A stretch of 64,000 nucleotides of DNA, taken from contig NZ_CP092427.2 of NCBI RefSeq assembly GCF_022374875.2, positions 2,232,001 to 2,296,000 on the forward strand, read 5' to 3'. Each line of letters begins with the position of its first letter. The first letter of the stretch is position 1. This stretch comes from Mycolicibacterium rufum (GTDB lineage: Bacteria; Actinomycetota; Actinomycetes; Mycobacteriales; Mycobacteriaceae). Under the pieces are notes generated by a model. The model ran no database searches, had not been told where the DNA came from, and worked only from the letters and a program-made list of their open reading frames with translations. Positions 1-64,000 of the stretch are shown here, one piece after another. The position numbers and the translations under genes are program-made.

Positions 1-541
1 AGGTGTGCCCCGCCGCCGAGCGGCCGTGATCGTGGCGCGCGTGCTCGCGCCTGTCCCAGCGGCCCAGGGTCAGGTCGATGCCGCCGCAGAACGCGACCGC
101 GTCGTCGACGACGACGATCTTCTGGTGATGCACCGCTCCGGTGGGGCGGGCGCCGTCGACCGCGAAATGCATGCGCGGCAACGTCAGTCGGTTCACCAGC
201 GACACCGGGGTGAGCCCGAACCAGAAGCCGTCGAGGGCGGGCAGCAGCTTGAGGTTCGACTTGAGCAGATAGACCTCGAGCTCGGGGCGCCGCCACACCA
301 GCCAGGTCAGGAACAGCCCGAGATGGTTGGGGCCGCTCAACGACCCGCCGGTGGGCTCGAATGCGGTGCGCGCGTCCAGATCCCAGCCGATCAGCATGAT
401 CCGCCTGCGCGCCCCGAGCATCGCCTCCTTGACGTAGTACAGGTAGTCGGCGCCGTCGACGAGTCGGCTGAAGCGCCCGGCGCGTTCCGTGCGCCAGCAC
501 GTCACGCCGGGCACCAGCACCGGGCTGCCCTGTCCGGTCAT
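1..541 (-). CDS. Phospholipase D-family protein (3' end cut by window edge)
   Basis: Read on the minus strand from ATG at 541, this frame stays open to base 1, giving about 180 residues with the C-terminus missing. It contains a typical HKD motif (HHQKIVVVDD, followed by AFCGGIDL) near residues 142-158, the catalytic signature of phospholipase D and cardiolipin synthase enzymes. Family members carry two HKD motifs; the second would lie outside the window. The start overlaps the stop of the upstream AmaP-like gene by 4 bases (ATGA), so it is the last visible gene of the Asp23 operon. A role in membrane phospholipid turnover during envelope stress is inferred from that context. Whether it is a hydrolase or a synthase cannot be told. 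Confidence 0.8.
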   Translation of the reverse strand, partial: MTGQGSPVLVPGVTCWRTERAGRFSRLVDGADYLYYVKEAMLGARRRIMLIGWDLDARTAFEPTGGSLSGPNHLGLFLTWLVWRRPELEVYLLKSNLKLLPALDGFWFGLTPVSLVNRLTLPRMHFAVDGARPTGAVHHQKIVVVDDAVAFCGGIDLTLGRWDRREHARHDHGRSAAGHT

Positions 542-1083
542 CGCACGACGGTCCCTGCCTTGGTGTCGATGTGCAGGACGGTGCGCAGGGCGACGCTGTC
601 GCCGAGCATGACCGCCGCGGTGCGGGCGGCCTCGTCGGCGGCGCCCACCGCGGCGGGCAGGCCGTGCCGGGCCGGCACCCGCGCGGTCAGCGTGATGGTC
701 GGGCGGCCGTGCAGCAGCGTGGCCGCACCGGACGCTTTCGTCACGGCGGCGTCGGCGCCCAACGCGTCGGCGGCCGCCGCGGCGACCGCCGTGGCGTCGG
801 CGGTCGCGGTGTCGTCACCGGGCAGGCCCACCCGGCTGGCCCGGGCCGCCCACCGGTGCGCGGCAAGCCACCGCAGCGCCACCAGGACGAGCACGACACC
901 CGCGCCGCCGGCGGCCCACGGCCACCACGACGCCGACATCCAGTCGCCCAGCGGTGTTCGCACGGCGCCGTTCGCGCCGATCATGCCGTTGCGCCAGGCG
1001 ACGGCGCCCAGGCTCAGCGCCAGCAGGCCCAGTCCGATCAGGAACGTCACCGTGCGGTCGACGCCCACGGTCATGCGGGTCAT
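538..1083 (-). CDS. AmaP-like alkaline-shock membrane anchor protein
   Basis: A 181-residue protein with two predicted membrane segments near residues 10-30 and 45-70, then a cytoplasmic alpha/beta domain resembling the Asp23 partner AmaP. In Firmicutes AmaP anchors Asp23 at the membrane. The start was set at the first ATG of MTRMTVGVD because that ATG overlaps the stop of the preceding gene (ATGA at 1080-1083); an ATG three codons later is also possible. It overlaps the following phospholipase D gene by 4 bases. Assignment rests on topology and operon context, not on a strong motif. Confidence 0.72.
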   Translation of the reverse strand: MTRMTVGVDRTVTFLIGLGLLALSLGAVAWRNGMIGANGAVRTPLGDWMSASWWPWAAGGAGVVLVLVALRWLAAHRWAARASRVGLPGDDTATADATAVAAAAADALGADAAVTKASGAATLLHGRPTITLTARVPARHGLPAAVGAADEAARTAAVMLGDSVALRTVLHIDTKAGTVVR

Positions 1084-1652
1084 GAGGTCTCCTCGGTTCG
1101 AGTGCGGACGACGACGCGCGGCGGGCGTTCGAGTGCGCCCAGGGTTTGGGTGACCGCGTCGGCGACGGTGCGGCGCAGCGCGCCGCTGTCGTCGCGGGTC
1201 ACCCGGCAGCGCAGCACGATGCGGCGCCGGGACGCGGTGGCCCGGGCGTCGACCACCCCGGCCACGTCGCGGGCGCGGGCGGTCGCCAGCTTGGCGATGC
1301 CGTCGACGGTCAGGTACACCGGCGTCTCGGCGCGCACGGCGACCACGGTGCGCCGGCGCGGCGACAGGGCGACCACCATCAGAGCCAGGCCCACCACGGC
1401 GAGCGCGACGCCCGCGGGGATCAGCCAACCACCGGGGGTGACGCCGTCGACGATGTCGGCGACGGCCGGCAGCCAGGTCGATCCGGAGGCCCACCCCAGT
1501 CCGATCACCGCGTCCCGGACGGCGACCACACCGACAGCGGCCAGCACGAGAGCCAGCACCACCGCGATTTTGCTGGCCCCGGCCGCGGCGACCGGAGCGG
1601 GGCCGGGGCGCAGCGAAACATGCTGCGGCGCAGGTGTTTCGAGCGTTGTCAT
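1080..1652 (-). CDS. DUF6286-type Asp23-associated membrane protein
   Basis: A 190-residue protein with two hydrophobic segments (about residues 28-48 and 72-95) and a C-terminal soluble domain whose segment VYLTVDGIAKLATARARDV resembles the start of the Asp23 fold. Actinobacterial Asp23 operons commonly encode two membrane-anchor proteins of this kind in series, as here. The ATG at 1652 overlaps the previous stop by four bases, fixing the start. Likely function: membrane scaffold for the Asp23 proteins encoded upstream. Specific partners are inferred only. Confidence 0.7.
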   Translation of the reverse strand: MTTLETPAPQHVSLRPGPAPVAAAGASKIAVVLALVLAAVGVVAVRDAVIGLGWASGSTWLPAVADIVDGVTPGGWLIPAGVALAVVGLALMVVALSPRRRTVVAVRAETPVYLTVDGIAKLATARARDVAGVVDARATASRRRIVLRCRVTRDDSGALRRTVADAVTQTLGALERPPRVVVRTRTEETS

Positions 1653-2044
1653 GAGAGTGTCCTTCCGTTCGCGCGCCCTTCGGGCGTGACGACCGCCGCG
1701 ACGTGCACGGCGATGCCGTCGACCACGAGGCCCGCGTGGTCGCGCAGCGCAGTGGTGATGCGGGACCGCGCGTCCGCCGCCAGTGCCGCCAGCGGGCGGC
1801 CCCACTCCGCGGCGATCTCCACCTCGGTGCGGACGTGATCGCCGGCGACGACGGCGTCGACGCGCGGCAGATCGTGGCCGATGAGCCCGCTCAGTGCCTT
1901 CCCGTGCCGGCGGACACCGGGGGTGGTCAGCACGGCGGCCTCGACGAGGTGCTCGATTGCGCGGCCGCGGACCTGCAGACTGCCGCGATCACCGGGATCG
2001 GTGACCGGGGCGGAGTCGAGCACGGCCGCGCCGGTCTCAGCCAC
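1649..2044 (-). CDS. Short Asp23/Gls24-family protein
   Basis: 131 residues. The order of elements (GRAIEHLVEAAVLTTPGV, then a charged strand, HVRTEVEIAAEWGRPLAALAA-like strand-helix, and a terminal strand DGIAVHVAAVV) matches the small Asp23/Gls24 fold, with no membrane segment. It is a second Asp23-type protein in the operon, more divergent than the one encoded at 2255-2698. The start overlaps the end of the small membrane gene by eight bases. Asp23 proteins are abundant envelope-associated stress proteins; the biochemical activity of the family is unknown. Confidence 0.68.
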   Translation of the reverse strand: MAETGAAVLDSAPVTDPGDRGSLQVRGRAIEHLVEAAVLTTPGVRRHGKALSGLIGHDLPRVDAVVAGDHVRTEVEIAAEWGRPLAALAADARSRITTALRDHAGLVVDGIAVHVAAVVTPEGRANGRTLS

Positions 2045-2216
2045 GGCGCCGGCCCTGGAACCAGGTCATCACGTCGAACTCGCCGTCGCGCTGTCCGCCG
2101 ATGACGTAGCCGATCGCGCCGAGCACCAGGGCGACGAGGAAGCCGGTGAAGCCGCCCGCGGCCGCCGCCACGCCGAGGAGCACGCCGGCGAGCATGCCGA
2201 CTGTTGCTGTGGTCAT
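2037..2216 (-). CDS. Small DUF2273-like membrane protein
   Basis: 59 residues, almost entirely a pair of glycine/alanine-rich membrane helices followed by a short charged tail ending in RRRG. DUF2273 small membrane proteins sit beside asp23 and amaP in Firmicutes and actinobacteria, which is the arrangement here. The ATG at 2216 was chosen because GAGGAG lies at ideal spacing upstream; a longer frame opening 14 codons earlier lacks such a site. Probably part of the membrane platform for Asp23. Confidence 0.7.
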   Translation of the reverse strand: MTTATVGMLAGVLLGVAAAAGGFTGFLVALVLGAIGYVIGGQRDGEFDVMTWFQGRRRG

Positions 2217-2254
2217 TGTTCGTTCTCCTCTGCCGTTCGTCGTCCGGCCGACCG

Positions 2255-2698
2255 TCACTCGACCCGGCCGGTGCGGTCGTCGGCGTCGTCATCACCCTCG
2301 TCGGGCACGTGGACGTCGTGCACGGTGATGTTCACCTCGACGACCTCCAGACCCGTCATGCGCTCCAACGCGGCGATCACGTTACGGCGGATACCCGAGG
2401 CGACATCTGAGATGGACACCCCGTACTCGGCGACGATATCGAGATCGACGGCGGCCTGCTTCTCCCCCACCTCGACCGAGACACCCTGCGCGTAGTTGGT
2501 GGAAGCACCGGGGATCCGGTCACGCAGCGCGCCGACCGCGCGGCTGGCGTTGCCGCCGAGGTCGTGCACACCGTGCACCTCACGCGCGGCCAGGCCGGCG
2601 ATCTTCGACACCACGACGTCGGCGATGGTCGTGTTGCCCTCGGTGGTCATCAGCGGTCCGGCGGGCTTGGTGGCAACGGCGGTGGTCGGGGTGGTCAT
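2255..2698 (-). CDS. Asp23/Gls24-family envelope stress protein
   Basis: 147 residues; first gene of the operon. It has the canonical Asp23 pattern: TTIADVVVSKIAGLAAREV followed by a GV-containing turn, a central basic strand, then VEVGEKQAAVDLDIVAEYG and a conserved C-terminal strand VEVNITVHDV. The tail is acidic (EGDDDADD). AGGAGG lies just upstream of the ATG at 2698. A SigF-type promoter lies about 130 bases upstream (2831-2858), suggesting stationary-phase or stress induction. The protein is expected at the inner face of the membrane through its AmaP-like partners. Family membership is confident; molecular function is unknown for the family. Confidence 0.88.
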   Translation of the reverse strand: MTTPTTAVATKPAGPLMTTEGNTTIADVVVSKIAGLAAREVHGVHDLGGNASRAVGALRDRIPGASTNYAQGVSVEVGEKQAAVDLDIVAEYGVSISDVASGIRRNVIAALERMTGLEVVEVNITVHDVHVPDEGDDDADDRTGRVE

Positions 2699-2830
2699 GT
2701 CAGTTCCTCCTGGATGGATGTGTTCGTCTTCGTACACGTCTTCTGTCGTGCGGCCCGGCCCGATCCGAATGCCGGATCGGTGTAATCCGGCACACATCCC
2801 CACCCCTGAGCAAATAGGCAGCGGTATCCA

Positions 2831-2858
2831 ATACCCGGTGCGGTTCGGCGGGCAAACC
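2831..2858 (-). promoter_or_regulatory. SigF-type promoter of the Asp23 operon
   Basis: On the minus strand GGTTT (2858-2854) is followed after exactly 17 bases by GGGTAT (2836-2831). This matches the mycobacterial SigF consensus GTTT-N15-17-GGGTA(T). It points into the Asp23 operon and leaves a leader of about 125 bases before the ATG at 2698. The match is read directly; regulation by SigF is inferred. Confidence 0.7.
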
Positions 2859-2912
2859 CACGTCACCGACGCGTCAGACCTCGACACAGGCGCGGTCCCT
2901 AGGCTGTCGGAC

Positions 2913-4268
2913 GTGTCTTTCGGTCGCAGAGAAACGGTCGCCGCGGCGGTCGGCGCGGTCCTTGTGGTCGCGGCGTTCGTCGTCCCCCGCCTCGATCTGG
3001 GCCGCGTCACACCGCTGATCAACGCGACACCGGACCGGTTCCACGACTTCGCCGACACCGCCCCGCTCTTCGGCTGGTGGAACGCCCACGTCGGCCCCGG
3101 CACCGTGCCCGCCGTCGCGTTGGCGCTGGCCGCGGTGCTGTGGGGCCCGGCGCTGGCGCAGCGGCTGCCCTGGCGCTGGCTGCCCTGGACGGCCTGGGCG
3201 GTGTCGTGTGCATGGGCGTTCAGCCTCGCGATGGTCGACGGCTGGCAGCGCGGCTTCGCCGGCCGGCTCACCGCTCGCCACGAGTACCTGCGGCAGGTCC
3301 CGACCATCGATGACGTCGGCGAGGCGGTGCGCACCTTCGCCGGCCGCATCCTGGACTACCAGCCCGACTCCTGGATCACGCACGTCTCGGGACATCCGCC
3401 GGGGGCGCTGCTGACCTTCGTATGGCTCGACCGGATCGGTCTCGGCGGAGGCGCGTGGGCGGGCCTGCTCTGCCTGCTGGCCGGATCCAGTGCGGCCGCG
3501 GCGATCGTCGTCGCGGTGCGCGCGCTCGCCGACGAGGACACCGCCCGGCGCGCGGCGCCGTTCGTGGCCGTCGCGCCGACCGCGATCTGGATCGCCGTGT
3601 CCGCCGACGGTTACTTCGCCGGGGTCGCCGCGTGGGGCATCGCGCTGCTGGCGCTCGCGGTCACCGGGACGACGCGGCTGGCGGTGCCGGCCGCCGCCGG
3701 AGCCGGCCTGCTGCTGGGCTGGGGCATCTTCTGCAACTACGGCCTGGGGTTGATGGCGCTGCCCGCGGTCGGGGTGCTGATCAGCGCCCGCACCCGGCGG
3801 TCGGCCGTGACCGCGCTGGTGCCGGCGGTGGTGGCCGCCCTGCTGGTCGTGGGCGCCTTCGCCGCGGCCGGGTTCTGGTGGCTGGACGGCTACCACCTGG
3901 TGCAGGAGCGTTACTGGCAGGGCATCGCCAACGACCGCCCCTTCCCATACTGGGGCTGGGCGAACTTCGCGTCGGTGGTGTGCGCCATCGGGCTGGGCAG
4001 CGTGGCCGGCCTCAGCCGGGTCGTCGACCTGGCGGCACTGCGGCGCCGCAGCGGTCTGCACCTGGTGGTGCTCGGCGCGCTGCTGGCCATCGTGGCCGCC
4101 GACCTGTCGCGGCTCAGCAAGGCTGAGACCGAACGCATCTGGCTGCCGTTCATGGTGTGGCTGGTCGCGTCGGCGGCGCTGCTGCCGCCACGGTCACACC
4201 GGTGGTGGTTGGCGCTCAACGTCGTCGGCGCGCTGGCCGTCAACCACCTGATCCTGACGAACTGGTAG
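2913..4268 (+). CDS. Polytopic membrane protein, Rv0541c-like, possible GT-C-type enzyme
   Basis: 451 residues with roughly ten hydrophobic segments spread along the length. Length and gene neighbourhood match the M. tuberculosis membrane protein Rv0541c (about 449 residues), which also faces a DUF2064/glycosyltransferase pair. Loops rich in Trp, His and Asp (WITHVSGHPPG, SADGYFAG, ERYWQG) recall large-loop glycosyltransferase C enzymes, but no firm catalytic motif was recognised. GTG at 2913 was chosen: it follows a plausible -10 (TAGGCT, 2900-2905) at a distance typical of leaderless mycobacterial transcripts. The frame is open much further upstream, but that part is antisense to the Asp23 gene. 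The 3' end overlaps the convergent gene by 75 bases. Confidence 0.75.
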   Translation: MSFGRRETVAAAVGAVLVVAAFVVPRLDLGRVTPLINATPDRFHDFADTAPLFGWWNAHVGPGTVPAVALALAAVLWGPALAQRLPWRWLPWTAWAVSCAWAFSLAMVDGWQRGFAGRLTARHEYLRQVPTIDDVGEAVRTFAGRILDYQPDSWITHVSGHPPGALLTFVWLDRIGLGGGAWAGLLCLLAGSSAAAAIVVAVRALADEDTARRAAPFVAVAPTAIWIAVSADGYFAGVAAWGIALLALAVTGTTRLAVPAAAGAGLLLGWGIFCNYGLGLMALPAVGVLISARTRRSAVTALVPAVVAALLVVGAFAAAGFWWLDGYHLVQERYWQGIANDRPFPYWGWANFASVVCAIGLGSVAGLSRVVDLAALRRRSGLHLVVLGALLAIVAADLSRLSKAETERIWLPFMVWLVASAALLPPRSHRWWLALNVVGALAVNHLILTNW

Positions 4269-4661
4269 CCGCCGCGCCGCGAGCAGATACAGCGGCACGC
4301 ACACCCACACCACCGCGAGCGCGATCCACAGCCCGCTCACGTAGTCGCGGTCGAGCACGGTCAGATTGTCGGGCCGCGCCCCCGGCTTGTCGTAGACCGG
4401 GATCGCCAGCAGCGCCAGCACCACACTGCACAGCGCGGCCACCGCGACCGGGGTGCGCCACGGCGCAGGCAGCAGCCGCCGCCCGGCGAAGCCGAGCGCG
4501 ACGCACAGTGGCGCGAACACGAAGTCGTGCAAGATCACTCCGGCGGCCGCCCACACCGCGATCCGCACCAGCACCACCGGCGGGTCGTCGAGCAGCAACA
4601 CCGCCCCGCAGGCGCCCACCGCGATGCCGGCCGCGATCAGGACGATCTGCAGGATCCTCAC
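4194..4661 (-). CDS. Small integral membrane protein of the molybdoenzyme operon
   Basis: 155 residues with four predicted membrane helices and a basic C-terminal tail. GTG at 4661 overlaps the stop of the molybdopterin oxidoreductase gene (GTGA), which fixes the start. It has no recognisable domain. Its tight coupling to the cytochrome b/sulfite-oxidase-like gene suggests it is a partner or assembly factor of that enzyme, which is inference. The C-terminal 25 codons overlap the oppositely oriented Rv0541c-like gene. Confidence 0.6.
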   Translation of the reverse strand: MRILQIVLIAAGIAVGACGAVLLLDDPPVVLVRIAVWAAAGVILHDFVFAPLCVALGFAGRRLLPAPWRTPVAVAALCSVVLALLAIPVYDKPGARPDNLTVLDRDYVSGLWIALAVVWVCVPLYLLAARRLPVRQDQVVDGQRADDVERQPPPV

Positions 4662-5764
4662 GGCACCACCTCGATCCGGGTCAGCCATTTCGTCTGCAGC
4701 ACACCGGGTCTCGTCGGAGCAATGAGGCGGCACGGATAGCCGTGGTCCAGGTTCAACGTCTCACCGTTGATCTTCAGGGCGATCAGCGTCATGTCGTCGC
4801 GGGTGTGCCGCGCGGGCAGTACGGTCCGCGAGTACGGGCCCGGCCCCTCCAGCGAGATCATCCGCACATCGGAGTCCGGCGACGCGCCCACCTCGTCGAG
4901 CAGCCGCGACAACGCGACGCCGGTCCACGCCGCCTCGGCGCTCCATCCCTCCACGCACGCGATCGGCAGCCGGTGGGTGCTCTGCGGCAGCGCGGCCAGC
5001 TCGGCCACGGTGAACGACCTGCTGCGCTCGCCGTTGGCCACGGTGAGCCGGTATCCCGGCGCCCGGGCGGCGGTCACCACACCGGCGGCCACCGCGGACC
5101 GGTTCACCGGAATCCCTTGCGGGCCTGTGCCTGAACGCGGCGTGAGCACGGAGACACGTCGCAGCAGCGGAACCGTCTGGCCGGCGGTGACGACGGTGGC
5201 CACTGCGACCGACAGCCACGTCCCGATCAGCACGGTGCGGCGCGTCGGCCCGGCCTGCCGGACTGCCGGTCCGTCGTCGAGCGGCTCCCCCAGGGCGCGG
5301 CGGATCACCGGCAGCTTCACCCCGATGTGCACGACCACCGCGCCGATCGCCACGTAGGCCATCGCGTAATGCGCTGTGGTGAAGAAGAATCCGAAGACGT
5401 ACCACTGCGCGGTGTTGAGCAGCCCGGTGCTCAGCTGGAAGATCATCGACGCGACCAGCACCAGGATCGAGATCCGTTCCAGCGCGCGGACCGGACCGCC
5501 GAACAGCGGACGCTCGAACAGCTTCGGCCACACCGACCACAGCTTGACGACGAGCAGCGGGATCGCGGCGATGCCGCTGATGACGTGCAGGCCCTGCGTG
5601 AGCCGGTACAGCGAGACCGGCCGGGTGGGCCACCAGAACCACGGCTGCGGGTGCTGGATCAGATGACTGATCAGGCCTGTGGCGAAACAGATTCCGATCG
5701 CGACGCCGAGCGCCACGCCGACGCGGGCGGTGACGGCCGTCCCGCGCAGAGACCTTGTGGGCAT
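4658..5764 (-). CDS. Membrane-anchored molybdopterin-dependent oxidoreductase
   Basis: 368 residues in two parts. Residues 10-195 form about five membrane helices with spaced histidines, like a small cytochrome b module. Residues 215-368 match the sulfite-oxidase-type molybdopterin domain, with the conserved cysteine region LPIACVEGWSAEAAWTG expected to ligate Mo, and the tail GYPCRLIAPTRPGVLQTKW typical of that fold. The second half should face outside the membrane. Substrate unknown. The ATG at 5764 lies 4 bases after the methyltransferase stop, so the two are co-transcribed. Fusion of a heme-b-like and a Mo domain suggests direct electron exchange with the quinone pool. Confidence 0.78.
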   Translation of the reverse strand: MPTRSLRGTAVTARVGVALGVAIGICFATGLISHLIQHPQPWFWWPTRPVSLYRLTQGLHVISGIAAIPLLVVKLWSVWPKLFERPLFGGPVRALERISILVLVASMIFQLSTGLLNTAQWYVFGFFFTTAHYAMAYVAIGAVVVHIGVKLPVIRRALGEPLDDGPAVRQAGPTRRTVLIGTWLSVAVATVVTAGQTVPLLRRVSVLTPRSGTGPQGIPVNRSAVAAGVVTAARAPGYRLTVANGERSRSFTVAELAALPQSTHRLPIACVEGWSAEAAWTGVALSRLLDEVGASPDSDVRMISLEGPGPYSRTVLPARHTRDDMTLIALKINGETLNLDHGYPCRLIAPTRPGVLQTKWLTRIEVVP

Positions 5765-5768
5765 GCCG

Positions 5769-6398
5769 TCACGCGGCGTTCAGGCTGGCGACCACCCGGT
5801 CGCCGATGCGCCGGACACCCGCCACGGACAACCCCACCTCGGCGGCCAACGCCGCCACGCAGTCGATGCCCACCGACGCCCACCGGAACCACGGGCCGAT
5901 CGTGCTCGCCGATTCCAGCCGCACCCAGCCGACGTCGATTCCCTCGGTGTCGGAATCGAATTCGGCCACACACTGGCCGCCGCTGCGCAGCAGCTCGGCG
6001 GCGCGGCGCAGGATCTTGACCGGGTCGCCCCCGAGTCCGACATTGCCGTCGGCCAGCAGCACGGTCTGCCAGCGTCCGGTGCCGGGCAACGGCTCGAACA
6101 GGTCGCGGTGCAGTGCCGGGGCGCCGCTGCTGCGGGCCAGCCGCACCGCCGTCTCCGACAGATCGACCCCGAGCGCAGGAACCCCGCGTTGCACCAGATG
6201 GGCCACCAGCCGCCCCGGCCCGCAGCCCAGGTCGATCGTCGGGCCCTCGCACATGTCGACGACGGTGTGGTCGAAGTGCTCGTCGGCGTGCCTGCCGCCC
6301 AGCCAGCTGTGCACCGGCAACCGGCTCACCCGTCCGTCGTCGCGGCGCACCCAACATCGCTCGCCGTCCAGCGCGCGGTCGTAGAGCTGTCCGAACAT
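5769..6398 (-). CDS. SAM-dependent methyltransferase
   Basis: 209 residues, class I methyltransferase fold. Motif I is IDLGCGPGRLVAHLVQRG near residues 52-70, followed by an acidic motif II (ALGVDLSETAV) and motif post-II regions ending in a basic C-terminus. Substrate cannot be deduced. ATG at 6398 shares its last-base position with the TGA of the upstream DUF2064 gene (TGATG), so it is translationally coupled. The operon (sugar transferase, DUF2064, methyltransferase, molybdoenzyme) suggests modification of a lipid-linked or envelope compound, but that is inference. Confidence 0.78.
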   Translation of the reverse strand: MFGQLYDRALDGERCWVRRDDGRVSRLPVHSWLGGRHADEHFDHTVVDMCEGPTIDLGCGPGRLVAHLVQRGVPALGVDLSETAVRLARSSGAPALHRDLFEPLPGTGRWQTVLLADGNVGLGGDPVKILRRAAELLRSGGQCVAEFDSDTEGIDVGWVRLESASTIGPWFRWASVGIDCVAALAAEVGLSVAGVRRIGDRVVASLNAA

Positions 6399-7063
6399 CA
6401 GGCCTCCACCGTCGCAGTGATCCGGCTGAATCGTGAGCCGGCCGGGCAGGCGCGACGCACCGCGTCGACGTCGTCGATCGTGTCGACGTCGGCGAGGTGC
6501 GCGACCAGTCCAACCAACAGTCCGGTGTGCTGCAGCGCCGCCAGCGTTACAGCGCCGGTGTCGGGCGCCGACATCGGCACGTCGCGCAGACACTCGGCCG
6601 TGGCGGCGTCGCGCAGCCCGAGCACCCACCACCCGCCGTCGAGCGCCATGCCCAGCACGGCGTCGTGCGCGGCCAACCCCTGCACGCATTCGGCCAGCAG
6701 GCCGGGGTTCACCTGCGGGGTGTCCATCCCGATCTGCACCACCGCCGCGCCGCCGGCCGCCGCGGTGGCGTCGAGGTGCGCGTTGGCGAGCCGGTCGGCG
6801 AAATCCTCGCCCCGCTGGGGGATCACGATGAAGTCGTCGAGGCGGGCGCGGATCTCCTCCGAACGGGCAGCGGCGTCCAGATCGCCGGTCATGGCCACCA
6901 CCCGCGCCTCGGCCGGGGTCGCGGCCACCGCGTCGAGGGTGTCGAGCAGCGCCGCCGCGGCGATGTCCGCGGCGACCGCGTCACCCAGCGTCGCCGCCAG
7001 CCGCGTCTTCGCCAGCCCCGGCACCGGCGCCTTGGCCACGACGAGCAGGCAGGTGCCTGTCAT
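6398..7063 (-). CDS. DUF2064 (TIGR04282-type) nucleotidyl/glycosyltransferase-like protein
   Basis: 221 residues, starting CLLVVAKAPVPGLAKTRL, a hallmark of the DUF2064 family of GT-A fold proteins related to nucleotidyltransferases. A DTP-containing strand (QIGMDTPQVNPGLL) and DGGWWVLGL are also conserved there. It corresponds by position and family to M. tuberculosis Rv0540. Overlaps the upstream glycosyltransferase by 4 bases and the downstream methyltransferase by one base. Members often sit with GT2 enzymes, as here; the reaction is not established. Confidence 0.82.
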   Translation of the reverse strand: MTGTCLLVVAKAPVPGLAKTRLAATLGDAVAADIAAAALLDTLDAVAATPAEARVVAMTGDLDAAARSEEIRARLDDFIVIPQRGEDFADRLANAHLDATAAAGGAAVVQIGMDTPQVNPGLLAECVQGLAAHDAVLGMALDGGWWVLGLRDAATAECLRDVPMSAPDTGAVTLAALQHTGLLVGLVAHLADVDTIDDVDAVRRACPAGSRFSRITATVEA

Positions 7064-7716
7064 GAGATCGCCTTCCAGAAGTCCAGCGCCGCGACCGCGC
7101 TGCCGCGCACCGAGCCACTCACCTTCGAGGTGCCGCCCGTGCGCGGGCCGTACGCGACGTCGCGTTCGGTCACCGTCCAGCCCGCCTGCGCGGCGCGCAC
7201 CAGCAGTTCCAGCGGGTAGCCCGAGCGACGGTCGGTGACGCCGAGGGCCAGCAGGGCGTCGCGGCGCACCACCCGCATCGGGGCGATGTCGTGCACCGGC
7301 AGCCGGTATTTCGTGCGCAGGCGCCAGCACACCGCCGCGGTGCCGAGCCGGGCGTGCCACGGCCACGTCAGCCCCGGCGTCGCGCGGCGCCGCCCGATCG
7401 CCATGTCGGCACCGCGCTCGAGGTCCTCGACCAGCGCCGGCAGCTCCAGTGGGTCCAGCGACCCGTCGCCGTCGAGCACCGCCACGATCGGTGTCGAGGC
7501 CGCCACCACACCCGCGTGCACCGCCGCGCCGTAACCCGGGGTCGTCTCGATCACCACGTCGGCGCCGCACCGGCGGGCGACCAGCGCGGTCGCGTCGGTG
7601 CTGTTGTTGTCGACCACCAGCGCCCGGTACCCGGCGGGAACGGCGGCCAGGACGCCCGGCAGGGACTCGGCCTCGTTGAGGCACGGCAGAACCACCGTGA
7701 CGGGACAGTCGGGCAT
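7060..7716 (-). CDS. Family 2 glycosyltransferase, polyprenyl-phosphate sugar synthase-like
   Basis: 218 residues: VTVVLPCLNEAESLPGVL at the N-terminus, VVDNNSTDATA, then the DGDGSLDP metal-binding motif near residue 90, as in dolichyl/polyprenyl-phosphate mannosyl or glucosyl transferases. No C-terminal membrane helices are present, unlike longer family members. Position matches Rv0539. ATG at 7716 is preferred over an in-frame TTG three codons upstream because a TAGCGT -10-like box lies eight bases before it, consistent with leaderless transcription. First gene of the operon running to 4194. Acceptor is probably polyprenyl phosphate in the inner membrane. Confidence 0.82.
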   Translation of the reverse strand: MPDCPVTVVLPCLNEAESLPGVLAAVPAGYRALVVDNNSTDATALVARRCGADVVIETTPGYGAAVHAGVVAASTPIVAVLDGDGSLDPLELPALVEDLERGADMAIGRRRATPGLTWPWHARLGTAAVCWRLRTKYRLPVHDIAPMRVVRRDALLALGVTDRRSGYPLELLVRAAQAGWTVTERDVAYGPRTGGTSKVSGSVRGSAVAALDFWKAIS

Positions 7717-7806
7717 AGACCGCAACGCTAGGCCAGCCGACCTGTGGACGCGAGCGGCAAGCCTGACAAATCTCTGACATAGGTGCAGGTAGCGGCAGTG
7801 TCACGC

Positions 7807-7812
7807 TAGCCT
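7807..7812 (+). promoter_or_regulatory. Candidate -10 box of the two-component operon
   Basis: TAGCCT lies seven bases before GTG at 7820, the spacing expected if transcription starts at the start codon. No good -35 was found, which is common for mycobacterial promoters. The intergenic region is shared with the divergent glycosyltransferase promoter. Confidence 0.4.
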
Positions 7813-7819
7813 CTATGTG

Positions 7820-8548
7820 GTGACCCGCGTGCTGATCGCCGATGACGACGACGTCGTCCGCGACGTCGTCCGGCGCTATCTCGAGCGCGACGGACTCGAT
7901 GTGTCCACCGCGCACGACGGTACCGAGGCATTGCGACTGCTCGGTTCGCAGCGCATCGACGTCGCGGTGCTGGACGTGATGATGCCCGGCCCGGACGGCC
8001 TGTCCCTGTGCCGCAACCTGCGTAAACGCGGCGGCTACGCGGTGCCGGTGATCCTGCTGACCGCCCTCGGCGAGGAGGACGACCGCATCGCGGGGCTGGA
8101 AGCCGGCGCCGACGACTACCTCACCAAGCCGTTCAGTCCGCGCGAGCTCGCGCTGCGGGTGCGATCGGTGCTGCGCCGCGCACCGTCCGCGCCGGGCGTG
8201 ATGCCGATGGACCTGCGCTCGGGGGATCTGACGATCTCGACGGCGTCGCGGACGGTGACGTTGGCCGGCAAACCGGTGAGCCTCACCAACCGCGAGTTCG
8301 ACCTGCTGCTGTTCTTCCTCACCCACACCGACACCGTCTTCACTCGCGAGGACCTGCTCAAACAGGTCTGGCACTGGGACTTCGGCGACCTGTCCACGGT
8401 GACCGTGCACGTCAAGCGGCTGCGATCCAAGCTCGGCGACCGCCACCGGGTACAGACGGTGTGGGGCCGCGGCTACATGTGGACCTCCGACGCGACGGCC
8501 GACCCCGGGGCCGACCCGACCTCCGGACGGTCGGATGCCGACGACTGA
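7820..8548 (+). CDS. OmpR/PhoB-family response regulator
   Basis: 242 residues. Receiver domain at residues 1-120 with the acidic pocket ADDDD near residue 10, phospho-acceptor Asp in VLDVMMPGPDG and the switch lysine in YLTKPFSPRE. A winged-helix trans_reg_C domain follows (about 135-230) with TNREFDLLLFF and VWGRGYMW. GTG at 7820 fits a leaderless start; GTG at 7817 is one codon longer. The kinase gene begins 14 bases before the stop, so both are co-translated. Target genes unknown; the divergent glycosyltransferase operon is a possible target by position only. Confidence 0.92.
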   Translation: MTRVLIADDDDVVRDVVRRYLERDGLDVSTAHDGTEALRLLGSQRIDVAVLDVMMPGPDGLSLCRNLRKRGGYAVPVILLTALGEEDDRIAGLEAGADDYLTKPFSPRELALRVRSVLRRAPSAPGVMPMDLRSGDLTISTASRTVTLAGKPVSLTNREFDLLLFFLTHTDTVFTREDLLKQVWHWDFGDLSTVTVHVKRLRSKLGDRHRVQTVWGRGYMWTSDATADPGADPTSGRSDADD

Positions 8549-9554
8549 TTTCTGGGAGACCGTCGGCTGGGCTCTGGCCTCTTCGGTACCCGTGGTGCTG
8601 GTCGGCGCGATGGTGATCCGGCTGGCGCGGACGTGGTCGCTCGCGGTCAGCATGGTGGCGCTGGTGCTGATCCCGGTGCTCGCGACGCTCGCCGGGGTGA
8701 TCGGCGCCAGCGGGTTCATGATCACGCCGGCCAGCGTCGCCGTGGTGTTGGCGGTCGTCTCGGTGGTGACGATTCCGGCCGCCGTGATGCTCGGCCGCTA
8801 CCAGGCGCGGCGCACCGTGTGGGAAGCCGAGATCCGCGACTCCGAACGTGCCGCCGAGCAGTCGCGACGCCGGTTGGTCGCGTTCGTCAGCCACGACCTG
8901 CGCACGCCGCTAGCGGGGATCCGCGCGGTGTCGGAGGCGATCGCCGACGGCGTGGTCCCCGACGACGAGGTGCGGGTGCACGCCAAACACATCGAGCACG
9001 AGTCGGTGCGGCTCTCGGAGATGGTCGACGACCTGTTCGAGATGTCGAAGATCAACGCGGGCGCTTTGACGCCGTCGTTCGACAAGGTGGCGCTCGACGA
9101 GGTGGTCGACGACGTGCTGGCCGCGCACCGGATCGCCGCCGAACGCGCCGGGGTGCAGCTGGAGGCCAACCTGCCCGAGGAGCCGGTGCGGGTGGTCGGC
9201 AGCGACCGCGCGCTGGTGCGGGTGCTGTCGAACCTGGTGGCCAACGCGATCGCGCACACGCCGGAGGGCGGCCGCGTCGAGCTGGCACTCGGCGCCGACG
9301 AGAACAGCGCCTGGGCCCGGGTGGACGACACCGGGGTGGGCATCGACGAGGCCGACCTGCCGCGGGTGTTCGACGTCGCCTACCGCGGGTCGAACAGCCG
9401 TGTGCCGCGGGCAGATTCGTCGCTACCGAGCGGTTCGGGGCTGGGGCTGGCGATCGCCGCCGGGCTGGTGCAGGCGCACCGCGGCACGCTGTCGGCGCAC
9501 AACCTGCCGACGGGCGCCCGCTTCGAGGTGCGCCTCCCGCTGGCCAGCGACTGA
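8535..9554 (+). CDS. Sensor histidine kinase of the adjacent regulator
   Basis: 339 residues. Two or three membrane helices at residues 10-95 with hardly any extracytoplasmic loop, suggesting intramembrane or cytoplasmic sensing. H-box FVSHDLRTPLAGIRAVSEAI near residue 118, N-box NLVANAIAHTPEGG, G1 DDTGVGID and G2 GSGLGLAIAAGLVQ are all present, so it should be active. No separate PAS or HAMP domain is evident. Overlaps the regulator gene by 14 bases. Confidence 0.92.
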   Translation: MPTTDFWETVGWALASSVPVVLVGAMVIRLARTWSLAVSMVALVLIPVLATLAGVIGASGFMITPASVAVVLAVVSVVTIPAAVMLGRYQARRTVWEAEIRDSERAAEQSRRRLVAFVSHDLRTPLAGIRAVSEAIADGVVPDDEVRVHAKHIEHESVRLSEMVDDLFEMSKINAGALTPSFDKVALDEVVDDVLAAHRIAAERAGVQLEANLPEEPVRVVGSDRALVRVLSNLVANAIAHTPEGGRVELALGADENSAWARVDDTGVGIDEADLPRVFDVAYRGSNSRVPRADSSLPSGSGLGLAIAAGLVQAHRGTLSAHNLPTGARFEVRLPLASD

Positions 9555-9564
9555 GTTTTTCTGC

Positions 9565-9625
9565 CGCGGAATAGCATTCCTGGTTGCTCTAGATGACTTT
9601 TTACAGCCCGGAATGCTATTCCGCG
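9565..9625. repeat. Perfect 16-bp inverted repeat between convergent genes
   Basis: CGCGGAATAGCATTCC (9565-9580) and its exact reverse complement (9610-9625) flank a 29-base loop. With one bulged base the stem extends through CTG/CAG. It fills the space between the converging kinase and nitronate monooxygenase genes, so it may end transcription both ways, but no U-tract follows in either direction. A closely related single arm occurs at 40143-40169, so it may belong to a dispersed repeat family. Confidence 0.75.
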
Positions 9626-9630
9626 CAGGC

Positions 9631-10749
9631 TCAGCCGGGCAATGAGGTGCTCAGGCGTTCGGCCGCGGCGACGTAGTCCTCGATGAACTCGCGGACCACC
9701 TCGCGGGCCGGCTTCACCTTGGTCATCAGCCCGACGCCCTGCCCGACGAAATAGGTGGCCAGCGCCTGAGCACCCGCGTGGCCCTGGGCCGCCAGCACGT
9801 CGATGCGCCGGATCACCGGCTCGCACAGCATCGACTGCAGCGGCAGCGGCAGCGGCTGATGACCCTCGGCGTTCGGCTGCCACGCGTCGGTCCACTCCGA
9901 TTTCAGCTGCCGCGACGGCTTTCCGGTGCGGCCCGCCGAACGCACCGTGTCGCGCGAGGACGCCGCCAGCATCTTGGCCACCGTGTGCGGCGCGGTCTCG
10001 GCCTCTTCGGTGGTCAGCCACACCGATCCGGTCCACGCCCCGGCCGCGCCCATCGCGACCATGCCCGCCATCTGCCGGCCCGTCACGATGCCGCCGGCCG
10101 CCAGCACGGGCACCGCGCCGTCGACGGCCTGGATCACCTCGGGCACCACGACCAACGTGCTGACCTCGCCGCAGTGCCCACCGGCCTCGGTGCCCTGCGC
10201 GACGATCAGGTCCACGCCCGCGGCGACCTGCTTGACCGCGTGCTCCTTGGCGCCGACCAGCGCCGCGACCGGGATGCCACGCTCCTTGCCCGCCTCGATC
10301 ATGTAGTCCGGCGGAACCCCCAGGGCATTGGCGATCAGCTTGACCGGGTGCGTCAGCGCGACGTCGAGCAGGTCGCGGCCGGTGTCGCCCGACAGCGACG
10401 AGCCGCCCAGCCGGCGTGCCGGCTCGGGTTCGATGTCGTGGGCCCGCAGCAGGTCGTCGACGAGATCGCGGTAGCTCTGCGGGATCCGGGCGGCCAGGTC
10501 CGACCCGGTGAGCTTCTCACCCTTGCCCTCGAATTTCGCCGGCACGATGAGGTCCACGCCGTAGGGCTTGCCGGCGACGGCGTCGTCGATCCAGGCCAGC
10601 TCTCGGTCCAGCTGCTCGGGGGTGTACGCGGTCGCCCCCAGCACGCCGAAGCCCCCGGCATTGGTCACCGCGGCCACCACGTCCCGGCAGTGGCTGAACG
10701 CGAAGAGCGGGAAATCGATACCGAACTGGTCGCACAGCGCTGAGCTCAT
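9631..10749 (-). CDS. Nitronate monooxygenase-family flavoprotein
   Basis: 372 residues, FMN-dependent TIM barrel of the nitronate monooxygenase/2-nitropropane dioxygenase family. Visible: the flavin region (GGFGVLGATAYTPEQL), QGTEAGGHCG with the conserved glycines and His, and the phosphate-binding AAGGIVTGRQMAGMVAMGAAG. Mycobacterial homologues act in nitronate detoxification or as CoA-thioester reductases; which applies here is not clear. ATG at 10749 sits six bases after a CATACT -10-like box. A 14-bp palindrome (10765-10778) overlies the -35 position, suggesting repression by a dimeric regulator. Confidence 0.82.
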   Translation of the reverse strand: MSSALCDQFGIDFPLFAFSHCRDVVAAVTNAGGFGVLGATAYTPEQLDRELAWIDDAVAGKPYGVDLIVPAKFEGKGEKLTGSDLAARIPQSYRDLVDDLLRAHDIEPEPARRLGGSSLSGDTGRDLLDVALTHPVKLIANALGVPPDYMIEAGKERGIPVAALVGAKEHAVKQVAAGVDLIVAQGTEAGGHCGEVSTLVVVPEVIQAVDGAVPVLAAGGIVTGRQMAGMVAMGAAGAWTGSVWLTTEEAETAPHTVAKMLAASSRDTVRSAGRTGKPSRQLKSEWTDAWQPNAEGHQPLPLPLQSMLCEPVIRRIDVLAAQGHAGAQALATYFVGQGVGLMTKVKPAREVVREFIEDYVAAAERLSTSLPG

Positions 10750-10764
10750 GGGCCCAGTATGACT

Positions 10765-10778
10765 TTGACAGGTGTCAA
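10765..10778. promoter_or_regulatory. Palindromic operator candidate TTGACA-GG-TGTCAA
   Basis: A perfect 6+2+6 palindrome upstream of the nitronate monooxygenase-like gene, overlapping the expected -35 region and also the stop codon of the galE3-like gene (10775-10777). Its shape fits a TetR-type dimer site. No regulator gene is adjacent, so the cognate protein is unknown. Confidence 0.5.
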
Positions 10779-11815
10779 GAGGGAAGGCCCCGCAGTGGCG
10801 CGGTCGCGAACTCGGTCAGCCCGTCGGCCGGATCGATCACCGCGCGGAAGCCGAGCACTCGTTCCGCCCTCGCCGGGTCGGCGACGATGTGCCGCACGTC
10901 CCCGCTGCGGTACTGGCCGGTGACCAGCGGCGAGACGTCGCCGCGCGCGTCGCACAGTTCGGTGGCCACGTCGAGGATCGACACCGGCCGGCCCGAGCAC
11001 ACGTTGAACGCGTCGAATCCATCGAGGCCCGCCTCCACCGCCGCCACGTTCGCCGCGGCGACGTCATCGACGTGCACGAAGTCGCGCATCTGCCCGCCGT
11101 CCTCGAAAACCCTGGGCACATCACCGGATTCGAGCGCGGAGCGGAAGATCGCGGCCACCCCGGAATACGGGGTGTCGCGGGGCATGCCGGGGCCGTACAC
11201 GTTGTGGTAGCGCAACGCCACCACCGAACCGCCCGTCGACTCACTCCACGCCAGCGCGTAGTGCTCCTGGGCGACCTTGCTCGCGGCGTAGAGACTGCGG
11301 GGCCGCAGCGCCGCGTCCTCGCCGACCAGCGCCCAGTCCACCCGCTCCCCGCCCACCGGGCAGAGATGATCGAACTGTCCGGCGTCGAGATCCTCACGCC
11401 GGCGCGGCTGCGGGTCGACGTCCCCGTGTTCGGGACACACGAAGCGGCCCTGCCCGTAGACGACCATCGACGACGCCAACACCAGCCGCCGGCAGCCCGC
11501 GGCGAACATCTCGGCCAGCAGCACGGCGGTGCCGAGGTCGTTGTGCGACGCGTACGACGGCGCGTCGGCGGTGTTGACGCCGGCCCCGACCACCGCGGCC
11601 TGATGACACACCACATCGACCCCGTCGAGCACCCGCGCAACGGCCGCCGCGTCGCGCACGTCGACGTCTGCCACGCCGTCGGGACGTTCGGCGTCCTCAC
11701 CGTGCGCGGCGGGCAGCATTGCGTCGACAGCGACGACGTCGTGGCCGGCGTCGGTGAGGCGAGCCCGGATCCGGGTGCCGATGAAGCCGGCCGCGCCGGT
11801 CAGCAGCACCCTCAT
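10775..11815 (-). CDS. galE3: NAD-dependent sugar epimerase, GalE3-like
   Basis: 346 residues, the same length I recall for M. tuberculosis GalE3 (Rv0536), with the same upstream neighbour. Rossmann motif GAAGFIGTRI at residues 7-16; catalytic Ser/Thr strand LASSMVVYG; YAASK catalytic pair; NVYGPGMP and DFVHVDDVAAAN typical of extended SDRs. Two cysteines around residue 130-160 (FVCPEHG, DHLCPVGG) lie in an insertion. ATG at 11815 overlaps the mtnP-like stop (ATGA). Likely acts on a nucleotide sugar; substrate not determined. Confidence 0.83.
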   Translation of the reverse strand: MRVLLTGAAGFIGTRIRARLTDAGHDVVAVDAMLPAAHGEDAERPDGVADVDVRDAAAVARVLDGVDVVCHQAAVVGAGVNTADAPSYASHNDLGTAVLLAEMFAAGCRRLVLASSMVVYGQGRFVCPEHGDVDPQPRRREDLDAGQFDHLCPVGGERVDWALVGEDAALRPRSLYAASKVAQEHYALAWSESTGGSVVALRYHNVYGPGMPRDTPYSGVAAIFRSALESGDVPRVFEDGGQMRDFVHVDDVAAANVAAVEAGLDGFDAFNVCSGRPVSILDVATELCDARGDVSPLVTGQYRSGDVRHIVADPARAERVLGFRAVIDPADGLTEFATAPLRGLPS

Positions 11816-12588
11816 GGCAGATCGAACGGCAGCTCGACGCCGTTGTGGGGCAGGCAGTGGGTGCAGGTGCGTTCGGACTCGACATTGTCGATCGCCTCGT
11901 GCACGAGCTGCTTGAACGGCACGAGGTTGCGCTCGAACTCCGCGAACACGTCCACCGCCGTCACACCTGATCCGGACTCGATACCGGCGTCCAGATCGGT
12001 CACCAGAGCGATTGCGGCATAACACATCTCCAGTTCGCGCGCGAGCACCGCCTCGGGGTAGCCGGTCATGTTGACCAACCGGAATCCCTGGTCGGCGAAC
12101 CACCTGCTCTCCGCGCGGGTGGAGAACCGCGGCCCCTGGATTACCACCATCGCGCCACCGTCGACGACGTCGGGCAGCCCGGTCACCGCGGCACGCAGCG
12201 TCGGGCAGTAGGGGTCGGCGAACCCGACGTGGATGCCGCCCGAGTCGAAGTACGTGTCGGCGCGCGCCGAGGTCCGGTCCACGAGTTGATCGGGCACCAC
12301 CATCGCGCCCGGCCCCAGCGCGGGGTCGAGGCTGCCCACCGCGCACGGACCGAAGATGCGGCGAACCCCCAGCGCACGCAGCGCCCACATGTTCGCGCGG
12401 TACGGCACCGTGTGCGGCGAGAATTCGTGGTTGACGCCGTGCCGGGGCAGGAACGCGACCTCGTGCTGGCCGACCGTGCCGACGGTGATCGGCGCGCTCG
12501 GCGCCCCGTAGGGCGTGTCCAAGTTGATGGCACGCGCGTCAGGCCCGAAGAACGAGTAGAACCCGCTGCCGCCGATGACTCCCAGCAC
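11812..12588 (-). CDS. 5'-methylthioadenosine phosphorylase (MTAP family)
   Basis: 258 residues, opening with GVIGGSGFYSF, a hallmark of MTA/purine nucleoside phosphorylases of the trimeric class; phosphate and purine site segments PRHGVNHEFSPHTVPYRAN, QGPRFSTRAESRWF and NMTGYPEAVLARE are conserved. The enzyme phosphorolyses methylthioadenosine to adenine and 5-methylthioribose-1-phosphate (methionine salvage). Corresponds to Rv0535. GTG at 12588 has an AGGAG site upstream; an ATG four bases before is out of frame. Starts an operon with the galE3-like gene. Confidence 0.88.
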   Translation of the reverse strand: MLGVIGGSGFYSFFGPDARAINLDTPYGAPSAPITVGTVGQHEVAFLPRHGVNHEFSPHTVPYRANMWALRALGVRRIFGPCAVGSLDPALGPGAMVVPDQLVDRTSARADTYFDSGGIHVGFADPYCPTLRAAVTGLPDVVDGGAMVVIQGPRFSTRAESRWFADQGFRLVNMTGYPEAVLARELEMCYAAIALVTDLDAGIESGSGVTAVDVFAEFERNLVPFKQLVHEAIDNVESERTCTHCLPHNGVELPFDLP

Positions 12589-12664
12589 TCATTCGCTCCT
12601 CACGTTGCCGGACACTGGGGACCATTGTGGTGCATGCCGGTAGCCGCCCGACCGTGACGAGGGC

Positions 12665-15646
12665 GTGACGTCGCGGCCCGACCGCGGGGCACAGCCGTCC
12701 CGAGTCGGCAGGCTGACCGCACACGTCATGCGACCACTGGAGCTTCGACACCGGACCTGGCTCGCCCTGCTGGTCGGCCTGACCGGGGTGGTGAGCGGCC
12801 TCGTGCTGCCGTTCGCGCCCGTCGTCACCCAGACCACCAGCCTCGTCTGGCCCGCCCCCGGCCAGCCGACGGTCTCCACCACCGCGCTGGTGGTGCCCTA
12901 TCGGCCCCAGCAGCTGACCGTGTCGCTTCCGTGTTCGGCGCTGCGGGGGCCGGGCACGGTGCTGGACACCGGCGGACTGTCGGTCACCGGCGACAACGAC
13001 GGCGCCAAGCTGGTACTCGACGGCCGCGACGTCCAACTGCCCGTCCCCGACCCGACGGCCGCCGACTGCCGGGCGCGCATCGAGGCCGCGGATGCCGGAA
13101 CCTCGGTGATCCAGGCCGACGGCCGGGTGACCTACCTGGCCGGGCAGCCCGCGCCGCGGGTGTTCGGAATGCGCACCGACCTCGACCCCGCCGCGGCCGC
13201 GGGACTCTCGGTGAGCGCGGTGATCACCGGCCCCTTCGCGACGACGCCCACGACGCTCAAGACCGTGCTGGTGGCGGTGCAGGTGCTCAGCGCCGTCGCG
13301 GCCCTGGTCCTGCTGGGCACCATCCGGCTGCCCCGATTCCGGCGACCGCGGTGGCACCGGCTGTGGTTGATCGACCTCGCGGTCATCGCGACGTTCTGCG
13401 CGTGGGCGGTGATCGGTCCGCTGGCCGTCGACGACGGCTGGGCCACGATGATCGCCCGCAACGTCGCCGCGACCGGCGACCCCGGAAACTACTACCGCTG
13501 GTGGAACGCCGCGGAGGTGCCGTTCGCGTTCAGCCAGCATCTGCTCGCCCCGCTGACGGAGATCAGCATCGCGCCGCTGTGGATGCGGGTACCGAGCACC
13601 GTGCTGGCCGTCGCGACGTGGTTCGTCCTCACCAGGGGCGTGCTCGGCGCTGCGCTGCCCGCGCTGGCCACCACGGCCCGGATGCGATTGCTGGCGGCGC
13701 TCTGTCTGCTGGCCGCGTGGCTCCCGTTCGACCTGGGCACCCGGCCGGAGGCGTTCGTCGCGGTGGGCCTCACGACCGCCCTGGCGATCGCGTGGCGTGC
13801 CCGCGGCCCGGCCGCGCTCGGCGGGCTCGCGCTGGTGTGCGCGCTGACCGTGCCCGTCAGCCCGACCGGTGTTCTCGTCGTCGCACCGATCGTGGTCTTC
13901 GCCGGCCGCCTCCGCGCGGCCGCGCGCCGCGGCGCCCGGTCGTGGCGGAACAGAGTGGCGGTCGCCGCGCTGGTGTGCGGCGTCGGCGCCGTCGCGCTGA
14001 CAGTGATCTTCGCCGACCAGACCTGGGATGCGCTGGTGACGGCCACCGACTGGCACCGCACGTTCGGACCGTCCCTGCCGTGGTACGACGAGCCGACGCG
14101 CTACCGGTACCTGCTGCAGCACGACCAGCAGGGCAGTTTCGCCAAACGCACACCGATCCTGGTGGTCGCGGCGCTGGTGCCGCTCGTCGTTGTGCTCACC
14201 CTGCGGGGCCGCGAGAGGGCCGATGCCGCCGCGCGACGGTTGGCCCTGGTCGTCGTACTGATGCTCGTGCTGTTCGCGACGGGCCCATCGAAGTGGTCCT
14301 ACCACCTCGGTGCGGGTGCCGGCGTCGTCGCGGCGTTCTTGACGGTCACGGTCGTGGCGCTGGCGCGCCGGGCCCGCACGGCCGATCGTCGCCAGGCCGG
14401 CGTCGCCGTGGCGGGTGCGGCGCTGCTGGCCGGCGCGGTGGCGTTGGCCTTCGCCGGTCCGAACGCGTGGTGGTTGCCGGCGCTGTACGACGTGCCGTGG
14501 GCGTGGGCCCCGATCCGGCCGGCGGGCGTGCCGCTGGACAGTCCGCTGCTGTGGGCCGCGGTGCTCGCGGCGGGAACCCTGACCGCGCTGTGGTCCGTCC
14601 GACGCCGGGCGACGACGGTGGTGGCCCTGACACCGGTGGTGCTGACGCTGGTGGCGTTCGGCACGATGCTGGCCGTGCTGATCGGGTCCTTCGCCGCGGC
14701 ACCGCTGCGCCGGTCGGCGGGCTCCCTCGCCGTGGCGAACCTGCACCGGATCGCGTCCACCCGCGTGTGTGGCGTGGCCGATGACATCGAGGTCCTGCCG
14801 GACGGCGACGTGCTCACCGCCACCGAACCATCCCGCGGCAGCGCGAGTTTCGCGGTTGGCGCGGGCTACGCCCCCGGCGCGCCGCCGCCCGACGGCCCTG
14901 GCTCACGTGATGTGTGGGGCAGCTGGACGACCGGCCCGCAGGCCACCGGCGCCCTCGTCACCCCGTGGTTCGCGCTACCTGCGCTGTCCTCGAACGGCGT
15001 TGTCGCGCTGTCGGTTTCGGGCCGCACCACCGACGGTAACGAGCTGGCGTTGGAGTTCGGCCGCAGCAGCGAGACGGGCGCGCGGACGTTGGGGACGCGC
15101 ACGCCGGTCGACCGGCCCGCCGTCGACGAGGAGCCGAGCCATCCGCTGTGGCGCTCGATCGGCGTCGACGCCGCCGACGTCCCGCCGAGTGCCGACCTGG
15201 TGCGCATCCGCGCCGTCGACGGCCGCACCGATGAGCAGGGGTGGCTGGCGTTCACCGGGCCGCGGCTTCGCTCGACGGTGCCGCTGACCGCGTTCTTGGC
15301 GGCCAACGGTCCGGTGCTGATCAGCTGGCCGCAGTCGTTCCTGTTCCCGTGCGTACACAACATCGCCGCGGTCTCCGGGGGGCTGGCGCAGACTCCGCGC
15401 ACCGTGGTCGAGTCACCCCGACCGTGGTTCCTCGACGACCGGGATCCGGCGATCGGCGGCACCTTCGCGGGGATCACCGTGTTCCCGACGCTCGCGGAGA
15501 TCCCCAGCAGGGTCATCGGACATCCCGAGATCGACTGGGGCAGCATCCGGGTGACGGACGCGATAGCGCGAGACGCCTACGCCCGCACCACGACTCGATC
15601 GACGCAGGGGGGCTTTGGCCACCGCGGCCGGCCAGCCGAGCGGTGA
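12665..15646 (+). CDS. Emb-type arabinosyltransferase paralogue
   Basis: 993 residues (972 if ATG at 12728 is used). Layout follows EmbA/B/C: one N-terminal helix, a periplasmic beta domain (about 55-195), a central polytopic region, and a C-terminal periplasmic carbohydrate-binding domain (about 700-970). The catalytic GT-C motif is VDDGW with Asp256-Asp257, followed by NYYRWWNAAEVPF, close to the conserved Emb segment NYFRWFG. LPFDLGTRPEAFVA matches the conserved substrate loop. Emb enzymes use decaprenylphosphoryl arabinose for arabinogalactan or lipoarabinomannan. This copy sits alone between the mtnP-like gene and menA, away from an emb cluster, with no aftA or ubiA neighbour. Function probably a specialised arabinosylation. 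Confidence 0.85.
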   Translation: MTSRPDRGAQPSRVGRLTAHVMRPLELRHRTWLALLVGLTGVVSGLVLPFAPVVTQTTSLVWPAPGQPTVSTTALVVPYRPQQLTVSLPCSALRGPGTVLDTGGLSVTGDNDGAKLVLDGRDVQLPVPDPTAADCRARIEAADAGTSVIQADGRVTYLAGQPAPRVFGMRTDLDPAAAAGLSVSAVITGPFATTPTTLKTVLVAVQVLSAVAALVLLGTIRLPRFRRPRWHRLWLIDLAVIATFCAWAVIGPLAVDDGWATMIARNVAATGDPGNYYRWWNAAEVPFAFSQHLLAPLTEISIAPLWMRVPSTVLAVATWFVLTRGVLGAALPALATTARMRLLAALCLLAAWLPFDLGTRPEAFVAVGLTTALAIAWRARGPAALGGLALVCALTVPVSPTGVLVVAPIVVFAGRLRAAARRGARSWRNRVAVAALVCGVGAVALTVIFADQTWDALVTATDWHRTFGPSLPWYDEPTRYRYLLQHDQQGSFAKRTPILVVAALVPLVVVLTLRGRERADAAARRLALVVVLMLVLFATGPSKWSYHLGAGAGVVAAFLTVTVVALARRARTADRRQAGVAVAGAALLAGAVALAFAGPNAWWLPALYDVPWAWAPIRPAGVPLDSPLLWAAVLAAGTLTALWSVRRRATTVVALTPVVLTLVAFGTMLAVLIGSFAAAPLRRSAGSLAVANLHRIASTRVCGVADDIEVLPDGDVLTATEPSRGSASFAVGAGYAPGAPPPDGPGSRDVWGSWTTGPQATGALVTPWFALPALSSNGVVALSVSGRTTDGNELALEFGRSSETGARTLGTRTPVDRPAVDEEPSHPLWRSIGVDAADVPPSADLVRIRAVDGRTDEQGWLAFTGPRLRSTVPLTAFLAANGPVLISWPQSFLFPCVHNIAAVSGGLAQTPRTVVESPRPWFLDDRDPAIGGTFAGITVFPTLAEIPSRVIGHPEIDWGSIRVTDAIARDAYARTTTRSTQGGFGHRGRPAER

Positions 15647-15650
15647 CCGG

Positions 15651-15863
15651 TCAGTCGTCGTCGACGGCGTGGTGCCGGGCGGCCCGGCGGGCGCCGTCGC
15701 GGATCTCGAACACGTCGGTGGCGAATCCCCCGATCGCGTTGGCGACGTCGCGGACCGCGGTGGTGATGATCGAGGTGACCTCGCCGACGGCCGATGCACC
15801 CGCGCCGACGACTTCCTGCACCATGTCCTTGCGGATCTCGCCCCTGCTGAGTCGGTCGTCCAT
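15651..15863 (-). CDS. Small conserved-looking hypothetical protein
   Basis: 70 residues starting [19 protein letters not shown]; amphipathic, helical, with [21 protein letters not shown] in the middle and an Arg/His-rich then acidic end (DDD). No membrane segment, no motif recognised. It lies between the emb paralogue (convergent, four bases apart) and menA (divergent). ATG at 15863 is the only good start. The even spacing of hydrophobic residues suggests a helical bundle or membrane-surface association. Function unknown. Confidence 0.6.
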
Positions 15864-15904
15864 GCGCTCAGTCTGCCACGGTCGGCACCTGCAAGACTGA
15901 CCTC

Positions 15905-16777
15905 GTGGCGACTTTTGCGCAGTGGGTGGAGGGGGCACGTCCCCGGACGCTGCCCAACGCCGTCGCACCGGTGATCGCCGGCACCGGGGCGGCCGCCTGG
16001 CTCGACGCCGCGTCCTGGTGGAAAGCGTTGCTGGCGTTGCTGGTCGCGGTCGGGATGATCGTCGGGGTCAACTACGCGAACGACTACTCCGACGGCATCC
16101 GCGGCACCGACGATGTGCGGGCAGGCCCGCTACGGCTGGTCGGGTCGAAGCTCGCGGCGCCGCGGGCGGTGCTGACCGCCGCGGTGGTGAGCCTGGCCGT
16201 CGGGGCGGTGGCGGGCCTGGTGCTGGCGTGGTTCTCCGCGCCGTGGCTGATCGCCGTCGGGGCCGTGTGCATCGCCGGCGCGTGGCTGTACACCGGCGGC
16301 TCCAAGCCCTACGGCTATCTCGGCTTCGGCGAGATCGCGGTGTTCGTGTTCTTCGGGTTGGTCGCCGTGCTCGGCACCCAGTTCACCCAGGCGCTGCGCA
16401 TCGATGCCGTCGGCGTGATGTCGGCCGTCGCGATGGGCGCTCTGTCGTCGGCGGTGCTGGTGGCCAACAACCTGCGCGACATCCCGACCGACGCCCAGAC
16501 CTGCAAGATCACCCTCGCCGTCCGCCTCGGCGACGCCCGCACCCGCGTGCTGTATCAGGCGCTGCTGGTGGTGTGGCTGCTGCTCACGCTGGCACTGGCG
16601 CTCGTCGCGACCCCGGCGTGCGCGGCCGGGTTCCTCGCCACCCCGCTGGCCGTCCGGGCGGCCCGCCCGGTGCGCGCCGGGCTGGGCGGGCGCGAGCTGA
16701 TCCCGGTGCTGCGGGACACCGGGCTGACGATGCTGGTGTGGGCGGTGGTGGTGGCCGCGGCGCTGGCCTTCGGCTAG
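15905..16777 (+). CDS. menA: 1,4-dihydroxy-2-naphthoate polyprenyltransferase
   Basis: 290 residues, UbiA superfamily with about eight or nine membrane helices. The two Asp-rich motifs are [15 protein letters not shown] (residues 59-73) and [11 protein letters not shown] (about 188-198), which bind Mg-prenyl diphosphate. MenA prenylates dihydroxynaphthoate for menaquinone. Corresponds to Rv0534c. GTG at 15905 begins the recognisable N-terminus [20 protein letters not shown]. The stop overlaps the convergent DyP-cluster gene by four bases. In M. tuberculosis menA is followed by fabH, which is absent here. Confidence 0.95.
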
Positions 16778-17787
16778 CCGTAGGCCATGGTGGCGAGATT
16801 GCGCCACAGATTCTTGAGGCTGTCCGTCCCGCCGAAGAGGGTGGTGAAGTGCGTCGAATCGATCAGCACGATGTCCCCGGCGCGCGGACCCGAAGGTGGC
16901 ATCCAGATCAGGGCATTGAACTCGGTGGTGCCGTCGGCGGTGAACGGGTGCGGCCGGTGCGGATCGATGCGCTGGCGGCCGAGAACCCGCACCTCCTGAC
17001 TTTCGGGCCGGGTCAGCGCGTAGTGCGGAAGATGAGGGTGGAAATTGAACGTGGTGACGTTGTCGAGCAATCGGGCCGCGTCCAGGTCGCGGAGCCCCGT
17101 CAGCGGCGCGATCTCCCGCGTGCCCTCGGTCACCGCAGGCCGTAGACCCCAGGTGTTGTGCACGGGCACGTCCAGAGCCTTCATCAGCGATCGGGTGTAC
17201 TGACCGAACCGTTGCTGGCGGGGCACCAGCGGATCGCCGTGATGGGCATACTCCACCGCACGCTGAGCGAAGTCGTCGGAGAAGCCGACGTCGTGATGAG
17301 GCGCCAGGAGCAGGCAGGTGCCCTCCCGCTGCAGCCACCGCCGGATGGCGTCGATCTCCTCGGCCGTCGCTTCCTGCTCGGAGAGAAGGTGGTCCAGACC
17401 GAAGACCATCAACGTGTCGGTGTCGGCGAGGATGCGTTCGTCGATCGGCAGACGGTAGCCGGCCTGGTCGATGCGCTGGAAAACCGCCACCGGGTGACCG
17501 GTGACGGTCCCGGCGACGTCTTGGAACGCCAGCGTGGAACGGTGGAAGAGCTCCAGGGTTCCGGCGATGCCCTGGAGGAAGTGGGCGGCGTCGTACTCGG
17601 TGGTCTCATAGCTGGGCCACAGGGCGTTGCGCACCTCCGTCATGGTGGAGAACCGGTTGTACATCTCGGCGGGATCGCGCTGCGCCTCCCAGGGGTAGCT
17701 CCACGTCCAGTAGATGCTGATCCGCCTGCGGCCGTTGCGTTCGCGCGGGAGGTGCGCCTGGTTGTACGTTCGGGCAGCAGTGCTCAC
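16774..17787 (-). CDS. Unknown protein of the DyP cluster (Rossmann/amidotransferase-like fold)
   Basis: 337 residues, not recognised. The N-terminus is basic ([20 protein letters not shown]). A central alternation of strands and helices ([38 protein letters not shown]) resembles ThuA/DUF4350 glutamine-amidotransferase-like domains, where a blade of parallel strands is followed by a loop. A C-terminal segment holds several His ([21 protein letters not shown]) and ends [20 protein letters not shown]. No signal peptide or membrane helix. GTG at 17787 overlaps the DyP stop (GTGA), so it is translated with the peroxidase. A role as partner of the peroxidase is inferred from coupling. Confidence 0.65.
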
Positions 17788-19124
17788 GATGATCCTCCGA
17801 GGGTTGCCAGGTACCGCAGCCCGCCCATGCCCGGAAGGAAGAAGTAGGCGCCGCCGCGGAGCGTGGTGAAGGCCGGGATTCCCTTGTGCACTTTCCGAAT
17901 CGGGCGCTTCGGCACGGTGAAATCGAGTGTTCCGTCCTGCGTTCCGGCGATCGGGTCGTGCTCGTTGCCCAACTCGTGGAAGGTCCGGTCGTTGATCCAG
18001 ACGTTCTGCGCGAACTCGAACTGCCGCACCAGATCGGCACAGATGATGAAGGCGGCGATGCCCCGTTCGACACCGTCGTCCGGCGCGCCATCGGGCAGCG
18101 CCGGACCGTAGGTGGCCCCCCGGCGGATCATCCGGCGCCTGTTCATGTAATGGGCGGTGTCACGGGGATTGAGCCGCCGAGCATGCGAGCCGAGCGGGCA
18201 GGCATACCCGAAAGGATCCATCTGCTTGTAATTGAAGTCGTTGTTGCGCAGGGGGTCTGCGCCCAACTCGGGATCGTCGTGGTCAGGCGCGAGGACGAGG
18301 GGCGCACCGCTGCGCCAGCGGCCCATGAACTTCGCCGCGAGCAGGTCTTCCTCGTGCGCACTCTGGGCGTTCGCCCGCAGGTAGTCCCGGAACCGTCCGA
18401 CGTGCTCCTCGAGCCGGCGGTAAGCCATGTAACTTCCGTTGCGCGACAGCACATCCGGCTTCGGGAGATTCACCACCGGACCGTTCTCGTCCGGGTAGCC
18501 GAGGATGAACTCCCCTGGCGCCAGAGGGTCACCCGAGCCGGGAGTCGGTTCTTCCCCCGAACCCTTCATCACCGGTTGAGACAACCGGTCCCGAAAGCCG
18601 AAGTGGTCATGGGCGTAGTTGAACGGTGGCGATGCGTTCAGGTCGAGATGGGAAAGGCTGCGCACCCCGTCGGTGCGGGCGAGCAGTTTGTCGTGTTCGG
18701 CGATGGACAGGCGGCACTGCTCGTCGTCGCGCGCGAACAGGATGGCGATCGCATGCACGTCGTCACCGCCGAGACCGCCCAGCCAGTGCTGGGGTGCGGC
18801 CGCGCCGGTGTCACCGAGGATTCCGGCGCGCGCGGCCATTCCCTCGCGGAAGGCGTCGGGGAAGGTGGCCAGCGCCTCCTCGGAGACGCCGAGCGCGCGC
18901 AGTCCCGTCCAGGTGAAGGCCAGTGTCACCCAACGCCGCGTGGCGTCCATCGTCACGGGCGCATCGGCAGCGGACTCAACCTTGTCGAGCAACGCCGACA
19001 CCCACGCCCGTCCGCCTTCCGGTGTGTCGAACGTCAGGAACTCGTACCTGCCGGTGATGGCCGGCGTCCGGGTCAACAGGATGTGCTGGATGTCGCCGAG
19101 CTCGAGGTCCACTGTCGATGTCAT
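17784..19124 (-). CDS. DyP-type heme peroxidase, large (C/D-like) class
   Basis: 446 residues. The DyP signature GxxDG appears as GFRDR with catalytic Asp179, so its last Gly is replaced by Arg180. The proximal heme-ligand region is GSHARRLNPRD with His314, and the downstream RRGATYG carries Arg334/335, the expected distal arginine. Length fits the larger DyP classes. No signal peptide, so probably cytoplasmic or compartment-bound. ATG at 19124 overlaps the previous stop (ATGA), marking the start. Family enzymes use hydrogen peroxide to oxidise bulky substrates; this one's substrate is unknown. It is the core enzyme of a five-gene coupled cluster. Confidence 0.85.
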   Translation of the reverse strand: MTSTVDLELGDIQHILLTRTPAITGRYEFLTFDTPEGGRAWVSALLDKVESAADAPVTMDATRRWVTLAFTWTGLRALGVSEEALATFPDAFREGMAARAGILGDTGAAAPQHWLGGLGGDDVHAIAILFARDDEQCRLSIAEHDKLLARTDGVRSLSHLDLNASPPFNYAHDHFGFRDRLSQPVMKGSGEEPTPGSGDPLAPGEFILGYPDENGPVVNLPKPDVLSRNGSYMAYRRLEEHVGRFRDYLRANAQSAHEEDLLAAKFMGRWRSGAPLVLAPDHDDPELGADPLRNNDFNYKQMDPFGYACPLGSHARRLNPRDTAHYMNRRRMIRRGATYGPALPDGAPDDGVERGIAAFIICADLVRQFEFAQNVWINDRTFHELGNEHDPIAGTQDGTLDFTVPKRPIRKVHKGIPAFTTLRGGAYFFLPGMGGLRYLATLGGSS

Positions 19125-19537
19125 TGCTGGACAGTGCCTTTCGTCCATGTCCAGGCAGCGATCCGCCAGTCGCCGGCGCGGCGGCGCAGTGCCACCGTGA
19201 AGATGGCTCCGGTCTGGACGACCGGCGCGCCGTTCAGCCGGGAGTCGAGTGAGGCCGGGAACACGAGGTACGCGGTGTCCTCCGACACGTCGTGATGCAG
19301 CGGTTCGTCGACCGCGACGACGTAATCGGACGCGCCAAGGTGTGCTGACTTGGTCATCACGTCGCGATACCAGTGTTCGACGGCCGATGGCCCGGACCAC
19401 ACGTGAGGTGCCATCCCGTCCAGAACCGCCCCCTCGTCGTCGAAGATCGCCGACATGGCGGTGACGTCACCGTCGTTGAACGCCTGGATGTATTGGTGCA
19501 CCGCGGCCAGCGGGTCGGCCGCCCCCGCTGTCGTCAT
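19121..19537 (-). CDS. SnoaL/NTF2-like (DUF4440-type) protein
   Basis: 138 residues. The pattern AVHQYIQAFNDGDVTAMSAIF, then a WSGPSAVEHWYRDVM helix and closing antiparallel strands ending DWRIAAWTWTKG is that of the NTF2-like cone fold used by SnoaL cyclases and many small-molecule binding proteins. No catalytic set can be assigned. Starts and ends with 4-base overlaps to its neighbours (19534-19537 and 19121-19124), so it is made together with the DyP enzyme. It could handle the peroxidase substrate or product. Confidence 0.75.
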   Translation of the reverse strand: MTTAGAADPLAAVHQYIQAFNDGDVTAMSAIFDDEGAVLDGMAPHVWSGPSAVEHWYRDVMTKSAHLGASDYVVAVDEPLHHDVSEDTAYLVFPASLDSRLNGAPVVQTGAIFTVALRRRAGDWRIAAWTWTKGTVQQ

Positions 19538-20091
19538 TGCATCTGGTCGAGCATGGTAGAAAACGCCGCCTTCAGCCGCAATGCCTTTTTGATTTCGTCG
19601 GCCGTGACGAACGGGTACTCGCCGTACTCGAGGAAGCTCGGAACCTGGTGTTCACGAACGAAGGTGATGAACGCTTCCGGGTTCTCCTTCCAGTCCTCGG
19701 GGAACCCTTCGAGGTTGGTGAAGACCGTCGTGATGCCGGTGGCGCTGAACAACTGCACCGCGTCTTCGGTGTACTTGTCGAAGTCGGTGTCGAAGATGCC
19801 CTGGTACTGGAAGTGCAGCCCGGACCCGACGTCAAAGAGGACCCAGCGCAGGTAGTGCAGGCGCAGCGGCGCCAGCGCGTCGGGACTCGCCGCGATCGTC
19901 TCCTCGATCGTCTTGCCGTAGGCGCGGACGGTCTCCTCGCGCCCTTCCTTGACCTTCGCGATGATCGAGAAGCCGTGGCAGGCCGGCGTCCGCGGGAAGA
20001 CCGGACCGTAGCGGCCTTCCTCGAGGTCGAAGTAGCCCTCCCGCGGGATGGCCATCGCGGCCGGTTTCGTCCAATCCCTGTCTGCGGTCAT
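19534..20091 (-). CDS. Unknown ferredoxin-fold-like protein of the DyP cluster
   Basis: 185 residues. Two halves resemble dimeric alpha-beta barrel subunits: HGFSIIAKVKEGREETVRAY and LHYLRWVLFDVGSGLHFQYQ followed by IFDTDFDKYTEDAVQLF. Such domains occur beside DyP enzymes and in the same superfamily as DyP itself (CDE superfamily). No catalytic residues recognised. ATG at 20091 has a GGGGAGA-type site upstream; a longer frame to 20133 reads into the spacer. Overlaps the SnoaL-like gene by four bases. Seventy-five bases separate it from the upstream ABM-domain gene. Confidence 0.68.
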   Translation of the reverse strand: MTADRDWTKPAAMAIPREGYFDLEEGRYGPVFPRTPACHGFSIIAKVKEGREETVRAYGKTIEETIAASPDALAPLRLHYLRWVLFDVGSGLHFQYQGIFDTDFDKYTEDAVQLFSATGITTVFTNLEGFPEDWKENPEAFITFVREHQVPSFLEYGEYPFVTADEIKKALRLKAAFSTMLDQMQ

Positions 20092-20166
20092 CGGTGTCTC
20101 CCCACCCTCGAGATGAGCCGAATTTAACAGCACTTCGGCTGTCGCACCGGCTCATCGGGAGAATGC

Positions 20167-21102
20167 TCAGTCCCAGTACTGGAGCCAGTCGACCGTCGCG
20201 AAGACCGTCCACGAGATCAGGTAGACCGTCACCGCGATCGCCGCTCCGCGCAGGCTGACGCGCCACCCGGCGCCGTCGACCGGGTCGAGCCAGCGACGGC
20301 ACCACGAGGACACCGTCGGCATCACCCACCACTGCATCACCATCACGCTGAGAACCTGACCGATCCACACCGCCAGCCACGGGTCGGCACCCAGACCGCC
20401 GATCACCGGCGCCACGAACCTCGTCTGCAGCATGACCATCGGGTAGAGGACCATCAGCAGCAGCATTGCGGTCTTCCACCCGGGTGTCATCGCCGTCTCT
20501 CCGTTCACCCGCCGCACGGTGGTGCCCCAGGGCGTGGTCTGGGCGAAGACCGAGAAGTCCTGCACGAGGCTCGACCGCACGGGTGGCAGGACGGCGGCGC
20601 GCTGCGGCGACAGCAGCCATGCCGACAGCTGCGACTCGGTGCGAAAGCGGATCAGAGATCGCCATTCACCGGATGCACCCGGCGGGAAGACCGCCGTCCC
20701 CTCGTAACCGGAGAAACCGGACGCCGCGTCTGTCAGCGCGGTGTGCGCCGCCAGGAACTCGGCCTCCTTTCCCGGAGCGACACGGGACGAAACGACACCC
20801 ACTCCGCCCGGGAGCACCGCTCCGTCGACGATCACCAGGTCGGACGTGACACGCAGCACACCGCGTTCGGCGCCGCGGCGTGCGAGTTCTTTCCACCGTG
20901 CGGTGTCCAGCCACGCATGCAGCGCGTTCTCGCCGTCGAAAGTGACGGCGATCGCGCGGTCCAGCGTCTCGCCACCAGACGATGCGGCGAATCCGACGAA
21001 TCCGGTCATGGATTGCGCCGCTGAGCGCACCTCGTCGCTCCACGACGCGAAGACGTTCTCGTCATCGCAACGATCGAAGATCGTCACGCCAAGAGCAGGC
21101 AT
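20167..21102 (-). CDS. Antibiotic-biosynthesis-monooxygenase-domain membrane protein
   Basis: 311 residues. The N-terminal 200 residues look like two ABM-type ferredoxin-like repeats (GFVGFAASSGGETLDRAIAV; FSGYEGTAVFPPGASGEWRS, then an FRTESQLSAWLLSPQRAA helix). Residues about 215-311 contain three membrane helices (MLLLMVLYPMVMLQ, WIGQVLSVMVMQWWVM, IAVTVYLISWTVFATV). Such proteins are usually annotated as ABM family membrane proteins of unknown role. ATG at 21102 follows an AGAAGGGGG site. It may tether the DyP cluster products to the membrane. Confidence 0.7.
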   Translation of the reverse strand: MPALGVTIFDRCDDENVFASWSDEVRSAAQSMTGFVGFAASSGGETLDRAIAVTFDGENALHAWLDTARWKELARRGAERGVLRVTSDLVIVDGAVLPGGVGVVSSRVAPGKEAEFLAAHTALTDAASGFSGYEGTAVFPPGASGEWRSLIRFRTESQLSAWLLSPQRAAVLPPVRSSLVQDFSVFAQTTPWGTTVRRVNGETAMTPGWKTAMLLLMVLYPMVMLQTRFVAPVIGGLGADPWLAVWIGQVLSVMVMQWWVMPTVSSWCRRWLDPVDGAGWRVSLRGAAIAVTVYLISWTVFATVDWLQYWD

Positions 21103-21130
21103 CGGGCCCCCTTCTGCCGCCGGCCTTCGG

Positions 21131-21619
21131 CTAGCGCTGCATCACCGCGGAGAGCGCGTTGGTCAACCGCTGGATCTCGACCTGGTTGCGCAGATACGCC
21201 AGCACCGCACTGTCGCGGCGCAGCATCAGCGCCAGGACGATGCCCGCGCAGCCGATTCGGCCGCCGTGCTGACGCTCGAACGAGTTCGCGATCCGCAGCA
21301 CCTCCTTGACCCGCTTCGAGAAGGCGGGCGCGTCGACCACGGGGTCCCCGGGCCTGCCCGGCAGGCAGCGTCGCCGCGCCGTATCGGCTGTCAGGCCATA
21401 CGGGGTGAGCAATTGCCAGAGCTCCCGGTCAGCGTGCTGCACCAGCCCCGCGAGCAGATGCTCGGTGGTGATCTCGGCGGCGTTGTCCTCCCGCGCCACC
21501 GCGGTGGCCGTGGCGATCGCTGCCCGGCCGTCGTCACGGAAATGCGCGGAGACCCCTTCGCCCACGTCCGCCAGGATAAGTGGCCCCGCGTGGGGGCTGC
21601 CCCTGTTTGCCCGCCCCAT
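21131..21619 (-). CDS. Stand-alone Clp N-terminal (Clp_N) domain protein
   Basis: 162 residues made mainly of two Clp_N repeats: HFRDDGRAAIATATAVAREDNAAEITTEHLLAGL and, after a linker, FSKRVKEVLRIANSFERQHGG with IGCAGIVLALMLRRDSAVL. There is no AAA module, so it is not a Clp ATPase; it could act as an adaptor, decoy or small-molecule sensor. ATG at 21619 is 21 bases from the divergent moxR start and was chosen over the longer frame, which runs antisense into moxR. The 28-base gap to the ABM gene permits cotranscription with the DyP cluster. Confidence 0.65.
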   Translation of the reverse strand: MGRANRGSPHAGPLILADVGEGVSAHFRDDGRAAIATATAVAREDNAAEITTEHLLAGLVQHADRELWQLLTPYGLTADTARRRCLPGRPGDPVVDAPAFSKRVKEVLRIANSFERQHGGRIGCAGIVLALMLRRDSAVLAYLRNQVEIQRLTNALSAVMQR

Positions 21620-21640
21620 CCCGGTGGTACATAGCGCGGG

Positions 21641-22645
21641 ATGACTGCTGCCCCCTCCCCCCGACCGTTCGACGACGACGCCCGCGAGGCCCAGCGGGTC
21701 GTCGCGGCGCTGTCGGAGGCGTTCTCGGCAAAGGTGGTCGGGCAGGAGCACCTACGGGAATCCCTGCTGATCGGGCTGCTGACCAGCGGGCACGTCCTGC
21801 TCGAGAGTGTGCCGGGGCTGGCCAAGACCACCGCGGCCCGCGTCATCGCCGAATCGATCGACGGCCGGTTCCGCCGCATCCAGTGCACGCCCGACCTGTT
21901 GCCCAGCGACATCATCGGCACGCAGGTCTACGACGCGGCCACCACCTCGTTCGTCACCCAGCTCGGCCCGGTACACGCCAACGTCGTCCTGCTCGACGAG
22001 ATCAACCGCTCCAGCGCCAAGACCCAGAGCGCGATGCTCGAGGCGATGGAGGAACGTCAGACCACGATCGCCGGCACGGTCTATCCCATCCCCGAACCGT
22101 TCCTGGTGATCGCGACGCAGAACCCCGTCGACCAGGAGGGCACCTACGCGCTCTCGGAAGCCCAGACCGACCGCTTCCTGATCAAGGAGATCGTCGCCTA
22201 CCCCTCCCCGGAGGAGGAGGTCGACATGCTGATCCGCCGCGACACCGGGCTGTACGACCGCGACCACCACACCCGCCCCGTCGCCGGACTGGATGACATC
22301 CGCCGCGTCCAACGGGTGGTGCGCGACGTCTACCTCAGTCGGGAACTGATGCTGTATGCGAGCCGGCTGGTGGGCGTCACCCGCGACGCTGACAAATACC
22401 TGCCCGGTCACGTCGCCCGCCTCGTCGAGTACGGCGCCAGCCCGCGCGCCACGATCGCGTTGTGCACGGCGGCGCGCGCGCTGGCCGTGCTGTCGGGTCG
22501 GCACCACGTGCTGCCCGGGGACATCGCCGACCTCGCCCACCGCGTGCTGCAGCACCGGCTCATCCTCGGCTTCGAGGCCGCCAGCGCCGGGGTGACCCCC
22601 GGCCGGGTGATCGACGCCGCGCTGAATGCGGTGCGGGTGCCCTAG
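21641..22645 (+). CDS. MoxR-family AAA ATPase
   Basis: 334 residues. Walker A variant ESVPGLAKTTAARVI near residue 54, Walker B VVLLDEINRSSAKTQSAML, sensor 1 IATQNPVDQEGTYALSEAQ and the arginine finger region TDRFLIK, all standard for MoxR. MoxR ATPases work with DUF58 and VWA proteins as chaperones that mature or insert metal cofactors into other proteins. ATG at 21641 follows TACATA by seven bases, consistent with leaderless transcription. First gene of a six-gene operon to 26543. Confidence 0.92.
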   Translation: MTAAPSPRPFDDDAREAQRVVAALSEAFSAKVVGQEHLRESLLIGLLTSGHVLLESVPGLAKTTAARVIAESIDGRFRRIQCTPDLLPSDIIGTQVYDAATTSFVTQLGPVHANVVLLDEINRSSAKTQSAMLEAMEERQTTIAGTVYPIPEPFLVIATQNPVDQEGTYALSEAQTDRFLIKEIVAYPSPEEEVDMLIRRDTGLYDRDHHTRPVAGLDDIRRVQRVVRDVYLSRELMLYASRLVGVTRDADKYLPGHVARLVEYGASPRATIALCTAARALAVLSGRHHVLPGDIADLAHRVLQHRLILGFEAASAGVTPGRVIDAALNAVRVP

Positions 22646-22657
22646 CGGGGTGCGAAC

Positions 22658-23521
22658 GTGGGCAAGTACCTCAACAGGGTGAAGTCGCGCTTCGGCAGCG
22701 ACACCCGCGGCCTGCTCGACGGGGGTCGACACGCGCTGCTGCACACGCGCACCCTCGAATTCGACGAGCTGCGACCGTACGTGCCGGGCGACGACGTCCG
22801 CGACATCGACTGGAAGGCCTCGGCCCGCTCGGGCAGCGTGCTGATCAAACGCTTCGTCTCCGAGAAGCACCACAAGGTGCTGCTGGTCGCCGACGCCGGG
22901 CGGGACATGACCGCCCGTACCCCCGGCGGTGAGCTGAAATGCGATGTGGCGGGCCAGGTTCTAGGGGCGATGGGGCTGATCACGCTGGGCCGCTCCGATG
23001 AGATCGGGATGGTCTACGGCGACGCCCGCGGATCCGTCAACATCCGGCTGCGGCGCGGCGAGACGCACATCGAGAGCATGCTGCACCGCTACGCCCACAG
23101 TGACGCCCACCGCGGGCCGAGCGACATCGTCTGTCAACTGGAGTACGTGGCGACGCACTACCGGCACGCGATGCTGATCGTGGTGGTCTCCGACGAGCCC
23201 GACGTCGACGATCGGCTCGCCGGCGTGCTGGGGCGGCTCGCGGCCCGCCACGACGCGATGTGGGCGATGATCGCCGACCGTCCCGCGACCGCGGTGGGCC
23301 GCGAGGGCGGTTACGACGTCGCGTCCGGCAGGCCGGTGCTGGGCGGCGCCGCCGCCGATCCACGGGTGATCGCCGCCTACGAACGCGCCGAGCAGCGACG
23401 CCGCGCCCGCGTCACCGAACTGCTCACCGAGCACGCCGTCCCGCACGTGACGATCGCCGGCAGTGCCGAATTGCGCCGCTGCATCGTCGAATTGACGGGG
23501 GTGTTCTCCCGTGCCGGATGA
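22658..23521 (+). CDS. DUF58 protein of the MoxR operon
   Basis: 287 residues. The DUF58 signature ELRPYVPGDDVRDIDWKASA is at about residues 36-55, followed by LLVADAGRDM, a VWA-like strand with Asp. GTG at 22658 is 12 bases after the moxR stop. DUF58 proteins pair with MoxR and are thought to bridge it to VWA partners. Lacks membrane segments, so cytoplasmic. Overlaps the next gene by 11 bases. Confidence 0.88.
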   Translation: MGKYLNRVKSRFGSDTRGLLDGGRHALLHTRTLEFDELRPYVPGDDVRDIDWKASARSGSVLIKRFVSEKHHKVLLVADAGRDMTARTPGGELKCDVAGQVLGAMGLITLGRSDEIGMVYGDARGSVNIRLRRGETHIESMLHRYAHSDAHRGPSDIVCQLEYVATHYRHAMLIVVVSDEPDVDDRLAGVLGRLAARHDAMWAMIADRPATAVGREGGYDVASGRPVLGGAAADPRVIAAYERAEQRRRARVTELLTEHAVPHVTIAGSAELRRCIVELTGVFSRAG

Positions 23522-23984
23522 TCTGCTGCGGTTCGTCGGCGGCCCGCCGTCCTACTGGACGGGTTGGCTGTGGCTCGGCATTGCGCTGATCCTCGTCGTC
23601 CTGCTCTGGTACGCAGCGGTTTTCGTCGCGACACTGCCGTCGGGCCGGCTGCGGGCACTGCCCGTTACCCGCACGCTGCACGCCCGGCTGTTGCGGTACC
23701 GCTTCGTCAGGACCGTACAGACGATTCGCCGCCGGCACCATGACGGCGAGTTGACCGACGCCCAGACCGGTGCCGCATTGAGCCGCACGCTGCGCAGTTT
23801 TCTGCACCAGGCCACCGGCCGGCGGGCCCAGTACATGCAGCTGAAGGCCATCAGGGCAGGCGATCTCGCGCCCGCGGCGCCGGTGCTCGCCGCGCTCGGC
23901 GACGCGCAGTTCGACGCCGCCTCCACCGCGGACGTCGAGCGTCTCGCCGCCGACACCGAGGACGTGATCCGCTCATGGACCTGA
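23511..23984 (+). CDS. Membrane protein of the MoxR operon (DUF4381-position)
   Basis: 157 residues with one strong N-terminal membrane helix (WLGIALILVVLLWYAAVFVA) and a basic cytoplasmic domain of helices. It occupies the place where MoxR operons usually encode a DUF4381-like protein, but I could not confirm the family by motif. GTG at 23511 overlaps the DUF58 gene and is followed by a 10-base overlap with the next gene. Likely membrane anchor of the MoxR/VWA assembly. Confidence 0.65.
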   Translation: MPDDLLRFVGGPPSYWTGWLWLGIALILVVLLWYAAVFVATLPSGRLRALPVTRTLHARLLRYRFVRTVQTIRRRHHDGELTDAQTGAALSRTLRSFLHQATGRRAQYMQLKAIRAGDLAPAAPVLAALGDAQFDAASTADVERLAADTEDVIRSWT

Positions 23985-24931
23985 TGTGGTGGGCGGTTCC
24001 GGTCATCGGACTGGCCGTCGCGGCGGTGACCATCGCCGCGGCGGTGCTGATGCCGTCCCGGCGGAACGCGCAGCGACGAGAACCGTTGGCGCACACGGTG
24101 CGGCTGACCCAGCTGCCCGAATACCGCACGGTCGTGCGACGGCAGACCCGGGCCACGGCGATGGTGGTGCTGCTGCTGACGCTGCTGTTCACCACAGCCC
24201 TGCTGGCCACTGCCCGGCCCACCGCCCCGGTGACGGACGCGGCGGGCCCGCGCGACGACATCATGCTGTGCGTCGGCCAGCCCGTCACCGACCAGGCCAC
24301 CGGGCAGTTCCTCGGCTACTTCGCCCGCCAGGCCTCCTCCTACGGCACGGAACGCATCGGCCTCACGTCGGCCGACCGCCGACTCGTCCCGCTGACCCGT
24401 GACTACCAGTACGCCGCGGGACGTTTCGGCGAGTACGCGCAGGCCGGCCGGGTTCCGAATCCGCCGCGGCTCGAATCCTTCACCAGCGCAGTCGAATACG
24501 ACGACTACGCACCGACCGTCGCCGACGTGTTGGCGCTGTGCCTCACCGGCTTCCCCGGGTTCGAGAACCCGGGCGCGGAGCGCCGGTCGGTGATCTACCT
24601 CGGTCCCGGTTCGCTGCGCGCGCCTGATGACAGCCGGCCCTCGCTGTTCACCGACGCCCAGGTCATCGACATGGCCCGCCGCGGCGCGATTCAGCTCAAC
24701 GCGGTGGCGACGGCGGGGCACCAGACCGACGCCCTGGCCACGGTGACGCGCTCGACGGGCGGGACGTTCGCCCGGTTCGATCCCGCGACCCTCGACGCGC
24801 AGCTCGACGCCATCCGGGCCGACGCCCCCCGGGACGACGATCAGCGGCGAGACTCCCCGGTGGTGGTGCTCATCCTGGCCTTGGCGCTGACCGGCCTGCT
24901 CGGCGTCTCTCTGATGGCGGTGCGGCGATGA
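23975..24931 (+). CDS. VWA-like membrane protein lacking a MIDAS motif
   Basis: 318 residues. Membrane helices at about 7-27, 61-80 and 297-314 bracket a domain that follows the topology of von Willebrand A proteins in MoxR operons. The first strand reads DIMLCVGQPVT, so the metal-binding DxSxS is absent. A later strand (SVIYLGPGSLR) and an extended loop with acidic and aromatic residues replace the normal site. It is probably the structural half of a pair with the next gene. Overlaps both neighbours. Confidence 0.68.
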   Translation: MDLMWWAVPVIGLAVAAVTIAAAVLMPSRRNAQRREPLAHTVRLTQLPEYRTVVRRQTRATAMVVLLLTLLFTTALLATARPTAPVTDAAGPRDDIMLCVGQPVTDQATGQFLGYFARQASSYGTERIGLTSADRRLVPLTRDYQYAAGRFGEYAQAGRVPNPPRLESFTSAVEYDDYAPTVADVLALCLTGFPGFENPGAERRSVIYLGPGSLRAPDDSRPSLFTDAQVIDMARRGAIQLNAVATAGHQTDALATVTRSTGGTFARFDPATLDAQLDAIRADAPRDDDQRRDSPVVVLILALALTGLLGVSLMAVRR

Positions 24932-25839
24932 CGTTCGACCCCGTGCTGCCTCCCGCCGTGCTCGCCGCCGTCGCCACGGTGCTGCTCGTCCTGCGGCTGC
25001 TGTCGTTGCGGCCGGCAGCGGCGGCCGGCGGCCGCGCCCTGCTGCGCTGGACCGGCATGACGGCGGCGCTGGTGCTGCTGGTGGCCGCGGCGGCGCGCCC
25101 GGGCGCGACGCCCACGGCGCAGGCCGCGTCCGCGTCGGCGTCGCGCGCGGGCGCCAACGTCTTCTTCGTCGTCGACCGCTCCGAGGACTCCGCCATCGAC
25201 GACTTCGGCGGCAAGCCGCGGATGGCCGCCATCCGCGACGACATCGACGCGCTGATCGACGCCCATCCCGGCGCCCGGTTCGCCGTGATCTCGTTCGCGA
25301 CGCGGCCCGGAATCGACTGGCCGCTGTCCGGCGACGCGTGGAGTCTGCGGCCCGTGGTCGAGGCACTCAATCCCTTCCCAGGCGCGGCGGCCGATCAGGT
25401 GAACGCCGGCGCCGCCGCCACCGTGCTGCGCTACCAGGTGATCTCGGCCGGCCAGCAGTATCCCGGCGCGGACAACCTGGTCTACTACTTCGGGTCCGGG
25501 GCGCCGCAATCCACCGTCCCGCAGGGCGAATTCGACATCGACGGCATCGAAGGCGGCGACGTGTTCGGCTACGGCGCCGACGGTGCCGGCGATCAGCGGT
25601 TGCGCGACATCGCCGACCAACTCGGGGTCCCCTTCGTCGCCCGCAGCCCCGGGCAGGCTGTGCCGACGGGCACGCAGACATCCGACAGCGCGGTGGTGGC
25701 GAGTCCCGCCGGCGAGCGCCGCGACGAGTTCTACTGGCTGCTGACGCTGGCGGCCTCCGCGCTGCTGCTCGTCGAACTCGCGCTGTCGGTCCGCGACCTG
25801 CGTCGCGCCCGCGCCACCGCACGGGAGGTGCTGACGTGA
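24928..25839 (+). CDS. VWA-domain membrane protein, degenerate MIDAS
   Basis: 303 residues. Two N-terminal helices (about 10-28 and 42-62), a VWA-type domain, and a C-terminal helix (about 272-290). The expected DxSxS metal site reads VVDRSEDS, so the fifth position is Asp rather than Ser; later FAVISFATRP is a typical third VWA strand. BatA/BatB-like proteins with this helix arrangement partner MoxR. Starts in a 4-base overlap with the preceding gene. Confidence 0.75.
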   Translation: MTFDPVLPPAVLAAVATVLLVLRLLSLRPAAAAGGRALLRWTGMTAALVLLVAAAARPGATPTAQAASASASRAGANVFFVVDRSEDSAIDDFGGKPRMAAIRDDIDALIDAHPGARFAVISFATRPGIDWPLSGDAWSLRPVVEALNPFPGAAADQVNAGAAATVLRYQVISAGQQYPGADNLVYYFGSGAPQSTVPQGEFDIDGIEGGDVFGYGADGAGDQRLRDIADQLGVPFVARSPGQAVPTGTQTSDSAVVASPAGERRDEFYWLLTLAASALLLVELALSVRDLRRARATAREVLT

Positions 25840-26543
25840 CGCCGTCCCGGCTGCGGCTGCGGCGGCGGCTGATGATCCTGTCGGCGCCCATCGCCGTGGT
25901 GGCGCTCATGGCCGCCGTCAAGATGATCTCGGTGGTCGTCATCGGGCAGTCGGCGCAGCAGCACTACGAGGACAAGGCGATCGGCCAGCTCGGCAGCGAC
26001 GTGTCGATCCTCGGCCTCCTCGACGTGATCGAGCCGGCCACCACCCGTTTCGCCGCCGGCACCCTCGCGGTGCTCGACGACCGGCTGGACTCCGCGGATG
26101 CGGAGTTCTCGCAGTCGCTGGCCCGCACCCGGGCCGACCGGTCGTGCCCGGTGCGGGTCAACCTCGAACTCGTCCGCGAACGGCAGGGCGACATCGCGGC
26201 ATGGGAGGCGCGGCTCGACGACGCCCGGGAACGGTACGGCAGCGCACTGTCCGTCATCGACGACGCTCCCGCCCGGTGCTTCTCCGGCAACGACGATCCC
26301 GATCCGGATCGGCGTGCCGTCCGCGCCGACGCCGCCGCCCGCATCGCCGCCAAGCTGAGCGCCCTGGGCACCGTCGCACCCGCCGCACCCCCGCCTCCCC
26401 CACCTCCCGCCGAGGCGGTGCCGGCGGCACCCGTCATCGCGGCTCCGGAGTCGGAGTCGCCGCAGACGCGTCGCCTCGAGCCGGCTCAGGGCGATCCCCT
26501 CGAAGCGCTGCGGCGGCTCCTGAGGGACGCGGCCACCGGTTAA
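25836..26543 (+). CDS. TPR-like membrane protein, last gene of the MoxR operon
   Basis: 235 residues. One membrane helix (MILSAPIAVVALMAAVKMISV) then a helical region resembling a TPR repeat pair (DDRLDSADAEFSQSLARTRA; WEARLDDARERYGSALSVI) and a proline-rich linker with an eight-proline run near residue 180. In Bat operons of other bacteria a TPR protein often closes the locus, as here. GTG at 25836 overlaps the upstream stop (GTGA). The 3' end overlaps the convergent SnoaL-like gene by four bases. Confidence 0.65.
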   Translation: MTPSRLRLRRRLMILSAPIAVVALMAAVKMISVVVIGQSAQQHYEDKAIGQLGSDVSILGLLDVIEPATTRFAAGTLAVLDDRLDSADAEFSQSLARTRADRSCPVRVNLELVRERQGDIAAWEARLDDARERYGSALSVIDDAPARCFSGNDDPDPDRRAVRADAAARIAAKLSALGTVAPAAPPPPPPPAEAVPAAPVIAAPESESPQTRRLEPAQGDPLEALRRLLRDAATG

Positions 26544-26956
26544 CCCGGTGACGCGCCCGTCCAGTACTCCACGATCCGGCCGTCGACCATCCGCAGGATG
26601 TCGTTGCCGGTGAAGCGAGCAGGCCCGCGCTTGGTGCACCCGGTGCTGATCCAGTGGGCCGCCACCAGATCGCCGTCGACGAACGGCCCGACGTCGACCA
26701 CGAACATCAACTCGCGAAGTTCCCTGCGGGTCTGGTCGACGATGGCCTGGAGATCGTCGGGACCGCGGATGTCCCGCGTCGGCCAGTGGCCCACGAAATC
26801 GCCCGACACGATCTCTCGGGCGATGGGCTCGCCCGCCCACAGCTCGTTGATCCATCGCTGGTAGAGCGCATGTGGCCCGTGCGTGTCGCGGCGCCCGGCG
26901 GCCGCGGCGCGGGAGGCTGTACGCCGGCGTTGCGTCATCACGTCGTGCTCGCTCAT
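26540..26956 (-). CDS. SnoaL-like polyketide cyclase-family protein
   Basis: 138 residues if ATG at 26956 (MSEHDVM) is used; an upstream GTG at 26974 adds six. A basic N-terminus precedes an NTF2-like fold: YQRWINELWAGEPIAREIV, DFVGHWPTRDIRGPDDLQAIV and a final strand DGRIVEYWTG. It belongs to the SnoaL/ester-cyclase type found widely in actinobacteria; the ligand is unknown. The gene stands alone between the MoxR operon and the DUF4229 gene. Confidence 0.72.
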   Translation of the reverse strand: MSEHDVMTQRRRTASRAAAAGRRDTHGPHALYQRWINELWAGEPIAREIVSGDFVGHWPTRDIRGPDDLQAIVDQTRRELRELMFVVDVGPFVDGDLVAAHWISTGCTKRGPARFTGNDILRMVDGRIVEYWTGASPG

Positions 26957-27022
26957 GTGACGCCGGTTACCCACCGGCTCGACGGATTACGCACTCGAAA
27001 GTGTTTGCTGCTGAACAGTCGG

Positions 27023-27364
27023 TCAGGACTCTTGCCCGTCACGGCCGGGGTTGCCGGCGCCGTCGGGTGTGCTCTCGCCGCGCAGTCGCGCCTGCAGCTG
27101 CGCGCGTTCGGTGCGACGACGCTCGTCGAACACCGCGATGCTCTCGGTCGCCCGCCTCCGCAGAGGGGCGAACACCCAGATGCCGAGCGGGAAGGCGATC
27201 ACGATCGCGAACAACAGCGCGACGGCGATCGGGAACTCGCGCAGGCCGATCAGATGGCCGACGCCGAGGATGACCGCGGCGACGACGGCGACGAGCACCA
27301 GACGCGCCACGACATAGGCCGCGACGTCGAGCAACAGGCGAGATCCGGTGCGTTCGTCAGACAC
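27023..27364 (-). CDS. DUF4229 family membrane protein (Rv0531-like)
   Basis: 113 residues. Two membrane helices (ARLVLVAVVAAVILGVGHLIG and AVALLFAIVIAFPLGIWVFA) followed by a charged coiled segment rich in Arg and Glu, the DUF4229 pattern. Neighbourhood matches Rv0531, next to the Rv0530-like ParA gene. ATG at 27364 faces the divergent small gene at 27413. Function unknown; probably an inner-membrane protein of the cytochrome c maturation neighbourhood. Confidence 0.78.
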   Translation of the reverse strand: MSDERTGSRLLLDVAAYVVARLVLVAVVAAVILGVGHLIGLREFPIAVALLFAIVIAFPLGIWVFAPLRRRATESIAVFDERRRTERAQLQARLRGESTPDGAGNPGRDGQES

Positions 27365-27387
27365 GATCCGAGCCTACCGAGGGCGCG

Positions 27388-27393
27388 TATATT
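27388..27393 (+). promoter_or_regulatory. Candidate -10 box for the small membrane protein gene
   Basis: TATATT lies about 10 bases before the AGGAGG ribosome site of the gene at 27413, in the 48-base divergent spacer. It is the clearest AT-rich box there. No -35 was identified. Confidence 0.35.
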
Positions 27394-27412
27394 GACAGGA
27401 AGGAGGTTTCGA

Positions 27413-27577
27413 GTGGCGTATTTGCTCCTGATTCTCGTCTTGGCCGCACTGGTCTACGTTGGCTGGCGGGTGACCCGGATGACCGCGAATCGCACGCGCA
27501 CCCGGGTGATCGGACCGGACGACGATCCGGATTTCCTGCGGCGCATCAGCCCGCGGGACGACAAACCGCGGTCCTGA
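27413..27577 (+). CDS. Small single-span membrane protein
   Basis: 54 residues: one membrane helix (YLLLILVLAALVYVGWRV) then a basic-acidic tail (RVIGPDDDPDFLRRISPRDD). Start is GTG at 27413, set by an excellent AGGAGG nine bases upstream; the longer frame through this region is antisense to the DUF4229 gene. The tail motif with DDDP and phenylalanine is the kind conserved in small mycobacterial proteins at this position beside Rv0530. No function known. Confidence 0.72.
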   Translation: MAYLLLILVLAALVYVGWRVTRMTANRTRTRVIGPDDDPDFLRRISPRDDKPRS

Positions 27578-27581
27578 CCGG

Positions 27582-28703
27582 TTACCCGGCGGCGCCGCCG
27601 CCGGCCGGACGCGCGCCCGGAAAGCCTTGTGCCACCGTCGCTGCCAACTCCAGCAGGGCCTCGGTGGTCTCCTGCCGCAACCGATCCAGGCTGATTTCCG
27701 CGCCTTCCTCCAGGTGCGGGTCGAACGGCACCTGACACACCGCCCGGCAGCGCCGCGTGAAGTGGTCGACCACCTTGTTGAGATCGACCTTGGTGACACC
27801 GCGGCGCGCGCGCGGCCGCACCCCGTTGATGACCGCGATCGAGTTGCGCACCAGATCTTCTCGCCCGTGGGCCTCGAGCCAGTCCAGCGTCGCCGACGCG
27901 CTGCGCGCCCCGTCCACCGAGCCGGAGCTGATCACCACGAGCGCGTCGGCCTTGTCGAGAACCGCCGACATCGCCGAGTGCAGCATGCCGGTGCCGCAGT
28001 CGGTGAGCACGAGGCTGTAGAACCGCTCGAGCACGTCGAGGGTGCGGGCGTAGTCCTCGGCGCTGAATGCGACCGACACCGCCGGGTCGCTCTCGGAGGC
28101 GAGCACCTCGAGCCGGCTGGCGCCCTGCGAGGTGTACTGCCGCACGTCGCTGTAGGCCGCGATGCCCTCGGCGTCGCGCAACAGATGCCGCACCGTCGCG
28201 GCCGTCTCCAGCGGCACCTTCTGGCTCAGCGTGCCGCGGTCGGGGTTGGCGTCGACGGCGACCACGCGGTCGCCGCGGGTGCTCGCGAACGTCGCGCCCA
28301 GCGTGGCGGTGATCGTGGTCTTGCCGACCCCGCCCTTCTGCGAGAGCATCGCGATTCGGTAGCAGCCGCGCAGCGGGCGCTGCACCTGTGCGACGAGCTG
28401 GTCATGGCGCACGGCCCGCGGATCCTCCCCGAGGTCGACCAGCCGAGCCGTGCCCCAGTACAGCCACTTGCGCCAGCCCGCCGACGGGCCCCGGCGGGCC
28501 CGGCCGAGCAGCGCCAGCGTCGACAGATCCAGATAGGGCGGCGGATCGGGCACACCCGGGTCCACCGGGACGAGCGCGGTGGACGCGGCCACGACCGGCG
28601 CGGCGGGCTGCGGCGGGGTCGGCGCCGTCCACTCGGCGGGCACCTCGGCCATCGGGTCCCGGAAGCGCTGCTGGCCGCGGAACCCGCCCGGTACGTCCGA
28701 CAA
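27582..28703 (-). CDS. ParA/MinD-like ATPase (Rv0530-like)
   Basis: 373 residues. A proline-rich N-terminal 60 residues, then a ParA-type P-loop domain with deviant Walker A SQKGGVGKTT (residues 121-130), Walker A' strand VVAVDANPDRGTL and SLVLTDCGTGM as Walker B. It resembles the ESX-associated EspI-type ATPases but is encoded at the cytochrome c maturation locus, as Rv0530 is. The start is taken as TTG at 28703, with GGGGGAC upstream and 13 bases after the ccsA stop; ATG at 28650 is an alternative. Role may be spatial organisation or regulation of envelope enzymes. Confidence 0.8.
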   Translation of the reverse strand: MSDVPGGFRGQQRFRDPMAEVPAEWTAPTPPQPAAPVVAASTALVPVDPGVPDPPPYLDLSTLALLGRARRGPSAGWRKWLYWGTARLVDLGEDPRAVRHDQLVAQVQRPLRGCYRIAMLSQKGGVGKTTITATLGATFASTRGDRVVAVDANPDRGTLSQKVPLETAATVRHLLRDAEGIAAYSDVRQYTSQGASRLEVLASESDPAVSVAFSAEDYARTLDVLERFYSLVLTDCGTGMLHSAMSAVLDKADALVVISSGSVDGARSASATLDWLEAHGREDLVRNSIAVINGVRPRARRGVTKVDLNKVVDHFTRRCRAVCQVPFDPHLEEGAEISLDRLRQETTEALLELAATVAQGFPGARPAGGGAAG

Positions 28704-28716
28704 GACTCCGGTCCCC

Positions 28717-29694
28717 CTAGCCGACGCCGGCGTAGGAGTGCAGGCCGACGGTCACCAGGTTGATGAAGAACAGGTTGAACACCATGGCCACGAACCCGAC
28801 GACGTTGATCCACGCGGCCTTGCGGTCGCGCCACCCCGCGGTCGAACGAGCGTGCAGATAGGCGGCGTAGACGACCCAGGCGATGAACGACACCGTCTCC
28901 TTGGGGTCCCAGCCCCAGTACCGGCCCCACGCCTCCTCGGCCCAGATGGCGCCGAAGATCACCCCGAACCCGAAGATCGGGAACGCGAAGATCGTTGTCC
29001 GGTAAGCGATCCGGTCCAGGGTCTGGGCGTCGGGCAGCCGCGCCACGATGCGTCCGACCGCGTCGCTGCGGTCGGGATCGCCCAGCTTCGACATCTTGAG
29101 CAGGAACAGGATGCTGGCGACGCCGGCGACGAGGAACACCCCGGAACCGAGGCTGACCACGGACACGTGAATCGGCAGCCAGTAGGACTGCAGCGCCGGC
29201 ATCACGGGCGCGGCGTGCGAGTACAGCCACTTGCCCGACACCGTCAGCAGGATCAGCACCGGAACGAGCACGAACACCCACAGCGAGCGGTACTGCGGTT
29301 TGCGCAGCACCACCGCCCCGGCCACCAGACCGCAGAAGCACGTCAGGTTGATGAACTCGTACATGTTGCCCCACGGCACCCGGGACGTGGACAACCCGCG
29401 CAGCACGATGCACGCGAACAACAGGCCGATGCCGACGTAGACGAGCGCCAGCCCGGCCGAGCCGATCCGCTCGTCGAACGGGCGGCGCGGTGTGTCGAGG
29501 ACGCGACCCGGTGTGGCGCTGTCGCCCGCCACCGCGCCGGCGTTCACCAGCTCGCGGCTGTCCACCCGGCGGCCGCGGCTGTAGGCCAGCTCGACGGCGA
29601 GCAGCAGCAGCGCCACGACGAGCACCACCAGCGACGAGGTGAACGCCCAGTCGGAGTACCGGGCCAGCCCGAGATCGATGTGGGTGGTGTTCAT
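28717..29694 (-). CDS. ccsA: Cytochrome c synthase membrane subunit CcsA/CcsB
   Basis: 325 residues, about eight membrane helices. The Trp-rich heme-handling motif is WGRYWGWDPKETVSFIAW (about residues 258-275), with conserved His in SHAAPVMPALQ and THIHVSVV-like periplasmic loops. With ResB it forms the System II machine that attaches heme to cytochrome c on the outer face of the membrane. Corresponds to Rv0529. ATG at 29694 overlaps the resB stop (ATGA). Last cytochrome c maturation gene before the ParA-like ATPase. Confidence 0.93.
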   Translation of the reverse strand: MNTTHIDLGLARYSDWAFTSSLVVLVVALLLLAVELAYSRGRRVDSRELVNAGAVAGDSATPGRVLDTPRRPFDERIGSAGLALVYVGIGLLFACIVLRGLSTSRVPWGNMYEFINLTCFCGLVAGAVVLRKPQYRSLWVFVLVPVLILLTVSGKWLYSHAAPVMPALQSYWLPIHVSVVSLGSGVFLVAGVASILFLLKMSKLGDPDRSDAVGRIVARLPDAQTLDRIAYRTTIFAFPIFGFGVIFGAIWAEEAWGRYWGWDPKETVSFIAWVVYAAYLHARSTAGWRDRKAAWINVVGFVAMVFNLFFINLVTVGLHSYAGVG

Positions 29695-31319
29695 GCGCGA
29701 TCCGCTTCCTTCTCTGTCCCGTCCCGCCGGCGCGCCGGCTCCGCCTCCTCGATCGCCGAGAGCAGCTTCGTGGTCAGGCGCTCGAACTCGTCTCCCCACC
29801 CCGAGTTGTCGGTGCGGGCCAGGCCGCCCAGCTCGACGTTCACGGTACCCGCAGGCCCCGACGTCAACCGCACCCACACACGTCGGCGCCGCACGATCAA
29901 CGACACCAGCAGTCCGGCCATCATCGTCATCGCGAACACCAGCACCCACACCTGGGCGGGGTCGTGGGAGACCTGCAGGTTCACGAACGGCACCGCACCG
30001 TCGAACCGCACGATCGTGCCGTCGGGCAGCCGGGTGTCCTGCCCGGCGCGCAGGTTGACGCGCGCCACCTTCGCCAGCCGGCCCTGGTCGATCATCCGTG
30101 GGTCGAGGGAGAACAGCGACTGCGGCCGGCCGGTGTCCAGCCCGGTGTCGCCCTTGTAGATGTCGACCGCGACCGCGGGATCGTTCATGGCCGGGAACTT
30201 CGACGACAACAACGTGCCGTCGAGCTGCTCGGTGGGGGCGAACAGACCCTGGATCGCGATCTGGTTCTTGCGGCGTTCGCGTTCGTCGGCGTAGGTGCCG
30301 CCGGGCGGGTCGAACCGCATCGCGCCCGACGACAGGAACGTGATCTGGTCCTCGGGGCGCCACTGCAACGTCTGGGTGCGGGTCTTGCCGTCGGGGAACG
30401 TGACGCTGAACGTCGGCGCGTAGCCGTGGCCCTGCAGGTACACCCGGTCCCCGCCGACACGCAGCGGCTCGTTGACCTTGAGCAGGTACGGCCGCCAGGT
30501 GCCGGAGTCGAGGTCGTCACCGGCCTGGTAGTCGATGTCGGCCTGGAACGACGTGGCCTGCCCGCTGGGCAGATAGGTCGCCTGGAAGTCGTTGACCCGC
30601 ACGCAGATCGGGTACAGCGAGGTGCCGTCGACGGTGTTGCCGGCCCGGAACGAGTCGAACGCGGCCGGCGAGGCGGAGCAGAACCCCGGGCCGCCGTCGG
30701 CGACCACGATGACGTTGCCCTCGTAGCTGAAGAGCTTGCCCGCGGCGACCGCGACGAGCAGGCCCAGCAGCGAGAAGTGGAAGACGATGTTGCCGAACTC
30801 GCGCAGATAGCCCTTCTCCGCGGAGATCTCGGCGACCGATGTCGCCGCCGGGGCGGCTCCGGCACCCTCGGGGGTCTGCCGGGTGGAGCGCCGCCACCCC
30901 GACAGCTGGTCGTCGACGGCCGCGGCCATCGCGGCGACGTCGTCGCCGGGCACCTCGGCGGTGTGGTGTTTGGGCAACCGGGCGAGGTTGCGCGGAGCCG
31001 CGACAGGCGCGGCGCGCAGGCTGCGCATGTGCTCGGCCAGACGCGGGGTCAGGCAGCCCACCAGCGACACGAACAGCAGCACGTAGATGGCGGTGAACCA
31101 GAAGCTGGAGAACACGTCGAACGCCTGAACGCGGTCCAGCCACGGCCCGATCGTCGGGTGCTCGGCGAGGTACTCGGCCACCTTGGTCTCGTTGAGGCTG
31201 CGCTGCGGCAGCAGGGCCCCGGGGATGGCGCCGAGCGCGAGCAGGAACAGCAGCACCAGTGCGGTGCCCATCGAGGTGAGCGTGCGCCAGGTGTTGCGGG
31301 CGTAGGCGAGAAGGCGCAT
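29691..31319 (-). CDS. resB: Cytochrome c biogenesis protein ResB/Ccs1
   Basis: 542 residues; N-terminal helices near 15-35, 70-95 and 165-185, a large extracytoplasmic domain (about 190-460), and a final helix (VWVLVFAMTMMAGLLVSLIV) followed by a cytoplasmic tail. This is the ResB/Ccs1 layout and is similar in length to Rv0528 (529). It delivers reduced apocytochrome and heme to CcsA. ATG at 31319 shares one base with the ccdA stop (TGATG), marking the start. Confidence 0.92.
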   Translation of the reverse strand: MRLLAYARNTWRTLTSMGTALVLLFLLALGAIPGALLPQRSLNETKVAEYLAEHPTIGPWLDRVQAFDVFSSFWFTAIYVLLFVSLVGCLTPRLAEHMRSLRAAPVAAPRNLARLPKHHTAEVPGDDVAAMAAAVDDQLSGWRRSTRQTPEGAGAAPAATSVAEISAEKGYLREFGNIVFHFSLLGLLVAVAAGKLFSYEGNVIVVADGGPGFCSASPAAFDSFRAGNTVDGTSLYPICVRVNDFQATYLPSGQATSFQADIDYQAGDDLDSGTWRPYLLKVNEPLRVGGDRVYLQGHGYAPTFSVTFPDGKTRTQTLQWRPEDQITFLSSGAMRFDPPGGTYADERERRKNQIAIQGLFAPTEQLDGTLLSSKFPAMNDPAVAVDIYKGDTGLDTGRPQSLFSLDPRMIDQGRLAKVARVNLRAGQDTRLPDGTIVRFDGAVPFVNLQVSHDPAQVWVLVFAMTMMAGLLVSLIVRRRRVWVRLTSGPAGTVNVELGGLARTDNSGWGDEFERLTTKLLSAIEEAEPARRRDGTEKEADRA

Positions 31320-32086
31320 CAGATCGGCAACCTCACGTCGGTGACGAAGGCGTCGCGCACCCAGGACACGAACTCGTTCCACAGGCCCGTCACCAGCGCG
31401 GCGCCCACCAGGATCAGCAGCACGCCACCGAAGATCTGGATGGCCCGGGTGTGCCGGCGCAACCAGCCCAGCCCACTGACGGCGCGGGCCGAACCGAAGG
31501 CCAGCAGCACGAACGGGATACCCAGACCCATGCAGTAGGCGATCACCAGCACCACCCCGCGGGCCACGTTGCTGCCCTCGGTCGCCGACGCCACGGCGAT
31601 GACGCCGGTCAGCGTCGGCCCCAGGCACGGCGTCCAGCCCAGCGCGAACACCGCACCCAGCAAGGGAGCGCCACCGAGCGTGGAGAGCTCGCGCGGCGTG
31701 AACCTGGTGTCGCGCTGCAGCATCGGCACGAGCCCGATGAACACCAGGCCCATCACGATCGTGACGACCCCGCCGATGCGTTGCAGCAGAAGCTGATTGG
31801 TGATCAGCGCGGTCGTCATCCCCAGCACCGCGACGGTGCCGAGCAGGAACACGACGGTGAACCCGGCCACGAACAGCGCGGCCGCACCGGCGACCCGCAG
31901 CCGCGCCCCCCGCACCTTCACCGAGGACGGCGAGTCCTCGACACCGACGACCGCGGCCAGATACGACAGGTAGCCCGGCACCAGCGGCACCACGCACGGC
32001 GAGGCGAACGACACCACACCGGCCAGCACGCTCACCGCCACGGCGAGCAGCAAGGGCCCGCCGGCAGCCACGTCGGCGACGTTCAC
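31319..32086 (-). CDS. ccdA: Thiol-disulfide transporter CcdA
   Basis: 255 residues, six membrane helices. The two redox cysteines occur in SFASPCVVPLVPGYLSYLA (about Cys32) and GWTPCLGPTLTGV (about Cys152), the standard CcdA pair. It carries reducing power across the membrane to the thioredoxin-like lipoprotein encoded just upstream. Corresponds to Rv0527. GTG at 32086 overlaps that gene's stop (GTGA). Confidence 0.93.
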   Translation of the reverse strand: MNVADVAAGGPLLLAVAVSVLAGVVSFASPCVVPLVPGYLSYLAAVVGVEDSPSSVKVRGARLRVAGAAALFVAGFTVVFLLGTVAVLGMTTALITNQLLLQRIGGVVTIVMGLVFIGLVPMLQRDTRFTPRELSTLGGAPLLGAVFALGWTPCLGPTLTGVIAVASATEGSNVARGVVLVIAYCMGLGIPFVLLAFGSARAVSGLGWLRRHTRAIQIFGGVLLILVGAALVTGLWNEFVSWVRDAFVTDVRLPI

Positions 32087-32664
32087 TGCTCGGCCGCCAA
32101 TCGCTCGACGACCGGCTGCAGATCCGAGGCCAGCAGCTCGCGCAGGAACACCGCGGCGACCCGGTGCCGGCGGTCGAGCACCACCGTGGACGGGATCACC
32201 GTCGTGGGATACCGCCCCCCGAAGGCGATCAGGGTGCGCATCGCCGGGTCGTAGATGGACGGGAAGGTCACGCCGCGGTCGATGACGAAGTCGCGGGCAG
32301 CGTCGATGTTGTTGTCGCGCACATCGATTCCGAGGAAAGCCACGCCCCGGTCCCGGGTGGCCCGGTACACCTGCTCGAGCTGGGTGATCTCGGTGCGGCA
32401 CGGACCGCACCACTGCCCCCACACGTTGAGGACGACGACCTTGTCCCTGAAACTTTCCAGCGACAGCGTCTTGTCGGTGTCCATCAGGTCGGGCCCGGAG
32501 ATCGGACCCGGTGTCCCGCGCTCGGCGGGCGGGTCGTAGAAGATGTCGGTCTTACCGCCGGGGGCGACGAACTCGAAGCTGCCACCCTGCGCGACGGCGT
32601 CGCGGCCGGTCGAGCATCCCGCGAGCACGACCACCGCCATCAGCAGGGCAACCAGCCGACTCAC
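32083..32664 (-). CDS. Thioredoxin-like lipoprotein (ResA/CcsX type)
   Basis: 193 residues. A signal peptide with lipobox VVVLAGC (Cys17) indicates a lipoprotein on the outer face. The thioredoxin fold follows, with the active site WGQWCGPCRTEI near residue 87 and the cis-Pro region ATVIPSTVV. It should keep apocytochrome c cysteines reduced for heme attachment. Corresponds to Rv0526. GTG at 32664 overlaps the phosphatase-like stop; no other start gives the signal peptide. Confidence 0.9.
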   Translation of the reverse strand: MSRLVALLMAVVVLAGCSTGRDAVAQGGSFEFVAPGGKTDIFYDPPAERGTPGPISGPDLMDTDKTLSLESFRDKVVVLNVWGQWCGPCRTEITQLEQVYRATRDRGVAFLGIDVRDNNIDAARDFVIDRGVTFPSIYDPAMRTLIAFGGRYPTTVIPSTVVLDRRHRVAAVFLRELLASDLQPVVERLAAEQ

Positions 32665-33293
32665 TGCCCGGCCAGCTCCGCGTACCCCCAGCCCACGCAG
32701 GCATCGTCGTGGAAGTAGAACGACGTGACCGACGCCAGGTTGCACATGCGCCGGGTTGGGAAGTGGTGCAACGGCTTCTCCGTCATGGAGCGGCGCAGCG
32801 TCTCGACGGGCAACTGATGGCTGACGCAGACGGCTTCGTGACCGGAGGCACTGACCGCCGCGCGCCGCAGGGCCCGGGTCATGCGTGCGGCGATCTCGGT
32901 GTAGGGCTCGCCCCACGACGGGGTGCGCGGGTTGCGCAGGTGCCACCAGTTGCGGGGGTCGCGCAGCGCGCCGTCGCCCGGAGAGACCTTCTGGCCCTGG
33001 AAGATGTTCGCCGACTCGATCAGTTCGTCGTCCGTGCCGACGGTCAGACCGTGCCGCGCCGCGATCGGCGCCGCGGTCTCCTGCGCCCGTTCCAGCGGGG
33101 AGGCCACCACGTGCGTGATGTCCCGCGCGGCCAGCCAGTCGGCCACCGCACGGGCCTGGGCCTGCCCACGCTCGGAGAGGTGGTAGTCGGGCAGCCTGCC
33201 GTAGAGGATCTTATCGGGGTTGTGCACCTCGCCATGCCGCATCACGTGCACGACAGTCCTCGTGGCGCCTCCGGCGCCGGTCGCCTCCGTCAT
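32661..33293 (-). CDS. Histidine phosphatase-superfamily protein (GpmB-like)
   Basis: 210 residues, phosphoglycerate-mutase fold. The catalytic RHG motif is [12 protein letters not shown] (residues 16-27), with the second Arg in [10 protein letters not shown] and the acid/His pair in [10 protein letters not shown]. Many such proteins dephosphorylate small molecules rather than act in glycolysis. Corresponds to Rv0525 and lies between hemL and the thioredoxin gene with 4-base overlaps on both sides, so it is made with the heme and cytochrome c enzymes. Confidence 0.88.
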
Positions 33294-34591
33294 GCGGTGG
33301 CCTGCGCTGCCGCGCGCGCAGCGGCGGGAAGCGCCTCGGCGATCCGGCCGAACGCGTCGTCATCGAGAGCCGTTGACACGAACCAGCATTCGTAGGCACT
33401 CGGCGGCGGGTAGATACCCGCGTCGAGCAGGCCGTGGAAGAACGCCGGGAACCGCCACGTCTCGGTGGCCTTGGCCGAGGCGAAATCGGTGACCGGGTCG
33501 GCGTCGCCGAAGAACACGCTGAACATGTTGCCCGCGCGCGGGATCTGATGCGCCACACCGGCTTCGGTGAGCGCATCGCCGATCAGACCGATGAGCCGGT
33601 CGGCGTTGGCGTCCAGCGTCGCGTAGACGGCGTCGTCGGCGGCGCGCAGCGTGGCCAGCCCGGCGGCCATGGCGACCGGATTGCCCGACAGCGTGCCAGC
33701 CTGGTACACCGGCCCGAGCGGGGCGAGGCGGCCCATCACGTCGGCGCGGCCGCCGAATGCCGCGGCGGGCAGTCCGCCGCTCATCACCTTGCCGTAGGTG
33801 AACAGGTCGGCGTCCACCGGATCGAGGCCGTACCACCCGGAGCGGCTGACGCGGAAGCCCGTCATCACCTCGTCGGAGATCAACAGCGCGCCGTGCGCAG
33901 CGGTGATACGGCGCAGTGCGGCGTTGAAGCCGGGCAGCGGCGGGACGGTGCCCATGTTGCCCGGGCTGGCCTCGGTGATCACGCACGCGATCTCGTCGCC
34001 GAAGCGGGCGAAGACGTCCTCGAGCGCGGCGACGTTGTTGTAGGGCAGGACCACGGTGTCGGCGGCGGCGGCGCCGGTCACCCCCGGGGACGACGGCAGG
34101 CCGAGCGTCGCGACGCCCGAGCCGGCGTCGGCCAACAGCGCGTCGCTGTGGCCGTGGTAGCAGCCGGAGAACTTGATGATCTTCGCGCGGCCGGTGAAGC
34201 CGCGGGCCAGCCGGATCGCGCTCATCGTGGCCTCGGTGCCGGAGTTCACCAGCCGCAACCGTTCGACGGGGGCGACACGGTCGATGATCTCGCGGGCCAG
34301 CTCGGACTCCGACGGGGTGGGCGCGCCGAACGACAATCCGTCCGCGGCCGCGCGCTGCACGGCCTCGACCACCGCGGGGTGGGCGTGCCCGAGGATCATC
34401 GGCCCCCAGGAGCACACCAGGTCGACGTAGCGGTTGCCGTCGGCGTCGGTCAGCCAGCAGCCCTGGGCGGAGGTGATGAACCGGGGGGTGCCGCCGACGG
34501 AGTTGAAGGCACGCACCGGTGAGTTCACTCCGCCGGGGATGACCGAGGCGGCGTCGGCGAAGAGCTTCGCGGAGACGTCGGTACTGCTCAT
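33290..34591 (-). CDS. hemL: Glutamate-1-semialdehyde 2,1-aminomutase
   Basis: 433 residues, class III PLP enzyme. PLP lysine lies in [36 protein letters not shown] and [11 protein letters not shown] are the usual cofactor motifs. Converts glutamate-1-semialdehyde to 5-aminolevulinate in the C5 route, the step after HemA. ATG at 34591 begins the conserved N-terminus. It opens the operon that continues through cytochrome c maturation, linking heme supply and use. A candidate promoter with TTGACC lies in the divergent spacer. Confidence 0.96.
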
Positions 34592-34624
34592 GGCACCAGT
34601 GTCCCAGCCGGGTCAAAACGGTCA

Positions 34625-34639
34625 ACTACAGGGTGTAGT
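34625..34639. promoter_or_regulatory. Palindrome ACTACA-GGG-TGTAGT in the hemL divergent spacer
   Basis: Perfect 6-base arms with three central bases between hemL and the Ddn-like gene. It adjoins TTGACC on the minus strand (a -35 candidate for hemL), so a protein bound here could block hemL, the divergent gene or both. Chance occurrence is possible for arms of this length. Confidence 0.35.
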
Positions 34640-34665
34640 GGTCGGGCCGGGCGGATGATGGGTCT

Positions 34666-35046
34666 ATGCAGTTGCCGCAATGGCTGGCGCGGTTCAACCG
34701 CCACGTCACGAACCCGATCCAGCGGCTGTGGGCGGGCTGGGCTCCGACGATGGGGATCCTCACCCACGTCGGCCGTCGGTCCGGCACGCCGTACCGCACG
34801 CCGTTGACGGTGTTCCCGACCCATGACGGGGTGGCGGTACTGCTCACCTACGGGCCGGACCGGGACTGGCTGAAGAACCTGACCGCCGCCGGCGGCGGCA
34901 CGATGCGCCGCGACGGGCGGTCGTTCCCGGTCACGGACCCGCGGGTGGTGAGCAAGGCCGAGGCGGCGCCGACGGTGACGGGGTGGATGCGGCCGCTGTT
35001 CGGGGTGCTGCCGTTCGAGCAGGCGGTGGTGTTGCGACGCGGGTGA
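34666..35046 (+). CDS. F420-dependent (Ddn-family) deazaflavin oxidoreductase
   Basis: 126 residues of the DUF385/nitroreductase-deazaflavin family, related to Ddn which activates pretomanid. The signature LTHVGRRSGTPYRTPLTVFP is followed by a TYGPDRDWLKNLTAAG segment typical of F420 binding and a short C-terminus. No signal peptide. Corresponds to Rv0523c beside hemL. ATG at 34666; the gene is divergent from hemL, separated by 74 bases containing a palindrome. Confidence 0.86.
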   Translation: MQLPQWLARFNRHVTNPIQRLWAGWAPTMGILTHVGRRSGTPYRTPLTVFPTHDGVAVLLTYGPDRDWLKNLTAAGGGTMRRDGRSFPVTDPRVVSKAEAAPTVTGWMRPLFGVLPFEQAVVLRRG

Positions 35047-35325
35047 CGTTCGACCCTGTCGACGTTCTCGTCGAGAGCCCTATTGTCGGCTTCTGCACGG
35101 GTGTGGTGGTCAGCGGAAGGGAACATCATGCACGCAGCCCTTCGACCGTATGCGACCGTCGGTGTGTCGTTGGTCGCGGCCGGCGCGATCGCCGTCACGC
35201 CGATAACGGCGCGTAGAACACACGGCTGACAGGAACGCCCTACGACACGTTGGCGCGGGGCGGTCCGAGAGTTGACCTGTCGGGCCCTGGTCAGCGACTC
35301 CGGGTGACCTTCGGCCCTGTCGACG
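35041..35325 (+). repeat. Direct repeat of about 24 bases flanking the gene remnants
   Basis: 35041-35064 and 35302-35325 share 22 of 24 bases (GGGTGAC[G/C]TTCG[A/G]CCCTGTCGACG). Each copy precedes a start encoding M-x-AALRP, at 35128 and 35389. This marks a tandem duplication that included the 5' region. The rest of the interval outside the two reading frames shows no other gene. Confidence 0.7.
35128..35229 (+). pseudogene. Truncated first copy of an exported mycobacterial protein gene
   Basis: A 33-residue frame from ATG 35128, MHAALRPYATVGVSLVAAGA..., matching the N-terminus of the following copy (MQAALRPFATAGVSLVAAGA) at most positions over the first 25 residues, then running into a stop after an unrelated RRTHG tail. 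A GGAAGG site precedes the ATG. It encodes only the signal-like N-terminus, so it is a remnant of a duplicated gene rather than a functional gene. Confidence 0.68.
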
Positions 35326-35388
35326 GCGTGCAGCGGACGTCTAACGTCGGCGGTCGAAGGGTGTGGCCGTTCTGCCGAGGAGATCGCC

Positions 35389-36358
35389 GTGCAGGCAGCA
35401 CTTCGCCCGTTCGCCACCGCCGGTGTGTCGCTGGTCGCGGCCGGCGCGATCGCAGTCAGCCCGACGACGCCAGCCCCCGCTCCCGTTCCCGTCATCAGTT
35501 CGGCTATGCAACTCACCGCCGCCCCAGCGCCCCTCGAGTTCTACGCGCAGGTCACGGTCCAGGCTCTGACCAACGCGCTCTACTCGATCACTTCACTGCC
35601 TGCCGTCACACCCCTTTTCGTGGACGAGTTCCGAGCTCATCCAGGCTCGGTTCTCAAGTCGGCGATGGTGAATACCGTCAGGCTGTACTTTTTCGCGGCG
35701 GAGTCGATGATCAGTCCGTTCGTCAACGGCATCGGTGCGAGCTTCGTTGCGTTTCGCGACGTCGTCGAGGCTGCGTTGAACCTCGACGTGGTTGGTGTCT
35801 TCAACGCCGTTATCGACATTCCAGGACGGATCGCCGACGGCTTCCTCAATGGGGGGTATCAACTCCTGAGCAGTCCCGAAGCCGGATTTCTGAGCCCTCC
35901 TGGCCTCGACTTCGAGGATGTGACGATCGGTGGTCCGGTGAGCTATCCGGCGTTCGCCGCCCTGTACATCCTTCTGAACCGGCCGGTGCCGACTACGGTT
36001 CCTCGACACAGAGTCTATCGCGGCATTCCATCGGGCGGGCACCACGGCGACGCCAACAGACGCGGCTACCCCTCCGGGAGATCGCACCACCACCGCCGCC
36101 CTCTCCGGAGCGGCCCCACAGGAAACAATCGACGAAACCGATGGAGGCCTCGTGAGGGCCTCGAACCCCGCGACCGACACGAGCACGACTCCGCAGGACC
36201 AGGTCGAGCCAGAGACCCGTCGACACCCCGGCACCCTCGTCGAGCGCGTGCACCAGCGCATCGCGGCGCGGAAGGAGGCGCGCGCCGAGCGCAGGCTGGC
36301 CCACGCCGCGTCCGCGAAGCGGCAGACGGCTAGGACCGCGGAGTCAACCGCGCCCTGA
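35389..36358 (+). pseudogene. Frameshifted exported protein gene (GjpA-like N-terminus)
   Basis: GTG at 35389 has GAGGAG six bases upstream. About 200 residues read well: MQAALRPFATAGVSLVAAGA, a signal segment, then hydrophobic helices (YAQVTVQALTNALYSITSLP, VNTVRLYFFAAESMISPFV). After about base 35990 this frame turns Arg/His-rich, while the frame two positions away yields a plausible tail: LDTESIAAF..., Thr/Ala-rich, then ERVHQRIAARKEARAERRLA, ending at 36358. One frameshift near 35960-36000 would join them. The N-terminus is like the expanded family sometimes annotated as GjpA porin; that name is tentative. A sequencing error is the main alternative to true decay. Confidence 0.65.
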
Positions 36359-37691
36359 TCGGCCCCTTGGCCACGGTCGTGAACGGCACCTCGCACGCGA
36401 AGTCGTCGTCGAGCGACTCCACCGTCATCGCCCGGACCACGGTCGCCAGCGCGAGCGTCGTTTCCAGCCGAGCGAAATGCTCGCCGATACAGGGCCGGCT
36501 ACCGCCGAGGAACGGCAGGAACTGCCAACGGTCGCGCGCCGCGACGTTCTCGGGGCTGAACCGGTCCGGGTCGAACGCCATCGGATCGGGCCACAGGTGC
36601 GGGTCGTGGTGCAGCGCGTACAGGCCCAGCGCCACCAGACTGCCCGCCTGCACCCGGTAGCCCGTCACCTCGATGTCGCGGGTCACCACCCGGGCCACGC
36701 CTGCGGCGGGCGGGCACAGCCGCACGGCCTCGTGCAGCACCTGAACGGTGTAGCCGAGCCGCGACACGTCCTCCGGTGTCAACTCGCGGTCGCCGAGCGC
36801 GGACGCCTCCGCCGCGACCCGGCTCTGGATCTCCGGATGGTGGCCGAGGATCCACAGCGCGTACGTCAACGCCGTCGCGGTGGTGTCGTGTCCCGCCAGC
36901 ATGAAGATCAGCAGGTCATTGGAGATCTCGGCGTCTGTCAGCGGCCGGCCCGTCTGCGGATCCTTTGCCGCGATCAGCGCCTGCACCAGCGGCGCGTCCC
37001 GGTCGGGATCGGCGCGGCATGCCGCCACCATCTCGTCGGTGATCGTGCGCATCGCGTCGACCGCGGCCCGCGCCCGGCGCCGCGACCGGGTCGGCAACCA
37101 GCGCGGGGCCCGCACCGGCCGCAGCGCCCGGTCGGCGGTGTAGGACGACGCCACATGCATGCAGCGGGCGATGGTGTCGCCGCGTTCGTTCAGGTCGATG
37201 CCCAGCACGGAGCGACCCAGCGACTGCATCGCCACCCGCCGACCCTCCACGTCGAGGTCCACCTCACCGCCCATCGGCCAGCGATCGACGAAAGCTTGTG
37301 CGGCCCTGGCCATGTGGCCGCCGAAATTGCGCACGCTGGCTCTGGTGAATACCGGCTGCAGTGCCCGCTTGCGGGGCCGCCACTGCTCGTTGGGCAGGAC
37401 GAAGAGGCTGTCGCCCGCCATTCCGCGGACCTCGTCGTGGATGATGCAGCGGTCGGTGGAGGAGTCGTTCCGCCCCAACACATCTCGCATACCCTCGGGC
37501 GACATCACCGCGACGATGGGCGGAACCACCGCAGCGGGGCCCAGCTGGATCCGGGTGACCGGGCCGCCGGCATCGCGGATCACGTCCTGCCCGGTGTCGA
37601 GCCGGCGGACAAGCTTCACCAGTTCACGCAGCGGCAGCGGATTGCGCGGCACCAGGGGCAGGGACCGCACGTCGGTGTCGCCGATCGTCAT
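36330..37691 (-). CDS. Cytochrome P450
   Basis: 453 residues, complete P450. I-helix oxygen-binding AGHDTT in FMLAGHDTTATALTYAL, ExxR in LHEAVRLCPP, and heme-binding FLGGSRPCIGEHFARLE with the cysteine ligand. WRPRKRALQPVF is the C-helix. Substrate unknown; the CYP family cannot be fixed without alignment. ATG at 37691 overlaps the stop of the upstream PNPOx-like gene (ATGA), so the two are co-translated. The 3' end overlaps the exported-protein remnant by 29 bases. Confidence 0.93.
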   Translation of the reverse strand: MTIGDTDVRSLPLVPRNPLPLRELVKLVRRLDTGQDVIRDAGGPVTRIQLGPAAVVPPIVAVMSPEGMRDVLGRNDSSTDRCIIHDEVRGMAGDSLFVLPNEQWRPRKRALQPVFTRASVRNFGGHMARAAQAFVDRWPMGGEVDLDVEGRRVAMQSLGRSVLGIDLNERGDTIARCMHVASSYTADRALRPVRAPRWLPTRSRRRARAAVDAMRTITDEMVAACRADPDRDAPLVQALIAAKDPQTGRPLTDAEISNDLLIFMLAGHDTTATALTYALWILGHHPEIQSRVAAEASALGDRELTPEDVSRLGYTVQVLHEAVRLCPPAAGVARVVTRDIEVTGYRVQAGSLVALGLYALHHDPHLWPDPMAFDPDRFSPENVAARDRWQFLPFLGGSRPCIGEHFARLETTLALATVVRAMTVESLDDDFACEVPFTTVAKGPIRARLTPRS

Positions 37692-38173
37692 GGGGTGTGC
37701 CAGTTCTGGACCTCGCCGGTGCCCGCCGTCATCACGGTGCCGGGCATCACGCGCAGGCGGTAGGGCGCCAGCCGCAGCACCGCGAACTGCTCGGAGGTCG
37801 GCCCGTCCGCCCACATCGGGATGATGGCGGGGTCATAGCCCACGGGTGCGGGCGCCGTCGCGAAGCGTTGCCACACCGCCTGGCGGGTCTCGTCGTCGGT
37901 GTACCACTCGACCAGGCATTCGGCGCTGCACGTGTCGTGCGTGGTGGTCCAGTAGCTGACCGACACCTCGGCGTGAACGGACAGGTGTGCCCGCTTCAGG
38001 GGGGTGGGCACGGTGGCGATCCAACCGAACAGGTCAGTGCCGTCCCACTCCCAGATGGGATGGAGGATGCGCGATCGCGGTTTGCTGTCGGCGTCCACGG
38101 TGGCTACGGAGGCCCACACGATGGAGTGCGCCATCGCGACGAAGGCAGGCGCGATCCGGTCCAGTGGTGTCAC
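37688..38173 (-). CDS. Pyridoxamine-5'-phosphate oxidase-like (split-barrel FMN/F420) protein
   Basis: 161 residues. VWASVATVDADSKPRSRILHPIWEWDG is the opening strand pair of the flavin split barrel (shown here only in part: ASVATVDADSKPRSRIL), with a later VSVSYWTTTHDTCSAECLVE strand. GTG at 38173 starts the fold correctly. The family reduces or oxidises small molecules with FMN or F420. Coupled to the P450 downstream, so it could supply electrons or modify the same substrate; this is inference. Confidence 0.78.
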   Translation of the reverse strand: MTPLDRIAPAFVAMAHSIVWASVATVDADSKPRSRILHPIWEWDGTDLFGWIATVPTPLKRAHLSVHAEVSVSYWTTTHDTCSAECLVEWYTDDETRQAVWQRFATAPAPVGYDPAIIPMWADGPTSEQFAVLRLAPYRLRVMPGTVMTAGTGEVQNWHTP

Positions 38174-38217
38174 GGGATCCCAGCCTATTCAGGCGGCCCG
38201 CAGGCCGCGAGCGGCGG

Positions 38218-38559
38218 TCAGCCCTCGAGCTTCTTCTTGAACTCCTCGGTGTTGCGGTACTCCACGTTGCCGATGTCGGCGCTGGTCTCGATCTTGCCCT
38301 TGTCCTCGTCGTCGACCCAGTTGGTGACCGAGGTCCCCGAGACGGTGCCGCTGCTGCCGGGCAGCGTCGTGGTCTGGAGATTCTCGGTCTTGTAGGCCTC
38401 GGCCATCTCCTTGGCCTTCTCCTTGTGTTCTTCGGTGACCTCGGGCTTCTCGGTGAGGTTCTCGTCCTCGTCAGGAGGCTCGGTCACGTGCTCGAGCTCG
38501 ACATTGGGGGTGTCCCCCTGCTGACGCTCTTCGGTCTTCTCTTCGGCGCTCATGGCCAT
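38218..38559 (-). CDS. Disordered acidic hypothetical protein
   Basis: 113 residues (111 if ATG 38553 is used). Almost wholly polar: MAMSAEEKTEERQQGD, then repeated Glu/Asp and Lys with few hydrophobic residues until a short C-terminal VEYRNTEEFKKKLEG. No membrane segment or signal. Probably intrinsically disordered, perhaps a stress or linker protein. On the minus strand a weak SigF-like pair (GTTT, then GGGCAG after 16 bases) precedes the start, but the -10 deviates, so regulation is uncertain. Confidence 0.55.
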   Translation of the reverse strand: MAMSAEEKTEERQQGDTPNVELEHVTEPPDEDENLTEKPEVTEEHKEKAKEMAEAYKTENLQTTTLPGSSGTVSGTSVTNWVDDEDKGKIETSADIGNVEYRNTEEFKKKLEG

Positions 38560-38600
38560 GGGACTGCCCGAAAGTGTGAGCAACGAAACAGCGACACGAA

Positions 38601-39191
38601 TCAGGCGGGCACGCCACGCAGCGCCGCGGGCAGGCTCGGCAGGAAATGGCGGCGCGCGAACGCGCGCAGATCGTCGGGACTGTCCAGGGGCTGGGTGCTG
38701 GGCAGCAGCAGGACCATCGCGGCGTAGCGCAGGATGCAGTCGGCCAGGTCGTCGACCGCGGCGGCGCCGATGCGCTCGGCGAAGCCGGCCGGGAAGATGA
38801 CCCGCAACGCGTCGGCCATCCGGTCGACGGCCGCCCGGTGGTAGCGCCCGGCGAGCTCGAGGACCAACCCCGGCTCGTCGATGATCATCTGGTGCAGCAC
38901 CCGGTGGTTCCGGAATTTGAGGATCGACAACGTAAAAGCCTCGACGTAGTAATTCGACTGCGGGCCAGCCTCTTTGAGCTCGCAGGCGATGTCGGCGAAC
39001 AGCCGGCTGTTCTCCCGCTCGATGACAGCGCCGACCAGTTCGTCCTTGTTGGCGAAGCGCCGGTAGATGGTGGTTCGGCTGACGCCGGCGCGGCGCGCGA
39101 CGTCGTCGAGGGCGACGCGGCGAAACCCGTGCCGTTCGAACTCGACGACGGCGGCGTCGAGGATCTGCGTGGTGGCGTCAGCCGCGGGCAT
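38601..39191 (-). CDS. TetR-family transcriptional regulator
   Basis: 196 residues. The N-terminal helix-turn-helix is clear ([20 protein letters not shown], then [13 protein letters not shown]) at about residues 27-60, with a helical ligand domain after. ATG at 39191 is used; the frame extends five codons more. It overlaps the end of the DUF2236 gene by 14 bases, so they form one transcript. The inverted repeat at 40063-40082 upstream of that operon is the likely operator, giving autoregulation. Confidence 0.88.
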
Positions 39192-40050
39192 AACCCTTGA
39201 CCGCATATCCGCTCATCCGCACCCGCATCGGCAGCCGGTCCCACAGCCAGTTCACCGGCCGCGACCGCCACAGCGCCGCGAAGCGCTGGTAGCGCCGCTC
39301 CTGCGCAGCGGTCCACGGCAGATTCAGCAACGCGCGGGCGCGCGGCGGCAGCCCACCGGTGGTCAGGAACGCCGCCAGAGGATCGAAGATCGGGGATACG
39401 AGGCGCCACACCAGCGGGTGCACCGCCTTGGGCTTCGGAAAGCCCTTGGTGACGTAGCCGACGCCGTACTTCGCCGAGGGGTGCGCGACGAGCACCTGCT
39501 CCATCATGGCGTCCCAGTACCGCTCGAACTCGGCGTACGTCGCCGGCATGGGCCGGTCGCTGACGCCGTAGCGGCGGTACCAGGTCTTCGACTCCAGCCA
39601 GATCTGCTCGCGCTCGTCCCGGCTGAGACGCTTCACGAACGTGTCGGCGAAGTAGTAGATCTGCTCGACGAACGTCGCGTGCGCCCAGAAGTAGGTGTCG
39701 GGATCGAGGGCGTGGTAGCGCCGGTCCGTCCCGGGCATCTCACCCTTGACGTGGTGGTGGAAGTCGCGAACCTGCATCCCCGCTCCGGAACCAGAGGGGT
39801 CGTCGTCCGAGCCGTAGACGGTGTTGAAGATCGGCGGGATCGTGCGCCGCAGCCGTTCGGCGGTGTCGGCGAAGAACGTCGAGTGGTCGTACACGCCCTG
39901 GCCGAGCTCGGCGAGCATGTTCTGCAGCACGGCGGGCCGGGGCCCGATGAGGTACATCCTGTTGTCGCCGAAGTACTTCCACACCAGGGACCCCGGGCCC
40001 AGCGGCAACGCGTCGTCGAGCGGTTCGGTCTGCTGAGCCACCTCGGTCAT
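39178..40050 (-). CDS. DUF2236 oxygenase (MpaB/Lcp-like)
   Basis: 290 residues. Family hallmarks: [19 protein letters not shown] near the start, [20 protein letters not shown] and [19 protein letters not shown], in which the histidines would bind heme b, as in latex-clearing Lcp and MpaB. Substrate unknown. No signal peptide. ATG at 40050 gives the usual N-terminus. First gene of an operon with the TetR regulator; the palindrome just upstream supports regulation by it. Confidence 0.85.
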
Positions 40051-40062
40051 ACGCCACAGTGT

Positions 40063-40082
40063 TACAGATTTTGCACTCTGTA
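40063..40082. promoter_or_regulatory. Candidate TetR operator TACAGA-N8-TCTGTA
   Basis: A perfect 6-base inverted repeat with an 8-base spacer starting 13 bases upstream of the DUF2236 start codon. Its position over the promoter of a TetR-containing operon is typical of an autoregulatory site. Binding is not shown by sequence alone. Confidence 0.45.
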
Positions 40083-40142
40083 CCAAAGGTGGTGTGGCAC
40101 GGGCCACATCCAGTGAGAAGCCATGGTCGTGATTCGGGCGGC

Positions 40143-40169
40143 AGAGCAGCCCGGATTGCTATTCCGCGG
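40143..40169 (+). repeat. Second copy of the GGAATGCTATTCCGCG repeat unit
   Basis: CCCGGATTGCTATTCCGCGG matches the right arm of the inverted repeat at 9565-9625 with a single change, and the matching extends to the flank AGAGCAGC, also found near the left arm in reverse. Here it is a single arm, and the TAG stop of the small membrane gene (40159-40161) lies inside it. Confidence 0.6.
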
Positions 40170-40413
40170 GGGAGGGAGAGGGGCGGCGGCGCAGGCGGGC
40201 GACGGCGAGGACGACGAGCACCCCGGCGACGGTCGCGAGCAGCAGCGACAGCGTCAGCATCGGAGTGTCGTACACCAGCGACATCGTCGACGGCTGCCCC
40301 TCGAGCAGCGGCGCGACGACCACCTGCCGGCTGGCCGACAGCCAGCTGGCCACGCAGCCGACCGCCGCGAGCACGGCGAGCGCCAGCTCGACCATCGCGC
40401 GCTTGCGGCTCAC
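40159..40413 (-). CDS. Small two-span membrane protein
   Basis: 84 residues with two membrane helices (MVELALAVLAAVGCVASWLS and PMLTLSLLLATVAGVLVVLAV) and a basic C-terminus ending SPSPAE. GTG at 40413 overlaps the stop of the upstream gene, fixing the start. The stop codon lies within the repeat unit at 40143-40169, so the end of the protein may have been altered by that element. Function unknown; probably matches the small protein near Rv0514 in M. tuberculosis. Confidence 0.65.
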   Translation of the reverse strand: MSRKRAMVELALAVLAAVGCVASWLSASRQVVVAPLLEGQPSTMSLVYDTPMLTLSLLLATVAGVLVVLAVARLRRRPSPSPAE

Positions 40414-40910
40414 GGCGTGCGCTCCGGCGGGATGCGCTCCTCGACCAGGTTGGTCAACGCGGCCCGCAACTGCTGGTGCCTGCGTGCCCAGGCCTGCGCG
40501 GTGCGGTCGTTGGTCAGCTTCAGCCCGATGCCGGTACGCCCCCGCGGCACCCCTGTCAGCTCGCCCAGCGCCCGCGCATACTGCCACTTCGGGGCCTCGG
40601 CGCCGTCGGCCTCCGGGTGGACGCGGACGATCTCGCTGGTGCGGATGGTCTCGGTGCCCTGGCGTAGGTGGTCGGCGGTCAGTTCGACGGAGGTGTGGAT
40701 GCGCGCGGCCTTGACCTGGATCGCCAGGAAGCCCGACACCAGCACGAAGAACGCGCCCGGCACGATCCACTGGATGCCGTAGCCGGCGGACAGCTGGATC
40801 AGCGCCATCGAGATACCGGCGGCGGGTCCGGCGAGCACCCACAACCAACTGGCGCCCTGCTCGGCGAACAGCACCTCGGGCGCCGCCGCGGCGTCGACGG
40901 GTTCGGTCAC
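40410..40910 (-). CDS. DUF3093-like membrane protein (Rv0513 position)
   Basis: 166 residues with two adjacent membrane helices (LWVLAGPAAGISMALIQLS; WIVPGAFFVLVSGFLAIQV) then a basic soluble region (RQGTETIRTSEIVRVHPE). Pattern and locus fit the DUF3093/Rv0513 group next to hemB, although the domain call is tentative. GTG at 40910 overlaps the preceding stop (GTGA). Function unknown. Confidence 0.65.
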   Translation of the reverse strand: MTEPVDAAAAPEVLFAEQGASWLWVLAGPAAGISMALIQLSAGYGIQWIVPGAFFVLVSGFLAIQVKAARIHTSVELTADHLRQGTETIRTSEIVRVHPEADGAEAPKWQYARALGELTGVPRGRTGIGLKLTNDRTAQAWARRHQQLRAALTNLVEERIPPERTP

Positions 40911-41350
40911 GCGACACTCCCGTCGACCTGGTCGTACCACGCCCGCGCCGCGGGCCGGGTCATCAGCGCCGCCCCGACGAGCACGGGCAGCAGTCCCAAC
41001 AGGATGAGCGGCTGGGCCACCCCCACCCCGATCGCCATCAGCAGCACGACCGCGACCAGCGCGAACGCCATGCCGAGCAGCGCGAAGCGGAACCGCCCGT
41101 CACCCCGGCGGGCCCGGCCCGCGAGGAACGCCAGCGCCCCGGCGGCGAGCACGGCGCCGATCCCGGTGAGGCGGTAGACGGTCAGGTAGGTGTGGACCCG
41201 GTCGTCGCTCATCTCCGCCGGGATCGCCGCGCGCGCCGCGTCGTACGTGGCCGTGGCCGCCAGCAACCCCCCGACGATCATGATCACCGCGCCGCCGATG
41301 AAGCACCAGAACGCGGCGTCGACGAGGCGCGGGCGGGAGTGGGTCGGCAT
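40907..41350 (-). CDS. Four-span membrane protein near hemB
   Basis: 147 residues, with four hydrophobic segments (AFWCFIGGAVIMIVGGLLAA; GIGAVLAAGALAFLAGRA; FALLGMAFALVAVVLLMAIG; PLILLGLLPVLVGAALM). ATG at 41350 is preferred; a TTG six codons upstream would extend it. It resembles the next gene in overall topology, suggesting an old duplication. 18 bases separate the two. No function known. Confidence 0.62.
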   Translation of the reverse strand: MPTHSRPRLVDAAFWCFIGGAVIMIVGGLLAATATYDAARAAIPAEMSDDRVHTYLTVYRLTGIGAVLAAGALAFLAGRARRGDGRFRFALLGMAFALVAVVLLMAIGVGVAQPLILLGLLPVLVGAALMTRPAARAWYDQVDGSVA

Positions 41351-41368
41351 CGGGGTCAGCGTAGCCAA

Positions 41369-41782
41369 TCAGCGGGTGAAGAACTCGTGGGCGTCCTTGC
41401 GGTGCAGCAGGAAGGTCCCGCCGCCGATCAGCACCGACCCGATGATCACCGCGGCGGCGTAGCCCAGCGCGGCCACCTCGCGCCGGTCGACGGTGAACAG
41501 GTCGCTGACCGAGTAGACGACCGCGGCGATCGCGCCGCCGGTCAGGCAGGTCCGCGCCCAGCGGTAGCCGTGCCGCATCAGGATCAGGAAGGTGACGACG
41601 ACGGCCGCCAGCAGCACGACGAACACGACGCTGATCGTCAGCACCAGTCCGGTTGCGCGCTGCTCGCCGGTGAGGAGGTCCACCAGGTATCCGGCGATCA
41701 TCAGCGGCAGCGCGACCACCCACAGCCAGAAGCCGGTGTCGACGTCCGGCGGGCGTACCGGTGGCGCGGACGGGTCCGTCAC
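41369..41782 (-). CDS. Four-span membrane protein paired with hemB
   Basis: 137 residues, four membrane helices, N-terminus rich in proline (MTDPSAPPVRPPD). A single Asp-rich loop (SDLFTVDRREV) separates helices 3 and 4. GTG at 41782 overlaps the hemB stop (GTGA), so its translation is tied to heme synthesis. It and the preceding gene may form a membrane pair of related fold. Function unknown. Confidence 0.65.
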   Translation of the reverse strand: MTDPSAPPVRPPDVDTGFWLWVVALPLMIAGYLVDLLTGEQRATGLVLTISVVFVVLLAAVVVTFLILMRHGYRWARTCLTGGAIAAVVYSVSDLFTVDRREVAALGYAAAVIIGSVLIGGGTFLLHRKDAHEFFTR

Positions 41783-42759
41783 GACAGTCGTCGGGCCACG
41801 TCGACGGCCCAGTAGGTGAGCACGATGTCGGCGCCGGCGCGGACGATGCCGGTGAGCGTCTCGAGGACGACGGTGTCGAGGTCGATCCAGCCGTGCTGGG
41901 CCGCCGCGCAGATCATCGAGTACTCCCCCGACACCTGATAGGCGGCCACGGGCACCGGGGACAGATCGGCAGCGGCGCGGACGATGTCGAGGTAGGCCAT
42001 CGCCGGCTTGACCATGATGATGTCGGCGCCCTCGTCGATGTCGAGTTCGACCTCGTGCAGCGCCTCGCGGGCGTTGCCGGGCTCCTGCTGATAGGTGCGT
42101 CGATCCCCCTGCAGGCTGGACGACACCGCCTCGCGGAACGGGCCGTAGAAGCCCGACGCGAACTTCGCGGCGTAGGCCAGGATCGCGGTGTCGATGTGTC
42201 CGGCGGCGTCGAGCCCGGCTCGGATGGCGGCGACCTGGCCGTCCATCATCCCGCTCGGGCCGACCATGTGCGCGCCCGAATCCGCCTGTGCCACCGCGAG
42301 TTCGACGTAGCGACGATTGGTCTCGTCGTTGTCCACCCGACCCCGGTCGTCGACCACGCCGCAGTGCCCGTGGTCGGTGAACTCGTCGAGGCAGGTGTCG
42401 GCCATCAGCACGGTGGCGTCGCCCAGGTCGGCGGCCAGGTCCCGCAGCGCGACATTGAGCACGCCGTCATGGTCGGTGCCCGCCGAACCCCGCGCGTCCT
42501 TGTCCTCGTCGCGCGGCACTCCGAACAGCATCAGTCCGCCGACGCCGGCCTCGACCGCCTCGGCGGCGGCACGGCGCAGCGACTCCCGGGTGTGCTGCAC
42601 GACGCCGGGCATGGACGCGATCGGACGCGGTTCCTCGACGCCGTCGGCGACGAACATCGGCAGCACGAGTTGCCGTGGCGCCACGGTGGTCTGGGAGACC
42701 AGCCGGCGCATCGCGGGGGTGGACCGCAGCCGCCGTGGACGATGACTCGGGTAAGGCAT
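41779..42759 (-). CDS. hemB: Delta-aminolevulinic acid dehydratase (porphobilinogen synthase)
   Basis: 326 residues. Catalytic lysines lie in YAAKFASGFYGPF and IIMVKPAMAYLD (the Schiff-base lysine). The metal loop reads DTCLDEFTDHGHCG: two of the three cysteines of the zinc-type site are kept but the middle one is Asp, an intermediate form common in actinobacteria. Joins two ALA molecules into porphobilinogen. Corresponds to Rv0512. ATG at 42759 begins the conserved Pro/Arg-rich N-terminus. Confidence 0.96.
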   Translation of the reverse strand: MPYPSHRPRRLRSTPAMRRLVSQTTVAPRQLVLPMFVADGVEEPRPIASMPGVVQHTRESLRRAAAEAVEAGVGGLMLFGVPRDEDKDARGSAGTDHDGVLNVALRDLAADLGDATVLMADTCLDEFTDHGHCGVVDDRGRVDNDETNRRYVELAVAQADSGAHMVGPSGMMDGQVAAIRAGLDAAGHIDTAILAYAAKFASGFYGPFREAVSSSLQGDRRTYQQEPGNAREALHEVELDIDEGADIIMVKPAMAYLDIVRAAADLSPVPVAAYQVSGEYSMICAAAQHGWIDLDTVVLETLTGIVRAGADIVLTYWAVDVARRLS

Positions 42760-42773
42760 GACCGTCCTGTCGA

Positions 42774-44456
42774 TCAGCGGCGGCGGCTCTTCTTCCGCGG
42801 CGGGGGCAGGGCGCCCTCGGCACGCAGCCGGGCGGCATGCTCGGCGAGCGCCTCGACGAGCGGTCCGACCGCGGCGACCTCGGGCTGGACGTCGACGCGC
42901 AGCCCGAATTCGGCTGCGGTTTCAGCGGTTTTCGGCCCGATGCACGCCACGATCGTGCGGGCGTGCGGCTTGCCGGCGATGCCGACGAGGTTGCGCACCG
43001 TGGAGCTCGACGTGAAGCACACCGCGTCGAAGCCGCCGGTCTTGATCATCTCGCGGGTGTGCGCCGGCGGCGGGGCCGCCCGCACGGTCCGGTAGGCGGT
43101 GACGTCCTCGATCTCCCAGCCCCGCTCCCGCAGGCCCTCGGCCAGCGTCTCGGTGGCGATGTCGGCGCGCGGCAGCAGCACCCGGTTCACCGGATCGAAG
43201 ATGTCGTCGTACGGCGGGAACTCGTCGAGCAGACCGAGGGAGGACTGCTCGCCGGTGGGCACCAGCTCCGGGTTGATGCCGAACGCACGCACCCGGTCAG
43301 CGGTGGCCTGCCCGACGCAGGCGATCTTCACCCCGGAGAACGCGCGGGCGTCGAGCCCGAACTCGTTGAACTTCTCCCACACCGCACGCACCGCGTTGGT
43401 GGAGGTGAAGACCACCCACTGGAAGCGCCCGTCGACCAGACCCTTGACGGCCCTTTCCATCTGGGCCGGGCTGCGCGGCGGCTCGACCGCGATGGTCGGC
43501 ACCTCGATGGGCAGCGCGCCGTGGCCGACGAGCCGGTCGCTCATCTCGCCCGCCTGGTCCTTGGTGCGGGGCACCAGCACGGTCCAGCCGTACAGTGCCC
43601 GGCTCTCCCACCAGTTCAGCTTGGCGCGGTTGGCCACGGTCCGGCCGATGGTCACGACCAGCGTGCCGGTCAGCGGGCCGGACGGCTCGACACCGGCGGG
43701 CTTGTCCAGCACCGCCTTGTCCAGCAGGCCCGCAAGCGTGGCCTCCACCGAACGCTGCTGGCACGTGGTGCCGTTGGCGGTGACGACGGCGGGCGTGTTC
43801 TCGGCGAGCCCGTACTCGATCAGCGTGCGCGCGGCCTCGGGCAGATGCGAGGCGGTCGCGTGCAGGATCAGCGGTCCGGGCGCGGCGGCCAGCGCGGCCC
43901 AGTCGACGTTGGGGTCGCGGACGTCGGCGACGGTGTGCGACGACCCCAGCGGCAGGCCCGCGTAGGTCGGCACCGCCGACGTGTCCGGCAGACCCGGGAC
44001 GATCTCGAAGGTCAGCTGCGTGCGTGCCAGCGCGTTGATCTCGGTGATCACCGCGTCGATCGACAGCGGGTCACCGGCGACGAGGCGGACCACGTCCACG
44101 CCGGTGCGGGCCTCGGTGGCCAACGTCTTGGCGACCTCGGCCGGGTCACCGAGCGCGGGCCGGATGTCGGGGCCGCCGGGGATGACGGGCTCGGCCGTCT
44201 CGGCGGGCGCGGCATCGGCGGCCGCGGCCTCGGGGGCACCGGCCGCCTGAACGGGTCCCGACGGCGGCGGCAGCTCCGAACCCGCCAGCGCGAGCACCGC
44301 TTCCGGTACGTCGGGGTCGGTGAAGACGAGGGCGGCGTTGGCCAATACGGCGCGGGCGCGCGTCGTCAGCAGGCCCGGATCCCCGGGCCCGGAGCCGACG
44401 AACGTGATGCGGCCGGGCTTGCCCTTGCGTCCTCGCAAGGTCATCTGGCGAGTCAT
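42774..44456 (-). CDS. hemD: Uroporphyrinogen-III methyltransferase/synthase fusion
   Basis: 560 residues. The N-terminal half (1-255) is a CobA/SUMT-like methylase domain: [31 protein letters not shown] and [20 protein letters not shown]. The C-terminal half (about 280-540) is uroporphyrinogen-III synthase. An Ala/Pro/Glu-rich insertion sits at residues 60-100. Length matches Rv0511 (565). In mycobacteria this fusion gives uroporphyrinogen III; whether the methylase half is active is uncertain. Overlaps hemC by four bases. Confidence 0.93.
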
Positions 44457-45388
44457 GTACCTCTCCCGCGTTCGTCCAACAGGTCCCGTGCTCCCAGCTC
44501 GAACAGTTCCGCGGCCACCGAGAGCCCCAGCTCCCGTGCCCGCTCGGGTGTCCCGATACCGGACGCACGGATCACGTCGGATCCGTCCAGCGTCGCCACG
44601 CAGCCGCGCAGCGACAGCTCTTCGAAGACGCGGCCGTCCTCATCGATCGACTCGACCACCTCCGCGATCGCGCCTACCGGTGCGGAGCAACCCGCCTCCA
44701 GTTCGGCGAGCAAGGTGCGCTCTGCGGTGACCGCGGCCCGGGTGTCGGCGTCATCGAGTTCCGCCAACAGTTCGGCCAGGCCGGAGTCACCGGCACGGCA
44801 CTCGACTGCCAACGCACCTTGAGCCGGCGCCGGCAACATCTGTACCGGTTCCAGCGTCTCGGTGACGGCGTCGAGGCGACCGATGCGGGCCAATCCCGCC
44901 CGGGCGACCACGACGGCGTCGAGATCACCGCTGCTTACCCTGTTCAACCTGGTATCTAGGTTGCCTCGTAGGGGGCGGATTTCCAAACCGAGACCCAGTG
45001 CTCTAAGCTGCGCGGTCCGTCGCGGGGACGACGTGCCGATCACCGAGCCGGTCGGCAACTCTCCGAGCACCATCCCGTCGCGGGCCACCAGCGCGTCGCG
45101 CGCGTCCTCGCGCACCGGGATCGCGGCGATCACGAACCGTTCGTCGGGCGCGGTCGGCAAATCTTTGTAGGAGTGCACCGCCATGTCCACGGTGCCGTCG
45201 GCGATCGCTTCGCGCAGCGCCGCGGTGAACACCCCGACGCCGATGTCGGCGATGGGCGCCTGCGAGCGATCCCCCTCGGTGGAGACGATCACGAGTTCGG
45301 CGTCGTGCCCGGCGGCGATGAGGGCGTCGCGGACCGCACCGGCCTGGGTGGTGGCCAGCAGACTGCCCCGCGTGCCGATGCGGATCAC
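44453..45388 (-). CDS. hemC: Porphobilinogen deaminase
   Basis: 311 residues; the start [14 protein letters not shown] and the motif VHSYKDLPT are family hallmarks, RGNLDTRL holds substrate-binding arginines and the dipyrromethane cofactor cysteine is in [13 protein letters not shown]. Polymerises four porphobilinogen units to hydroxymethylbilane. Corresponds to Rv0510. GTG at 45388 overlaps the hemA stop (GTGA), giving translational coupling. Confidence 0.96.
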
Positions 45389-46755
45389 TCGGTGCTGTCG
45401 AAATCGGTTGTCGGAACCGGGATCTCCCCCACAGTAACGGCCCCCAGTTCGCTGCCGGCAACGGCGTCGACGGCGTGCTGGTCGAGTTCGAACAGTTCGC
45501 GCAGCGCTTCGGCGTAGCTGTCCCCGCCGGGGGCGCCGGCCAGTTGCTTCACGCGCACGGTGGGCGCGTGCAGGAGTTTGTCCACGACGCGGCGCACCGT
45601 CTTGGCCACCTCGTCGCGGTAGGCGGAGTCCAGGCCGGGCAACCGGTTGTCCAGCCGCAGCAGTTCGGCCTCGACGACGTCGGCGGCGCGCTGGCGCAGC
45701 GCGGTGACCGTCGGGGTGACCTCGGCCATCCGCTGGCCGGCCAGGTACTCGGCCACTTCGGCGGCGACGATCGTGCGGGCGGCCTCGGCGTCGGAGGTGG
45801 CGGTGCGCGCGGTCGGCTCCCGCAGGACCCGTTCCATGTCGATGACGTCCACACCGGGCAGGCCGGCCACGGCGGGGTCGATGTCGCGGGGCATGCCGAG
45901 ATCGCACATGACCAGCTGCTTGCTGCTGCCCAGCCGCTGGGCCAGGCCCCGGTGCACGTCGGCCAGCGACACCACCGGCCGCACCGCGCCGGTGCAGCTG
46001 ACGACGACGTCGGCGTCGGTGAGCAGCGGGGGCAGGTGGTCGAACGGGAAGGCCTCGGCCGCGACGCCGTGGCCGCGGATGTTCTCGGCGAGCCGCTTGG
46101 CGCGGGGCAGCGAGCGGTTCACCACGTGGATGCGCTCGATGCCGGCGCGCATCAGCTGCCGGGCGGCCAGGGCGCCCATCGACCCGGCGCCCACGACCAC
46201 CGCGGACCGGCCGGCCAGCGACCCGATCCGGGTTTCGGCCATGTCCAGGGCGACGGAGACGACGCTCGCGCCGGCGGCGTCGATGCCGGTCTCGGAGTGC
46301 ACGCGCTTGCCGACCGACAGCGCTCGCTGGGAGAGCTCGTGGAGGGTGCGCCCGACGGTGTGGTTGGCCTCGGCGGTCGCATACGCCCGCCGCACCTGGC
46401 CCAGCACCTGCGCCTCGCCGACGACGGCCGAATCCAGCCCGCTGGCGACGGTGAACAGGTGCTCGACGGCGGCCTCGGCGTAGCGGACGTAGGCGTATCT
46501 GGTGAGGTCCTGCAGCGACATCCCGGAGTGCTCGCTGAGCACCGAACCGATCACCGACAGGCCGCCGTGGAACGCCTCGACGACCGCGTACACCTCGACG
46601 CGGTTACAGGTCGACAGCACCATGGCTTCGGTGACCAGCGAGGACTGCAGCACCTGCTCGATGATCTTGGCCTGATCGGCCTCGTCGGTGCTCAACTGCT
46701 CGAGCACGGACACCGGCGCGCTCCGGTGCGAAACCCCGAAAAGCAGAACGCTCAC
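45385..46755 (-). CDS. hemA: Glutamyl-tRNA reductase
   Basis: 456 residues. N-terminal [15 protein letters not shown] and the catalytic cysteine in [10 protein letters not shown] (about Cys50), then an NADPH-binding domain with [15 protein letters not shown] (about residues 180-195) and a dimerisation helix at the C-terminus. Reduces glutamyl-tRNA to glutamate-1-semialdehyde, the first committed step of heme synthesis in this route. Corresponds to Rv0509. GTG at 46755. First gene of the hem operon, 57 bases downstream of the glutaredoxin-like gene. Confidence 0.96.
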
Positions 46756-46811
46756 GGCTTCCTCACCACCCCACCAAGGTAATCGTTCACCAGCTGGCCT
46801 TCCAAATTTGC

Positions 46812-47066
46812 TCAGCCGGTCAGATCGGCCCGCAACCGGGCCTCGTCGACCTCCCAGTAGCTGTGCTCCACACCGTCGAGGAGCACGACCGGCAGCCGGT
46901 CGCCGTACTCGGCCCGAAGGGCGGGGTGACCTGCTGCAGCGGCCTCGTCGACGTCGGTGACGGTCAGCCGGAAACCGAGCTCGTCACCAAGCTCCGCGAG
47001 CCGCGCCGCGGCGGCCTGGCACATCGGGCAACCCGGGCGGGTGAGGAGGTTCACAGCGCGATCCAC
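46812..47066 (-). CDS. Glutaredoxin-like protein (DUF836 type)
   Basis: 84 residues. [20 protein letters not shown] holds the redox pair CPMC near residues 13-16, with a C-terminal strand LPVVLLDG containing the cis-Pro. It belongs to the small glutaredoxin/thioredoxin proteins (DUF836-like) of mycobacteria and corresponds to Rv0508. GTG at 47066 gives the expected N-terminus. It faces the HAD gene divergently (39-base spacer). Confidence 0.83.
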
Positions 47067-47105
47067 CCCGCCAGTATCGCGATCAGGTGACTTAGTGTTG
47101 TAGCC

Positions 47106-48023
47106 GTGTCCGATATCGGGGGCTTGGGGGCCGGGACCGACGCCCGCGCGCAGCACATCGCCGGCGAGGTCAGCGCCGCGGTTGCCGCCGAGGGCCTCGT
47201 GGAGCCCGCCATCGAGACCGGCGGCGAGCTGCCGGGGCCTCCCCCGCCGCCGCCCGACCTGACCGCGGCCGCCTTCTTCGACGTCGACAACACGCTGGTG
47301 CACGGCTCGTCGCTGGTGCACTTCGCCCGCGGGCTGGCCGCCCGTGAGTACTTCACCTACAAAGACCTGGCGCGCTTCGCGATGGCGCAGGCGAAGTTCC
47401 AGCTGACCGGCCGGGAGAACAGCGACGACGTGGCCGCGGGCCGCCGCAAGGCGCTGGCGTTCATCGAGGGCCGCTCGACCGCCGAGCTGGTCGCGCTGGG
47501 CGAGGAGATCTACGACGAGATCATCGCCGACAAGATCTGGCCGGGCACCCGGGCGCTGGCGCAGATGCATCTGGACGCCGGCCAGCAGGTGTGGCTGGTC
47601 ACCGCGACGCCGTACGAGCTGGCCGACACGATCGCCCGCAGGCTCGGGTTGACCGGCGCGCTGGGCACCGTTGCCGAGTCGGTGGACGGCGTGTTCACCG
47701 GCCGGCTCGTCGGCGACATCCTGCACGGCACCGGCAAGGCGCACGCCGTGCGGTCCCTGGCCATCCGGGAGGGCCTGAACCTGCGCCGCTGCACCGCCTA
47801 CTCCGACAGCTTCAATGACGTGCCGATGCTCTCGCTGGTCGGCACCGCGGTGGCCATCAATCCGGACGCGGATCTGCGCGACCTGGCCCGCGAGCGGGGC
47901 TGGGAGATCCGCGACTTCCGCACCGCGCGCAAGGCGGCCCGGATCGGGGTGCCGTCGGCGCTGGCCCTGGGCGCGGTCGGCGGCGCGCTGGCCGCGGCGG
48001 TGTCCCGTCGGGACAGGAAGTAG
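47106..48023 (+). CDS. HAD-superfamily IB phosphatase (SerB1-like)
   Basis: 305 residues. A Pro-rich leader of about 50 residues precedes the HAD core: motif [16 protein letters not shown], motif II VTATP, motif [19 protein letters not shown]. Annotated in M. tuberculosis as serB1 (Rv0505c), but true phosphoserine phosphatase activity is not assured; the family includes phosphatases acting on lipids and others. A hydrophobic C-terminus ([15 protein letters not shown]) suggests membrane association. GTG at 47106 follows TAGTGT by eight bases (leaderless). Confidence 0.83.
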
Positions 48024-48082
48024 CCGGCACCCCGCTGATAGGCTCGCGCCGCCACCGCCAAGCAACGGAGAGTATCGCCGGC

Positions 48083-48622
48083 ATGAGCATCGCTGAGAAC
48101 ATCATCGGGACCCACTACCGGTATCCGGACTACTTCGAGGTCGACCGCGAGAAGATCCGCGAGTTCGCCCGCGCGGTCAAGGACGACCATCCCGCGCACT
48201 ACAGCGAGGACGCCGCCCGGGAGTGCGGCCACGACGCGCTGATCGCGTCCCTGACCTTCCTGGCGGTGGCCGGCCGGCGCGTGCAGCTGGAGATCTTCAA
48301 TCAGTTCGACGTGCCCATCAACATGGAGCGCGTGCTGCACCGCGACCAGAAGATCAAATTCCACCGGCCGATCGTGGCGGGCGACAAGCTGTTCTTCGAC
48401 TCCTACCTGGACTCGGTGACCGAGTCGCACGGCGCGGTGGTGACCGAGGTCCGCGGCGAAGTGACCGACGAGCACGGCGAACCCGTCCTGACGAGCGTCG
48501 TCACGGTGATGGGTGAAGCGCAGTCCGACACCGAGGCCGACGAGATCAGCGACCGGATCGCCACGGCGCGCGACGAAGCGCTGCGCAAGATGGTTGCCAA
48601 GCAAACAGCTCAGGCCGACTGA
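48083..48622 (+). CDS. hadD: FAS-II type (3R)-hydroxyacyl dehydratase subunit, HadD-like
   Basis: 179 residues, MaoC-like N-terminal (FAS1 dehydratase) family: [40 protein letters not shown], then a hot-dog sheet with [19 protein letters not shown]. The C-terminus is a charged helix. Corresponds to Rv0504c, named HadD in mycobacteria for its role in mycolic acid elongation. In M. tuberculosis cmaA2 follows; it is absent here, and the acyltransferase gene converges instead. Confidence 0.85.
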
Positions 48623-48637
48623 GCGGCACGGCCGCGC

Positions 48638-49720
48638 TCAGCCGAAGAACGTGTTCCGGCGGTTCGCGAGCAGCTGATAGAGGGTCTGCTGAATGGTCTC
48701 GCGCACCTGGTCGGTCAGCTCGAAGGTGACCATCGGGTCCTCGGCGGCGGACTCGTCGTAGCCGGCGGTGTCGATGGGCTCGCCGAACTGGATGTACCAC
48801 TTCGACGGCAGCGGCACCACGCCCAGCGGACCCGCCAGCGGGAACAGCGGGGTGACGGGGAAGTACGGCAGGCCGAGCAGCCGCGCGAGCAGCTTGACGT
48901 CGGCGACCATCGGGTAGATCTCCTCCGAGCCGACGATCGAGCACGGCACGATCGGCGCCTTGGTGCGCAGGGCCGCCGACACGAACCCGCCGCGGCCGAA
49001 CCGCTGCAGCTTGTAGCGGTCCTTGAAGCGCTTGCCGAGGCCCTTGTAACCCTCCGGGAACACCGCGGTGAGCTCACCGGCGGCGAGCAGCCGGTGCGCG
49101 TCATCGGTGCAGGCCATCGTGTGGCCGGCCTTGCGGGCGGCCTGCCCGACGCCGGGCATGTCGAACACCATGTCGGCGGCCAGCAGACGCAGGTCCCGGT
49201 GGGCGGGGTGGTGGTCGCGGACTGCGACCGAGGTCATCAGGCCGTCGAACGGCAGGACGCCGGCGTGGTTGGCCACCACCAGGGCCGCACCCGTGTCCGG
49301 GAGGTTCTCGATCCCGCTGACCTCCACCCGGAACCACGAGTTGAAGAACACCCGCAGCAAAGGAAGAAAGATTGCGTTGTTGAGGTGCGGGTCGAAGCCG
49401 AACTCGTCGACCGTGTAGTCGCCCGTCATCCGTTTGCGGACGAAGTCGGCGACGGCGGCGATGCGGGTGGCGAGTTCGGTGGGCGTCTCCTCAGCGGCGG
49501 TGGTACCGCCGGCGCGGTGCGCGTCGATGTCGCGGACGACGGCCTCGAGTTCTTCGGCGGTGGCGCGGCCCTCGGCGTCACCCATCAGCGAGGGATGTCT
49601 GCGCGATCGGTCGACCCGCTGCGCAGCTGCCCGCCGCGATGCCGCACTACGCCCCGAATTGGAGTGCAGCGGAATGACTTTCGCTTTTGACTCGCCCGCC
49701 ACCGTTCCCGCTTCCCTCAT
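48638..49720 (-). CDS. PlsC-type acyltransferase (Rv0502-like)
   Basis: 360 residues. The catalytic HX4D box is NHAGVLPFDGLM (about residues 150-161), with VFPEGYKGLGKRFK as the glycerophosphate/acceptor loop. A long N-terminal region (1-95) is polar and basic. Close in length to Rv0502 (358). Likely attaches acyl chains to a glycerophospholipid or related lipid; no exact substrate. ATG at 49720 lies 37 bases downstream of the galE2 stop. Confidence 0.85.
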   Translation of the reverse strand: MREAGTVAGESKAKVIPLHSNSGRSAASRRAAAQRVDRSRRHPSLMGDAEGRATAEELEAVVRDIDAHRAGGTTAAEETPTELATRIAAVADFVRKRMTGDYTVDEFGFDPHLNNAIFLPLLRVFFNSWFRVEVSGIENLPDTGAALVVANHAGVLPFDGLMTSVAVRDHHPAHRDLRLLAADMVFDMPGVGQAARKAGHTMACTDDAHRLLAAGELTAVFPEGYKGLGKRFKDRYKLQRFGRGGFVSAALRTKAPIVPCSIVGSEEIYPMVADVKLLARLLGLPYFPVTPLFPLAGPLGVVPLPSKWYIQFGEPIDTAGYDESAAEDPMVTFELTDQVRETIQQTLYQLLANRRNTFFG

Positions 49721-49757
49721 TTCCCGGGTGCCCCCGCCCCCTCACGCAGACCTGAGT

Positions 49758-50846
49758 CTAGCGTCCGAATCGCTGAGCCGCCGCTACAGCGCGGTGCTCC
49801 ACAGCAGAAACCCAGCGCGGATCCACGATGGGCTTCAATCCCCGTCCCCGCACGTAGTCGTCGAAGGCCTCCGCCGTCGTCCACTTCGGGGTGTATCCGA
49901 GTTCGGTGCGCATCCGGGTGGTGTCCATGACGCGGCCGTAGCTGAGGTAGTCGAGCTGCTCGCGGTCCATCTCGCTGCTGCGGGTGGCCCGCCACAGCGA
50001 ATCCACCGCCACCAACGCCGACCGCGGAACCGGCAGCGCCAGCCGGCCCGAGCGCCGAATCGCCTGGCTCATCATGATGATCCCCGACGCGCCGATGTTG
50101 AACGTGCCCGCCTTGCCCGCCATCGTCGCCCGCTCCAGCGCCCCGAGCGCGTCCTGCTCGTGCAGCAGCTGCATGCGCGCGTCGTGGCCGATGATCGTCG
50201 GCACCACCGGCCCGGCCAGGTACCGCGACAGCGCGGTGTCCATCGCGGGCCCGATCATGTTGGCCAGCCGCAGGATGGTGACCGCGATGTCGGGTCGGCG
50301 CCGGCCCAGCCCGCGGGCGTACCCCTCGATGTCGATGCTGTCGCGCGCGAAACCCTCGCCCGGGGGCCTGCGCCTACTCCGCGACTCGGTGAACAACACC
50401 GGATCCCGTGATGTGGAGCCGTAGACCTCGGAGGTCGACTTGAGGATGACCCGGCGCACCGACGGCGCCTTCTGGCAGGCCGCGAACAGCTGGATCGCGC
50501 CCATCACGTTCAGTTCCTTGAGCGTGGCGCGCCCGCCGGAGCGGGGCGCGTACGACGCCGCGGCGGCGTGCACGACGGTGTCGACGTCGCCGTTGCGGAT
50601 CACCTTGGCGATGAACGGGTTGCGGATGTCGGCGCGCACGAACTCGGCGCGCCCCATCCGGCGCAGCAGATCCTTGCTCGGTGCGATGGCGTCGACCGCG
50701 ATCACGTGATTGATCAGCGGGTTCTGTGCGAGCCGTGCGGTCAGGTAGCCGCCGAGAAACCGGCAGGCTCCGGTGACGAGCACGACCTTCGGGTAGGTCA
50801 GACCATCGCGCGCGTCGGATCCGCCCGAGCTCCCCCCAGCGTCCAT
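49758..50846 (-). CDS. galE2: Atypical extended SDR, GalE2-like
   Basis: 362 residues with an N-terminal Rossmann motif VTGACRFLGGYLTARL and DTVVHAAAASY, the extended-SDR pattern. The usual YxxxK catalytic pair is not visible; the equivalent position reads IEGYARGLGRRR, so epimerase activity is doubtful. Corresponds to Rv0501 (galE2, 376 residues), next to the bS22 gene. ATG at 50846 opens a Gly/Ser-rich leader. May bind nucleotide sugars without catalysis. Confidence 0.8.
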   Translation of the reverse strand: MDAGGSSGGSDARDGLTYPKVVLVTGACRFLGGYLTARLAQNPLINHVIAVDAIAPSKDLLRRMGRAEFVRADIRNPFIAKVIRNGDVDTVVHAAAASYAPRSGGRATLKELNVMGAIQLFAACQKAPSVRRVILKSTSEVYGSTSRDPVLFTESRSRRRPPGEGFARDSIDIEGYARGLGRRRPDIAVTILRLANMIGPAMDTALSRYLAGPVVPTIIGHDARMQLLHEQDALGALERATMAGKAGTFNIGASGIIMMSQAIRRSGRLALPVPRSALVAVDSLWRATRSSEMDREQLDYLSYGRVMDTTRMRTELGYTPKWTTAEAFDDYVRGRGLKPIVDPRWVSAVEHRAVAAAQRFGR

Positions 50847-50876
50847 CTCCGACAGCCTAGCGGCGGCGCGTCGTGA

Positions 50877-50978
50877 CTACTTGCCGAGTTTTCTGCGCTG
50901 CACCCGGGTGCGGCGAAGCAGCTTGCGGTGCTTCTTCTTCGACATGCGCTTGCGACGCTTCTTGATGACAGAACCCAT
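50877..50978 (-). CDS. Small ribosomal subunit protein bS22 (33 residues)
   Basis: ATG at 50978 to TAG at 50877 encodes 33 residues, more than half Lys or Arg: [18 protein letters not shown], then [14 protein letters not shown]. This is the mycobacterial bS22 found in the 30S decoding region; it equals the AURKAIP1/COX24-domain protein Rv0500B beside galE2. It is below normal gene-calling length but its conservation and composition are diagnostic. Confidence 0.9.
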
Positions 50979-51098
50979 GAACTCCGCTACCTAAGTGTTG
51001 TCGTGACGAGCCTGAAGGAATCTCGTCAGCCTCGACCGGCCACCTTACCGAAGGGCGGAATCACGACGAAATCCACGGTCGTCCGCGAGCAGCCGGGA

Positions 51099-51362
51099 TC
51101 ACCCCGCGTCGAAGTACGAGCTCTCCAGCATGTCGTGGACCGCCTTGGCGTGGACGCGGAACGAGCGACCCACCCGGACCGCCGGCAACTCGCCGTTGTG
51201 CACCAGCCGGTACACGGTCATCTTGCTGACCCGCATGAGGCTGGCCACCTCGGCGACGGTGAGAAATTGAGCTCGAGGCGGTTGCCCTTCGGACTGGCCG
51301 GCGTCACGCGCCGCCTTCCCGCTGGCCGAATCCCGCGCCGACGGCCCGTTCATAGACGTCAT
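51099..51362 (-). CDS. Excisionase/AlpA-type helix-turn-helix protein (Rv0500A-like)
   Basis: 87 residues. After a polar leader the DNA-binding domain is complete: FLTVAEVASLMRVSKMTVYR followed by LVHNGELPAVRVGRSFRVH, the MerR-like excisionase/BldC pattern. ATG at 51362 was chosen (MTSMNG); ATG at 51353 and longer starts are possible. Such proteins in mycobacteria are stable regulators rather than phage excisionases. It lies between proC and bS22 in the order expected for Rv0500A. Confidence 0.85.
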   Translation of the reverse strand: MTSMNGPSARDSASGKAARDAGQSEGQPPRAQFLTVAEVASLMRVSKMTVYRLVHNGELPAVRVGRSFRVHAKAVHDMLESSYFDAG

Positions 51363-51501
51363 CGCAACCCAATCCATCAGGCGCGGGCAGTTCCAGCGGC
51401 TTCCCCACCGCTGGCACCGACCCGTGCTTACCACTGGGAGAATAGCGTGGCAGGTGGGGTTACTGCGACGGGTGTGGGCTAATCCGTCCGAAATTGCCGA
51501 A

Positions 51502-52386
51502 CTACTCGGGTGTAATTCCTAGCTGCTCAGAGCGCCTTTTCGCGGCGTGCACGGCGTTGGCCACCGCAGCCCGCAACCCCCCGCGCTCGAGTTCCCGCAG
51601 CCCAGCGGCGGTGGTGCCACCCGGCGAGGTGACCGTGGCCCGCAGCTGCGCCGGCGAGGTGTCCACCGTGCCGGCCATCGGGGTGTCGTCGCTGCCCGCG
51701 CCGTCGTCCAACCGGTCCAGCAACATCGCCGCCGAACCGGCCATGGTCTGCACCACCAGATCGGTCGCCACCGGCCGCGTCAGGCCCGCGTCCACGGCCG
51801 CGTCGACGAGCGCCTCGACCATCAGGAAGAAGTACGCCGGGCCCGATCCGGACACCGCGGTCACCGCGTCGATCTGCGACTCCGACACCGTCAGAACGCC
51901 GCCGACGGCGTCGAAGAGCGACGAGACGCCCTTGAGGTGCTCGGCGGTCGCGAACCGGCCCGGAGCGACCGCACTGACCCCGCCGCCGACGAGCATCGGC
52001 GCGTTGGGCATGACCCGCACGACCGGCGATCCGGCGGGCAGCTTGTTCTCGTAGTAGGCGGCGCTGACGCCGGCCGCGACCGTCACGAAGATCTGTTCGG
52101 CGGCGTCGCTCTCCGCGCGGGCGGCGGTGTCGACGATGTCGCCGATGACGTTGCCCACGTCCGAGGGCTTCACCGCAACGATGACGTACGTGGCGGCGTC
52201 GACCGCTTCGGGCACCGACGTGACCCGCACGGCGTACTTGTCGGCGAGGTAGGCCGTGCGGGCGGGATCCTTCTCCGCGACGACGAGGTCCTTGACCTGC
52301 CGCCCGGCCCGCAGCAACCCCGCCAGCAACGCCTCGCCGATACTCCCGCCACCGATGATCGCGATTCTGGCCATGCCGCACAGCAT
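51502..52386 (-). CDS. proC: Pyrroline-5-carboxylate reductase
   Basis: 294 residues from ATG 52386 (MLCGMARIAII). N-terminal NAD(P)H motif IIGGGSIGEALLAGLL, central AVKPSDVGNVIGD, the C-terminal dimer helix with TVSGSGPAYFFLMVEAL-like SGSGPAYF and VTSPGGTTAAGL, all ProC hallmarks. Final step of proline synthesis. M. tuberculosis ProC starts with a similar ML-F-GMARI, which favours this start over ATG 52374. Corresponds to Rv0500. Confidence 0.94.
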   Translation of the reverse strand: MLCGMARIAIIGGGSIGEALLAGLLRAGRQVKDLVVAEKDPARTAYLADKYAVRVTSVPEAVDAATYVIVAVKPSDVGNVIGDIVDTAARAESDAAEQIFVTVAAGVSAAYYENKLPAGSPVVRVMPNAPMLVGGGVSAVAPGRFATAEHLKGVSSLFDAVGGVLTVSESQIDAVTAVSGSGPAYFFLMVEALVDAAVDAGLTRPVATDLVVQTMAGSAAMLLDRLDDGAGSDDTPMAGTVDTSPAQLRATVTSPGGTTAAGLRELERGGLRAAVANAVHAAKRRSEQLGITPE

Positions 52387-52408
52387 GTCACGGCCCGAAC
52401 GGACCGGC

Positions 52409-53233
52409 TTATCGGCTCTCCGCCGCCGGCACCATCGCCAGCTGCCGGGTCTGCACGATGATGCGGCCCTCGCAGTCGACCACCACATGGTCCTCGTCGA
52501 ACCAGTCCTGGCCGATCTGCGTCGTCGTGCACATCACCCGCAGCCAGCCGTCGGCCGGCAGCGCCCGCAGATACGCCGTCAGCTGCACCGTGGGCGCCCA
52601 GCCGAACCTGTTGACCCCGAACGTGACCGGCGCCGACACGTCGCCGCACAGCAGCGCGAACAGCACGTCGGGCGCCACGCCCTTCGGACGCACCCAATAC
52701 TCGATCAGCGGCGGCCCGCCGTCGCCGCGCGGGCTGAACGACGTCAGCGACGGCCGGATGTCGCAGCCCCGCGCGAGGTGCACGATGTCGGCCATCGGAT
52801 GGCCCGGCCCGATCGGCTCCAGCCCCGGCGGCGGGTCGGGCGTCATCAGCGGCAGCACCGGGTTGACCGACAGCAGCGGCGGCACATGGTGTTCGGGGAT
52901 CCCCAGCGTGATCGCCGCGCGCAGCGCGGTACGAGACCCCTGGTTGAGTTCGACGTCGATCAAGCTGACCCGGCGGCCGCGCTTGCGCACGGTCGTGACG
53001 ACCTCCATCGGGCCGGGGTCCGGCGCCCACAGGAAACTGCCCGACACCGCGATAGGCTCGACGCCGGCCTCACCGAACTCGGTGCGCGCCGCGTTCGCGC
53101 ACAGCGCGAGCATCGCGCCGCCGTGCACCTTCGGACCGATCGTCCAGTGCTCGTTGAGCAGGCCGTGATAGACACCGTCGCCGCCGGGGGTCAACGCCAT
53201 GGCATCGGTGAACAGGGTGGAACTCTTCATCAC
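52409..53233 (-). CDS. Acyl-CoA thioesterase II-type protein (Rv0499-like)
   Basis: 274 residues forming a double hot-dog: first half HWTIGPKVHGGAMLALCANA with EPIAVSGSFLWAPDPGPMEV, second half FGVNRFGWAPTVQLTAYLRA and a tail typical of the TesB/thioesterase-like superfamily. Corresponds to Rv0499 beside the sugar-phosphate isomerase. The start is GTG 53233 (GAGGA upstream) with ATG 53230 one codon in. Acyl specificity unknown. Confidence 0.78.
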   Translation of the reverse strand: MMKSSTLFTDAMALTPGGDGVYHGLLNEHWTIGPKVHGGAMLALCANAARTEFGEAGVEPIAVSGSFLWAPDPGPMEVVTTVRKRGRRVSLIDVELNQGSRTALRAAITLGIPEHHVPPLLSVNPVLPLMTPDPPPGLEPIGPGHPMADIVHLARGCDIRPSLTSFSPRGDGGPPLIEYWVRPKGVAPDVLFALLCGDVSAPVTFGVNRFGWAPTVQLTAYLRALPADGWLRVMCTTTQIGQDWFDEDHVVVDCEGRIIVQTRQLAMVPAAESR

Positions 53234-53258
53234 TGTGCCAGCCGTCCTCAGGTGTGTG

Positions 53259-54104
53259 TCAGCGCAGCAGATGCGCGCGGGCGAACTGCAGCGACTCGGT
53301 CAGCAATGCCTCCCGCTCGGCGGCCGAGCGCGCCCCGGAGGTTGTCACCTCGAGGATGACATGGCCCGCGAAGTCGCTCGCGGCCAGTGCCTCGCAGATC
53401 TCCACGGTCGGCTGCGTCCCGCGGCCGGGCACCAGGTGCTCGTCGGCCGAGGCGCCGCTGCCGTCGCACAGGTGCAGGTGCACCAGGCCCTCCCCCATCC
53501 GGCGCGCCATGTCGACGGCGTCGGTGCCCGCGGTCGCGGTGTGCGACAGGTCCAGCGTGTAATGGGCGTGGCCACCGTCGAGCGGGTCATAGGACGGGGC
53601 GAACGCCGAGATGCCCGGCCCCGGCAGACCGCCGCGCTTGCGCATCCGCTCGATCGACGTCTGCCCGGCACCGAAGAACCGGTCCGCGCGGAACGGGAAC
53701 ATGTTCTCCACGGCGACCATCACGTCGCTGCCCGCCTCGAGCTCGGCGACCTGGTCGGAGAAGCCCTCCGCGTAGCGGCGCTGCCAGCGGAACGGCGGGT
53801 GGACCACGACCGTCTGCGCGCCGAGCTGTTCGGCCGCGCGCACGCTGCGCTCCAGTTTCGGAATCGGGTTCGCGCCCCACACCCGCTGCGAGATCAGCAG
53901 GCACGGCGCATGCACGGAGAGCACGGGCACGTCGTACCGCTTCGACAGCTCGGCCACTGCTTCGACGTCCTGGCTGACCGATTCCGCCCACACCATCAGC
54001 TCGACACCGTCGTAGCCCAGTTTCGCGGCGTACTCGAAAGCAGCCTCGGTCTTCAGCGGATAGACCGAGGCCGTCGACAGGCCGACCTTGATGGCAGGGC
54101 GCAC
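53259..54104 (-). CDS. Xylose isomerase-like TIM barrel protein (Rv0498-like)
   Basis: 281 residues, AP_endonuc_2 fold. Metal-binding positions appear in LVHLHLCDGSG, VPVLSVHAPC and HYTLDLSHTATAG; the start VGLSTASVYPLKTEAAF is the usual first strand. Family members are sugar epimerases, isomerases or endonuclease-like; function here is not assigned. GTG at 54104 is four bases after the acidic membrane protein stop. Corresponds to Rv0498. Confidence 0.85.
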   Translation of the reverse strand: MRPAIKVGLSTASVYPLKTEAAFEYAAKLGYDGVELMVWAESVSQDVEAVAELSKRYDVPVLSVHAPCLLISQRVWGANPIPKLERSVRAAEQLGAQTVVVHPPFRWQRRYAEGFSDQVAELEAGSDVMVAVENMFPFRADRFFGAGQTSIERMRKRGGLPGPGISAFAPSYDPLDGGHAHYTLDLSHTATAGTDAVDMARRMGEGLVHLHLCDGSGASADEHLVPGRGTQPTVEICEALAASDFAGHVILEVTTSGARSAAEREALLTESLQFARAHLLR

Positions 54105-54108
54105 CCGG

Positions 54109-55326
54109 TCAGCCTGATTGCAGCAGCGCCAGCGGGCCGAGGGTGACCAGCGCGCCGACCGCCACCGCGATCAGCGTGCTGCCGATGTCCTCGGTCTTGC
54201 GCACCACCCGCACACCGACCACCAGGCCCAGGATCACCAGGACCGAGAGCACCAGCGCGACGATGTTGTTCCACTTCCACAGCTGGTCGAACGCCACGAA
54301 CAGGCCGGCGCCGAACACCACCGCGACGACGCTCTGCCCGACGATCCACAGGCCGTGCACCACCGGCGACATCTGCCGCGGCTCCTCGTCCTCGTCCTCC
54401 TCGTCGAGGTCGAGGTCCTCGGGCGAGGGCCGGGTGCCGCGGCGCGCGACGTCGTCGGCGACGGTCTCGCCGCCGAACAGCGGGTCCGAGGTCGAGCGCA
54501 GGTAGGACGGCAGCTCGTCGTCGCCGTCCTTGTCGTCGTCGACCTCGGCCTCGGTCTCCGTCTCGGCGTCCGTCGCGAGGTCTGCGGCGACCTCGTCCTC
54601 GGTGTCGACGACGGCCGTGTCGGCCTCGGGCTCCTGCTCGGCCACGTCGGCGTCGTCGAGGTCGACCGACTCCTCGGTCTCGGCGTCGATGGGGTCCGGG
54701 CTCATCAGCTCGGCGTCGACCGCCGCGGTGTTCCTGCGGCCGAACCGGCCGAACGGTGAGCGGCGCGGTGGTGCGACGAACTCGACCGGGTCGGACTCCG
54801 TGTCGCGCTGTTCGACGTGGGCGGCGTACTCCGCCACGGCGTCGGCGTAGTCGTCCTCGTCCTCGGCGGTGTCGGTGGTGCTGGTGTCGGTGGTGTCGGG
54901 TTCGGTGGTGTCGGGTTCGGCCTCGACCTCGACCAGTTCGTCGTCGGCCTCGGTGACCTCGGCCGCGTCGGCGAGGTCATCGGCCTCGGCCTCGGGCTCG
55001 TCCTCCGGTTCGATCTCCGGCTCGGGCTGCGCTTCCGCGTCGGCCTCGGGCTCCGGTTCGGCCTCGGGCTCCGGTTCGACCTCCGGCACCGGCTCGAGCT
55101 CCGGCTCGGCGAGCGCTACCGGCTCCTCGGCGGGCACGGGCGCCGGTTCGTCGGGGCGGACGATCGGGATCTCGCCGGTGAGTTCGGCGACCGTGACGGC
55201 GTCGGCGTTGCCGCGGCGGCGGCGGCGCCGGCCGCCGACCGGGGGTGCGCCGATCGTGCCGTTCTTGGCCAGCAACTCGGCGACCGAGATCGGCCGGGTG
55301 TTGCTGTACTCATCTGATCCAGTCAT
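54109..55326 (-). CDS. Acidic, repeat-rich membrane protein (Rv0497-like)
   Basis: 405 residues. The N-terminus has an Arg-rich stretch (GGRRRRRRG) near residue 35. Residues about 65-290 are dominated by Glu, Pro, Asp and Ala, with runs such as EPEPEAEPEPEADAEAQPEP and TTEPDTTDTSTTDT, surely disordered. Three hydrophobic segments at the end (GLWIVGQSVVAVVFGAGLFV; IVALVLSVLVILGLVVGV; GSTLIAVAVGALVTLGPLAL) anchor it in the membrane. Longer than M. tuberculosis Rv0497 (about 310), mostly through the repeat. Function unknown; a charged cytoplasmic scaffold is plausible. Confidence 0.82.
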   Translation of the reverse strand: MTGSDEYSNTRPISVAELLAKNGTIGAPPVGGRRRRRRGNADAVTVAELTGEIPIVRPDEPAPVPAEEPVALAEPELEPVPEVEPEPEAEPEPEADAEAQPEPEIEPEDEPEAEADDLADAAEVTEADDELVEVEAEPDTTEPDTTDTSTTDTAEDEDDYADAVAEYAAHVEQRDTESDPVEFVAPPRRSPFGRFGRRNTAAVDAELMSPDPIDAETEESVDLDDADVAEQEPEADTAVVDTEDEVAADLATDAETETEAEVDDDKDGDDELPSYLRSTSDPLFGGETVADDVARRGTRPSPEDLDLDEEDEDEEPRQMSPVVHGLWIVGQSVVAVVFGAGLFVAFDQLWKWNNIVALVLSVLVILGLVVGVRVVRKTEDIGSTLIAVAVGALVTLGPLALLQSG

Positions 55327-55353
55327 CGCCTGTTTGCCTTTGAGCCTCGCTGC

Positions 55354-56346
55354 TTACCGTCCAGCATTACGCACTGACATCCGCCTGGAGGCCGTTTCAC
55401 CGCCCACGAGGGCCGTGCCATCGGCTTCGCTGTCGAGTTTGCGCAGAATCAATCCCTCCCGCAACGCCCAGGGACAGATGTCCACACTTTCGATACCGAG
55501 CGCCTTCATGCTGGCTTCGGCGACCAGGGCCCCGGCGACGATCTGCGGTGCTCGGTCGGCGCTCACCCCTTCCAGTTCGGCACGGTCGGACGCGGTCATC
55601 CTAGAGATGAAAGCTATGAGCTGACGAAGACCGGCTGCGGTCAGGGTGCGTTTGACCCGGGGTCCGGCACCCGAGGGCGCGGCGCCGGTGAGCCGGGCCA
55701 GCGAACGGAACGTCTTGGAGGTGGCGACCGCAAGATCGGGGCTGCCGGCCTCGGTGATGGCGGCGCCGGCCTCGGCGAGCTCGTTGGCCAGCCAGTCCCG
55801 CAGCATCGCCACGCGCCGGCGGCCCGGCGGATCGTCGGGCAGCCACTCGCGGGTCAACCGGCCGGCGCCCAGCGGCAGCGACATCGCGACGTCGGGCTCC
55901 TCGTCCACCCCGCTGGACAACTCCAGCGAGCCTCCGCCGATGTCGATGTTGATGATGCGTCCCGCGCTCCAGCCGTACCAGCGCCGCACCGCCAGGAAGG
56001 TCAGCCGCGACTCGTCGACGCCGGTGAGCACCCGCAGATCCACGCCGGTGTCGGACTTCACCCGCGACAGCACGTCTTCGGAGTTCTTCGCGTCGCGCAC
56101 CGCCGACGTCGCGAACGCCATCAGCTCCGAGCAGCCCGAGCTGGTGGCGATCTTGGCGAACTCGTCGATGGTGCCGATCAGCTTGTCGGCGCCCCGGCGG
56201 GTGAGTTTGCCGGAGCTGTCGATGGCCTCGGCGAGCCGCAGCGAGGCCTTGGTCGAACTCATCGGCGTCGGGTGCCCACCGCGGCGGGCGTCGACCACCA
56301 ACAGGTGGACGGTATTGCTGCCCACGTCGAGCACGCCTAATCGCAC
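55354..56346 (-). CDS. ppx1: Exopolyphosphatase/ppGpp-phosphohydrolase family protein
   Basis: 330 residues, ASKHA fold of Ppx/Gpp[19 protein letters not shown] at the start, [12 protein letters not shown], and [14 protein letters not shown] with the catalytic Glu region. M. tuberculosis Rv0496 (PPX1) degrades short-chain polyphosphate; this is its positional and sequence match. GTG at 56346. The divergent Rv0495c-like gene starts 12 bases away. Confidence 0.92.
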
Positions 56347-56358
56347 CCGTCCAACCTA

Positions 56359-57156
56359 ATGGGTCTACCGTGGAAAACCGTGACTGGTCCGTACCCGGGT
56401 GAGGTGGAACTCGATTTCGCCCGCGAATGGGTGGAGTTCTACGACCCCGAAGATCCCAAGCACCTGATCGCCGCGGACCTGACGTGGCTGCTGTCGCGGT
56501 GGACGTGCGTGTTCGGCACACCGGCGTGCAAGGGCACGGTCGACGACCGGCCCGACGACGGATGTTGTTCGCACGGTGCGTTTCTCTCCGACGACGACGA
56601 CCGCGCCAAACTCGATGACGCGGTCACACTGCTCACCGATGAGGACTGGCAGTTCCGCAGCAAGGGCCTGGGCCCCAAGGGCTACCTGGAGTGGGACTCC
56701 TACGACGATGAACCCACGTTGCGGACGCGAAAGTACAAGGGCGCGTGCATTTTTCTGAACCGTCCGGGATGGCCGGCCGGGATCGGGTGTGCGTTGCACA
56801 CCAAGGCACTGAAGATCGGTGTGGAACCGCTCACCCTCAAGCCTGAGGTCTGCTGGCAGCTGCCGATCCGGCGCACCCAGGAATGGGTGACGCGGCCCGA
56901 CGGCTCGGAGATCTTGAAGTCGACGATCACCGAGTACGACCGGCGCGGTTGGGGTGAGGGCGGACTCGACCTGACCTGGTACTGCACCGGCGATCCGAAC
57001 GCCCATGTCGGGGAGAAGCCGGTGTGGCAGTCCTACGCGCCGGAGCTCACCGAGCTGCTGGGTGAGAAGGCGTATGCGGAGTTGGCGGCAATGTGCAAGC
57101 GGCGCAGCGGCTTGGGACTGATCGCGGTGCATCCCGCGACGCGGGCAGCGCAGTGA
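56359..57156 (+). CDS. Conserved Cys-rich protein (Rv0495c-like, DUF3109/YkgJ type)
   Basis: 265 residues. Cysteines are spaced as in metal- or Fe-S-binding YkgJ relatives: [31 protein letters not shown] with CALH, and WYCTGD. Near-conserved across mycobacteria at this location. ATG at 56359 is used; GTG at 56380 is an alternative with a leaderless TACCGT box. Divergent from ppx1. Function unknown. Confidence 0.8.
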
Positions 57157-57452
57157 GGGAATCGCTCTTCCTGTTCCGGTTGATCCCGCCGCGCGCGGAT
57201 TTCGCGCAGACGCTGACCGATGCCGAGCAGCACGCCATGGACGGCCACACCGAGTACTGGAAAGAACTGCTCGCCGCCGGCCGGGTCGTGGTCTACGGAC
57301 CGGTCGCCGACCCCGAGGGCGTGTGGGGGCTCGGCGTGCTGCGCGGCGCCGACCGCGCGGAGGTGCTCGCGATCGGCGAGGCCGACCCGTCGGTGCGGGC
57401 CGGGGTCACCACGTTCGAGGTGCTCGAGATCCTGGGCGGCCGGACGGGATAG
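57153..57452 (+). CDS. YciI-like protein
   Basis: 99 residues, YCII/ferredoxin-like fold: [20 protein letters not shown] and FEVLEILGG at the end. The conserved His-Asp pair of the family lies in AMDGHTEYW. Function of YciI proteins is mostly unknown. GTG at 57153 overlaps the Rv0495c-like stop (GTGA), suggesting cotranscription. The 3' end overlaps the convergent fusion gene by 47 bases. It is not at this place in M. tuberculosis as I recall it. Confidence 0.75.
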
Positions 57453-59859
57453 CGACCTGGCGCGGCGCCGCGCCGCGTCGGATCGCCGGGGCCACCGGGC
57501 GGCCCTGCAGCAACCCGGCCACGCTGCCGGCGTCGACGGCGTAGCGGTACGTCGGGAGCGCGTCGCGCACCGCGGCGACGGTGGCGTCGATGTCGTCGTC
57601 GCCGTGAGCGGCGGAGGTGACGAACGACTGGCCCAGGACGCCGCGGCGCAGCAGTTCCTGCAGGAACAGGGTGCGGTAGGCCTGCGAGGGCACGCCGTCG
57701 GCGTCGCCGGTGACGAACACCAGGCACGACGGGCGCCCGATCACCCGGATGTGGTCGGTGAGCCCCGCCTCGGCGACTGCGGCGCGCACCCCGGCGGTCA
57801 GCCGGCGGCCTGCGTGCTCCATCCGCGCGACCGGATCCTCCGTGCGGTAGGCGGCGACGACGGCGCGAAACGCCGCCAGCGACGCCGTCTCCGGGCCGTG
57901 GGTGGTGGAGAGCAGGAACACCCGGTCGGCGTCGGTGCGCAGTCCCCCGCGTTCCATGTACTCGCGCCGGCCCGCGAGTGCCGAGAGCGGGAACCCGTTG
58001 GCCATCGCCTTGCCCCAGCACGACAGGTCGGGGGTCACCCCGTAGACCGCCTGCGCACCGCCGGCTGCCCAGCGGAAGCCGGTGATCATCTCGTCGAACA
58101 CCAGCAGGGTGCCGTGCCGGTCGCACAGTTCGCGGACCCCCGCCAGGAAGCCGGGCGCGGGCTCGGCGGTCGCGGTGGCCGCCTCCATCACCACGCACGC
58201 CACGTCGTCGCCGGCCAGGACGTCCGCCAGCGAGGCGAGGTCGTTGTAGCCGAACCGCACCGTCGCCGCGGCGTGCTCGGCGGGGATGCCGCCCGCCATC
58301 GCGGTGGTCCCGATGAACCAGTCGTCGGTGGAGTAGAACGGCTGGTCGCAGATCGCGACCCGGATACGCCCGGTGACCGCGCGGGCCAGCCGCACCGCCG
58401 CCGTCGTCGCATCGGAACCGTTCTTGGCGAACTTGACCATGTCGGCGCCGGGCACCAGCGACAGGAAGTCCTCGGCGGCAGCCACTTCCAGTGCGGTGGG
58501 CCGGCTGAAGCTGACCCCGCCGGCGATCGCGCGGGTCACCGCGTCGACGACCGGCGGATAGCCGTGCCCGAGGGTCACCGAGCGCAGCCCCATGCCGTAT
58601 TCGATGTAGGCGTTGCCGTCGACGTCCCACACCCTGCAGCCGTGACCGTGCGTCAGCACCGGGGGCATCGACTCCGGGTACTGGTCGGGGCCGCGGGCGT
58701 AGGTGTGCGCGCCACCGGGCACCAGGTCGTGCAGCCGGTCCTGCAGTTGCCGTGATCCCGCGAAACTCTTCGGCTCAGAGGTGAATTCGCCGTCGAGGAC
58801 CCAGCGGCCCGCGAGCTGGGGCCACTGCGCCGACACCTCGTCCAGCAGGTCGCCGAGGGTCAGCAGGACGCGGTCGGGTGCCGCGTCGGCCAGGGCCTGC
58901 GGCGCGACGATCGGGATGTCGGTGCCCGGCATCCGCCGCCCCTGCTTGGCCGGGGACGCGTCGGCGACCGCGGCGATCAGTGACTCGTCGACACCCGCAC
59001 GGCTGAACAGCGCCACCGCGCGCGACGCAGCGCCGTAGGCGTAGACGCGGCGACCCGCGCGGCGCTCCTCCTCCAGCCAGCACCGCAGCGCCACCGTCTG
59101 CGCGTCGGCGGCGTCCTGCAGGGCCGCGACCGCCGCCGGCTCGGTGAGCCCGGCCTCGGAGTCCAGCACCGCGGCCACCGACGGTCCCGGCTCACCGGCG
59201 CCGTGCACGGCGGCCACCAGCACGGTGCCGCCGTAGAGGTCGAACGTCCACGCCTGGGCCGCCCGCATGCCGACCCGCTCCAGTTGGGTCAGCAGAGCTG
59301 CAGTCGAATAGTAGGCGAAGTGACCGTGCCGCAACGCATTCCACTGCCCGTGCCGGACGATCGCGGCCAGGCTGTGGAACTGCAGCAGCAGCACCCCGTC
59401 GGGCGCGGTGGTGGCCGCGCGCCGCGCGAAGGCCGCGTGCTGATCGGCCTCGTGCATGATGCCGAAGCAGTCGAGCACCACGTCGGCGGGGCCCTCGGAG
59501 CCCCGGTAGCCGCGCTCGGTCAGCAGCGGCAACCAGCTGCCGCCGTGCGGGCTGCCGAACTCACGGACCGTGCCGCCGGCCAGCCAACCGGCCTCCGCCA
59601 CACACCGGACCGCTTCTGCCGCCTGGTCTTTCAGAGCCTGCGGTTCGATGCCGCGCGGCTCGTCGGTCTCGGTGTCGTCCTCGGCGAGCTGGGCCAGTCC
59701 GCAGCAGGCGCACACGTCCATCGCGAGGTCGTGCCTCACCTCCGTGCCGGTGGCGGGCCGGTCGGCGGGCGGGAAGTGGTCCGCGGCGGGCACCGCGCCG
59801 AGGTCGAGCACGCGGTGCAGCCGGTGATGTCCGCAACTGCGGCAGCCGGCGGTGCTCAT
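57406..59859 (-). CDS. C-methyltransferase-like / class III aminotransferase fusion
   Basis: 817 residues in two halves. Residues 1-365 follow NovU/TylC3-type sugar C-methyltransferases: zinc-type cysteines Cys6, Cys9, Cys50 and Cys53, a Rossmann-like centre ([16 protein letters not shown]), [10 protein letters not shown] and the C-terminal domain [14 protein letters not shown]. The usual SAM motif VEIGSNDG and YHEH are altered, so methylation may be weak or lost. Residues 370-790 are a glutamate-semialdehyde-aminomutase-like PLP domain: [25 protein letters not shown] with Asp589, and the PLP Lys617 in [17 protein letters not shown]. This joint arrangement is unusual. Stop lies in the C-terminal Arg-rich tail. 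Confidence 0.85.
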
Positions 59860-60887
59860 GTCACGAATCCGCTGAAGCGGCGCATCGTCTCATCGAGTCG
59901 GCCGGCGCTCTGCAGGTGCGCCAGGCGGGCCAGCCGGGTGAACGCGGTCTCCAGATCGGCAGCCGTGAGCCCGTACCGGACATAGGCGGCCGCGAGTTCG
60001 GCGGCGCCCTCGGGCACAGAGATGTTGGCCCTGAAGCCCAGTTCGTCACGGGCACGACGGAAGTCGACCCGGTAGGAGCGCGGATCGGCGCCCGTCTCCC
60101 CGGTGATCAGCACCTCCGCACCGGGCACGACGTCGGCGACGTGCCGGGCGATCTGGGCGACCGTGACGTTGTTCACCTCGCTTCCGATGTTGAAGGCGCG
60201 GCACGCGACCACCGGCGCCGGCGCCTCCAGACAGCGCACGAAGGCCGCGGCGATGTCCCGCGCGTGCACCAGAGGACGCCACGGGGTGCCGTCGGACAGC
60301 ACCCGCACGACACCGGTCAGCACCGCAGAACCCACGAGGTTGTTCAGCACGATGTCGGCACGCAGCCGCGGCGAGAATCCGAAGGCGGTGGCATTGCGCA
60401 GGAACACCGGACTGAAGCCGGAGTCGGCGAGTGCGGCGACATCGTCCTCGACGCGCACCTTGCTGACCGCGTACGGGGTCAGGGGCCGCAGCGGAGCGTC
60501 CTCGTCGACCAGACCGTCCCCCGCGGCGCCGTACACCGAGCACGTCGAGGCGTAGCAGAACCGCCGCACCCCAGCCTCTTTCGCCAGCACAGCCAGCCGG
60601 ACCGAGGCGTGATGGTTGATGTCGTGGGTGACGCCCGGATTCAGCGCACCCAGCGGATCGTTGGACAGGGCGGCGAGGTGGATCACCGCGTCGAACCCGC
60701 GCAGCTGATCGACCGCGACGTCACGCAGGTCCACCGTCCACGCGGGCGGGTCGACGGGGCGGGGACCCAGCACGCAGTCGGCGAACAACCCGCTGTCCAG
60801 CCCCACCACCTCGTGGCCTGCCGCCTGCAGCACGGGCACCAGCACGGTGCCGAGGTAGCCCTGATGGCCGGTCACCAGAACCTTCAT
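59856..60887 (-). CDS. NAD-dependent sugar epimerase/dehydratase
   Basis: 343 residues, extended [17 protein letters not shown] (residues 7-20) binds [12 protein letters not shown] holds the Ser/Thr, and [11 protein letters not shown] the YxxxK pair. [15 protein letters not shown] and [13 protein letters not shown] are GalE/RmlB-type loops. Length and motifs fit a nucleotide-sugar epimerase, reductase or dehydratase acting on CDP- or UDP-linked sugars. ATG overlaps the deacetylase stop; the downstream fusion ATG overlaps this stop. Confidence 0.82.
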
Positions 60888-61543
60888 GCCACCGCCTCCC
60901 GTCCGAAACCGAGCACCGTCTTCTCGACGACGAACGCCTCGGCGTGCGCGCTGCGGCACTGCACCCCGCGCAGCCGCGACAGACCCAGGAACGCGTCCTC
61001 GTCGAACCAGTCGCGACCGGTCTGCGACGGATAGTGCTTGTGCAGCAGCCAGGACTTCTCCTCGGCGGTCGCGGTGTCGACCGGATGGAAGACGTTGGGC
61101 GACGGGGTGTCCGACTCCCACTTGAGGATCTCGTAGCCCAGCGTGAGGTGGTCGCGGAACTCTGTCGGGGTCAGTTCGGCAAGCAGCCGGTGATCCTGGT
61201 GGGCGTCGGCGCGCTGGGTGGTGAACACCAGCTGTGGTTCGCAGGTGCGGCGGAACGCGCGCAGACCCTCCTTCACCTCGTTCCAGTGTGCGGGCGTCTG
61301 CCCGTCGGGAAGGCCGAGCAGCGTCAGCCGCACCTGCGCGCCGGGGCAGAACGCCGCCAGTGCGGCGCGTTCCTCGGCCTCACGCACGGTGTCCGCGCCG
61401 GAGAGCACCAGCGCGTGCACCCGCACGCCCGGATGGGCCCGGCTCAGCGTGAGCAGCGTGGCGCCCATGCCGATGGCGATGTCGTCGCAGTGGGCGCCCA
61501 GCACCGCGATCTCGTGCAGCGATCCGGTCTGCAGGCCGATCAC
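60884..61543 (-). CDS. PIG-L family (LmbE-like) N-acetyl deacetylase
   Basis: 219 residues. Zinc-site motif [15 protein letters not shown] (PIG-L AHxDD) at about residues 14-28, with the second His pair in [16 protein letters not shown]. Family members deacetylate N-acetyl sugars (GlcNAc-inositol, mycothiol precursor, lipid II). GTG at 61543 overlaps the cytidylyltransferase stop (GTGA). Within a sugar cluster it most likely acts on an N-acetylated aminosugar. Confidence 0.85.
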
Positions 61544-62343
61544 GACGCGGTCGCCTTCTCGTGCTCCCACAGCGCCCAGGGCCGGTCGCCGCTGCGGTAG
61601 GCCGCGTCGAGTTCGGCGCGTTCCTTGAAGGTGTCGGCCGGCTTCCAGAACCCGAGGTGCTTGTAGCCGTACAGCTTTCCGCGGGCGGCCAGGTTCCCGC
61701 ACACGTCCTCGACCAGATCACAGTTCTCCGTGAGCATGTCGAGCACCGCGGCGGACAGCACGAAGTAGCCGCCGTTCTCCCAGATCGGCAACCGCGACAC
61801 CGGCGTGATGCCGGTGACCGCGCCGGTGTGGGGGCCGGATTCGACGACGTCGACGCAGTGGAACGACGACTGCGGCGGCACGATCAGCATCGACGCCGCC
61901 GCGCCGGAGGCCTGCACCTCCTCGATGATGTCGTTGAGCGGCGCGTCGGTCAGCACGTCGGCGTAATTGGCGAGGAAGTACTCGTCGCCCTCGAGATGCG
62001 AGCGAACCCGCCGGAGCCGTTCTCCGATGGGCGATTCCGGGCCGGTGTCGACGAACGTGATGGTCCAGTCGCTGATGTCGGTCTGCAGCAGCTCCACCTT
62101 GCCGCCGCGGATGACGAAGTCGTTGGACGCCGACTCGCGGTAGGACAGGAAGTAGTCCTTGATGTGCTCGGCACCGTAACCCAGGCACAGCACGAACTCG
62201 GTGTGCCCGAAGTGGGCGTAGTACCGCATGACGTGCCAAATCAGCGGACGCGGACCGATCATCTGCATCGGCTTGGGGATCTCGTCATCGCTGCCGTTAC
62301 GCATCCGCATGCCGTAACCGCCACAGAACAGAACGACCTTCAT
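61540..62343 (-). CDS. Glucose-1-phosphate cytidylyltransferase-like enzyme
   Basis: 267 residues. Begins VVLFCGGYGMRMRNGSDDEIPKPMQMIG, whose core GGxGxR and KPMxxIG (shown here in part: CGGYGMRMR) match RfbF-type nucleotidyltransferases; FLANYADVL has the Asp for metal binding and PIWENGGYFVLS the conserved Glu/Asn. RfbF makes CDP-glucose, the entry to CDP-3,6-dideoxyhexoses and related branched sugars. ATG at 62343 overlaps the methyltransferase stop. Exact nucleotide specificity needs assay. Confidence 0.85.
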   Translation of the reverse strand: MKVVLFCGGYGMRMRNGSDDEIPKPMQMIGPRPLIWHVMRYYAHFGHTEFVLCLGYGAEHIKDYFLSYRESASNDFVIRGGKVELLQTDISDWTITFVDTGPESPIGERLRRVRSHLEGDEYFLANYADVLTDAPLNDIIEEVQASGAAASMLIVPPQSSFHCVDVVESGPHTGAVTGITPVSRLPIWENGGYFVLSAAVLDMLTENCDLVEDVCGNLAARGKLYGYKHLGFWKPADTFKERAELDAAYRSGDRPWALWEHEKATAS

Positions 62344-63584
62344 CGGGAGTTTCCTTCCGTCAGTTCGACGACGTGCAGGGTGGGCAGGGGGTACACCAAC
62401 CGGGCGCCCCAGTCGACGGTGGCGCGCAGCTGGTCGGTGATCTCGGCCTCGAGGTTCCACGGCAGCACCACGATCACGTCGGGCCGGTCCTTGTCCAGCT
62501 GCGCCGGGTCGTGGATGGGGATACGGGCGCCCGGGGTGAATCGCCCGTGTTTGTAGGGATTCCGGTCGACGGTGTACTCGAGCAGATCGGTGCGGATGCC
62601 GCAGTAGTTGAGCAGGGTGTTGCCCTTGCCGGGCGCGCCGTAGCCGACCACCCGCTGCCCACGCGCGCGACAGTCGAGCAGGAACCGCAGCAGGTCGTGA
62701 CGGATCGTCTCGGTCCGCGGCCGCAGCCCGAGATAGCCGTCGACGCGGTGCAGCCCGGCCTCCTCCTCGGCGGCCAACGCGGCGGCGACCCGCGCCGACG
62801 GGGCCATCGCGAGTTCGGCGGGCCGCGCCCACAGGCGCAGCGACCCACCGTGCGTCGGCAGCATCTCGACGTCGACAACGGTCAGGCCGCCCGCGGCGAG
62901 CGCCCTGATCGCCGACAGCACGGTGTAGTACTGGAAGTGCTCGTGATAGACGGTGTCGAACTGGCCGAGCGCGACCAGGTTGAGCGCGTGGTGGACCTCG
63001 ATGCTCACCCAGCCGTCAGCGGCGAGCAGGGTGCGCAAGGACCGGGTGAACCCGTTCAGGTCGGGGACGTGGGCGTAGACGTTGTTGGCGACCACCAGAT
63101 CGGCGGCGCCGTGCCGGGCCCGGACGTCGGCGGCCACCTGCTCGTCGAGGAACGCCGAGATCGTCGGCACGCCGCGGCGGCGCGCCGCCTCCCCGACGTT
63201 GACCGACGGCTCGATACCCAGGCAGCCGATGCCGGCGTCGGCCACGTGCGCCAGCAGGTATCCGTCGTTGCTCGCCACCTCGACGACGAACGAATCCTCA
63301 CGCAACGCAACGCGTTCGGTCGCCTGGGCGACGAAGCGACGCGCGTGCTCGACCCAGCTGTCGGAGAACGAGGAGAAGTAGGCGTACTCGGTGAAGGTCT
63401 CCTCGGGAGTGATCAGCGCCGGAATCTGCAGCAGCAGGCAGTCCTGGCACACCCGCAGGTGCAGCGGGTACGTCGCCTCCGCAACGTCGAGTTCGTCTGC
63501 GGTGAGGAACTTCTCGCACGGCGGGGTGGCGCCGAGGTCCAGCACGCTGTGCATCCTGGCCGATCCGCACAGTCGGCACGTCAT
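62340..63584 (-). CDS. Sugar C-methyltransferase (NovU/TylC3 family)
   Basis: 414 residues. N-terminal zinc-binding cysteines Cys3, Cys6, Cys46 and Cys49, the SAM motif VVEVASNDGYLLAHV (about residues 98-112), NNVYAHVPDLNGF, catalytic-type YHEHFQYYT, HGGSLRLW and a C-terminal fold with VVGYGAPGKGNTLLNYCG. All hallmarks of active C-methyltransferases that add a methyl branch at C3 of an NDP-4-keto-sugar. ATG at 63584 overlaps the upstream partial gene (ATGA). Product would be a branched deoxysugar. Confidence 0.9.
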   Translation of the reverse strand: MTCRLCGSARMHSVLDLGATPPCEKFLTADELDVAEATYPLHLRVCQDCLLLQIPALITPEETFTEYAYFSSFSDSWVEHARRFVAQATERVALREDSFVVEVASNDGYLLAHVADAGIGCLGIEPSVNVGEAARRRGVPTISAFLDEQVAADVRARHGAADLVVANNVYAHVPDLNGFTRSLRTLLAADGWVSIEVHHALNLVALGQFDTVYHEHFQYYTVLSAIRALAAGGLTVVDVEMLPTHGGSLRLWARPAELAMAPSARVAAALAAEEEAGLHRVDGYLGLRPRTETIRHDLLRFLLDCRARGQRVVGYGAPGKGNTLLNYCGIRTDLLEYTVDRNPYKHGRFTPGARIPIHDPAQLDKDRPDVIVVLPWNLEAEITDQLRATVDWGARLVYPLPTLHVVELTEGNSR

Positions 63585-64000
63585 GACCGGCACCCCCCGG
63601 CCTGATAGCGGTAGACGGTGGTGGTCTCGTCCTGCAGCCGCACACACCACACCGGGCTGGTCGCGAATATGTTCTCGAAACGGTCGACGGTCTCCGGCGC
63701 CGCGTAGCCGAAGTAGTCGAACGCTGCCTTGGCGTCGTCGGTGAACACGAAATACGTCTCCCCTGCTGTGGTGGCGGCCTTTTCGGTGACCTGAGCGAAC
63801 TGGCCGGCGTCGGGGAACCCGTCGAGGAACCCGGGCCACCGCTCCGTGATCGGGGTGTCGAAGGAGTCGTCGTGCGCGGCCAGGTCCACCCAGGCGGCCG
63901 TGCCCCGCGTGGGCATGCCGGCCGAGTGCAGACTCCAGATGGTGGCGGGTGGGCGCGCGCCGTCGACGACGTTGTTCAACAGCGCCAGTTCCGAGGGCCG
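63581..64000 (-). CDS. C-terminal fragment of an unrecognised sugar-cluster gene (5' cut)
   Basis: The minus-strand frame is open to base 64000, so the start lies beyond the window; about 139 residues are visible. It has a helix-strand pattern with WSLHSAGMPTRGTAAWVDLA, an acidic middle, TYFVFTDDAKAAFDYFGYAA and a closing strand VWCVRLQDETTTVYRYQAGG. No hydrophobic helix in this part, so any membrane region is upstream. The end could be the soluble tail of a membrane glycosyltransferase, but this is not established. Coupled to the C-methyltransferase by a 4-base overlap. Confidence 0.6.
   Translation of the reverse strand, partial: RPSELALLNNVVDGARPPATIWSLHSAGMPTRGTAAWVDLAAHDDSFDTPITERWPGFLDGFPDAGQFAQVTEKAATTAGETYFVFTDDAKAAFDYFGYAAPETVDRFENIFATSPVWCVRLQDETTTVYRYQAGGCRS

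Follow-up and report, generated by a model that had tools for sequence, protein, structure and literature searches.

Which sugar is made by the five minus-strand genes at the end of the window (the whole analysed stretch of 64,000 nucleotides of Mycolicibacterium rufum DNA), and by which chemistry? An earlier note on this DNA had described the five genes with their domains and with four-base overlaps throughout, and genes, domains and junctions are all confirmed (Table 1). The product is best read as an NDP-linked, C-methylated sugar destined for a surface polysaccharide. Our favoured, still tentative interpretation is a Mycobacteriales-type NDP-sugar cassette at the end of a polysaccharide operon, which would work by C4 oxidation and C3 methylation.

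Table 1. Genes and protein halves of the cassette, with positions in the window.
Feature	Position	Strand	Details
Polytopic membrane protein, C-terminal end in the window	63581-64000	-	702 aa; ORF reaches position 65689 by genome coordinates
CMT, sugar C3-methyltransferase, complete	62340-63584	-	414 aa; Pfam Methyltransf_13, 23 and 14
CT, RfbF-like sugar-1-phosphate nucleotidyltransferase	61540-62343	-	267 aa; TIGR02623, 183.7 bits
PIG-L deacetylase	60884-61543	-	219 aa, GTG start; PF02585, 53.1 bits (cut-off 28.2)
SDR, sugar-nucleotide oxidoreductase/epimerase	59856-60887	-	343 aa; PF01370, 151 bits
Fusion gene sMT + AT	57406-59859	-	817 aa
sMT, shortened C3-methyltransferase-like half	58774-59859	-	fusion residues 1-362; PF08421 and PF08484
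AT, class III (HemL-like) aminotransferase half	57406-58773	-	fusion residues 363-817; NF004856 (PRK06209) and PF00202

All four internal junctions of the five genes are 4-base ATGA/GTGA overlaps, and the same overlap (63581-63584) joins CMT to the 702-aa membrane protein. This protein has 11 hydrophobic segments in a Kyte-Doolittle scan and gave no match in a Pfam search; it is probably the polymerase or a membrane glycosyltransferase of the operon. The five-gene cassette is the terminal part of a longer polysaccharide operon. Beyond 64000 this operon encodes three family-2 glycosyltransferases and two polytopic membrane proteins, one of which has a GH16 domain. The expectation that the pathway continues past 64000 was thus borne out for the glycosyltransferases but not for the dehydratase, which is absent among the genes called there. 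At the other end, the fusion gene converges on a neighbouring gene, and the two share 47 bases (57406-57452). This neighbour, which lies next to what we take to be the Rv0495c-like gene, encodes a YCII-domain protein and not the regulator-type protein proposed before. PIG-L displays AHCDD and DAHQDH stretches. A second copy of the cassette in this genome (copy B) contains the epimerase and lacks the aminotransferase.

The earlier note had made the product a CDP-linked, C-methylated aminosugar, and its CDP part is drawn solely from a distant likeness to RfbF: CT scores 183.7 bits with TIGR02623, under the curated cut-off of 300.25, and glucose-1-phosphate cytidylyltransferase is still its nearest curated family. 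The best PDB relative of CT is 1tzf (E 5e-43), followed by one with E 3e-9. The EKP motif before NGG, which presumably acts at the sugar-phosphate site of RfbF, is missing in 32 of 33 aligned CT rows (L119 and L125 duplicating genes of L026 and L020) and in all 12 cassette CT rows from two phyla. The exception is L032, and the row L037 has an EKP at the C-terminus only. As CT stays under the RfbF cut-off and lacks EKP, CDP-glucose is a doubtful product, and because of the score both CTP and the identity of the sugar are guesses. In a related guanylyltransferase the pocket ligand is held by Lys24 and Lys157, according to the available text of PMC6981941, and our guess is that this Lys157 corresponds to the EKP lysine.

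The best PDB match of SDR is 6vo6 (E 2e-28), which we take to be Cj1427, and its best NCBIfam score is galE (86.6 bits, under the cut-off of 262.3); SDR could be a plain C4-epimerase. Where the dTDP-glucose dehydratase of this genome reads STDEVYG, SDR reads STCSVYG, and so does the SDR of copy B. The acidic pair of the dehydratases (TDE) is missing in all eight valid cassette rows, with TCS here and SCS in alphaproteobacterial rows (the row SDR_L011, a paralogue, was left out of the count). SDR was therefore rejected as a 4,6-dehydratase. A CDP-glucose 4,6-dehydratase elsewhere was rejected as well, since the best score with TIGR02622 in the whole genome was 89.7 bits against a cut-off of 278.45, a cut-off which was passed in one of 14 named genomes in a control search. 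From both results, we infer C4 oxidation. The absence of a dehydratase from the genome had been named before as a refutation of the pathway, and this absence holds for the CDP class only. A GDP-mannose 4,6-dehydratase (506 bits against 415, C1:1466941-1467900) and a dTDP-glucose 4,6-dehydratase (460 bits against 365, C1:1835096-1836046) are encoded hundreds of kb from the cassette, which takes weight from the C4-oxidation pathway and gives it to a ketosugar borrowed from elsewhere.

CMT is closest to the solved enzymes MtmC, KijD1 and TcaB9 (E 1e-75 to 2e-62). It has the Zn-binding, SAM and C-terminal domains of the TcaB9 type, the YHEH motif, and intact equivalents of Y76, H181, Y222, E224 and H225, the tyrosine and histidine aligned with Y76 and H181 included. 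These five probed residues were taken from the titles of solved mutant structures, with the TcaB9 numbering counted on the KijD1 alignment row at an offset of two; in the cross-phylum cassette alignment PDB 4rv9 served as MtmC reference, and L147 was not aligned. The predicted model of sMT (pLDDT 91) found sugar C3-methyltransferase structures as its best 18 Foldseek matches in the PDB, with the same three enzymes nearest. Thus CMT is alike by sequence and sMT by fold, whereas sMT has an incomplete SAM domain and lacks three of the five mutation-probed residues. It is without 29-35 SAM-domain residues and without a 14-residue stretch holding the Y76 position (4/4 rows), has R and G at the positions of Y222 and E224 in 31/31 rows, and keeps just the equivalents of H181 and H225.

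AT scores 680.3 bits with NF004856 (PRK06209), over the curated cut-off of 486, and this aminotransferase was found in none of the 14 control genomes. Among the 148 genomes of the genus, of which the best-scoring candidates were considered, 42 have the sMT marker and 22 have AT, so that AT was rejected as a core member. Linkage between both is strong: sMT was found in 21 of the 22 AT genomes (n=148; hypergeometric 6e-13), in 20 of these 21 within ~14 kb of AT on one contig, and all 19 searched genomes with the AT locus also have sMT. No AT was found among the best-scoring candidates in 21 of the 42 sMT genomes, and therefore the amino step is optional or serves another sugar. In cassettes that have the aminotransferase, the amino part of the predicted product is plausible, but it is not core, as copy B and half of the sMT genomes show. 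One of the two sMT matches in the genome G096 holds one TGA. For the window copy, tblastn with the RmlC of a relative returned weak matches at two sites (E 0.26 and 0.85), both outside the cassette region, by which a hidden RmlC-like gene in this cassette was rejected. In the rest of the genome, copy B has an RmlC-like gene, and more distantly related ones lie at 1836085 (beside the dTDP-glucose dehydratase) and 1489672.

The cassette consists of CMT, CT, PIG-L, SDR and sMT; an RmlC-like epimerase usually belongs to it as well, and a class III aminotransferase often does. Of 82 loci inspected, in which the fetched flank often stops short of the cassette end, 20 have all five genes, and 17 of these 20 have the RmlC-like gene too. 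As the cassette occurs also in Nocardia, Gordonia, Tsukamurella, Streptomyces and rhizobia, and sMT in part of the genus, it can be called lineage-specific, as had been proposed, in a loose sense only. In one relative (G337), CT, PIG-L and SDR were seen with no CMT within 18 kb, hence C-methylation is not obligatory. Absences in these genome searches are not proofs, because the best 5, 6, 10 or 13 first-look candidates per genome, depending on the search, were the ones scored.

In the inspected Streptomyces and rhizobial loci, a DUF4910 protein occupies the place of sMT. The partner families in the Streptomyces and rhizobial plasmid loci are those of this cassette, whereas sMT replaces DUF4910 in the window and in related Mycobacteriales, in the window fused to AT. 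Identity of the partners (CMT, CT, PIG-L, SDR, RmlC-like protein and AT) is 52-71% with Streptomyces (L136) and 40-54% with Shinella (L137), where for the RmlC-like partner, absent from the window copy, the gene of L041 was compared. Both sMT and DUF4910 together were found in 0/13 sampled actinobacterial genomes with a cassette CT (best candidates scored). A search of this genome for DUF4910 at E 1e-30 found nothing, and a copy encoded elsewhere in it was rejected accordingly. In the genome G179 the CT match holds one TGA, and the contig ends inside the DUF4910 piece. We know of no reaction assigned to DUF4910.

To call the gene set undescribed, as the earlier note did, is too strong, because a table of Brucella genes already shows the gene order in its DUF4910 form (PMC1413539, the only relevant paper among those listed by literature searches for the gene set itself) and DUF4910 neighbourhoods were analysed in 2014 (PMC4000134), as far as the available parts of both papers go. 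The Brucella table lists BRA0433-BRA0439 as glutamate-1-semialdehyde aminomutase, hypothetical, UDP-glucose 4-epimerase, hypothetical, dTDP-4-dehydrorhamnose 3,5-epimerase (other strand), methyltransferase and glucose-1-phosphate cytidylyltransferase, which is the order of Shinella L137, the first hypothetical gene aside (PMC1413539). By its place, and as Brucella is named in PMC4000134, BRA0436 would be the DUF4910 protein. The available text of the latter describes a crystal structure of DUF4910 (CA_C2195-type, PF16254/PF09940/PF16221) with a predicted role in a modified sugar, and neighbourhoods with nucleotidyltransferase, SDR epimerase/dehydratase, sugar methylase, N-acetyltransferase and export genes that were proposed to make a modified NDP-sugar (PMC4000134). 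In the part available of an Actinoplanes paper, no cytidylyltransferase, PIG-L or aminomutase is named (PMC13390465). A proven route by C4 oxidation to a 4-keto sugar, followed by epimerases and C4-reductases, is that of the Campylobacter capsule heptoses (PMC10680097). The likeness of SDR to Cj1427, a C4-dehydrogenase type defined by net C4 oxidation coupled to 2-oxoglutarate, is one of sequence only. The Campylobacter route differs in using GDP and a heptose and in having, in the text available, no C-methylation, PIG-L or class III aminotransferase (PMC10680097).

Other explanations have to be weighed against C4 oxidation within the cassette. The product might be a 6-deoxy or 3,6-dideoxy branched sugar from the standard CDP-glucose pathway, for which another locus would supply the 4,6-dehydratase, as the nearest curated family of CT and the EKP-bearing CT of L032, on one fetched stretch with SDR, sMT and AT, would suggest; with EKP missing in nearly all rows and no genomic match over the CDP-glucose 4,6-dehydratase cut-off, this is very improbable. 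That CT handles another phosphate than a sugar-1-phosphate, or is a remnant, agrees with the loss of EKP but is hard to believe, given that 29/29 rows from two phyla share GGxGxRxR, PKP and the aspartates of YxD and WxxxDT without exchange, as expected of an active enzyme.

CMT, sMT and AT may also use an NDP-ketosugar from elsewhere (a dTDP- or GDP-4-keto-6-deoxyhexose), with SDR as epimerase or reductase, in line with its galE score. Both dehydratases are encoded in this genome, 4 of 12 plasmid loci (L135, L137, L138 and L139) have a gene annotated as GDP-mannose 4,6-dehydratase close to the cassette (accompanied by GDP-fucose synthase in the first three, while the stretch of L139 ends inside), and solved relatives of CMT act on dTDP-sugars according to their structure titles, with dTDP-sugar ligands named in the KijD1 and TcaB9 entries. 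However, the distance of both genes from the cassette in this genome speaks against such a supply, which also leaves unexplained why CT, PIG-L and SDR stay with CMT across phyla, and we regard it as possible but unlikely. Rather improbable is a working methyltransferase sMT by which the sugar is methylated twice: the fold of its model and its three invariant cysteines, a fourth nearly so, and two invariant histidines (31 rows) would allow it, but the gaps in the SAM domain and the exchange of Y222 and E224 argue against it.

The families, order and overlaps of these genes, their conserved linkage and the loss of dehydratase, RfbF and SAM-site features are shown by the sequences. The favoured pathway would run as follows. 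CT would activate a hexose-1-phosphate; CTP is the probable nucleotide donor, and the sugar is probably another than plain glucose, where an N-acylated hexosamine would fit the constant PIG-L neighbour. SDR may then oxidise C4 with NAD, leaving the C6 hydroxyl in place, and CMT would put the methyl group on C3, beside the 4-keto group. An RmlC-like epimerase, in copies that have one, might invert C3 or C5 of the ketone; that of copy B may serve both copies, the window copy being without one. sMT would act on the same ketone without SAM, and AT, where present, would convert a keto group to an amine. Finally, the family-2 glycosyltransferases could build the branched (amino) sugar into a repeat unit for membrane transfer and polymerisation. 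For sMT, we consider it an unlikely though conceivable idea that a former, now SAM-free C3-methyltransferase still enolises the 4-keto sugar, as epimerase or 3,4-ketoisomerase, and passes the ketone to the fused aminotransferase, while in Streptomyces and rhizobia this step falls to DUF4910 with its metallopeptidase-like fold, so that both would be unrelated mutual replacements.

Kansosamine, a 3-C-methyl 4-amino sugar of Mycobacterium kansasii glycolipids, is likewise a branched amino sugar of mycobacteria but differs from the predicted product in being 6-deoxy. A shortened methyltransferase in the place of DUF4910 narrows the possible reaction of DUF4910 and gives a small, testable set of enzymes. 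Should the product indeed be a branched amino sugar with the C6 hydroxyl retained, environmental mycobacteria, Nocardia and rhizobia would have one more type of surface sugar.

Five genes occupy the whole span 57406-63584 on the minus strand of the window (C1:2232001-2296000 of the 6.1 Mb M. rufum genome) and are a real, conserved predicted NDP-sugar cassette for a surface polysaccharide. They encode a sugar C3-methyltransferase (CMT), an RfbF-like sugar-1-phosphate nucleotidyltransferase (CT), a PIG-L deacetylase, a sugar-nucleotide oxidoreductase/epimerase (SDR) and a fusion of a shortened C3-methyltransferase-like half (sMT) with a class III aminotransferase (AT, PRK06209). Overlaps of four bases (ATGA/GTGA) are found at the four junctions among them and at the junction with the upstream gene. 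Since the genes further upstream encode polytopic proteins, a GH16 domain and family-2 glycosyltransferases, the cassette forms the 3'-terminal part of a polysaccharide operon. The GH16 protein is flippase-like by eye, and its family (family 51) has six members among the loci, the M. rufum one counted. The regulator and kinase genes upstream resemble RegX3 and SenX3, and the window gene on the YCII side is one that we take to be Rv0495c-like.

Features of the M. rufum cassettes, their surroundings and one relative
Feature	Length (aa)	Location	Strand	Remarks
CMT	414	within 57406-63584	minus	
CT	267	within 57406-63584	minus	
PIG-L	219	within 57406-63584	minus	
SDR	343	within 57406-63584	minus	
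sMT-AT fusion	817	within 57406-63584	minus	C-methyltransferase-like half and class III aminotransferase
YCII-domain gene		window 57117-57452	plus	convergent; 47-base overlap between its 3' end and the 3' end of the fusion gene
Upstream protein	702	past 64000		11 hydrophobic segments
Membrane protein	703	L009:12683-14794 (own locus), just beyond window end	minus	12 hydrophobic segments, C-terminal GH16 domain
Three family-2 glycosyltransferases		upstream of cassette, past 64000		
Response-regulator-like gene (by eye), then histidine kinase		beyond the glycosyltransferases		
Second, paralogous cassette		C1:3678895-3684393 (L011)		CMT, CT, PIG-L, SDR, sMT and RmlC-like gene
RfbF-like gene with EKP and different C-methyltransferase		L032:14709-16708 (mycobacterial relative)		near SDR, sMT and AT

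The CT retains GGxGxRxR, PKP and the two expected aspartates, all invariant in 29/29 sequences. The EKP that precedes NGG in RfbF is missing in 32 of 33 CT rows, the exception being the RfbF-like gene of L032, and likewise in 12/12 cassette CT rows; in the CT of locus L037 the letters EKP occur at the C-terminus only. The T of GGxGT is changed to M in the Mycobacteriales and Streptomyces rows and kept in Nonomuraea and in five of six alphaproteobacterial rows. In the alignment the SDR, whose closest solved relative is 6vo6, retains Y..K and is missing the acidic pair of dehydratases. The CMT is intact. Compared with it, four sMT rows are missing a 14-residue stretch with the Y76 position (TcaB9 numbering) and a stretch of 29-35 residues of the SAM domain, and the sMT reads RHGH where the CMT reads YHEH. 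None of 31 sMT rows departs from RHGH or E-F-x-S-P-H-G-G, and the four zinc-type cysteines are fully or almost fully conserved. A model of the sMT built from 31 sequences (pLDDT 91.1) gave MtmC, KijD1 and TcaB9 structures as its 18 top matches in the PDB, with a query TM of 0.79-0.89. We infer that enolisation of a keto sugar could remain within reach of an enzyme that has kept the two histidines and lost its methyl-donor site.

The linkage of the two halves of the fusion was determined in 148 genomes of the genus. At a threshold of E <= 1e-60 the sMT is present in 42 of these, the PRK06209 aminotransferase in 22 (0/14 in control genomes), and 21 of the 22 also carry the sMT (hypergeometric 6e-13, 148 genomes). 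The sole aminotransferase genome lacking it, G027, is 70% complete, and its aminotransferase gene begins at contig base 60. Both genes lie at most about 14 kb apart on one contig in 20/21 genomes; in the remaining one, G163, each has a contig of its own. By a separate route, a whole-genome search that set out from 20 AT loci, the sMT was found in 19/19 genomes searched. The aminotransferase is missing from 21 of the 42 sMT genomes and is therefore a frequent but optional member of the cassette.

Scanning the fusion against the genome collection gave 383 relatives, of which the best 80 were kept as loci, all 80 actinobacterial by title. Together with the two M. rufum loci (n=82; 10-kb flanks that end before many clusters do), the sMT is seen in 37 loci and together with AT in 36, in 13 of which both form a single open frame; all five genes are seen in 20, 17 of these with an RmlC-like epimerase gene too. 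Three relatives whose CT is 92-93% identical to that of the window (L016, L018, L021) have the RmlC-like gene. A search for an RmlC remnant in the window copy found none, and there is no space for the gene because SDR and fusion overlap. In the second M. rufum copy it lies between SDR and sMT on the opposite strand. No aminotransferase is present within the fetched stretch of this copy, and the only PRK06209 gene of the genome is that of the window copy. Adjoining the second copy are a UDP-glucose-dehydrogenase family gene and a gene of family 31, which clusters with a bacterial sugar transferase (Pfam on the L041 member). L032 showed no PIG-L, and no further long frame lies in its last 0.5 kb. 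Genes of family 13, to which the Rv0495c-like one belongs, stand on the stretches of 17 relatives and on that of M. rufum (18 in all), and in eight relatives the stretch also encodes or instead encodes a SenX3-like kinase (family 34), so polysaccharide genes seem to recur at this site in mycobacteria.

In 16 Nocardia loci a GNAT-type protein (L035:8435-9811 and 15 others) is encoded near a separate aminotransferase, mostly just before it, as if the new amine would be acetylated; the GNAT domains were assigned by Pfam on the L035 member and the other 15 proteins by clustering.

To other cassettes belongs DUF4910 in place of the sMT. By tblastn CT relatives were found in 181 plasmid records (238 with the Shinella CT as query), from which 12 loci were hand-picked for inspection. 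Ten carry DUF4910 (three Streptomyces, Nonomuraea, six alphaproteobacteria) and two the sMT (Gordonia, Tsukamurella); within the stretches inspected none of the 12 has both, and AT is present in nine. In Streptomyces KN37 DUF4910 directly follows SDR, although the partner proteins there share 52-71% identity with those of the window, the RmlC-like protein being measured against that of L041. In a phylum sample of 396 genomes, where the best first-look candidates were scored, 13 have the cassette CT: five with sMT only, five with DUF4910 only (1.3-1.8 kb from CT), none with both and three with neither at the thresholds used. Among the last, G179 has a partial DUF4910 cut by a contig end; G281 (L172, C1:2649000-2667000) has four methyltransferase-like stretches of one family, the CMT and three further, which surround CT, PIG-L and SDR over about 7 kb; and G337 has CT, PIG-L, SDR and the RmlC-like gene, with no CMT within the 18 kb examined. 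DUF4910 is found in five further genomes of the 396, which have no cassette CT, and in one of the 148 genus genomes (G082), among other genes and about 13 kb from the sMT. The alternation is a correlation across few genomes, from which the same function of both proteins does not follow.

No CDP-glucose 4,6-dehydratase exceeds its cut-off in the M. rufum genome. The keto group might come from a borrowed 6-deoxy-4-keto sugar, since GDP-mannose and dTDP-glucose 4,6-dehydratases are encoded in the genome, pass their cut-offs and lie far from either cassette, and the GDP-mannose enzyme is annotated on 4/12 plasmid stretches. However, CT, PIG-L and SDR travel together, which makes such borrowing less likely and is the reason why oxidation at C4 by the SDR is preferred; the predicted route is thus probably C4 oxidation rather than 4,6-dehydration.

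According to the available text of PMC4000134, DUF4910 is metallopeptidase-like without a peptidase site, and across ten bacterial clades, actinobacteria and alphaproteobacteria among them (Brucella and Campylobacter are named), its gene is linked to those of a nucleotidyltransferase, an SDR, a sugar methylase and an N-acetyltransferase, and a modified surface carbohydrate is proposed as the role of these neighbourhoods. The Brucella genes BRA0433-0439, as tabulated in the available part of PMC1413539, have nearly the order of the Shinella locus. In neither available text is there mention of the sMT, of the fusion or of the clusters in mycobacteria, and no literature on these was found among open-access papers. 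This kind of cassette is already known, though uncharacterised; what is new is the variant with the sMT and the joining of the sMT to the aminotransferase. The cassette most likely makes a C3-methyl-branched sugar, which would be aminated where AT is present.
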